A stretch of 34,843 nucleotides of DNA from Robertmurraya sp. (GTDB lineage Bacteria; Bacillota; Bacilli; Bacillales; Cytobacillaceae): positions 1 to 34,843 of the forward strand of contig JANWJP010000057.1 of NCBI GenBank assembly GCA_025451895.1. The letters are read 5' to 3'. The stretch's first letter is position 1, and each line of letters begins with the position of its first letter. Below are positions 1-34,843 of the stretch, in pieces. The position numbers and the translations under genes were made by a program. The notes under the pieces were generated by a model. That model was not told the origin of the DNA. It did no database searches and saw only the letters and a list, made by a program, of their open reading frames with translations.

Positions 1-1269
1 AACATTTTTATAGCCATATTTATTGGCAATCGTTGAAATATCGACAATCGTTTCCGAAGGATTCAAAAGATACGCAGCCAGAAGGGCATCAAATTCTGCT
101 CCCCGGAGGTTGATGCCGTAACGCTTTAAAACAACGGCTGTCCGTTTCGCATCATAAACAATTTTTTTCTTTGTCTGATCCTCGGCCCAGGCCTTAAAAA
201 TATCTGACTGTAAACAATCATCCGGATCTAAAGAATATTTCCCCTTTTCGTTTACCACAGCGATACCAATAACAGGGGCAAAATGATAATTTTCCTCAAA
301 AACTTCCAGGTAAAAAGCAGATTCCCCTGTAAACAGATCCTCTTTTAAATGACTGATTTGTTCAAATTCAATTGGTTCCAGTTCTGCTTTTTCACCGGGG
401 GCTGCATCGCCTTCAAACTTTTCCAGCAATGATTTAAAATCCAGTTCCCGGAACAGGGCAATCAGTTTTTCTTTATTAACTCCTTTATATTTAAAGTCGT
501 CCAGCTCTTTTTCCACCGGAGCCTCCCGCAAAATCGTTGCAAGCTCCTTGCTCATAAGAGCCTGATCTTTATACTGTTCCAACTTCTCCTTCAGTTTTTT
601 TCCGCTTATTTTTTCAATCGATTGGAGAACATTTTCAACGGAAGAAAATTCTTTTAACAGCTTAATCGCCGTTTTTTCACCAACACCCGGCACGCCGGGA
701 ATATTATCTGACGCGTCCCCCATTAATCCTTTCATATCTATAATTTGCTCTGGAGCCAGTCCGTATTTTTCGCGCAAATGTTCAGGAGTATATTCCTCAA
801 TGTCAGTGATGCCTTTTCTCGTAATTCCCACTGTTGTTTGTTCCGAAGTCAATTGCGTCAAGTCCTTGTCTCCGGAAATGATTTTGACTTCAAAACCTTC
901 CTGTTCTGCTCTTAAAGAAAGAGTTCCAATAATATCGTCAGCTTCATAGTTTTCCAATTCATATTGGGAAATTCCCCAGGCATCCAATAATTCCCGGATA
1001 AATGGAAATTGTTCGGACAGTTCCGGAGGTGTTTTTTGTCTGCCACCTTTATATTCACTGTACGTTTTGTGTCGAAAAGTCGTTTTTCCGGCATCAAAAG
1101 CAACCATAATATGGGTCGGTTTTTCTTCGTCGATAATTTTTGTCAGCATCAATGTAAATCCGTAGACAGCGTTCGTGTGAATCCCTTTATCATTATTGAG
1201 CAGCGGCAAAGCAAAAAATGCCCTGTATGCAATACTGTTTCCATCGATAAGAACAAGTTTCTTTGACAA
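1..1269 (-). CDS. polA: DNA polymerase I, N-terminal part (cut by window edge)
   Basis: This is the first 423 codons of DNA polymerase I, which fills gaps and removes RNA primers in replication and repair. The 5' nuclease domain (about residues 1-300) has its acidic metal ligands: LVLIDGNS (D9), VAFDAGK, NYEADDIIG, SGDKDLTQL and GDASDNIPGVPGVGEKTA with its helix-hairpin-helix. The following 3'-5' exonuclease-like domain lacks the catalytic DxE pair (AFYLEVFEEN in its place), as in Bacillus enzymes without proofreading. The polymerase domain lies outside the window. The start is TTG at 1269, preceded by AAAGGAGGAG at good spacing; no ATG fits. It is downstream of hflKC and separated from it by a 234-bp gap with a hairpin, so it probably has its own transcription signals. 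Confidence 0.95.
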   Translation of the reverse strand, partial: MSKKLVLIDGNSIAYRAFFALPLLNNDKGIHTNAVYGFTLMLTKIIDEEKPTHIMVAFDAGKTTFRHKTYSEYKGGRQKTPPELSEQFPFIRELLDAWGISQYELENYEADDIIGTLSLRAEQEGFEVKIISGDKDLTQLTSEQTTVGITRKGITDIEEYTPEHLREKYGLAPEQIIDMKGLMGDASDNIPGVPGVGEKTAIKLLKEFSSVENVLQSIEKISGKKLKEKLEQYKDQALMSKELATILREAPVEKELDDFKYKGVNKEKLIALFRELDFKSLLEKFEGDAAPGEKAELEPIEFEQISHLKEDLFTGESAFYLEVFEENYHFAPVIGIAVVNEKGKYSLDPDDCLQSDIFKAWAEDQTKKKIVYDAKRTAVVLKRYGINLRGAEFDALLAAYLLNPSETIVDISTIANKYGYKNV

Positions 1270-1366
1270 ATGTACTCCTCCTTTTAACGATAAATTTCCC
1301 GGACTTTTCAAATGAACTCCGTATGAAAAAAGCCGAATCCGGCAAGGCACTTTCAATATCCGTAAA

Positions 1367-1431
1367 AAAAACCGTCCATTCTCCTTCCTATTCTAACATG
1401 AGAGCATTTAGAAAGGAAAATGGCGGTTTTT
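1367..1431 (-). terminator. Imperfect hairpin between hflC and polA
   Basis: Arms 1413-1431 and 1367-1386 pair with one bulge and one mismatch around a 26-nt loop, and a T-run follows on the minus strand, as expected for a terminator after hflC. The loop holds TGTTAGAAT (1398-1390), an extended -10 look-alike that could serve polA. Terminator, promoter or both cannot be settled by eye. Confidence 0.45.
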
Positions 1432-1503
1432 ATCTTGTCCTGTCTTTTATTTCAATCCTGTAACCTGCCGTTAAAAAGAAAACATCGCCTGCGTTCAATG
1501 CGC

Positions 1504-2445
1504 TTATTCCATATACCCCATTAACAGGCGGGCATATGGTGAATCAGCCGGCAGAACGATAACCGTTTCACCGTTGATTGTTTTCTTATAGGATTCCAGC
1601 GTACGGTACAGTTCAAAAAACTGCGGATCTTTAGAAAATGCTTCGTTATAAATGCGGGCCGCTTCCGCTTCCCCTTCCCCGCGGATTACTTCCGCATCTG
1701 CTTTTGCTTTCGCAATCATTTCCTGAACTTGTCTGTCAGTTTCAGCTTCAATCCGATTCTTGTCGGCATCCCCTTTTGAAAGATACTCCTGAGCCGTTGA
1801 ATGCCGTTCAGAAATCATTCTGGTGTATACAGACTGTTCATTTTCTTCAGGAAGGTCGGTTCGTTTTACACGGACATCTACAACGACAATGCCGTAATTC
1901 GCTTTGTCCAATAACTCGTTGACCTTATTAGTAATTTTGTCATTTAAAGAACCCCGGGAAGATTTTTCATCATTAATAATCTCGTCATAATTTAAACGGC
2001 CCATTTCTGTCCGGACTACGGAATAAATGAATTCCTCCATCCTTGCTTCCGCATTTTCCAAAGTCCTGGCGTTACTAATCATCTTTTTCGGATTAGTAAT
2101 TTTCCAAACAGCATATTGGTCAATGATAATTCTCTTTTTATCCTTCGTGTTAATTTCAGACTCATGAACTTCATAAGTCAATTGATACTTTGGAAGTGTT
2201 GAGACAGAATGAATAAACGGTATTTTATAATTTAATCCCGGTTTATCAATAATTCGGACAACCTCTCCGAATTGGCGGATTACTTTATATTCGCCTTCTT
2301 TGACAATAAAAATATTTGTCAGAATCAATGCCAGCAAACCAAAAATGATGATGATGGTGATTCCCAGTTTTATATAAGCACGGGGATTAAAATAATTTCC
2401 GCCTCCGCTTCGGGTCTTCATATCAATTACATTTTCATCGCTCAT
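1504..2445 (-). CDS. hflC: HflC-like SPFH/prohibitin membrane protein
   Basis: HflC partners HflK in a membrane complex that in E. coli surrounds and modulates the FtsH protease. This 313-aa protein has one N-terminal membrane segment (about residues 27-49, rich in I and L) and then an SPFH/band 7 domain (KEGEYKVIRQFGEV onward). A charged, alanine-rich coiled coil (about 190-270, AKADAEVIRGEGEAEAARIY) is typical of HflC. I chose ATG 2445 because AAGGA lies about 9 bases upstream; the GTG at 2454 is too close to it. The start overlaps the end of hflK by 11 bases, implying translational coupling. The partner ftsH is not in this window. Family assignment is firm; FtsH control in this organism is inferred. 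Confidence 0.9.
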   Translation of the reverse strand: MSDENVIDMKTRSGGGNYFNPRAYIKLGITIIIIFGLLALILTNIFIVKEGEYKVIRQFGEVVRIIDKPGLNYKIPFIHSVSTLPKYQLTYEVHESEINTKDKKRIIIDQYAVWKITNPKKMISNARTLENAEARMEEFIYSVVRTEMGRLNYDEIINDEKSSRGSLNDKITNKVNELLDKANYGIVVVDVRVKRTDLPEENEQSVYTRMISERHSTAQEYLSKGDADKNRIEAETDRQVQEMIAKAKADAEVIRGEGEAEAARIYNEAFSKDPQFFELYRTLESYKKTINGETVIVLPADSPYARLLMGYME

Positions 2446-3403
2446 TCTTTTCACTTCCTTCCGATTCTGCCTTCGATTTCTGACTTTCCAACGGACGGAT
2501 TGGGAAGTACTTTAATGTATTGCCGTCGTCATTCATAATATAGATTTCAGCATTCGGAAGCACCTGTTCCAGTGTTTCAAGAACAAGACGTTGTCTGGTT
2601 ATGCGCGGATTCGCTTTATATGCATTATAAAGTTCATTAAATACTGCTACATCCCCGATTGCTTTTTGGATGCGGGCTTCTTTTTCCCCCTGGGCCTTGG
2701 AAATAATGGCATCCTTTTCCCCTTCTGCTTCATTCAGTCTCTTGTTTTGGTATTTTTTCGCTTCATTAATTTTCGTATTCATCGTTTCTCTTGCATCCGT
2801 TACATCTGTAAATGCTTTGCGGACTTCTTTATTGGGAAGCTCGACATCCTGAAGCTTAACAGTCAAAACAGAAATGCCAATATCATATTTTTCCATGAGG
2901 GCCGTAAGCAATTCCCAAACTTCAGCTTCAATTTCCGCTTTTCCTGATGTCAGGGCATCGTCAATTTTTGAACTTCCGATAATACTCCTTAATGAGGCTG
3001 AAGTTGCGTCATAGAGAATATCTCTCGGATTTTCGGCATTATACAAATACTTGGCCGGATCAGTTATTTTCCACTGAACAACGAGATCTGCCAATACAAT
3101 ATTCTCGTCGCCGGTAATCATCTTTGTTTCATTGGGAAATTCTTTAATTTCACCATTTTCTTCTGTATATCCGAATGTTAAACTGAACGTTTCCTTCGAA
3201 AGTTTTTCTACCTTTTGAACCGGCCACGGAAATTTGAAATGAAGCCCCGATTCCGTAACAGTTGAATCAACCTTACCGAATGTCACAATAACGGCCTGCT
3301 CTGATTCATCAACCGTGTACCATGTTGTAAAAGCGATCACACCAAGGATACCTATCGCAACTGCAAACCCGACAATGGCATATATTCTTTTCAGGCTGAC
3401 CAA
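2435..3403 (-). CDS. hflK: HflK-like SPFH/prohibitin membrane protein
   Basis: HflK is the other half of the HflKC complex. The 322-aa product has a single N-terminal membrane anchor (about residues 6-27, YAIVGFAVAIGILGVIAF) and an SPFH domain beginning at DESEQAVIVTFGKV. A coiled coil rich in K, E and A follows (about 210-270, NEAEGEKDAIISKAQGEKEA), and the C-terminal tail is charged. The start is TTG 3403 with AGGAGGGGG about 8 bases upstream; a 19-residue upstream extension has no ribosome site and would cross it. The gene lies 274 bp after phoR and overlaps hflC. In B. subtilis, as I recall, phoPR is followed directly by polA, so this pair is an insertion relative to that order. Confidence 0.9.
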   Translation of the reverse strand: MVSLKRIYAIVGFAVAIGILGVIAFTTWYTVDESEQAVIVTFGKVDSTVTESGLHFKFPWPVQKVEKLSKETFSLTFGYTEENGEIKEFPNETKMITGDENIVLADLVVQWKITDPAKYLYNAENPRDILYDATSASLRSIIGSSKIDDALTSGKAEIEAEVWELLTALMEKYDIGISVLTVKLQDVELPNKEVRKAFTDVTDARETMNTKINEAKKYQNKRLNEAEGEKDAIISKAQGEKEARIQKAIGDVAVFNELYNAYKANPRITRQRLVLETLEQVLPNAEIYIMNDDGNTLKYFPIRPLESQKSKAESEGSEKNER

Positions 3404-3431
3404 ATATAACCCCCTCCTATTACAAATTTTT

Positions 3432-3501
3432 CCCGTATATCGGGTGCAAAAAGGAAACAAAAATTTTCCTTACTAATAAAGGTCTTACGGATATTCTAAC
3501 A
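3432..3501 (-). promoter_or_regulatory. Candidate hflK promoter and leader hairpins
   Basis: TGTTAGAAT (3501-3493) fits an extended -10 box; no good -35 is visible. The implied leader of about 80 nt contains two small hairpins, AAGGAAA/TTTCCTT (3451-3457 with 3465-3471) and CCCG/CGGG (3432-3435 with 3441-3444), just before the ribosome site. The same nonamer TGTTAGAAT occurs upstream of polA. Confidence 0.4.
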
Positions 3502-3677
3502 AAAAGTTTCAGATTTTTACTGTAAATCGTTTTTATTGTTAAATTTTTATTGCAAAGGCGAATTTTGTCTAAAAAGGGCAGACTGTAAGTATGCAAATTA
3601 TTATTTTAAAAAAAATTGGTACCATATCTCCTTTTTAAATGCAAATTCAGGCCGCCTTGACTTCATATGCCTTCTTC

Positions 3678-5486
3678 TTACTTGCGGCCTGATTGATTAA
3701 AAACCCTTTTTCGGGCTAAGTAGTCTTTAAATAATTTAACGGTAAAAATCGTTCCTTTTCCCAATTCGCTTTCCACGGATATTTCTCCGTGATGTGCTTC
3801 AACAATATGCTTAACAATTGCTAGTCCTAAACCGGTTCCCCCGGAGCTGCGGTTTCTCGCCTTATCCACCCGGTAAAAACGCTCAAAAATCCGCGGAAGT
3901 TCTTTTTTATCGATCCCAATTCCTGTATCCTTCACGCTTACAGAAACTGAATCCGCCTCATCTGCATAAGAAACCGTTACCTTGCCTCCATCCGGTGTGT
4001 AGTTAATAGCGTTCGTAATCAAATTAACAAATACCTGTTTCAGGCGGTACTCGTCCCCTTCAACACAAGCCGCCTCATCAGATTTTTCAAAAACAAGCTC
4101 TATTCTCTTCTCTTCCGCTCTCTTTTCAAGAATTGGCAAAATGTCTTCAATCAGACTGACCATATTGCAATTTTGAAAGGAAAGAATATTGCCGTGCTGT
4201 TCAATTTTCGACAATTCCAACAGATCATGAACAAGATTTTGCAAACGTTCGCTTTCCGTTAAAATAATTTTTAAAAAAGCCTCCAATGTATCCTTATCAT
4301 TCATCGCCCCGTCCAATAAGGTTTCTGAAAAACCCTTAATTGACGTAATTGGGGTTTTTAACTCATGAGAAACATTGGCTACAAAATCTTTCCTCATTTG
4401 CTCCAGCTTTTTCATTTCCGTTATATCATGGAATACCAGGAGAATTCCTTTCCAGTCATCATTTGTGCCGATGATGGGGACCCCGTACACATCAAAATAA
4501 CGCCGTTCAATATCCAGGCTGATAATGATTTCCCTGTGAACTTTTTGTTCAGTCATGAAAATTTCTTCAATTAAATTGGAAATCTCCTTGTGCCGGATTG
4601 CGTCATAATATAGATGCCCGATATAATCCTCTTCCTTTATTCGAAAAGTTTCCTTATATGTACGGTTGATCAGGGTGATATATCCCCTGCTGTCAACAAG
4701 AATAAGCCCTGTCCCCATGTTTTCAATTAAAGTTGTCAGCCGGTCCTGCTGTATTTCCCTGGCTTTAACCATTTCTTGAAGATTTCTGGCAAGAACATTG
4801 ATGGATGTGCTCAGCATCCCCGTTTCATTTTCCATGCCTTCATACGTCCTTGCACGGTAATTCCCCCTTGCCAGCTCATAAGCAACCTTGGTTGCCGATT
4901 CAATCGGTTTCGTGTACCTTTCAGTAATCCGCGCACCAATGATCATAATGATAATTAGGGCTAAGCCAAGACTGACAATTAAAATCCACCAAATCTGTTT
5001 ATAGGCATCCTTAATTTCATTCAGCTTTACACTGAGGAAAACATAACCCGTTACCTGGCCATTTTCCTCAATCGTACTCCAATAAAAACGGAGATTGTTG
5101 CCTCCCCCCGCTTCATAATACTTTTCATTGCTGTTCCGGATGCTGTTTTCTGCAACAATTTGCCTGATCGTTTCATAATAGGGAGTAAAATTCGTATCAT
5201 CCCCTTCCCGGCTGTCAAAAAGAATGTCGCCTTCTTTGCTGACAATGGAAATACGTGAGTCTAATGATTCACTGAATATTTCCATTTTTCTCCGCAACAT
5301 ATCCTTATTTCCGTCACTGTTTCTTATATATTCTGCAATCAAATCTGCTTCCTTCACCATCCGGCTGTCAATGGACCGGCTGTAATAACTCTTGAATAAC
5401 TCACCGAGCAGCAAACCTAAACTGATTAAGACAATAAAAATCAGGGACAGAAGGCCGAAGAACAGCTTTGTCCGGTAACTTTTCAT
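3678..5486 (-). CDS. phoR: PhoR-type sensor histidine kinase
   Basis: This membrane kinase senses phosphate limitation and phosphorylates PhoP. The 602-aa protein has a membrane segment at about residues 8-28, an extracytoplasmic sensor region (29-165) and a second membrane segment (166-184). A HAMP linker (185-240) and a PAS domain (about 250-360) follow. The HisKA motif SHELKTP carries the phospho-accepting H374. The ATPase domain has an N box (NLITNAINYTPDGG) and G boxes (DTGIGI, GGTGLGLAIV). The start ATG overlaps the phoP stop by four bases (ATGA), so the pair is translationally coupled. Domain order and pairing match Bacillus PhoR; the sensed signal is inferred from the family. Confidence 0.95.
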   Translation of the reverse strand: MKSYRTKLFFGLLSLIFIVLISLGLLLGELFKSYYSRSIDSRMVKEADLIAEYIRNSDGNKDMLRRKMEIFSESLDSRISIVSKEGDILFDSREGDDTNFTPYYETIRQIVAENSIRNSNEKYYEAGGGNNLRFYWSTIEENGQVTGYVFLSVKLNEIKDAYKQIWWILIVSLGLALIIIMIIGARITERYTKPIESATKVAYELARGNYRARTYEGMENETGMLSTSINVLARNLQEMVKAREIQQDRLTTLIENMGTGLILVDSRGYITLINRTYKETFRIKEEDYIGHLYYDAIRHKEISNLIEEIFMTEQKVHREIIISLDIERRYFDVYGVPIIGTNDDWKGILLVFHDITEMKKLEQMRKDFVANVSHELKTPITSIKGFSETLLDGAMNDKDTLEAFLKIILTESERLQNLVHDLLELSKIEQHGNILSFQNCNMVSLIEDILPILEKRAEEKRIELVFEKSDEAACVEGDEYRLKQVFVNLITNAINYTPDGGKVTVSYADEADSVSVSVKDTGIGIDKKELPRIFERFYRVDKARNRSSGGTGLGLAIVKHIVEAHHGEISVESELGKGTIFTVKLFKDYLARKRVFNQSGRK

Positions 5487-6194
5487 CCTTGCCGCGGCTC
5501 CTCAAGCTTATACCCGTACCCTCTAATGGTTTTGATATAAACCGGTTTTTTAGTGTTTTCTTCCATCTTATCCCGCAAATGACTAATATGCACATCTACT
5601 ATTCTTGTATCCCCGGCAAAATCATAATTCCAAACAGCGCTCAGCAACTGGTCCCTCGTCAAAACACGGCCTTTATTTTGAGATAAATAAAGAAGGAGTT
5701 CAAACTCTTTTGGAGTCAATTCCAATAATTCATCTTTATAATAGGCCTCGTAATGCTCCGGGAAAATTTTCAGTTCACCCACTTGAATCGTTTCTTCCTC
5801 TTGTTCCTTTTCCTCTTCCGAAACAGTCCTGTTCCCGGTACGCCTCAAAATGGCTTTCACGCGTGCGACAAGCTCCCGCGGACTAAAGGGCTTTGTCATA
5901 TAATCATCAGCCCCTAACTCCAATCCCAGCACCTTGTCGAACTCATCGTCCTTTGCTGTAAGCATTAAAATCGGAGTTTCAAGCTTTTGCTGCCTGAGTT
6001 GTTTACACACTTCAATTCCATCAAGCTTTGGCAGCATCAAATCAAGCACAATCAGGTCAGGTCGCTCCATCAATGCTTTATTTTTTGCCTCTTCTCCATC
6101 CACCGCTGAAATAACTTCAAACCCGGACTGCTCCAGGTTGTACTGAAGTAAAGTCAAAATGGACTGCTCATCATCAACAATTAAAATCTTCTTC
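5483..6194 (-). CDS. phoP: PhoP-type response regulator (OmpR family)
   Basis: PhoP activates or represses phosphate-starvation genes once PhoR phosphorylates it. The protein is 237 aa, the usual length; with its GTG initiator the gene runs to base 6196. The receiver domain holds the acidic pair in ILIVDDE, the phospho-acceptor D52 (IVLDLMLPK), the conserved threonine in MLTAKDD and lysine in MTKPFSP. The C-terminal winged helix (about residues 135-235) contains TPKEFELLLYL and TRIVDVHISHLRDK. GGAGG lies 8 bases upstream of the GTG. It heads the phoPR pair, and the AT-rich region in front carries a TATAAT box with a poor -35, fitting a promoter that needs an activator such as PhoP itself. Confidence 0.95.
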
Positions 6195-6196
6195 AC

Positions 6197-6933
6197 TCTA
6201 AAAGCCTCCGAAATTTATCTATTTTCTGTGCTATAGTCCATTATAATATAAATATTTCCCAGTTTACGAAATTTACAATATTTTTAAACTTAGCCGTTTT
6301 TGTAAAATAAATAAAAAAATTGTAATTTTCGTTTGTCAAAATTTTATAGAGTCATTTCAAAAATAACAATTGTTCTGCGCCTTACGACAAAATCAAACAC
6401 AATTCGGACCTTTGGCTGCTTCCTGAAAACTGTCGGGACGAGGAGTTTTTGTGGATTTGCGGTGATGTTTTTTGGCGAAATAAATAGAATGGGACTTAAG
6501 GAGGGACTTTGAGTCCTGTTTTGAATTTACTTCTTTTATGGTGATGCAACTTGAAAGGTTAAAGCCCGTTTTAAATCATTTTTTGATATTTGGGACCCAA
6601 AAAAGCATGTTGGGGACAGTTTACAGCAAACCTGTCTCTACTCGGGATCTAGCTATGGGTTTTAATCCCGTTCCGTTCGTCTTTTCTATTATATGGGATC
6701 TAAAATCAGATTTTGGAATCCGGTTTTTATTTATGATTTTTCAAACAGGCCATAATATTAAGTGTTATTTCCCCCTTAGTCATATTTCTCCTTCAAACAA
6801 GCCCCAGAACCAATTTTTGATAACCCAAGTCTGTTTTTTCATTTCAATTTGGGATCTAAAGCAATTTATTAAATCCCTGATTATATCTCTTTATACAAAG
6901 TGCTACAGTCTAAACAAAAAACCGGGCACATAA
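6197..6933. other. Gene-free gap with hairpin-rich repeats
   Basis: No credible gene lies here; the only open frame of size (6538-6933 plus) has no ribosome site and no recognisable protein character. After the AT-rich phoP promoter region there is a patch of short palindromes. These include TTTGGGACCCAAA (6589-6601), a GGGGACAG...CTGTCTC hairpin (about 6612-6640), and three GGGATCTA copies (6644, 6695, 6851), each followed by a partial complement such as ATCCCG (6665-6670) or ATCCC (6873-6877). This looks like decayed dispersed-repeat sequence. Confidence 0.5.
6240..6270 (-). promoter_or_regulatory. Candidate phoP promoter
   Basis: TATAAT on the minus strand at 6245-6240 lies about 44 bases before the phoP start. 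The hexamer 17 bases upstream (CGTAAA) is a poor -35. TTTACA/TTGTAA-like motifs occur further upstream, resembling loose Pho boxes, but their spacing is not regular enough to call an operator. Confidence 0.45.
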
Positions 6934-6976
6934 TAAAAAAGCTGTCCCTGGAACTTAAAAATTTCAGGGACAGCTA
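6934..6976 (-). terminator. mdh terminator
   Basis: A perfect 11-bp stem (AGCTGTCCCTG at 6940-6950 with CAGGGACAGCT at 6965-6975) and a 14-nt loop are followed on the minus strand by TTTTTTATTA. It lies just after the mdh stop and ends the citZ-icd-mdh direction of transcription. Confidence 0.9.
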
Positions 6977-6992
6977 TTCGAACGAATATGGA

Positions 6993-7931
6993 TTATGATA
7001 AAACTGACATTACATTGCGAACAGATTCTGCTGATTTCTCAAGAGCCGCTTTTTCTTCAGCAGTTAATTCAAGTTCAATTACCTTTTCAATTCCATTTCC
7101 TCCAAGGATCGTCGGAACACCAAGGTAAATTCCTTCAAATCCGTATTCTCCCTCAAGGTAAGCGATCGCCGGAAGAATACGACGTTGATCCTTAAGGATC
7201 GCTTCGCACATTTCAACTAAGGAGGCAGCCGGAGCATAGTAAGCACTACCGTTTCCTAACAGATTCACAATTTCACCGCCGCCTTTACGGGTGCGTTCAA
7301 CAATGGCTTCCATGCGGTCTTTTGGAATTAACGTTTCTAAAGGAACACCACCGGCATAGGAATATCTTACAAGAGGAACCATGTCGTCTCCGTGTCCACC
7401 TAATACAAAGCCGGTTACATCTTTGACGGAAACGTTCAATTCTTGAGCAACGAACGTACGGAAACGAGCAGTATCAAGAACACCTGATTGACCGATTACG
7501 CGGTTTTTCGGAAAACCGGTTTCTTTAAAAATAGTATAAGTCATTGCATCAACAGGGTTTGTCAGTACGACTACAAAAGCATTTGGAGAATACTTGACAA
7601 TTTCCTGTGCAACGCTCTTCATAATTTTTTCATTCGTTTGAACCAAATCGTCACGGCTCATTCCGGGTTTCCGGGCAATTCCCGCTGTAACGACTACGAT
7701 ATCAGAATCCTTTGTATCTTCATAATTGGAAGTACCAATTATATTTGCATCAAAACCTTGAACCGGGCTTGCTTCTAACATATCAAGAGCCTTACCCTTT
7801 GTAGGATTCTCCATTTGCGGGATATCAACAAGCACCACATCACCCAACTCTTTTTGTGCGAGTAGGAATGCAGTTGTTGCTCCGGTAAATCCTCCGCCTA
7901 TGACTGAAATTTTCTTACGTCTTAAAGACAT
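6993..7931 (-). CDS. mdh: Malate dehydrogenase
   Basis: This enzyme oxidises malate to oxaloacetate with NAD in the TCA cycle. The 312-aa protein is of the LDH-like MDH type found in Bacillus. It has a nucleotide-binding loop ([10 protein letters not shown]), the acidic residue after strand two that favours NAD (VVLVDIPQ), a substrate arginine region ([11 protein letters not shown]), [10 protein letters not shown], and the catalytic histidine in [12 protein letters not shown] 7931 is preceded by AAAGGAGGG. It follows icd by about 100 bp with a hairpin between, and a strong terminator follows. Confidence 0.97.
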
Positions 7932-7987
7932 TGAAATTCCCTCCTTTAGTGTACGAAAGCAAAACTATCCATTAATTGATATGTAAA

Positions 7988-8015
7988 GGGGCTGACAACA
8001 AATCTTGCGTCAGCC
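7988..8015 (-). repeat. Hairpin between icd and mdh
   Basis: GGCTGAC (7990-7996) and GTCAGCC (8009-8015) form a perfect 7-bp stem, with extra G/C pairing outside it. No proper T-run follows on the minus strand, so it is more likely an RNA-stability or processing element between two operon genes than a terminator. Confidence 0.5.
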
Positions 8016-8035
8016 TCCAATTACCATATAAGAAT

Positions 8036-9301
8036 TTAATCCATATTCTTAATTAATGCATCGCCGAATTCAGAGCATTTTACTTCAGTTGCTCCATCCA
8101 TTAAACGGGCAAAGTCATAGGTAACTACTTTGGAAGCAATTGTTTTTTCAATGGCTTTAACAATTAAATCTGCTGCTTCTTTCCAGCCCAAGTGCTCAAG
8201 CATCAACACTCCGGACAGAATAACAGAAGACGGATTCACTTTATCTAAGCCTGCATATTTCGGTGCAGTACCGTGTGTAGCTTCGAAAATAGCATGTCCT
8301 GTTTCATAGTTTATATTAGCTCCGGGTGCAATTCCGATTCCGCCGACTTGAGCTGCTAACGCATCGGAGATGTAGTCTCCGTTCAGGTTCATCGTTGCAA
8401 CCACATCAAACTCACGCGGACGAGTTAAGATCTGTTGCAGGAAGATATCTGCGATAGCGTCTTTGATTATAATTTTGCCTGCAGCTTCTGCTTCTGCCTG
8501 AGCCTTATTGGCTGCTTCCACACCTTTTTCTTCTTTAATGCGATCATACTCAGCCCATGTAAATACTTTGTCACCATATTCTTTTTCGGCAAGCTCATAA
8601 CCCCAGTTCTTAAATGCACCTTCTGTGAACTTCATGATATTTCCTTTATGAACAAGGGTAACAGATTTGCGTCCTTCTCTGATTGCATATTCAATGGCAG
8701 CACGAACTAAGCGGGTTGTGCCTTCTTTAGAAACAGGCTTAATTCCGATACCTGAAGTCTCAGGGAAACGAATCTTTTTAACTCCCATTTCTTCTTGAAG
8801 GAATTTAATCACTTTCTTAACTTCTTCCGTTCCTTCCGCCCATTCAATTCCGGCATAAATATCTTCAGTGTTTTCGCGGAAAATTACCATATCTGTGTCC
8901 TGAGGACGCTTAATTGGCGAAGGAACACCTTCAAAATAACGAACGGGACGCAGACATACGAATAAGTCAAGTTCTTGGCGAAGGGCAACGTTTAAAGAAC
9001 GGATTCCTCCACCGATTGGAGTTGTAAGCGGACCTTTAATGGCAATTAAATACTCTCTGATTACATCCAATGTTTCTTGAGGAAGCCACTCTCCGGTTTG
9101 TTTGAATGCTTTTTCCCCTGCAAGTACTTCTTTCCATTCAATTTTTCTTTCGCCTTTGTATGCCTTTTCCACTGCTGCATCAAGAACTCTTGAAGCTGCC
9201 GCCCAAATGTCCGGACCAATTCCATCCCCTTCAATAAAAGGTATGACTGGATTGTTTGGAACGTTTAATACTCCGTTTGTAACTGTGATTTTTTCTCCCA
9301 T
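8036..9301 (-). CDS. icd: Isocitrate dehydrogenase, NADP type
   Basis: This enzyme converts isocitrate to 2-oxoglutarate with CO2 and NADPH. The 421-aa protein matches the E. coli/B. subtilis class. It has the substrate loop [13 protein letters not shown] with S102 (the position phosphorylated in E. coli), the [11 protein letters not shown] segment, metal-binding aspartates in the [17 protein letters not shown] region, and [15 protein letters not shown], whose K-Y pair marks NADP preference. ATG 9301 is used because GGAGGG lies 7 bases upstream; a TTG 15 bases earlier sits at the ribosome site itself. It lies between citZ and mdh, with a possible promoter of its own in the citZ-icd gap. Confidence 0.96.
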
Positions 9302-9626
9302 TTTTTCTCCCTCCAAATTAGTAGCTGTATCTATATCTCTGTGTAAGCACTGACAGGCATAGAACTGAAATCCTTATCAGTGAAAAATGAGATCGTCTTT
9401 TTCAATTATGGCCCTTCACGGTTTTTGAGCTCGCTTACACATCATCATAATCGAAGGTTAGGAGAATCCTCTCTCTAACCTTCGATTTTCTTTATTATCC
9501 TGTTAATCTGTCCTTTCAAACAGGTCAGTTAATTTTATCGTTATCGCTGGAAAAATTCGAGACATAAGTCATCCTTTTCCAAACACGATATTATTATAAC
9601 ATATTTTTTTGAAATTACGAGTTTTT
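9302..9626 (-). promoter_or_regulatory. citZ-icd intergenic region with promoter and long hairpin
   Basis: This 325-bp gap has an extended -10 box, TGTTATAAT (9601-9593), soon after the citZ stop, so icd may start its own transcript. Downstream a perfect 13-bp stem (9449-9461 with 9475-9487, AATCGAAGGTTAG) encloses a 13-nt loop. A smaller stem, CCTGTT/AACAGG, lies at 9499-9504 and 9519-9524. The long hairpin has T-rich sequence only on its plus-strand side, so on the icd transcript it would be a leader structure, not a normal terminator. Confidence 0.5.
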
Positions 9627-10745
9627 TTAACCTCTTTGTTCAATTGGTACATATTTTTGCATTCCAGGACCGACATATTCAGCACGCGGACGGATGAGAC
9701 GGTTGTTGGAATATTGCTCAAGAATATGAGCCAGCCATCCGCTCATGCGGCTTACTGCAAAAATTGGTGTAAATAAATCATGATCGATACCAAGGCTGTG
9801 ATAAACTGACGCAGAATAGAAGTCTACGTTTGGCGGTAAATTCTTTTGTCCTGTAACAATTTCTTCAATTCTTGTGGACATTTCATACCATTGCGGCTCG
9901 CCTGTAAGTCTGGTCAGTTTTTCTGACATTACTTTTAAGTGTTTCGCGCGGGGATCCCCTTTACGATACACGCGGTGACCGAATCCCATGATTTTTTCTT
10001 TATTGGCAAGTTTTTCGTTGATATATGAGTCAACACGGTCAATTGAACCGATTTCTGTCAGCATCTTCATAACCGCTTCATTGGCACCGCCGTGAAGAGG
10101 TCCTTTCAAAGCGCCGATTGCAGCTGTAATACCGGAATATACATCAGACAGAGTAGCTACGCAGACACGTGATGTAAATGTTGAAGCATTTAATTCATGG
10201 TCTGCATGAAGAACCAATGCTTTATTAAATGCTTCTTCAGCAATGGCATCCGGTTCTTTGCCTGACAGCATATACAGGAAATTAGCTGCAAAGCTTAAAT
10301 CTTTACGTGGTGCTACAGGCTCCAAGCCTTTTCTGATACGTGCAAAGGATGTTACAACGGTTGGAACTTTTGCTTGAAGTCTGATTGCCTTACGATAGTT
10401 TGCTTCAGCATCCATTACGTCTGCTTCCTCATCGTAAAGGCCAAGCATAGAGATTGCTGTGCGGAGTGCAGCCATTGGATGAACTTTGTCAATTGGATAC
10501 ATTTTAAAATGATCTAGTACTTCTTGAGGAATTTCTGCATTTTCAGCCAATTGAGTTTTCAATTCAGCCAATTCCAAGCTGTTCGGAAGTCTTCTGTGCC
10601 ATAGAAGATAGACTACTTCTTCAAAAGAGGCATTGTCAGCCAAATCATCGATATTATAACCAACATATGTCAATGTGTCATCGATGATTGAACTGATAGA
10701 AGATTCTGTTGCTACAACCCCTTCTAGACCACGTGTTACTGTCAT
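9627..10745 (-). CDS. citZ: Citrate synthase
   Basis: This enzyme condenses acetyl-CoA and oxaloacetate into citrate, the entry step of the TCA cycle. The 372-aa protein is the short Gram-positive type. Its catalytic residues are H218 (GPLHGGANEAV), H257 (GFGHRVYRKGDPR) and D308 (NVDFYSASVY). ATG 10745 follows AAAGGAGAG at 7 bases. It leads the citZ-icd-mdh series. The upstream region carries a TATAAT box and several small palindromes, discussed separately. In B. subtilis this gene is repressed by CcpC and CcpA and its leader is bound by aconitase; I could not identify a convincing CcpC box here. Confidence 0.97.
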   Translation of the reverse strand: MTVTRGLEGVVATESSISSIIDDTLTYVGYNIDDLADNASFEEVVYLLWHRRLPNSLELAELKTQLAENAEIPQEVLDHFKMYPIDKVHPMAALRTAISMLGLYDEEADVMDAEANYRKAIRLQAKVPTVVTSFARIRKGLEPVAPRKDLSFAANFLYMLSGKEPDAIAEEAFNKALVLHADHELNASTFTSRVCVATLSDVYSGITAAIGALKGPLHGGANEAVMKMLTEIGSIDRVDSYINEKLANKEKIMGFGHRVYRKGDPRAKHLKVMSEKLTRLTGEPQWYEMSTRIEEIVTGQKNLPPNVDFYSASVYHSLGIDHDLFTPIFAVSRMSGWLAHILEQYSNNRLIRPRAEYVGPGMQKYVPIEQRG

Positions 10746-10934
10746 AATACATCTCTCCTTTTCTTTTTAAAAATTTCCCCATACCCCAAATTTTTTGTCT
10801 GTAATTTATGTAGATTGGAGTCTACATATATTTTCAGAAAAATCTGAATTATATCTATATCGGTCAACCAGTGACCATTAAAGCCGGCAGAAAACTGCCA
10901 ACTACAGACCAATGTTAAGAGCGGTTTGACCGCA
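10746..10934 (-). promoter_or_regulatory. citZ promoter and palindrome-rich leader
   Basis: TATAAT at 10853-10848 (minus) is a good -10; TGGTCA 18 bases upstream is a weak -35. The implied leader of about 95 nt holds a perfect 8-bp hairpin, TATGTAGA/TCTACATA (10807-10814 with 10821-10828), with a 6-nt loop. Upstream of the -10 are three more short hairpins: GGTCA/TGACC (10862-10876), GGCAG/CTGCC (10886-10899) and GCGGT/ACCGC (10921-10933). CGGTCAA (10861-10867) can also pair with TTGACCG (10926-10932) across the group. Confidence 0.5.
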
Positions 10935-11138
10935 TTTAGTATACAATTAGCATGATTCGCTTGTTGGTGCAAAGAAAATGCTTTCAATTATATTAACACT
11001 ATTCCTATAGTTATAAAATTAATTTGTTTTCTGAATTCTAAATACAGCATTTATTATAAACAATTATCTGATTTTTGTGAATGAAAAAAGAACAAAAATG
11101 TCAAAAATTATTAGCATAACAAAACGAAAAAATCGCTG

Positions 11139-11159
11139 AACCCTTGAAAATAAAGGGTT
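11139..11159 (-). terminator. ytwI terminator
   Basis: Stem AACCCTT/AAGGGTT (7 bp, 7-nt loop) lies 56 bp beyond the ytwI stop, with a TTTTTT run slightly downstream on the minus strand (CAGCGATTTTTT). The spacing from stem to T-run is longer than ideal. Confidence 0.55.
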
Positions 11160-11214
11160 TTCCGCTAACGAAAAAATTTAAATTATGACAATATTGTTAA
11201 TGATTTAAGGCAGC

Positions 11215-11673
11215 TTATCGAAAAAATTCAAAAAATTTCATCACCGTATAGGCAATTCCTGCACCTATTAACGGTCCGACAGCCACCCCCTGAAACAAGG
11301 AAACAGCCAAAATCGTCCCGAAAACCAGGGCCGTTGTAATATGGGGATCCTTTGCCAACAGCGTCACGCCGCCCTTGGCAAGTAGCGCCACTGCCATTCC
11401 TGAAAGTAAAGCTATCCAGGCATACACAGATTTTAATGCATCAGCAAGATCTTTAAAGCCTATTTCACCGCTTGCAATCGGGGCCAGCACGGCAATGGTA
11501 ATGATCGTGACACCCCAATTGATTCCCCTTGATTGAATAAAAGTAAAGAACTTTGCATCAACCATCAACACTTTCAGGACAAGAAGAACGGTCACCGCAA
11601 CGAACAGTGATTGGTTTTTGGCAATATAACCGATTAATAAAAGAAGCAATAAAAAAGCAACAGACTCCGACAA
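11215..11673 (-). CDS. ytwI: YtwI, DUF441 integral membrane protein
   Basis: This small integral membrane protein of unknown function is 152 aa. About four hydrophobic helices can be seen: ESVAFLLLLLLIGYIA, SLFVAVTVLLVLKVL, WGVTIITIAVLAPIA and, later, WIALLSGMAVALLA together with TALVFGTILAVSLFQGVAVGPLIGAGIAY. Length and sequence style fit the DUF441 (UPF0756) family, placed beside citZ in B. subtilis as I recall. The start is TTG 11673 with AGAAAGAAGG upstream, a moderate site. No enzymatic motif is visible. Confidence 0.85.
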   Translation of the reverse strand: MSESVAFLLLLLLIGYIAKNQSLFVAVTVLLVLKVLMVDAKFFTFIQSRGINWGVTIITIAVLAPIASGEIGFKDLADALKSVYAWIALLSGMAVALLAKGGVTLLAKDPHITTALVFGTILAVSLFQGVAVGPLIGAGIAYTVMKFFEFFR

Positions 11674-12275
11674 TTGGATAACCTTCTTTCTTATTCTACA
11701 ATTTTAAACAGCTAAGAGGAAATATTTTATTTTACTTTTTGCTTCCCAAAACAAAAAATAATCTAAAAATATCATTTTTTGTTAATCTTTTCCTTTAGTT
11801 TACCCATTTAGTAAGATAACTTTATTACTATTTATGCCGATAATTATGTACAATTGTAACAGGTTTCAACCATTAAATAGAAAAAAGTGATAGTCTCTTT
11901 TTACAAAAGCAGGATTTTTTTATCATTAATTTTCTTTTTATCCGCTTACATTTATTGAAATTTGCAAAAACGCCTGTTTAAAATTGTCATGCATTTTCAA
12001 CTTTAAAAATTGTAAATCAAAGAAATTCATGACCAATCATGAAAATAATCTTTCCTTATTTCATATTGAACTTCCCTGCCTGCTCACTTCATTCCTTGAG
12101 GCAGTGGTCTTCTCACCGAAAGCGGCAAAATTACAATCAAGGGATTTTTCTCGATCTGAGGTAAACAATCATGTACACTTAAAGAATGGATTTGTTTTAT
12201 GCGGCGATTCTGACGAAGACGGCGGTTGATTTTTCTGTTACATATAATATCAATTTTAAGAAGGAGGGAAGAAAC
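11674..12275. promoter_or_regulatory. Divergent ytwI-ytvI intergenic region
   Basis: About 600 AT-rich bases lie between the divergent ytwI and ytvI. A perfect inverted repeat, TTCATGA-CCAA-TCATGAA (12026-12043), is the clearest element and could be an operator. CATATAAT (12241-12248) just before the ytvI ribosome site resembles a sigma-E -10 box, but no matching -35 is present. AAGGAGGG (12261-12268) sets the ytvI start. I see no gene in this stretch. Confidence 0.4.
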
Positions 12276-13391
12276 TTGAACAAAATGTATCTGCACCGTT
12301 TCCTCAGGTTCCTTGCGGTTATCGGAATAATTGTATTCGGGCTTCTTGGATTATATTATATTTCCAAACTAATTTACCCGTTTATTATCGGCTTTTTTAT
12401 GGCGTTACTGATTAACCCGCTTGTGAACCTGCTGGAAAGAAAGGCCAGACTGCCGAGGGCACTGGCGGTTCTAATCGGATTAGTGATTATTTTTGCAGTT
12501 TTCGCAGGATTAATCACCCTGCTTATTGCTGAAATAATTTCCGGAGCAAATTACTTGGCAGATGTGGTTCCGCGCCAGCTGGAAACATTAATCAATCATC
12601 TGGAGCATTTTATTGCTTCGCAAATTATTCCATTGTATAACCAAATTGCCAATCTATTTGACAGTCTGGATTCCGGGCAGCAGGATACCATTCTGACAAC
12701 AATTGAAAACGCCGGTAATGCGATCGTGACATCGGGAGGGCAATTCCTGAAAAGTTTTTTTGAAAAAATACCTGACTTTTTCAGTTGGATTCCCAATGCT
12801 GCATCAGTTTTTATTTTTTCTTTGCTTGGCACTTTTTTCATCAGCAAAGATTGGGACCGTCTGAAGTCCATGGCCGCGAAATGGGTGCCAACCAGGGCAA
12901 AATCAAGCAGTAAAACGGTTTATGAAGACCTGAAAAAGGCCTTGTTCGGATTTGTCAAAGCACAGCTTACTCTTGTGTCAATGACTACCGTAATCATCCT
13001 CGTCGGTTTGCTGATTTTGCGGGTTGATCACGCCGTTCTGATTGCCCTTATAGCAGGTGTGCTCGACCTCCTTCCTTATCTGGGCACGGGACTTGTATTT
13101 GTTCCCTGGATTATTTATGAATTTATTACGGGGGGAACCGGATTAGCGATTGGACTGACTGTTCTTTATGTCGTTGTCCTTGTCCAAAGGCAGCTGGTGG
13201 AACCGAAAATACTTTCAACCAATATCGGGATGGATCCCCTTGCGACACTTGTAGCTTTGTTTGTCGGCTTCAAATTGTTCGGTTTTCTCGGCTTGATTGT
13301 CGGCCCCGTTACCCTTGTCTTTTTGACAACTCTTCACCGGGCCAAGGTTTTTCAAGATATTTGGAAATATATAAAAGGAAAAGAAGCTTAA
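12276..13391 (+). CDS. ytvI: YtvI, AI-2E transporter family sporulation membrane protein
   Basis: This polytopic membrane protein belongs to the AI-2E exporter/PerM-like family; the B. subtilis member is annotated as a sporulation integral membrane protein. The 371-aa sequence shows two N-terminal helices (FLAVIGIIVFGLLGLYYI, LIYPFIIGFFMALLI), a third near LAVLIGLVIIFAVFAGLI, a soluble region, and four or five C-terminal helices. Family motifs include LLPYLGTGLVFVPW and RQLVEPKILSTNIGMDPL. The start is TTG 12276, with AAGGAGGG 7 bases upstream; the 30 residues in front are upstream leader sequence. It points away from its neighbours and ends at a strong terminator. The transported compound is unknown. 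Confidence 0.9.
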   Translation: MNKMYLHRFLRFLAVIGIIVFGLLGLYYISKLIYPFIIGFFMALLINPLVNLLERKARLPRALAVLIGLVIIFAVFAGLITLLIAEIISGANYLADVVPRQLETLINHLEHFIASQIIPLYNQIANLFDSLDSGQQDTILTTIENAGNAIVTSGGQFLKSFFEKIPDFFSWIPNAASVFIFSLLGTFFISKDWDRLKSMAAKWVPTRAKSSSKTVYEDLKKALFGFVKAQLTLVSMTTVIILVGLLILRVDHAVLIALIAGVLDLLPYLGTGLVFVPWIIYEFITGGTGLAIGLTVLYVVVLVQRQLVEPKILSTNIGMDPLATLVALFVGFKLFGFLGLIVGPVTLVFLTTLHRAKVFQDIWKYIKGKEA

Positions 13392-13440
13392 GCCCCATTC
13401 GGCGTATTTTATCCGTTAAAGCAATAAAATAATAAGAACA

Positions 13441-13475
13441 AAAAACGTCAGTCTGTTTCAGGCTGACGTTTTTTA
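13441..13475 (+). terminator. ytvI terminator (possibly bidirectional)
   Basis: AAAAACGTCAG-t-CTG, loop TTT, CAG-g-CTGACGTTTTT forms a 15-pair stem with one T-G wobble, followed by TTTTTT on the plus strand. The A-run before it could also end the fxsA transcript coming from the other side. Confidence 0.92.
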
Positions 13476-13628
13476 TCTTAAATTAAGGGTGAAATGATTC
13501 CCGGCTGCACCTTGCAAAACAACAAATATATTAATCAGGGGAACGGCAGCCCGTCTTACCGCCGCTTCCGGTCTCCTGCCTGTTTTATGTATCAAACAGG
13601 AATGTTCAAAAACATTCTTGAAACTGCC

Positions 13629-14018
13629 TTATCTTATAATCGTGATCGTACCTCTTTCCAGCCATTTAGCCATCCACTTTTTAAGGAGCTTTTTAAATAA
13701 TCTTCTTGTAACAGGAACCAAAAGAAACAATCCGAGCACATCTGTTAAAAATCCCGGCATTAATAAAAAAATTCCCCCGGATAAAACACATATACCGTCT
13801 AAAATTGCTTCTCCGGGCAACCGGCCAAATTGCATTTCAAACCTGGCTTTTTTTACAGTCTCCAATCCTTCCTTTTTAGCTAAATAAGCCCCCAAAAAGC
13901 CCGTTGCGACAATGAGGGCTACAGTCGGCAATACTCCGATCGTTTTACCTGCAAAAAGAAGAATACCTATTTCAACGGCAGGGATAACAATTAAGAAAAA
14001 CAGTAAATACCGCACCAT
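13629..14018 (-). CDS. fxsA: FxsA family membrane protein
   Basis: FxsA is a small cytoplasmic-membrane protein; the E. coli member interferes with phage T7 exclusion by the F plasmid, but its normal role is unclear. The 129-aa protein starts with a helix (YLLFFLIVIPAVEIGILLF) and has a second hydrophobic helix (VLPTVALIVATGFLGAYLA). A linker with RFEMQFGRLPGEAILDG follows, then a hairpin of hydrophobic segments (CVLSGGIFLLMPGFLTDVLGL) with the family's PGFLTD motif and a basic tail (RRLFKKLLKKW). ATG 14018 follows GGAGG at short spacing. It sits downstream of pyk beyond a terminator. Confidence 0.9.
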   Translation of the reverse strand: MVRYLLFFLIVIPAVEIGILLFAGKTIGVLPTVALIVATGFLGAYLAKKEGLETVKKARFEMQFGRLPGEAILDGICVLSGGIFLLMPGFLTDVLGLFLLVPVTRRLFKKLLKKWMAKWLERGTITIIR

Positions 14019-14085
14019 TTTGCCTCCAGTCTTTATCTTGATCCTACTTTACAAAATGCCTGAAAAAAGCGCAAGAAAAGTGCAG

Positions 14086-14129
14086 TAATTGCCGGGGGCT
14101 TTTCACGATTCCGCATTTTCCGGCAATTA
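14086..14129. repeat. Perfect 10-bp inverted repeat between pyk and fxsA
   Basis: TAATTGCCGG (14086-14095) and CCGGCAATTA (14120-14129) are exact complements separated by 24 bases, with TTTTTT following on the plus strand only. It lies in the short space upstream of fxsA, so it could be an operator or leader structure for that gene. Confidence 0.5.
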
Positions 14130-14157
14130 TTTTTTACAGTGGAATCCCCCAAAAATA

Positions 14158-14191
14158 AAGTCTGACCCGGAAAAAACATCCGGTCAGACTT
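14158..14191 (-). terminator. pfkA-pyk terminator
   Basis: AAGTCTGACC-GG stem (14158-14170 with 14180-14191, one bulged base) is followed on the minus strand by TTTATTTTT. It is 28 bp after the pyk stop. Confidence 0.9.
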
Positions 14192-14219
14192 ATTTATTCT
14201 TGTTTCATTTTAGGTAAAA

Positions 14220-15980
14220 TTACAGAACGCGGGCATGTCCGCTGTAAACTACACCCCTTTTGGCATCAACCGTAATTTCCTGGCCGTCCCGCAACAAAGC
14301 GGTTGCCTTTTTTGCACCGACTATAACCGGAATCCCCAGATTCAATCCGACAACAGCAGCATGGCTTGTCAAGCCGCCTTCTTCTGTGATCACGGCAATA
14401 CAATCCTCCATGAAAGGAACAAAATCTGCGTCAGTGCTTGTCGTAACAAGGATTTTCTCTTTTGTTCCTTTTGCCTCAACTTCCTGTAACGTACGGGCAA
14501 TAACTACTTTGCCAAAAGCAGATTTACGGCCAATTCCCTGGGCTTTTACAAGAATATCCCCCACTACATGGATTTTCATTAAATTGGTTGTTCCGGATTC
14601 TCCCACAGGCACGCCGGCTGTGATTACGACAAGGTCGCCTTCTTTAATAATTTCACTTCGAAGGCTTTCATCCACTGCCACATCAAGCATTTCATCAATG
14701 GTAGTCGACTCCTTGGACAAACGGGGATAAACACCCCATACCAGAGCAAGTCTTCTTAAAACACTTTCATGGGTGGTTACCGCTATAATGGGAGCCTTAG
14801 GGCGATACTTGGCAACCATGGAAGCAGTATGCCCGCTTTCAGTTGGAGTAATAATAGCTTTTACGTTGAGATTTAAAGCTGTATGTGCGACCGATTGGCA
14901 GATAGCATCGGTTATATTATGCTCTGTATCCTTGCTCCGGTTCGTTAAAATCCTTTTATGATCGAGGGCGGTTTCCGCACGGGAAGCTATGTTATGCATC
15001 GTTTGCACAGCTTCTACCGGATACATGCCTGCTGCCGTTTCTCCCGACAACATAATGGCATCTGTCCCGTCAAATATTGCATTAGCAACATCACTGGCTT
15101 CCGCACGTGTCGGACGCGGATTTCTCTGCATGGAATCAAGCATTTGCGTGGCAGTAATCACCGGTTTGCCCAAATGATTACATTTTCTAATCAAAAGCTT
15201 TTGCACAAGCGGAACCTCTTCTGCAGGAATCTCCACTCCTAAGTCTCCCCGGGCCACCATCAAACCGTCAGAGAGTTCCAAAATTTCATCAATATTTTCC
15301 ACACCTTCACGGTTTTCTATTTTAGGAATGATATGTATATGTTCTCCGCCGTTCTTTTCCAGCAAATTGCGGATTTCCAAAACATCGGAACCCCGTCTTA
15401 CAAAAGATGCCGCAATAAAATTCACTTTATGCTCTATTCCAAACATGATGTCGGCAGCATCCTTTTCGGTAATCCCCGGCAATCTGACCGAAACACCCGG
15501 GACATTTACACCTTTTTTATTCTTTAAAATACCTCCGTTAAGAATCTTTGTATGAATTTCCTGTTGTTCCTTATCAATTTTCGTTACTTCAAGCCCAATT
15601 AAACCATCGTCCAAAAGAATCCTTGAACCGATTTGAACATCATCAATCAGGCCCTCATAGGTGACTGAAATTTTTTGGGGAGTCCCGAGTACTTCTTTCA
15701 TGGAAATAATGACTGAATCCCCGGTTTTTAGCTCAATCGCACCTTCCTCCATATTATGAGTGCGAATTTCCGGTCCTTTTGTATCTAAAAGAATAGCGAC
15801 GTTTTTATTCGTCAATCTTTCTGCTTCTCTGATGTTTTTAATTCTCTGCCCATGTTCTTCGTAATCCCCGTGTGAAAAGTTCAATCGGGCTACATTCATA
15901 CCGGCTTCGATTAATTTGCACAGCATTTCCACACTTTCGCTGGCCGGTCCAATGGTACAGACAATTTTAGTTTTTCGCAT
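14220..15980 (-). CDS. pyk: Pyruvate kinase with C-terminal PEP-utiliser domain
   Basis: This enzyme converts PEP and ADP to pyruvate and ATP, the last glycolytic step. At 586 aa it has the Bacillus form with an extra C-terminal domain; other pyruvate kinases are near 470 aa. The barrel shows [18 protein letters not shown], the catalytic-lysine region [21 protein letters not shown] and the signature region [12 protein letters not shown]. The extra domain (about 480-586) resembles the PEP-synthase mobile domain ([13 protein letters not shown]). AAGGAGG precedes ATG 15980. It lies 32 bp after pfkA, so the two form one glycolytic transcription unit ending at the terminator downstream. Confidence 0.97.
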
Positions 15981-16012
15981 CTAAAATAAAACCTCCTTAG
16001 TTCCCCCGTCCG

Positions 16013-17299
<1,287 letters not shown>

Positions 17300-17337
17300 A
17301 AAATCGGGGGAAAACCTCACATCTTCCTCCCGATTTT
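17300..17337 (-). terminator. accDA terminator
   Basis: Stem AAAATCGGG-GG (17300-17310) with CCTCCCGATTTT (17326-17337) contains one G-T wobble and a loop of about 15 nt. It lies 4 bp after the accA stop. The T-run on the minus strand is short (GATTTTCC). Confidence 0.65.
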
Positions 17338-17341
17338 ATCA

Positions 17342-18322
17342 TTATGATTGAATTTCTATATACTCACCGGCAACTGTATAACGGCCAATTGCCCGGTATT
17401 TATTATATCTTTGCGCGATTAACTCTTCCTCTGACAAAGGAAGCAATTGTTTAAGCGAACGCCGGAGAACCTCTTCAATTGCTTTGCTTTGGAGAACTGT
17501 ATCCTTATGGGCTCCCCCTTTTACTTCGGGAATAATTTCATCAATAATGTCCAACTCTTTAAGATCCGGGGCAGTAATTTTCATTTTTTCTGCCGCGACT
17601 TTAGCTTTGCCTGCATCCCTCCATAGAATGGAAGCGGCTCCTTCCGGAGAAATAACGGAATATGTGGAATTCTCCAGCATATGCAGATGGTTACCCACAC
17701 CCAGAGCCAGCGCGCCGCCGCTTCCTCCTTCCCCGATTACTATACAAATAACAGGAACCCTTAATCCGGCCATTTCAAAAAGATTCCTCGCAATCGCTTC
17801 ACTTTGTCCTCTTTCCTCGGCTGCCTTGCCGGGATATGCTCCCTTTGTATCAATGAAAGTAATAATGGGGCGGCGGAATTTTTCCGCTTGTTTCATAAGC
17901 CTTAACGCTTTTCGGTATCCTTCCGGATGGGGCATCCCAAAATTCCGGCGGATATTTTCTTTAGTATCTTTACCCCTTTGGTGACCAATTATTGTCACAG
18001 GGAGGCCGTGGAATTTTGCAATCCCGCCGACAATTGCTTCATCGTCACCAAAATTGCGATCTCCGTGGCACTCAAAAAAATCTGTGAACAACAGGGGAAC
18101 ATAATCTAAAGTAGTCGGGCGCTGGGGATGGCGGGCAATCTGAACTCTGTCCCAAGGCTTGAGATTTTCATAAATATCCCTTTCAAGCTTTTCTAACCGG
18201 GCTTCAAGTTTGGCGATTTCTTCCGTCAAATCGACTTCTGTTTTTGCAGTAAACTCTTTCAGCTCGGCTATTTTCTTTTTCAATTCAAGAACGGGTTTTT
18301 CAAATTCCAATTCGCCTACCAT
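17342..18322 (-). CDS. accA: Acetyl-CoA carboxylase carboxyltransferase, alpha subunit
   Basis: With AccD this subunit moves carboxyl from biotin to acetyl-CoA, making malonyl-CoA for fatty acid synthesis. The 326-aa protein has the N-terminal helical part ([12 protein letters not shown]), the [12 protein letters not shown] segment and the crotonase-fold core with [11 protein letters not shown] and [14 protein letters not shown] 18322 overlaps the accD stop by 7 bases, so the two subunits are translationally coupled, as expected for a fixed complex. The biotin subunits accB/accC are not in this window. Confidence 0.97.
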
Positions 18323-19188
18323 TCCACATCGCCTCCTGACTCATGAATATCAAGGATATTTGCGATTTTCTCCCTCAGCTCTGCCCTTGGAATCACTGCA
18401 TCCAATTGCCCCCGTTTGAGAAGAAATTCAGCTGTTTGAAAATCGGACGGCAATTTCTCGCGAATCGTCTGCTCAATAATTCTTCTGCCAGCAAAGCCGA
18501 TTAATGCACCCGGCTCTGCCAGGTTGTAATCTCCTAATGAAGCAAAGCTGGCAGACACTCCTCCTGTCGTCGGATGGGTCATAATTGTAATAATCAACCC
18601 GCCGTTATTACTGTACTTTTTCAAGGCAGCGCTGGTCTTTGCCATTTGCATTAAACTAAGGACACCTTCCTGCATTCTTGCCCCGCCTGAAGCAGTAAAG
18701 ATGATAAACGGAAGTGACCATTCATCCGCTTTTTCAATTGCTCTCGTAATTTTTTCGCCGACTACGGAACCCATACTTCCCATCCTGAAAGTAGAGTCCA
18801 TTACTGCAACAACTGCCTCATGACCGTCGACAAGTCCTTTTCCGACAACAACGGCTTCATTTATATCCGTTTTCTTCCGATCCTGCTCAAGTTTCTCAAT
18901 ATACTCCGGAAAGTTCAACGGATTCCCTGACATCATGTCTTGATCAAATTCCGAAAAACTCCCCTCATCGAGAAAACTTTCCAATCTTTCTCTGGCATTC
19001 ATTGGATAATGATAGCCACACTCCAGGCAAACCTTTAAATTCTTAGCCAATTCCTTGGAATACATAATTTTCTTGCACTGAGGGCACTTGCTCATAATTC
19101 CTTCCGGAACATCCTGTTGCAACCTTGTGGAAGGAATAGTTGCATATTTCTTCTTCTTCGTATTTTTAGTAAACAAATCTTTCAGCAA
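18316..19188 (-). CDS. accD: Acetyl-CoA carboxylase carboxyltransferase, beta subunit
   Basis: This is the zinc-ribbon partner of AccA in the carboxyltransferase. The 290-aa protein has a four-cysteine zinc site at C35, C38, C54 and C57 (CPQCKK, CLECGYH). The crotonase-like core shows [20 protein letters not shown] and [17 protein letters not shown]. The start is TTG 19188, with GGGGAGG 7 bases upstream. The gene follows a 310-bp region holding a -10 box and a perfect palindrome, and it lies next to a GntR-type regulator, so this is the likely control point for the pair. Confidence 0.97.
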
Positions 19189-19315
19189 AACAAAACCTCC
19201 CCAAAACTAAGACTTTTCACCTAATTCTGCAAACAAAGGAAGTTCTATCCTTGCGGACGTAATTCCACAGAAACCGGCCTTCACCGAGAATTAAGTGTTG
19301 GGAAAAACAAACCAT

Positions 19316-19346
19316 TTTATACCACCAGTGGTCAGACCACCCGGTA
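19316..19346 (-). promoter_or_regulatory. accDA promoter with FadR/VanR-type palindromic operator
   Basis: GTGGTCAGACCAC (19328-19340) is a perfect odd palindrome carrying the TGGTNNNACCA core used by many FadR/VanR-class GntR regulators; outer TACC/GGTA (19320-19323, 19343-19346) extend the symmetry. The -10 box TATAAA (19321-19316, minus) lies just downstream, so the palindrome would cover the spacer and -35, a repressor position. The gene for a GntR regulator ends about 150 bp away. Binding is inferred. Confidence 0.6.
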
Positions 19347-19370
19347 AAAAAATAATGCCTTAAAAAAGGC
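19346..19370 (-). terminator. Terminator after the GntR regulator gene
   Basis: GCCTT (19357-19361) and AAGGC (19366-19370) form a short stem with a 4-nt loop, followed on the minus strand by ATTATTTTTTT. It separates the ytsJ-regulator transcript from the accDA promoter just beyond. Confidence 0.65.
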
Positions 19371-19498
19371 TTGTTTTTTACTATTTCAACTGGTCCTGCT
19401 GCTCCCGCAAAAAGCCTGCGGGGCCAACGCGCTCTGAAATTGGCCAACTTAATTATATCTAACCATCTATTTAATTATTTAACAATCGTATAAATTTC

Positions 19499-20137
19499 CT
19501 AAAATTCAAATTTAGTATTAATTTCTTTTGAGCGGAGCTTTTTGTATAATCCCGATATCAGGTTCCAATCCTTGCTTATAAGGGCATCAATCAAAGCCAA
19601 ATAATCCTTTTTATCATTTTGCAATGAAGGAATTTCAAGAGAAAACCAATAGTCATTTAAAACCATCCAAATTCGGTAAATTAAATAGTTTCCGGCCAAT
19701 TCGGCTATTTCCTTAAAAAATTCGTCATCCGAAACTGTCCGGTTAAGCACCCGGGTTTTTAAACGGAGAAGTTTGTCCTCATTATTTCTTCGGACAATAA
19801 GTCTTAAACAATCCATTTCAATGCACTGTTTCGTTTCAATAATATCTTCTCTGGCCCGTTCATCCTGCAAAATAAACGCGCCCAATAATTGGACAAGCTG
19901 ATTGCCATGCGCATGCCGGAAAAAAGTACCTTCCCCTCTCCGGGTTTCAATCAATCCCAATAATTCGAGAGATCTTAAAGCCTCCCTTACCGAGGAGCGC
20001 CCGACATTCAGGCGCTCTGACAATTCCCTTTCGGAAGGGATCCTGTCTCCCGGCTTTAAACCGTCTCTCTTAACCATCTCTTTCAACTTTTTCACAATTT
20101 CAATATATACTTTATTATGTGTCACTCCGGATGTCAT
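19499..20137 (-). CDS. GntR family (FadR/FCD type) transcriptional regulator
   Basis: The N-terminal winged helix (about residues 8-75) has the GntR signature: LKPGDRIPSERELSERL, VGRSSVREALRSLE and GLIETRRGEGTF. The C-terminal helical part (about 85-205) resembles an FCD effector domain but is short and lacks the usual metal-binding histidines: the FxHxxI position reads FFKEIAEL and the later helix has no histidine. It may bind a different ligand or none. ATG 20137 is chosen; GTG 20149 is possible, and both have weak ribosome sites. It follows ytsJ by about 25 bp and precedes accDA, and a palindrome of its class lies at the accD promoter. The likely role is control of fatty acid or malate flux, by inference from position. 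Confidence 0.85.
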   Translation of the reverse strand: MTSGVTHNKVYIEIVKKLKEMVKRDGLKPGDRIPSERELSERLNVGRSSVREALRSLELLGLIETRRGEGTFFRHAHGNQLVQLLGAFILQDERAREDIIETKQCIEMDCLRLIVRRNNEDKLLRLKTRVLNRTVSDDEFFKEIAELAGNYLIYRIWMVLNDYWFSLEIPSLQNDKKDYLALIDALISKDWNLISGLYKKLRSKEINTKFEF

Positions 20138-20161
20138 GGTGTATATCACTCGCTTTAGTAT

Positions 20162-21391
20162 TTAACCAATCGTGGACAGGCGTCTCGTTTTTTCTCTTAC
20201 TTGTTCCAAATCAACTTCTATTCTCGCAGCACCTGTCTCCATGGCAGATTTGGCCACTGCTGCTGCAACCTCAGGCGCCACACGGGGATCAAACGGCGCA
20301 GGAATCACATAATCCTCAGATAGTTCATCATCGCTGACAAGACTGGCAATCGCCTCAACCGCAGCACGTTTCATTTCCTGATTAATTTCTTTTGCCCGCA
20401 CCTCTAATGCACCACGGAAAATTCCCGGAAAAGCAAGAACATTGTTGACCTGATTTGGAAAATCAGAACGGCCGGTTCCCACAACCCTGGCACCAAATTT
20501 CTTGGCATCTTCCGGCATAATTTCCGGTGTCGGGTTTGCCATCGCAAAAATGATCGGATCTTTATTCATCGATTGAATCATTTTTCCTGTCAGAGCGCCT
20601 TCAACAGACACGCCGATGAAAACATCAGCACCAACGATAACTTCCTCCAATGTTCCTGTCTTTAACTCTTTGTTGGTGAATTTGGCAACTTCCTCCTTGA
20701 TCACATTCATGCCTTCGCTGCGGCCCTCATAGATGGCTCCTTTGGTATCACACATAATAATATCCTTAACACCGTAACTGTGAAGCAGCTTAATAATGGC
20801 AATGCCGGCCGCACCTGCTCCGTTCGCAACGATTTTAATGTCGGACATCTTTTTGCCGACCAATTTTAGGGCGTTTACAAGACCGGCAACAGTAACGATC
20901 GCAGTTCCGTGCTGGTCATCATGGAACACAGGTATCTCCAATTCCTTTTTCAGTCTGTCTTCGATCTCAAAGCAGCGCGGAGAAGCAATATCCTCCAAAT
21001 TCACACCGCCGAATCCGGGCTCGAGAAGCTTCACTGTTTCGACAATCTTGTCCACATCTGTTGTGTTTAAACAAATCGGGAATGCGTCTACTCCTGCGAA
21101 ACTTTTAAATAAAACCGCTTTTCCTTCCATTACCGGCAAAGCGGCTTTCGGCCCGATATTTCCAAGTCCCAGGACCGCGGTTCCATCAGAAACTACTGCT
21201 ACCATATTGCCCTTCATCGTATAATCATAAACCGTATCCGGATTCTTATCGATTTCTTTACAGGGCTCCGCAACACCCGGTGAATACGCAAGACTTAAAT
21301 CTTTTGCATTCCTTACAGGTACTTTTGATCTTGATTCTAATTTTCCTTTATTCGCTCTGTGCATTTGTAAAGCTTCTTCTCGCAAACTCAA
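20162..21391 (-). CDS. ytsJ: Malic enzyme (NAD(P)-dependent)
   Basis: This enzyme decarboxylates malate to pyruvate, giving NAD(P)H; the B. subtilis YtsJ prefers NADP. The 409-aa protein is the short bacterial form. It shows the malic N-terminal domain (YSPGVAEPCKEI, VSDGTAVLGLGNIGP), metal-site HDDQHGTAIV, the Rossmann loop NGAGAAGIAI and ANPTPEI. The start is TTG 21391, with GAGGAG about 10 bases upstream. A near-consensus promoter lies about 110 bases before it. The GntR regulator follows closely, probably on the same transcript. The location next to accDA fits NADPH and pyruvate supply for lipid synthesis. Confidence 0.95.
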   Translation of the reverse strand: MSLREEALQMHRANKGKLESRSKVPVRNAKDLSLAYSPGVAEPCKEIDKNPDTVYDYTMKGNMVAVVSDGTAVLGLGNIGPKAALPVMEGKAVLFKSFAGVDAFPICLNTTDVDKIVETVKLLEPGFGGVNLEDIASPRCFEIEDRLKKELEIPVFHDDQHGTAIVTVAGLVNALKLVGKKMSDIKIVANGAGAAGIAIIKLLHSYGVKDIIMCDTKGAIYEGRSEGMNVIKEEVAKFTNKELKTGTLEEVIVGADVFIGVSVEGALTGKMIQSMNKDPIIFAMANPTPEIMPEDAKKFGARVVGTGRSDFPNQVNNVLAFPGIFRGALEVRAKEINQEMKRAAVEAIASLVSDDELSEDYVIPAPFDPRVAPEVAAAVAKSAMETGAARIEVDLEQVREKTRRLSTIG

Positions 21392-21502
21392 GGCTGCTTC
21401 ACTCCTCTTTTATAAAAAACTCTTATTTTTATTTCAAATCTGCAAAATTTCATTCAGGCCATACAACACAATAGATTTTCAGTCAATTCAGACACATGAG
21501 AT

Positions 21503-21531
21503 ATTTTAATTGGCGTTTTTTAAAATATCAA
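21503..21531 (-). promoter_or_regulatory. ytsJ promoter (sigma-A type)
   Basis: TTGATA (21531-21526) and TAAAAT (21508-21503) on the minus strand are separated by exactly 17 bases. Transcription would start near 21496, about 105 bases before the TTG start. Confidence 0.7.
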
Positions 21532-21685
21532 TAAATATATGAAAAAAAGCCAGCTTTTATGACTGGTCGTGACCCAAAATTCTCTAGAAACAAATATAAC
21601 ATATCCTTTATTATTGTAAAGAAGAATATTTCTGACAGTTAAAAAATCAGGAGAATTTTCCCAGTCTCATTCATCCCGAAAAATG
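21532..21685. other. Gap between dnaE and the ytsJ promoter
   Basis: This short non-coding stretch contains GGTC-GT-GACC (21565-21574), which resembles the accD palindrome but has the wrong centre length. Next to it is a weak CCAG/CTGG hairpin followed by CTTTTTTT on the minus strand that may end dnaE transcription. Confidence 0.35.
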
Positions 21686-24600
21686 CTATTTTAACACAAC
21701 ATTTTTTTCTCCCAGAAAAGCAGATAGTTTTTTCAAAAGACCGGCTGTGGGAGAAACCCTGTGCTCTTGTTTCAAGCGTATAGTACGCCTTGAACTTTCA
21801 TAGAATAAAACTACATCTGTGTTTCCTTTGCTGTCTTTAAGGATCTCTTTTAATTCCTGTAATTTATTTATATCTTCCATACTTTTTTCAATTTTTAAAT
21901 ATAAAGTCCCGGTTTGCTTCTCAATCCTCCTGATTGCAGTTTGAAATTCGACTGCATCGTCAACGATCAACTGCCATTTTCCCTGGCGAACATCGATTTT
22001 CCCTTGAAATAAAAGAATATTGCCCGTCTCCAGTAAAAGCATGATCTTCTTATAGGTCCGTGGAAATACAACCGCATCCAGTTCACCGCTCTGATCGCTT
22101 AAAGTCAAAAATGCCATGGCCTCTCCGTTTTTAGTGCGGATTTTCCTTACCTCCCCAATAAGAGCCGCAGTTTTTTCATTACTGGAAATATGTCTTAACC
22201 GGGATAAAGGTTTCACTCCCAGTACGGAAAAGTACTTTTCAAATTGTGTTACTGGATGATCAGACAGATAAAGACCGAGTACTTCCTTTTCAAACCGGAG
22301 CTTATCCTGTTGACTAATCGGTTCAGTTTCCACATACTTTGGCTTTAATTCAAAAAGCAAATCCCCTTGCTCCACTCCATCCGGTTTCACAAGCTGGGCA
22401 TGGTCCACTGCCACATCAATACTTGCCAACAGTACAGCGCGGTCAACCCCAAACTCATCAAAACTTCCTGAATGAACAAGTGCTTCTATCGTTTTTCGAT
22501 TGACACTTTTGCTCGGCACTCTTAAACAAAAATCAAACAAATCGAGAAAATCCCCGTTTTTTCTTGCTCTAAAAATTTCCCTAAGCGCCGCATGGCCGAC
22601 ACCTTTAATAGCTGCCAAGCTGTATCGGATTTGGTTGTTTTCCACAAAAAAGGAATAACCGCTTTTATTTATGGAAGGAGGAAGAACTGAAAATCCCATT
22701 TCTCTCAATTCCCGCAAATATTCTGCAATCTTCCCTTCGTTTCCCGTCACTGACGACAACAGACTGGACATAAAAAATAAAGGAAAATGAGCCTTTAAAT
22801 AAGCCAGTTGATAAGCTATAAAACTGTATGCCACTGCATGGCTGCGATTAAAACCGTAATTTGCAAATTTAACAATCAAATCATAGATCATATTAGCTGT
22901 TTCGCGGTCATACCCTTTTTTTACAGAGCCATGAACAAAATGCTCCCTTTCTTTATCAAGAATCTCCTTTTGCTTTTTACTGACGGCACGTCTGAGCAAA
23001 TCCGCTTCCCCTAAGGTAAAACCGGCCATTGTCGAAGCAATTTGCATAATCTGCTCCTGGTAAACGATGACGCCGTAAGTCTTTTCCAAGATTGGCTTCA
23101 GATCCGGATGTGGATAATGAACTCTCTCAATACCATGCTTTCTCTTTATGAACGTCGGAATATTTTCCATTGGACCAGGCCGGTAAAGGGCATTAACAGC
23201 CACAATATCTTCAAAACGGCTCGGTTTTAATTCCCTTAAAACATTACGCATCCCTTCTGATTCGAGTTGAAAAACCCCTGTTGTTTCCCCCGAGGAAAGA
23301 AGCCGGTATGTTTTCCCGTCATCTAAAGGAATTTCTTTAATATTAATTGTCTGACCGGTGTGCCTTGAAATGGCATCAAGGATATTTTCGATTAAAGTTA
23401 AATTTCTCAAGCCCAGAAAATCCATTTTAAGCAATCCGGCATCCTCAAGATGCTCCATGGAATACTGGGTCAAGTAGATTTCATCATGCCCCTCCTGAAT
23501 CGGAACAGATTGGACAAGGGGTTCTTCGGAAATCACCACTCCCGCCGCATGGATGGACGTATGGCGCGGCAATCCTTCCAATTTGCAGGCAGTTTCAAAG
23601 AGTCTTTTATTCAAAGGGGATTCGTCAAGATATTTCCTGAGACCCTCAGACTCTTCCAAAGCTTGATGCAACGTAATTCCAAGCCGGGATGGAACCAGTT
23701 TTGCCAAATGATCCTGTTCCTTTGCACTTAAGCCGAAAACCCTTCCGACGTCACGTAACACGGCGCGGGCTGCAAGCGTTCCAAAAGTAATAATTTGAGC
23801 AACATGCTGTTTCCCGTATTTATTTGCCACATACCGGATGACTTCATCCCGCCTGTTGTCGGGAAAGTCAATATCAATGTCAGGCATAGTGATTCGTTCC
23901 GGATTTAAAAAGCGCTCAAATAAAAGTCCGTGTTCCATCGGATCGACATCTGTAATATATAAACAGTAGGCAACCATGGATCCTGCCGCAGACCCCCGAC
24001 CGGGACCCGCAAGAATTCTATTTTCTCTTGCGAACCGCATAAAATCCCAGACAATCAAGAAATAATCAGAAAATTTCATTCGCTTGATAACAGCAAGCTC
24101 ATAAGACAGTCTTTCCTTATAATCCCCCCGTCCTTCCCCGTATCGTTTTTGAAAACCTTTCCAGCACAATTCTTCAAGAAATTCATCAGCCGTAACAGAA
24201 TCTTCCAGCGGATATCTCGGCAAATTCTTTTTATCCGCCGCGAGCATAACATTACATTTCCCGGCAACACGTAGAGTATTTTCCAAAGCATCAGGATAAG
24301 ACAAAAACAGCTCAGTCATTTCTTCTGCTGTTTTTAAATAATATTCATTACTTTCTAATTTTTCCCTTTTTCCTTCCTGAAGTTTTTTTCCCTCTTTAAT
24401 TGCCAGCAAGCATTCATGAGCAAAGGAATCTTCTTTTTCCAAATAAAAAACTTCATTAGTCGCAATAAGACCGGTTCCGGTTTTCCCGGAAATTTGCGCC
24501 AGATCTTTTATCAACTGCTTTTCCTTCTCAAGACCGTGATCTTGAACAGCAAGGAAGAAGCTCTGAGATTCAAAAATTTCCTTAAAGAGCTCCGTACAAC

Positions 24601-25036
24601 GCAATGCTTTCTCCAAATTTCCGCGAAGGAGATTTGTCTCAATTTCCCCTTTCAGGCCCGGCGTAAAAGCAAACAATCCTTCTGAATATGCCCTCAGCCA
24701 TTTAACAGGAAGCCCTTCCTTCGCTTTTGTCTGCACCGCGCTTGATATCTTCAGGAGATTTTGATATCCCTTTTGGTTTTTTGCCAGTAATACGAGGGGG
24801 TAGGCCTCTTGTTCCTCCACAATACTCATCACGTCTACAGTTAATCCGATAATTGGTTTTATGCCCTGCTTTACACACTCCTTATAAAAGGCAAAAGTAC
24901 CGTACATAACATTATAGTCTGTCAAAGCAATTGCAGAAAATCCTTTCTTTTTTGCATTGCTCACGAGATTGTCAATGTTGGCCGTACTGGATAAAAGACT
25001 GTAGGCGCTGTAAACATGAAGATGAACAAATGTCAA
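21686..25036 (-). CDS. dnaE: DNA polymerase III alpha subunit, DnaE type
   Basis: This replicative C-family polymerase in Bacillus extends RNA primers before PolC takes over. The 1116-aa protein has the usual length. An N-terminal PHP domain (about 1-200) precedes the palm with GPGRGSAAGS (about 344-353) and the catalytic PDIDIDFPD (about 385-393). Finger and tandem helix-hairpin-helix regions follow, with an OB fold near residue 990 (AALIGEVRKIRTKNGEAMAF). The PHP metal motif is degenerate (HLHVYSAYS with Y9; ALTDYNVMYG), so a PHP nuclease is unlikely. The start is TTG 25036 with GGGGGG before it; the 17-residue extension upstream lacks a ribosome site. Confidence 0.96.
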   Translation of the reverse strand: MTFVHLHVYSAYSLLSSTANIDNLVSNAKKKGFSAIALTDYNVMYGTFAFYKECVKQGIKPIIGLTVDVMSIVEEQEAYPLVLLAKNQKGYQNLLKISSAVQTKAKEGLPVKWLRAYSEGLFAFTPGLKGEIETNLLRGNLEKALRCTELFKEIFESQSFFLAVQDHGLEKEKQLIKDLAQISGKTGTGLIATNEVFYLEKEDSFAHECLLAIKEGKKLQEGKREKLESNEYYLKTAEEMTELFLSYPDALENTLRVAGKCNVMLAADKKNLPRYPLEDSVTADEFLEELCWKGFQKRYGEGRGDYKERLSYELAVIKRMKFSDYFLIVWDFMRFARENRILAGPGRGSAAGSMVAYCLYITDVDPMEHGLLFERFLNPERITMPDIDIDFPDNRRDEVIRYVANKYGKQHVAQIITFGTLAARAVLRDVGRVFGLSAKEQDHLAKLVPSRLGITLHQALEESEGLRKYLDESPLNKRLFETACKLEGLPRHTSIHAAGVVISEEPLVQSVPIQEGHDEIYLTQYSMEHLEDAGLLKMDFLGLRNLTLIENILDAISRHTGQTINIKEIPLDDGKTYRLLSSGETTGVFQLESEGMRNVLRELKPSRFEDIVAVNALYRPGPMENIPTFIKRKHGIERVHYPHPDLKPILEKTYGVIVYQEQIMQIASTMAGFTLGEADLLRRAVSKKQKEILDKEREHFVHGSVKKGYDRETANMIYDLIVKFANYGFNRSHAVAYSFIAYQLAYLKAHFPLFFMSSLLSSVTGNEGKIAEYLRELREMGFSVLPPSINKSGYSFFVENNQIRYSLAAIKGVGHAALREIFRARKNGDFLDLFDFCLRVPSKSVNRKTIEALVHSGSFDEFGVDRAVLLASIDVAVDHAQLVKPDGVEQGDLLFELKPKYVETEPISQQDKLRFEKEVLGLYLSDHPVTQFEKYFSVLGVKPLSRLRHISSNEKTAALIGEVRKIRTKNGEAMAFLTLSDQSGELDAVVFPRTYKKIMLLLETGNILLFQGKIDVRQGKWQLIVDDAVEFQTAIRRIEKQTGTLYLKIEKSMEDINKLQELKEILKDSKGNTDVVLFYESSRRTIRLKQEHRVSPTAGLLKKLSAFLGEKNVVLK

Positions 25037-25187
25037 GGATATCCCCCCTTTTTCGATGTCCTTATACTTTCTATTATAGAACTTCACTTTCTAAAAGGCT
25101 ATTCACCGTTAATGTTTCGTTGGCTTCCACGCCAATCAAACAGCGGAAAATTGCAAAAAAAAAATTCCCCGTGATTTTCTGTAACAA

Positions 25188-25216
25188 ACATAATTCAGCC
25201 GGTTTGTCCATATGAT
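25188..25216 (+). promoter_or_regulatory. Candidate sigma-E promoter for ytrHI
   Basis: ACATAAT (25188-25194), 14 bases, then CATATGAT (25209-25216) matches the sigma-E pattern (KMATATT, then CATACAAT) at 5 of 7 and 6 of 8 positions. It lies about 85 bases upstream of ytrH, a gene known to be mother-cell expressed in B. subtilis. Confidence 0.45.
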
Positions 25217-25301
25217 TTATTAGTAGATTCTTTTATTCTAAAAAATGTCCTGCCAATAGGCCCGTTTTGGCAGAATTTGTTTATGGCGAGGAATGATTCC
25301 A

Positions 25302-25640
25302 ATGGGTGAACAGCCTTTTCTTACACATTTGCTGGACAGCTATTTTATTGCTCTGGGCGTGTTGCTGGGCGGCGCTTTAATCGGGGGTATCAGCGCTTTT
25401 TTAACAGGAAAGCCCCCGATGACGGAAATATTCCGTATTTCCTCCTCCATTCGAATTTGGGCCATTGTAGCAGCCATTGGCGGTACTTTCGATGCAGTCT
25501 ATAAATTTGAAAAAGGACTTTTTGACGGAGAAACGAAGGACATTTTTAAACAATTCCTCCTGATCCTGTCCGCTCTCGGAGGCGCAAAGACCGGTGCACT
25601 CATAATTAACTGGCTGACAGGGGAGCATATTTCCCAATGA
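25302..25640 (+). CDS. ytrH: YtrH, sporulation membrane protein
   Basis: YtrH is needed for efficient sporulation in B. subtilis, where it is made in the mother cell under sigma-E. The 112-aa protein has membrane segments around YFIALGVLLGGALIGGISAFL, IWAIVAAIGGTFDAVYKF and FLLILSALGGAKTGALIINWL. The family motif GGTFDAVY is clear. ATG 25302 is preferred, with GAGG 10 bases upstream; the ATG at 25293 is too close to that site. The stop overlaps the start of ytrI (ATGA). The exact molecular role is unknown. Confidence 0.92.
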   Translation: MGEQPFLTHLLDSYFIALGVLLGGALIGGISAFLTGKPPMTEIFRISSSIRIWAIVAAIGGTFDAVYKFEKGLFDGETKDIFKQFLLILSALGGAKTGALIINWLTGEHISQ

Positions 25641-26140
25641 GAATACCGCCTGCATACAAAAAAAAAGAATGGCAAAAGCTGTTTTCCGGAATGGCAATCG
25701 GCGCCCTGATCAGCTGGTGTATATTCCTGTACATTTTCGGCAAATGGCAAGAGGAATATAGTAAAGAAAATAAGGAACAAGCAAAAAAAATCCAGGAATT
25801 AATTAAAGAAAAAGCAATCTGGCAGGCAGATGTCGAAAAATTAAATAAAGAAAATCAAAAAAAGCTGACCATTCAAGAAATTAAAATAAAAATCATTGAC
25901 GGCGAAAAATACCACCTGGATCTCTACACTCTTCACGAAATGACAAAGGCTGTTGAAGATGATTTAAAAACACTGCTCGCAAAAGATATTGAATATGCCT
26001 TTCAAAGCAGAGACCTTATAGAACAGACCATTGAAAACCGGATTCACATTGCACATGATAAAAAATACAGACTTGAAGTAAAAAGCATCGTCTTTTATAC
26101 AACGCTCTCCATTACGCTGACGATCCGCCTTGAGGTCTAA
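25637..26140 (+). CDS. ytrI: YtrI, sporulation membrane protein
   Basis: YtrI is the partner of YtrH in the sporulation operon of B. subtilis. The 167-aa protein has a short basic N-terminus, one membrane helix (about residues 18-38, GMAIGALISWCIFLYIF), and a strongly charged coiled coil (about 44-80, with many K, E and Q). A small C-terminal domain ends in beta-like segments (YRLEVKSIVFYTTLSITLTI). This shape fits a membrane-anchored structural protein. It begins inside the ytrH stop (ATGA), so the two are translationally coupled, and is followed by a hairpin terminator shared with nrnA. Confidence 0.9.
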   Translation: MRIPPAYKKKEWQKLFSGMAIGALISWCIFLYIFGKWQEEYSKENKEQAKKIQELIKEKAIWQADVEKLNKENQKKLTIQEIKIKIIDGEKYHLDLYTLHEMTKAVEDDLKTLLAKDIEYAFQSRDLIEQTIENRIHIAHDKKYRLEVKSIVFYTTLSITLTIRLEV

Positions 26141-26188
26141 AAAGAATCATCATGGAAAAAGCTCTTGTGCCAGTCCGGCATTTGCACG

Positions 26189-26220
26189 GGCTGTCTCAAA
26201 ACAATTGTGAGACAGCCTTT
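26189..26220. terminator. ytrI/nrnA convergent terminator
   Basis: GGCTGTCTCA (26189-26198) and TGAGACAGCC (26208-26217) form a perfect 10-bp stem with a 9-nt loop between two convergent genes. The plus-strand tail is TTTAAAAA; there is little T-run on the minus side. Confidence 0.75.
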
Positions 26221-26247
26221 AAAAATGTATCTGGTTTTTCATCTGGA

Positions 26248-27195
26248 TTACATATTTTCATCTTGTTCACAAAGCCTTTCAATATCCTCCAAAACCCGAT
26301 CCATTTCATCCCATGAGTATATGGTGGCCCCTGCCGCAAGCGGATGTCCGCCGCCCCCGTATTTTTTGGCAAGTTCATTAATAGCCGGGCCTTTGGAACG
26401 GAAACGGAGACGAATTTCCCCCTCTTCTTCAACAAAAAACACCCAGGCTTTAATTCCGGCTACACTGCCCAAAGTACTTACCAGCTGCGATGCCTGTGAA
26501 GGTTCCGCATTATATTTTTCAAGCAGCTTTTTATCCAGTACCACAGAGGCTGCGCCGTTTTCGGACATCTTGAAATTCTCAAAAATGTAACCATTCAGTT
26601 TAACAATATTTAAAGGCAATTCATTCATTTGATCCAACAGCTCAGTGCGGGAAAAATCGTATTCTATTAATTCTCCCGCATATGTAAAAGTCTTATTTGT
26701 CGTGTTTGGGTAAAGAAACCTGCCCGTATCCCCTACAATTCCCGCATAAAGAAGTCTTGCTGCTTCATCGGACATTTTTAACCCGGCTTTCTTCCCATGC
26801 AAATATAGCTCGTAAATCATTTCGCTGCAGGAACTGGCATTGGTATCGACCCAAACAAGATCACCATATGGCTCATCATTGGGATGATGATCTATTTTTA
26901 TGAGCATATCTCCGAGTTTGTAGCGCCCATCATCAATTCGTTCCATATTGGCTGTATCTGTTACAATAACAAGCGCTCCCTCATAAGTTTCATTTGGAAT
27001 CGTGTCCAGACGGTGCAAATAATTCAGCGATGGTTCCTCTTTCCCCACCGTATAGACCTTTTTTCCCGGAAAGGACGCTTTAATTATTTCCGCCAGTCCC
27101 CCCTGCGAACCGTATGCATCCGGATCGGGACGGACATGGCGGTGAATGATAATTGTTTCATATTTTTTTATGGCTTTGATAATTTCTCCTATCAT
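26248..27195 (-). CDS. nrnA: NrnA, nano-RNase and pAp phosphatase (DHH family)
   Basis: NrnA degrades very short RNA oligomers and hydrolyses 3'-phosphoadenosine 5'-phosphate, linking RNA turnover with sulfur metabolism. The 315-aa protein has the DHH-family metal motifs in order: HRHVRPDPDAYGSQ, VTDTANMERI, and DHHPNDEPYGD. The C-terminal DHHA1 substrate domain has GGGGHPLAAGATI. ATG 27195 follows AAAGGAG. It is the gene called ytqI in B. subtilis. The divergent ytpI lies upstream, and a 19-bp tandem repeat between them overlaps the candidate nrnA promoter. Confidence 0.95.
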   Translation of the reverse strand: MIGEIIKAIKKYETIIIHRHVRPDPDAYGSQGGLAEIIKASFPGKKVYTVGKEEPSLNYLHRLDTIPNETYEGALVIVTDTANMERIDDGRYKLGDMLIKIDHHPNDEPYGDLVWVDTNASSCSEMIYELYLHGKKAGLKMSDEAARLLYAGIVGDTGRFLYPNTTNKTFTYAGELIEYDFSRTELLDQMNELPLNIVKLNGYIFENFKMSENGAASVVLDKKLLEKYNAEPSQASQLVSTLGSVAGIKAWVFFVEEEGEIRLRFRSKGPAINELAKKYGGGGHPLAAGATIYSWDEMDRVLEDIERLCEQDENM

Positions 27196-27222
27196 TACTT
27201 TTCTCCTTTAATCGAACTTAAT

Positions 27223-27271
27223 TTTATACAATTATTCTGTGCACTGTCTGCTATTCTGTGCACTGTCTGCG
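27223..27271 (-). promoter_or_regulatory. nrnA promoter overlapping a 19-bp tandem repeat
   Basis: ATTCTGTGCACTGTCTGCT (27234-27252) is repeated directly next to itself as ATTCTGTGCACTGTCTGCG (27253-27271); 18 of 19 bases match and each copy holds the palindrome GTGCAC. On the minus strand a candidate -35 CAGACA (27250-27245) in copy one is followed after 16 bases by TATAAA (27228-27223). Confidence 0.55.
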
Positions 27272-27363
27272 GAAAACTTCATAACAACAGGCCTGAAAAC
27301 GGTATGATTGGACAAAAAATTACAAAATTGTTAAAATACATAAAAAATAACAGGAGGGAAATG

Positions 27364-27675
27364 ATGCCTGTATTAATTTTATTGTTTATCGTCGCATTCA
27401 TATTTTACATATTTTATAAAATAAAGGTTTTCCGTTCAAAAGGGCATTCTGAAAAACAATGGTTATCCGCCAAGGCTTCCATGTCTCTCGGATTTTTCAT
27501 TGCCCTTTTTGGCGCAAATCAAATATATATCCGGCTTTCAGTCCCGGGAATTATCGTCGGCACTGTATTTATCTTACTGGGTATCATTAATATATGGGGC
27601 GGATATAAAAAATATAAACACTATCTCCCTCTGTTAATTGTAAAAACGGAGCAATCTGCCCGTCAAGACAGATAA
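27364..27675 (+). CDS. ytpI: YtpI family membrane protein
   Basis: This small membrane protein of unknown function is 103 aa. Three hydrophobic helices can be seen: PVLILLFIVAFIFYIFYKI, MSLGFFIALFGANQIYI and PGIIVGTVFILLGIINIWGG, with a basic KYKHYLPLL end. The sequence and its place between nrnA and ytoI fit B. subtilis YtpI. Of the two adjacent ATG codons, 27364 has better spacing from GGAGG (27353-27357). A longer open frame reaching back to 26884 overlaps nrnA on the other strand and is not coding. It ends at a strong convergent terminator. Confidence 0.88.
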   Translation: MPVLILLFIVAFIFYIFYKIKVFRSKGHSEKQWLSAKASMSLGFFIALFGANQIYIRLSVPGIIVGTVFILLGIINIWGGYKKYKHYLPLLIVKTEQSARQDR

Positions 27676-27688
27676 GAATATGCAGGAA

Positions 27689-27726
27689 AAAGAAACCGGC
27701 CAAAAATGAGCCGGTTTCTTTTTGTA
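27689..27726. terminator. ytpI/ytoI convergent terminator
   Basis: AAAGAAACCGGC (27689-27700) with GCCGGTTTCTTT (27710-27721) forms a perfect 12-bp stem with a 9-nt loop, followed by T-runs on both strands. It serves two convergent genes. Confidence 0.93.
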
Positions 27727-27743
27727 CACCATCCAGTTTTCCG

Positions 27744-29063
27744 TTAACCGCGATCAAGTATTCGGCACATCATCATCGCTTTTCCAACCAGTTTTCCTTC
27801 GTTAAAAATCTCCACATCCAGTTTCCCAAACCTGCGCCCCGCCTCAAGAATATGGGGATGAATTTCCAGCATGCTGTCCATTTGCACCGGTTTAAGAAAA
27901 TAGATGGTGATATTTTCAACAACAAGTTCTCCCTTTTTGAAGCCTTTTAAAACACCGTTTGCAGCCTCTGTAATCAGGGTGGTCAGAACTCCGTAAGAAA
28001 CGGTTCCGAGATGATTAGTCATTTGCGGTGTGATCTCGCAACGATATATATCATCATTTTTGTGTTTTCCTCTGGCTAATATTAACTGACTGGTGATAAT
28101 ATCATCAATTGTTTCACCGACTTGCGGCTGCCGTTGGCTTGTCTGCATGGCCTTCAAAACATCCTGGCGGCTGATAATTCCCTTTAATTTTCCGTTGTCA
28201 TCCACAACGGGCAAAAGTTCAATGCTTTCCCAAACCATCATATGGGCTGCAGAAGCAACACTTGTTTTTACGCTGACAGTCATGGGGTTTTTGGTCATGA
28301 TTTTTTCAATCGATTTATCACTGTCAATTCCTAACACATCTTTTGCCGTGACAATTCCCTGAACCTTTAAGTTTTGGTCCACAACCGGATAGCGGCTGTG
28401 AGTAGTCTCTCTGTTTAATTCCAGCCATCTCTCCACTTTATCTGTTACCTTAAGATAATACGTTTTTTCCAGCGGCGTTAATATATCCTCAACAAGAATA
28501 ATTTCCTTTTTAATTAACTGGTCATAAATGGCCCGGTTAATCATGGTCGCTACGGTAAAGGTATCATAGCTGGTCGATATGATCGGGAGTTCAAGCTTGT
28601 CTGCAAGCTTTTTTACTTCTTCATCAGTATCAAATCCCCCGGTAATTAACACACCTGCGCCTGCGTTTAAGGCATACTCATGAGCTTTTGTCCTGTTTCC
28701 AACAATGAGCAGATTTCCGGCGCCTGTGTAGCGCATCATCGCTTCAAGCTTCATGGCCCCAATCACGAACTTGTTGAGGGTTTTATGAAGTCCGGCACGT
28801 CCGCCCAACACTTGACCATCCACAATATTTACGACCTCTGCGTAAGTAAGCTTTTCAATATTTTCTTTTTTCTTTTGCTCAATCCGAATGGTTCCGACGC
28901 GCTCAATCGTGCTGACAAAGCCTTGATTCTCAGCCTCCTTAATAGCCCGGTAAGCTGTTCCTTCACTTACGTTCAGCGCTCTGGCAATTTGTCTTACTGA
29001 AATTTTTTCTCCAATCGGCAGTTGGTCGATATATCTTAAAATTTGTTCATGTTTTGTGGCCAA
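27744..29063 (-). CDS. ytoI: YtoI, HTH-DRTGG-CBS-hotdog regulator
   Basis: This is a four-part, 439-aa predicted regulator. An N-terminal winged helix (about residues 1-60; ISVRQIARALNVSEGTAYRAI) is followed by a DRTGG-type domain (about 75-180; LLIVGNRTKAHEYALNAGAGVLITGG). Then come two CBS modules (about 190-310; SRYPVVDQNLKVQGIVTAKDVLG, LLPVVDDNGKLKGIISRQDVL), which typically bind adenosyl nucleotides. A C-terminal hotdog/thioesterase-like domain ends the protein (about 320-435). The order suggests a DNA-binding sensor of a nucleotide and perhaps an acyl-CoA, but no ligand is known to me. TTG 29063 is chosen, with GGAGG about 9 bases upstream; GTG 29072 abuts that site. Confidence 0.9.
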   Translation of the reverse strand: MATKHEQILRYIDQLPIGEKISVRQIARALNVSEGTAYRAIKEAENQGFVSTIERVGTIRIEQKKKENIEKLTYAEVVNIVDGQVLGGRAGLHKTLNKFVIGAMKLEAMMRYTGAGNLLIVGNRTKAHEYALNAGAGVLITGGFDTDEEVKKLADKLELPIISTSYDTFTVATMINRAIYDQLIKKEIILVEDILTPLEKTYYLKVTDKVERWLELNRETTHSRYPVVDQNLKVQGIVTAKDVLGIDSDKSIEKIMTKNPMTVSVKTSVASAAHMMVWESIELLPVVDDNGKLKGIISRQDVLKAMQTSQRQPQVGETIDDIITSQLILARGKHKNDDIYRCEITPQMTNHLGTVSYGVLTTLITEAANGVLKGFKKGELVVENITIYFLKPVQMDSMLEIHPHILEAGRRFGKLDVEIFNEGKLVGKAMMMCRILDRG

Positions 29064-29255
29064 GTCCTTCACCCTCCACCTGTTTACTACATTAATATAT
29101 GATCACAACTCTATTATAAGGTGAAAAGACCGGCAGATTCAATTCGTACTCTTGCAAAATAACTATTTTTATCCTCGTTTTTCCGTGTTTTGGGATTTAA
29201 TACTCTTTTTTACACATTTTCGGGACGATCTTCCCCTTTTTACCCGTTTGCTGTA

Positions 29256-29513
29256 CTATGATCCTCTTAAATATTGGCGGGATGAGACACCTTTTTTCAC
29301 CTTTACCGAAACCACTTTTTTTCGCACAGCGTTTTTGCGCGGTGAAAATAGCAGCCGCGCCATGTTTCCGGCAATAGCAAATAGGAGCAGGGTCAGCCAT
29401 GCAAAGGAAAATAGCACCCCCGGACCCTCCCCATGTAATGGAAGATGAGGAATGGCGTAATATAAAAGCAATCCGCACAGCAGCAAATAAAGAAAATACT
29501 TGTTTTTGTTCAT
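29256..29513 (-). CDS. Small two-helix membrane protein
   Basis: I do not recognise this family by name. The 85-aa product has two clear hydrophobic helices (about residues 5-22, KYFLYLLLCGLLLYYAIP; and 33-54, VLFSFAWLTLLLFAIAGNMA). A strongly basic C-terminus (RKNAVRKKVVSVKVKKG) probably lies in the cytoplasm. ATG 29513 is preceded by GAGGTG at good spacing, and hydrophobic pattern and codon use look coding, unlike the overlapping frames. It lies between ytoI and ytkL on the same strand. It may be a membrane-associated regulator or structural peptide; function cannot be stated. Confidence 0.65.
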   Translation of the reverse strand: MNKNKYFLYLLLCGLLLYYAIPHLPLHGEGPGVLFSFAWLTLLLFAIAGNMARLLFSPRKNAVRKKVVSVKVKKGVSSRQYLRGS

Positions 29514-29607
29514 CTTGACACCTCATTTACAATTTACATACTTTTTCTCTATCATATGCAGACAGGCCAAAAATAAGTCCGGGCATCCGAAGGCGTAAAG
29601 CTGATTT

Positions 29608-29658
29608 CCAAAAAAGAAAGGCCGTCTTCCGAAAGGAATTTTCCTTCAGAAGACAGCC
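29608..29658 (-). terminator. ytkL terminator
   Basis: GGCTGTCTTC-T-GAAGGAAAA pairs (with G-T wobbles) with its complement at 29620-29638 and 29641-29658, followed on the minus strand by TTTCTTTTTT. It is 5 bp after the ytkL stop. Confidence 0.88.
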
Positions 29659-29663
29659 ATTTT

Positions 29664-30347
29664 TTAAAATTCAATTGAATCCCCGGGATTAAGAACTATT
29701 CCTTTTCCTTCCGGCAGCATATCCACAAATTTCTGCGGATCCTGCTTAATAACAGGGAAAGTATTATAATGGATTGGAACAACAGTTTTAGCCCCCAACA
29801 GTTCAGCCGCATAAGCGGCATCTTCCGGACCCATTGTAAAATTGTCGCCAATCGGCAAGAAAGCCAGATCAATCGGATGCCTGTCGCCAATTAATTTCAT
29901 ATCCCCAAACAGCGAAGTATCTCCGGCATGATAGATGGTTTTGCCTTCAATAGTAATAAGCAGGCCGGCCGGCATTCCCAAATAAATAATTTCTTTGTTT
30001 CCTATTTCATATCCGGTGCTGTGGAAAGCCTGGGTCATTTTTACCTTTCCAAATTCAAACTCATAACTGCCTCCAATATTCATGCCGTGACAATTTTCGA
30101 CTCCCTGCCAGCCTAAGAAGGTGGCAATTTCCGGAGTGGCAATGACGAGTGCATTATTTTCCCTGGCCAACTGAACCGTATCCCCAATATGATCCGCATG
30201 GCCGTGGGTCAACAGGATGTAATCCGGCTTAACCTCATCGACCTTTAAATCTGTGAGAGAATTGCCTGTAATAAAGGGATCAATCAATAATGTTTTCCCG
30301 TTCGTTTCAATTTTTACAACAGCATGGCCATGATAAGAAATTAACAT
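29664..30347 (-). CDS. ytkL: UPF0173 metallo-beta-lactamase-fold hydrolase YtkL
   Basis: This predicted metal-dependent hydrolase belongs to the metallo-beta-lactamase superfamily; its substrate is unknown. The 227-aa protein starts with [14 protein letters not shown], then [12 protein letters not shown] and the zinc motif [10 protein letters not shown]. Later ligands are in [22 protein letters not shown] and PIHYNTFP, consistent with a two-metal site. ATG 30347 follows AAAGGAG; a TTG 18 bases earlier is too close to a ribosome site to be used. It faces away from the M24 peptidase gene and has its own terminator. Confidence 0.92.
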
Positions 30348-30657
30348 TTCCTGTACTCCTTTCAAAAATGATCCTCTGTTACTTTATTTCAACAAAAACT
30401 GCGGCTTTCCTTCTTCAACCTTATAACCAAAATAACAAAAAAGTAAAAGTTTTTTGTTTTTATAACATCCATTCACACTCTGTTCGAAACAAAAATGTTA
30501 ATACGCCGGCAGACAGAAAAACAGAAAAATCTTTTCAAATAATCATTGATTTTTTCTTTGTAAGAAATTGCTTTTTGTCATTCTTTTGTTTAAAGTTACC
30601 ATAGCCTCATATTATATTGAACGAATTTATAAGTCTTATTTTCGAGGGGGTTCTTCA
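30348..30657. promoter_or_regulatory. Divergent ytkL/M24 peptidase promoter region
   Basis: This AT-rich spacer separates two divergent genes. For the plus-strand gene, TTGTTT (30586-30591) and TATTAT (30610-30615) with an 18-base gap form a plausible promoter. No clear promoter for ytkL stands out. No gene or strong palindrome is seen. Confidence 0.4.
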
Positions 30658-31755
30658 ATGAACGAGAGAATATTAAAACTAAGTTCCTGGATGCAAGAGG
30701 AAAACATTGCGGTGTCCTTTCTTACTTCAACGGAAAATATTTTTTACCTGAGCAACTTTTACAGTGACCCTCATGAACGGCTGTTAGGGTTGGCAGTTTT
30801 TCAAGAAAAAGAACCTTTTTTAATCTGCCCGGCAATGGAAAAAGAAAGCGTTAAGGAGGCAGGCTGGGAATTTGACATCCTTGCCTACAGTGATATTGAA
30901 AATCCTTGGGAACTGGTTGAAAAAGCGGTAAAAACGAGGATTAAAGCCTTTGATAAGATTGCAGTTGAAAAGGAACATCTGAATGTGGTCAGATACGAAG
31001 AAATTTTACATCGGTTTTCCGGGACAAAAATTGTATCTGCCGAAGAAAAACTGCGACAGCTCCGCATGTTTAAGGATGCGGATGAAATTGCCCGCTTAAG
31101 AAAAGCCTGCGCCCTTGCCGATTATGCCATTGAAGCAGGCTGTGCCGAAATCCGCGAGGGAAAAACAGAACTGGAAATTTTGGCTGCCATCGAATATGAA
31201 CTGAAGAAAAAGGGAGTTCAAAAAATGTCCTTTGATACAATGGTTCTCACGGGAGCAAACAGCGCTTCTCCCCACGGAGTTCCCGGACAGACAAAAGTTC
31301 AAAAAGGAGATTTCATTCTGTTTGATTTAGGCGTGGTCATTGACGGATATTGCTCTGATATTACCCGAACCGTCGCTTATGGCGATATTGATGACAGGAA
31401 AAAGGAAATTTACGACATTGTTTTAAAAAGCCAGCTCACTGCAATTGAAGCAAGCAGGGCAGGGGTAAGCTGCGCTGATGTTGATTTAACTGCCAGAAAC
31501 ATCATTGCCGGCGCGGGCTTCGGCGAATATTTCACACACCGTCTCGGACACGGGCTCGGGATAAGCGTTCATGAATACCCTTCAATCACTGAAACGAATC
31601 CCCTGATTCTTGAAAAAGGAATGTTTTTTACAATCGAACCCGGCATATACATCCCTGGAACAGCCGGTGTCAGAATTGAAGATGATGTTCTTATTACAGA
31701 CAATGGCGCAGAAGTACTGACAAAATATCCGAAAGAATTGAAGATTATTTCTTAA
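30658..31755 (+). CDS. M24 family Xaa-Pro peptidase
   Basis: This is a metal-dependent peptidase of the Xaa-Pro aminopeptidase/dipeptidase group that removes residues before proline, probably in the cytoplasm. The 365-aa protein has a creatinase-like N-terminal domain (about 1-130) and the pita-bread catalytic domain. The five metal ligands are visible: the two aspartates in FDLGVVIDGYCSDITRT, H in HRLGHGLGISVHE, E in FTIEPGIYIP and E in GVRIEDD. ATG 30658 follows GAGGGGG at 7 bases; the longer frame upstream is leader sequence. It resembles B. subtilis PapA/YkvY from memory, so I leave the symbol blank. It converges on ald. Confidence 0.92.
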   Translation: MNERILKLSSWMQEENIAVSFLTSTENIFYLSNFYSDPHERLLGLAVFQEKEPFLICPAMEKESVKEAGWEFDILAYSDIENPWELVEKAVKTRIKAFDKIAVEKEHLNVVRYEEILHRFSGTKIVSAEEKLRQLRMFKDADEIARLRKACALADYAIEAGCAEIREGKTELEILAAIEYELKKKGVQKMSFDTMVLTGANSASPHGVPGQTKVQKGDFILFDLGVVIDGYCSDITRTVAYGDIDDRKKEIYDIVLKSQLTAIEASRAGVSCADVDLTARNIIAGAGFGEYFTHRLGHGLGISVHEYPSITETNPLILEKGMFFTIEPGIYIPGTAGVRIEDDVLITDNGAEVLTKYPKELKIIS

Positions 31756-31802
31756 ACAGCCCATGCACTGTTTAAAGCTTCCCCCCTGTCCGGGCTGGCC
31801 AT

Positions 31803-31850
31803 AAAAATGCCGGTTCACCGCAATAAAACGCTAAACCGGCATTTTTTACA
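31803..31850. terminator. M24 peptidase/ald convergent terminator
   Basis: AAAAATGCCGGTT (31803-31815) with AACCGGCATTTTT (31834-31846) is a perfect 13-bp stem with an 18-nt loop, with T-runs on the plus strand and also on the minus strand. It ends two convergent genes. Confidence 0.9.
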
Positions 31851-31860
31851 AATATGTTAT

Positions 31861-32982
31861 TTACGGCTGGCTGAGAAGATCCTTGATCGGGGTATATGGC
31901 AAATTATGAGCCATAGCGACAGCCTCATATGTTAAATGCCCCTGATAGGTGTTTACCCCTTTTAATAGTGATTCATCTTCCAATACAGCGGCAAGAAAAC
32001 CTTTGTCAGCAATTTTCAGGGCATAAGGCACGGTAACGTTTGTTAATGCTGTTGTTGCCGTATTTGGAACTGCTCCCGGCATATTTGACACAGCATAATG
32101 GACGACACCGTATTTATAATAGGTTGGATTATCATGGGTCGTCATCCGGTCTGTCGTTTCAAAAATACCTCCCTGGTCAATGGCAATGTCAACAATCACT
32201 GAACCCGGCGACATCGCTTCAACCATTTCCTCCGTAACAAGCTTTGGAGCCTTTGCTCCCGGAATAAGAACGGCCCCGATTACCAAATCCGATTCTTTCA
32301 CAGATTCAGCAATATTATATGGGTTAGACATCAGGGTCGTAACATTTCTTCCGAAAATATCATCAAGCTCACGGAGCCGTTTTGGATTCACATCAATAAT
32401 GGTTACTTCCGCACCCAGACCGACAGCCAACTTGGCTGCATTGGTTCCAACCATTCCTCCCCCGATGATTGTAACTTTTCCCCGTTTAACTCCGGGAATT
32501 CCCCCGAGAAGAATGCCTTTTCCTCCCTTTACTTTTTCAAGCAGCTGGGCCCCTACCTGAACAGCCATTCTGCCAGCAACCTCACTCATCGGCGTCAGCA
32601 ACGGCAGGGATTTATCCGGCAATTGCACCGTTTCATAAGCGATGGCAGTAATCTTTTTTTCCAGTAAAACCTTTGTTAATTCCGGTTCTGCTGCTAAATG
32701 CAAATACGTAAAGATCATTAATCCTTCACGAAAATACTTATATTCAGACGGGAGCGGCTCCTTCACTTTCATAACCAAATCTGCATTCCAGGCTTCTGCC
32801 GCGCTGCTCACAATCGTGGCTCCAGCCGTTCTGTATTCGGAATCTTTGAAGCCGGAACCGAGCCCCGCTTCAGTTTCTATATACACATCATGTCCATGGC
32901 GGACTAATTCCTGTACTCCCGCCGGTGTTATTGCAACCCGATTCTCATTGTTTTTTATTTCTTTAGGTACACCGATACGCAA
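31861..32982 (-). CDS. ald: Alanine dehydrogenase
   Basis: This NAD-dependent enzyme interconverts L-alanine with pyruvate and ammonia; in Bacillus it supports growth on alanine and normal sporulation. The 373-aa protein has the N-terminal [17 protein letters not shown] with R15, the substrate-binding K74 (MKVKEPLP), the catalytic histidine ([11 protein letters not shown]95) and the Rossmann loop [25 protein letters not shown] carries the active-site aspartate. The start is TTG 32982, with GAGGGGG 6 bases upstream. No alanine regulator gene is adjacent, but a 614-bp upstream gap leaves room for control sites. Confidence 0.97.
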
Positions 32983-33596
32983 ATTTATTCCCCCTCGATT
33001 AATTCCTCGCTAAACATTTTAATCATACTATATCATCTTTGCATAAGATGAATAAAGAGAATTTTAAAATTTATCAGACAGCAGTTTCCCATTTCCTGTT
33101 GCCATGCCTTGAAAATTCTTTTTTTATTGCCCAAATCCACTTTTCAAAAATGTTCAAATAAATAATTTTTGCCCCTTTAACAGCAAAAACAGCCATAGTG
33201 ATTAAGCAAAAAACACCACCATGGCGGCAGATGGGAAAACTGCTGCGCTTTGCATTTAAATTAAAGAATCAATACTGCATTTATAAAGATGATTTAGGGA
33301 AGAATTTATTAAAGAAGCTGTCATGCCGCGGAACAATACATATGAAATGATGTCCGTTATCCATGGCAAATTTTATGTCCAGCCTCCCCGTATTTTCTTT
33401 GTTAAAAGAGGAGCCGTTTATTCTTATTCTTTTTGCCTGAGCCGCTCCCAAGGATGTGACATCCGTTCATCCCGAAAGCAATTTGCTTCTTTGTTATCCT
33501 TTTTTCAAGAATATTTTCCTATATATGCATCATTCGAAATTTTGTTACAGATATTCTTTCTAAAAAGTAGTATAATTTAGAAAAGGAGGGAATCAT
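32983..33596. promoter_or_regulatory. ald/uspA divergent intergenic region
   Basis: This 614-bp gene-poor spacer holds TATAGT/TATGAT boxes near 33020-33030 on the ald side and TATAAT (33571-33576) just before the uspA ribosome site. Neither has a good -35. A GCGGCAG/CTGCTGC hairpin (33224-33230 with 33240-33246) stands alone with no T-run. The 33323-33580 open frame has no proper ribosome site. Confidence 0.4.
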
Positions 33597-34037
33597 ATGA
33601 GTCTCACTTATAAAAATATATTAGTAGCAGTTGATGGTTCAAAGGAAGCAGAGAGAGCTCTGAAAAAAGCAATCGACGTAGCAAAAAGACATAATGCAAA
33701 AATTATTCTGGCGCACATCATTGATACGCGGACATTCGCCACAGTGGAAGCATATGACAGCACGATTGCAGAACGTGCAGATTTATTTGCCACTGAATTA
33801 ATGGAAAATTACAAAAAGCAGGTTGTGGATGCCGGCGTAACTGAAGTTGAGTACGTCATTGACTATGGTTCACCAAAAATAAAGATTCCCAGGGAAATTG
33901 CCAAAAAACATGAAGCGGATTTAATTGTCTGCGGAGCAACAGGGTTAAATGCCGTAGAAAGATTCCTAATTGGAAGCGTTTCTGAAAACATTGCTCGCCA
34001 TTCAAAGGTTGATGTGCTAATCGTAAGAAATGAATAA
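33597..34037 (+). CDS. Universal stress protein (UspA family)
   Basis: This nucleotide-binding stress protein is induced in many bacteria by starvation or energy stress; its target here is unknown. The 146-aa protein has the usual Usp fold. The N-terminal strand KNILVAVDGSKEAERAL starts it, and the ATP-binding motif G-2x-G-9x-G(S) appears as GATGLNAVERFLIGSVSENI. ATG 33597 follows AAGGAGGG. It stands alone between divergent ald and convergent argH and ends at a strong terminator. In B. subtilis several Usp paralogs exist, so I give no symbol. Confidence 0.95.
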   Translation: MSLTYKNILVAVDGSKEAERALKKAIDVAKRHNAKIILAHIIDTRTFATVEAYDSTIAERADLFATELMENYKKQVVDAGVTEVEYVIDYGSPKIKIPREIAKKHEADLIVCGATGLNAVERFLIGSVSENIARHSKVDVLIVRNE

Positions 34038-34041
34038 TAAT

Positions 34042-34088
34042 AATAAGGCTGTCTCAAAAGGGCGCACCCCCTTTTAAGACAGCCTTAT
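34042..34088. terminator. Usp/argH convergent terminator
   Basis: AATAAGGCTGTCTCAAAAGGG (34042-34061) pairs with CCCCTTTTAAGACAGCCTTATT (34067-34088) over about 20 bp, with one C-A mismatch and a 5-nt loop. T-rich sequence follows on both strands. It serves two convergent genes. Confidence 0.9.
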
Positions 34089-34103
34089 TAACTGCAGCAT
34101 GAT

Positions 34104-34843
34104 TTATTTTCCAAGGATTTGGTTTGCTTTTTCCAAAGCAATCCGAACCTGCTCAAAACCTGTTCCGCCTGCACTGTTTCTCCTTTGAACAGCCGTTTCC
34201 GGTTTCAAAACATGATAAATATCTTCTTCAAAAAGCGGGTTCGCTTCCTTAAACTCTTCCAGCGACAAATCAGCCAAATAACAGTTTTTCTGCACACAGG
34301 TTAACACCAGCTTGCCGACAATTTCATGACTTTCCCGAAACGGAACGCCTTTACTGTATAAATAATCGGCCAATTCTGTCGCATTAGAAAAATCATTTTT
34401 CGTCGCTTTTTCCATTTCCTCCGTACGAACCTTCATTGTCCGAATCATTCCGGCAAAAATCTTCAATGAACCGGTTACCGTCTTTACCGTATCAAACATG
34501 CCCTCTTTATCTTCCTGCATGTCCTTATTATAGGCAAGCGGAAGTCCCTTCAAGACAGTGAGAAGACCCATTAAATTCCCGTATACGCGTCCGGTTTTTC
34601 CCCGAATCAATTCGGCCATGTCAGGGTTTTTCTTTTGCGGCATAATGCTGCTGCCCGTTGAAAAGCTGTCATCAAGTTCAATAAAACGGAACTCCTGCGA
34701 TGACCAAAGAATAATTTCTTCAGCCAGCCTTGATAAATGCATCATCAAAATTGAACTGGCTGACAGAAATTCCAGAATGAAGTCACGATCACTGACAGCA
34801 TCCAGGCTGTTTTCATAAATGCCCTCAAAACCGAGAAGATCAG
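34104..34843 (-). CDS. argH: Argininosuccinate lyase, C-terminal part (cut by window edge)
   Basis: This enzyme splits argininosuccinate into arginine and fumarate, the last step of arginine biosynthesis. About 246 C-terminal residues are in the window; the reading frame continues past the right edge ([18 protein letters not shown] is already coding upstream of the first ATG). The fumarase/aspartase signature [16 protein letters not shown], with its mobile catalytic loop, is intact, and the C-terminal helices [11 protein letters not shown] complete the protein. The upstream partner argG would lie to the right. Confidence 0.95.

Follow-up and report, generated by a model that had tools for sequence, protein, structure and literature searches.

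A YtoI/SpxR-Type Transcription Factor with HTH, DRTGG, CBS and HotDog Domains in Robertmurraya: Conservation, Linkage to dnaE and a Candidate Operator

Introduction

Which signals are sensed, and which genes are served, by a protein that joins a DNA-binding domain, a DRTGG domain, a CBS pair and a HotDog fold in a single chain? The question is raised by a gene of Robertmurraya sp. located on the contig JANWJP010000057.1, of which the whole stretch of 34,843 nucleotides, referred to here as the window, was analyzed. The initial annotation of this gene supposed that neither a ligand nor a regulon had been defined for such proteins, which is true only in part. The homologous YtoI protein of Bacillus anthracis (BA_4858) binds c-di-AMP in DraCALA performed on extracts, with ATP being no competitor; the paper presents it as a receptor for c-di-AMP whose function is not known (PMC11302148). 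For the streptococcal homologue SpxR, the targets spxB and cps are in print. The transcription of spxB is reported to require SpxR (PMC9888711, PMC3069532), and the expression of spxB is lowered in the spxR mutant of Streptococcus sanguinis (PMC3069532). Pneumococcal SpxR, together with CpsR, represses the capsule. In the cps control element, its DNA-binding domain recognizes two inverted 11-mer repeats, and the full-length protein binds a 21-bp part of this element with a Kd of 71 nM; SpxR was observed as a tetramer at high salt and, with DNA, as a trimer at low salt (PMC9888711). The authors of the same 2023 paper still call the ligands of SpxR unknown (PMC9888711).

Results

The gene and its start codon

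The ytoI/spxR-type gene occupies positions 27744..29063 of the minus strand, from a TTG start codon at 29063 to a stop codon at 27744-27746, as indicated by the open reading frame, the Pfam and NCBIfam matches and the relatives. The open frame chosen by the ORF tool begins at a GTG at 29072 and encodes 442 amino acids. In the 80 close loci compared, the position equivalent to 29063 is TTG in 79 and ATG in one, and a Shine-Dalgarno-like string precedes this start in all 80, whereas in five loci the frame of the upstream GTG differs from that of this start, and in another one the GTG lies one codon further away. Since the TTG is kept in relatives and the frame of the GTG not in all of them, the TTG is the likelier start. 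The strand and both ends of the gene as initially annotated are right, 29063 being a better start than 29072.

The Shine-Dalgarno-like string GGAGGGTG (29070..29077, minus strand) is conserved and lies 6 nt ahead of the TTG. A sigma-A-type promoter is placed 50-79 nt upstream of the start codon on the same strand and consists of the -35 hexamer TTGAAT (29137..29142), a spacer of 18 nt and the -10 hexamer TATAAT (29113..29118); this form of promoter is seen in 68 of the 80 close loci. An 85-aa open reading frame without any Pfam match at E <= 0.001 was observed beside ytoI at 29256-29513, and a similar sequence is present in 76 of the 80 close loci.

Domain architecture and family membership

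The Pfam search placed the domains in the order HTH, DRTGG, CBS and HotDog in one chain. The E-values were 1.5e-32 for DRTGG, 1.2e-20 for CBS (in two stretches), 5.8e-11 for the 4HBT HotDog and 8e-06 for HTH_24, which is above the family cut-off. The full-length NCBIfam model TF_CBS_SpxR (NF038279) matched residues 6-438 of the GTG-numbered protein at 8.6e-129. The four-domain architecture is therefore real and beyond chance, and the initially proposed combination of HTH, DRTGG, CBS pair and hotdog proved correct in both the Pfam order and the full-length NCBIfam match.

Several known systems share a part of this architecture. FapR is composed of an HTH and a non-catalytic HotDog responding to malonyl-CoA, and only of these two domains (PMC516016), whereas the window protein has the DRTGG and the CBS pair in addition. 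A FapR-type two-domain regulator was rejected because of these extra domains; no FapR model was present among the best 25 of the 49 NCBIfam matches. The DRTGG and CBS domains are also common to the regulatory region of the family II CBS-pyrophosphatases (3l31, 3l2b). A pyrophosphatase fragment was rejected as well, since no DHH catalytic domain was found among the best 25 of the 33 Pfam families matched and the four domains with their linkers take up the whole chain of 442 residues. The CBS-associated HotDog subfamily with BH3175, described by Dillon and Bateman in 2004, unites 21 Firmicutes proteins of unknown function having DRTGG, two CBS and HotDog domains; no HTH was seen in its description (PMC516016), and the window protein does have one.

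Streptococcal SpxR has the same domain order, and its model is matched over the full length. The score of the window protein is 430 bits, below the curated cut-off of 600 bits that defines SpxR proper. The four-domain order, the full-length relatives across Bacillota and the nrnA/dnaE neighbourhood place it instead in the YtoI/CBS-associated HotDog family, the model of which is also matched by the Bacillus subtilis control genome. The streptococcal SpxR-type sequences retrieved share 33-39% overall identity with the window protein and have a nearly identical recognition helix. By the gene names, alongside the shared neighbourhood, we take the window gene to be the YtoI of Bacillus and B. anthracis. 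Judged by sequence, it is a Bacillaceae YtoI/SpxR-type transcription factor belonging to a known family. YtoI of Listeria is reportedly tied, according to the title of a paper by Chen et al. from 2019, to the rescue of DHNA-deficient Listeria.

At E <= 1e-30, the family was found in 244 of the 250 sampled Bacilli genomes. The 600-bit cut-off of NF038279 was passed in only 11 of these 250, all from one genus. These genomes were taken as streptococci because of the SpxR model score and a spxB-type gene scoring over its own cut-off in 10 of the 11. At E <= 1e-40 against the window protein, relatives were found in 79 of 398 Bacillota genomes. None of the 17 candidate stretches obtained by scanning viral contigs encoded a YtoI relative. 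A phage collection contained 13 records with ytoI-like matches, eight of which cover at least 80% of the query. Among the ten phage records listed, nine bear the label of a Listeria, Enterococcus or Staphylococcus phage and carry unannotated ytoI-like genes (OR847510, OR847421, OR849368, OR848422, OR844993 and others); these records look like bacterial host DNA.

Conservation of the domains and the likely ligands

The conservation was analyzed in an alignment of 54 members, namely the window protein and 53 relatives that were picked from 178 and are 30-82% identical to it. The mean pairwise identity was 0.65 for the HTH, 0.50 for DRTGG, 0.41 for the CBS pair and 0.29 for HotDog, and the 17 invariant columns were distributed among them as 14, 2, 1 and 0, respectively. 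The winged helix-turn-helix (28878..29063, minus strand; residues 1-62 in TTG numbering) has an invariant recognition region that includes S22-V23-R24, S33, G35-T36, Y38, A40 and K42. In the DRTGG domain (28530..28838, minus strand; residues 76-178), there is an invariant D167, and 50-51 of the 54 members (>90%) keep R124 and G142-G143; these residues look like a ligand site. In the CBS pair (28137..28505, minus strand; residues 187-309), T239 is kept in 45 members and D242, R299 and D301 in 50 each; we assume that these are the usual CBS nucleotide-motif residues.

The AlphaFold model of the window protein had a mean pLDDT of 66 and a pTM of 0.44, with good quality in the CBS pair, fair in the HTH and HotDog and poor in the DRTGG domain. 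It should be noted that the alignment behind the model was shallow, and the geometry of the DRTGG domain was not used. The best Foldseek match and closest solved chain, 6uof, lies over the CBS pair; its title names CBS domains from a transcriptional regulator of Streptococcus pneumoniae, and in sequence it is similar to the CBS pairs of the streptococcal SpxR-type proteins in the alignment. The HotDog domain matched the fold of the CoA-bound SP_1851 (4zrb) with a TM of 0.77-0.81 on the target.

The HotDog domain (27747..28097, minus strand; residues 323-439) evolves fast. Its match to a CoA-bound fold, as well as the presence of E366 at what is presumably the catalytic Asp/Glu position of related thioesterases, would agree with a working acyl-CoA thioesterase, which would make the protein a bifunctional enzyme-regulator. 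We regard this as very improbable, since none of the invariant columns falls in HotDog and its identity is below that of the other three domains. As to the catalytic residues, the fate of which the initial annotation had left to be checked, the putative carboxylate is not kept: the position is Glu in only 16 of the 54 aligned members, the others having N, T, Q and other residues, and in 27 of 80 in a separate comparison. A catalytic HotDog was thus rejected on the basis of this presumed catalytic position. As this carboxylate is not conserved, HotDog is probably a sensor or an oligomerisation domain free of catalytic constraint.

For the CBS pair, c-di-AMP is the best ligand candidate by analogy, because a homologue binds this nucleotide and a diadenylate cyclase domain is encoded in the window genome. 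AMP, ATP or Ap4A are possible ligands of the window protein as well. Rather than c-di-AMP, the pair might sense a diadenosine polyphosphate such as Ap4A or the ratio of AMP to ATP, like the regulatory region of the CBS-DRTGG pyrophosphatases: both the DRTGG and the CBS stretches gave matches to 3l31 and 3l2b, which are pyrophosphatase chains, and to several pyrophosphatase models, and one of the top fold matches in the CBS part is AcuB, of which structures with AMP, ADP, ATP and Ap4A exist. The domain order differs, however, as DRTGG precedes the CBS pair in the window protein and lies between the two CBS domains in the pyrophosphatases. Given also that c-di-AMP was bound by YtoI of B. anthracis without competition from ATP (PMC11302148), we consider such adenylate or Ap4A sensing rather unlikely and retain c-di-AMP as the leading candidate.

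A candidate operator

The recognition region of the HTH is invariant and, therefore, a single DNA code is predicted across the family. In the ytoI promoters of Paenibacillaceae (L228-L247), the sequence TACAGNNTAGTACAGAT is located directly past the -10 hexamer, and it forms the sole block conserved at >=95% between the -10 and the Shine-Dalgarno string in three genera. The pattern TACAGNNTAGTACAG was found in 20 of 21 Paenibacillaceae genomes. It has 22 places in all, 20 of which are immediately upstream of ytoI, as against four places for the reversed control pattern.

The cps element of SpxR is described as a 10-bp perfect inverted repeat with a 17-bp spacer, and its letters were not found in the main text of the paper describing it (PMC9888711). 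A 37-bp element of this geometry was picked in one streptococcal genome, where it lies upstream of a frame resembling cpsA (L203, one of 20 streptococcal stretches). It fits an SpxR-type cps element, an identification made by us from the described geometry. This element and the Paenibacillaceae site have the 11 bases AGAATAGTACA in common; among 20000 dinucleotide shuffles of the element, 158 had an 11-mer in common with these sites. The Paenibacillaceae element is thus a weak, suggestive candidate for a YtoI operator.

The SpxR 11-mer ACTA-N3-TAGT was derived from the 37-bp element of L203. Its exact form ACTANNNTAGT occurs in six places of the 3.2 Mb window genome versus 147 for the reversed pattern, and these places did not form a convincing promoter set. 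With up to one mismatch, the 11-mer occurs seven times in the window versus a chance mean of 6.27. No exact site was found at the ytoI of the window. Among 150 ytoI upstream regions, the exact 11-mer was present in none and a variant with one mismatch in 11, the window included; in 30 further regions, it was absent even with one mismatch. The pattern RNATAGTACAS gave five matches in the window genome versus 14 for its reversed control, none of them convincing.

Upstream of spxB, the CCTATTGTAGG site was present in six of the 11 streptococci. The core ATAGTACA with up to one mismatch was seen there in 10 of the 11, with six sites near -263 and the rest elsewhere, a count that has no control. 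A weight matrix applied to 180 ytoI upstream regions placed 14 of them above the 95th percentile of shuffles versus nine expected, and five of these 14 were Paenibacillaceae regions used in building the matrix. Family-wide autoregulation is not supported, as the scan gave no excess outside Paenibacillaceae.

In five Paenibacillaceae, AGNATAGTACA was not enriched (30 matches versus 37 for the reversed control); four of the 30 matches are at ytoI and three upstream of Asparaginase_II genes. There are 19 Asparaginase_II genes in 17 of 26 genomes, and 16 of their upstream regions were readable and three were not. Fifteen of the 16 readable Paenibacillaceae regions (L285-L303) contain TGTACTATA(C/A)T and one does not. 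The motif upstream of L-asparaginase II may be either a promoter -10 or a YtoI-type site. Asparaginase_II is not claimed as a YtoI target, because the motif overlaps a plausible -10 hexamer. Among the matches listed in our literature search, no YtoI operator outside streptococci was found in print.

Gene neighbourhood and linkage to dnaE

The nrnA gene (DHH-DHHA1; 26248..27195, minus strand) stands beside ytoI in all 80 close loci. The dnaE gene for the alpha subunit of DNA polymerase III (21686..25087, minus strand) lies about 2.65 kb downstream of ytoI on the same strand and was found in 75 of the 80, several of the loci being cut by contig ends. The dnaE frame of the window begins about 17 codons ahead of the start in relatives, and the start chosen by the ORF tool is probably too early.

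The linkage was further followed in 69 diverse loci, 29 with a flank of only about 1.5 kb and 40 for which about 5 kb was asked on each side. The latter come from 49 remaining genomes, nine of which (partial matches or congeners of included genomes) were left out, and two of the 40 have less than 1.4 kb downstream. In 50 of the 69 loci, dnaE is downstream of ytoI on the same strand, and in 32 of the 69 its first aligned residue is at most 150 nt from the ytoI stop codon. Of the 40 long-flank loci, 37 have dnaE downstream of ytoI on its strand and three lack it, namely L147, L152 (streptococcal) and L155; unlike the ytoI of the window, the spxR gene at L152 is without dnaE in flanks of 5 kb. 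Judged from small flanks against whole genomes, the linkage of ytoI and dnaE kept across the phylum is strong. It may mirror genome architecture rather than function.

In the same 40 loci, pfkA follows ytoI in 12, YvcK and RapZ precede it in six each, and a match of the WhiA-HPr fusion probe (WhiA, HPr or both) precedes it in 13. Outside Bacilli, the loci L113, L120, L124 and their relatives have the RapZ, YvcK and WhiA/HPr genes before ytoI and dnaE and pfkA after it. Loci of this type bring genes that control carbon use and the envelope together with the gene of the replicative polymerase.

The linkage could reflect direct control of dnaE transcription by YtoI, as the position and strand of dnaE in 37 of the 40 long-flank loci and its closeness in 32 of the 69 would suggest. 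Outside Paenibacillaceae, though, operator-like sites were not in excess in the ytoI upstream regions covered by the matrix scan, the two genes of the window are separated by about 2.65 kb, and the published targets of SpxR are spxB and cps (PMC9888711, PMC3069532), so that we hold direct control to be distinctly unlikely. A YtoI-dnaE link was not found in print among the matches listed in the literature search.

Discussion

The protein of the window likely acts as a regulator in which the HTH binds an operator, the CBS pair binds an adenine nucleotide and HotDog serves for sensing or oligomerisation, whereby metabolism is tuned. In the mechanism we propose, the protein would act as an oligomer, with its HTH bound to a short operator near the target promoters. 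The CBS pair would bind an adenine nucleotide, most plausibly c-di-AMP in view of the homology to YtoI of B. anthracis. HotDog, having lost the catalytic constraint, would serve either for oligomerisation or as a sensor tuned in each lineage, with CoA thioesters as a possible ligand. A ligand on the CBS pair, and perhaps also on DRTGG and HotDog, would shift the form of the oligomer and alter its grip on the operator, and the change in binding would match pyruvate/acetate overflow and envelope genes to the energy status. Since ytoI stays linked to dnaE, and in several clades also to rapZ, yvcK, whiA/HPr and pfkA, YtoI may belong to the genes that match growth and replication to the carbon supply.

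A broader proposal makes YtoI a phylum-wide integrator, with the HTH and the operator (core ATAGTACA) frozen, HotDog retuned in each lineage, and dnaE and carbon genes coupled. We consider this a long shot. If true, in the many clades with ytoI directly beside dnaE the protein would tie central carbon genes and the supply of replicative polymerase to the status of c-di-AMP or adenylate together with that of acyl-CoA, and it would be a transcriptional link from metabolism to replication.

The family is partly characterised: its existence, the architecture (described in 2004), the role of SpxR in streptococci and the binding of c-di-AMP in B. anthracis were already known from the cited papers. 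The strong genomic linkage to dnaE and the contrast between the frozen HTH and the fast HotDog are new leads. The family is near-universal in the sampled Bacilli and is tied in the cited publications to streptococcal capsule and H2O2 production. The YtoI/SpxR-type regulator probably adjusts metabolism to nucleotide, perhaps CoA, signals, and the frozen HTH, the dnaE linkage and the operator candidate make the question of the ligand and regulon of YtoI testable.
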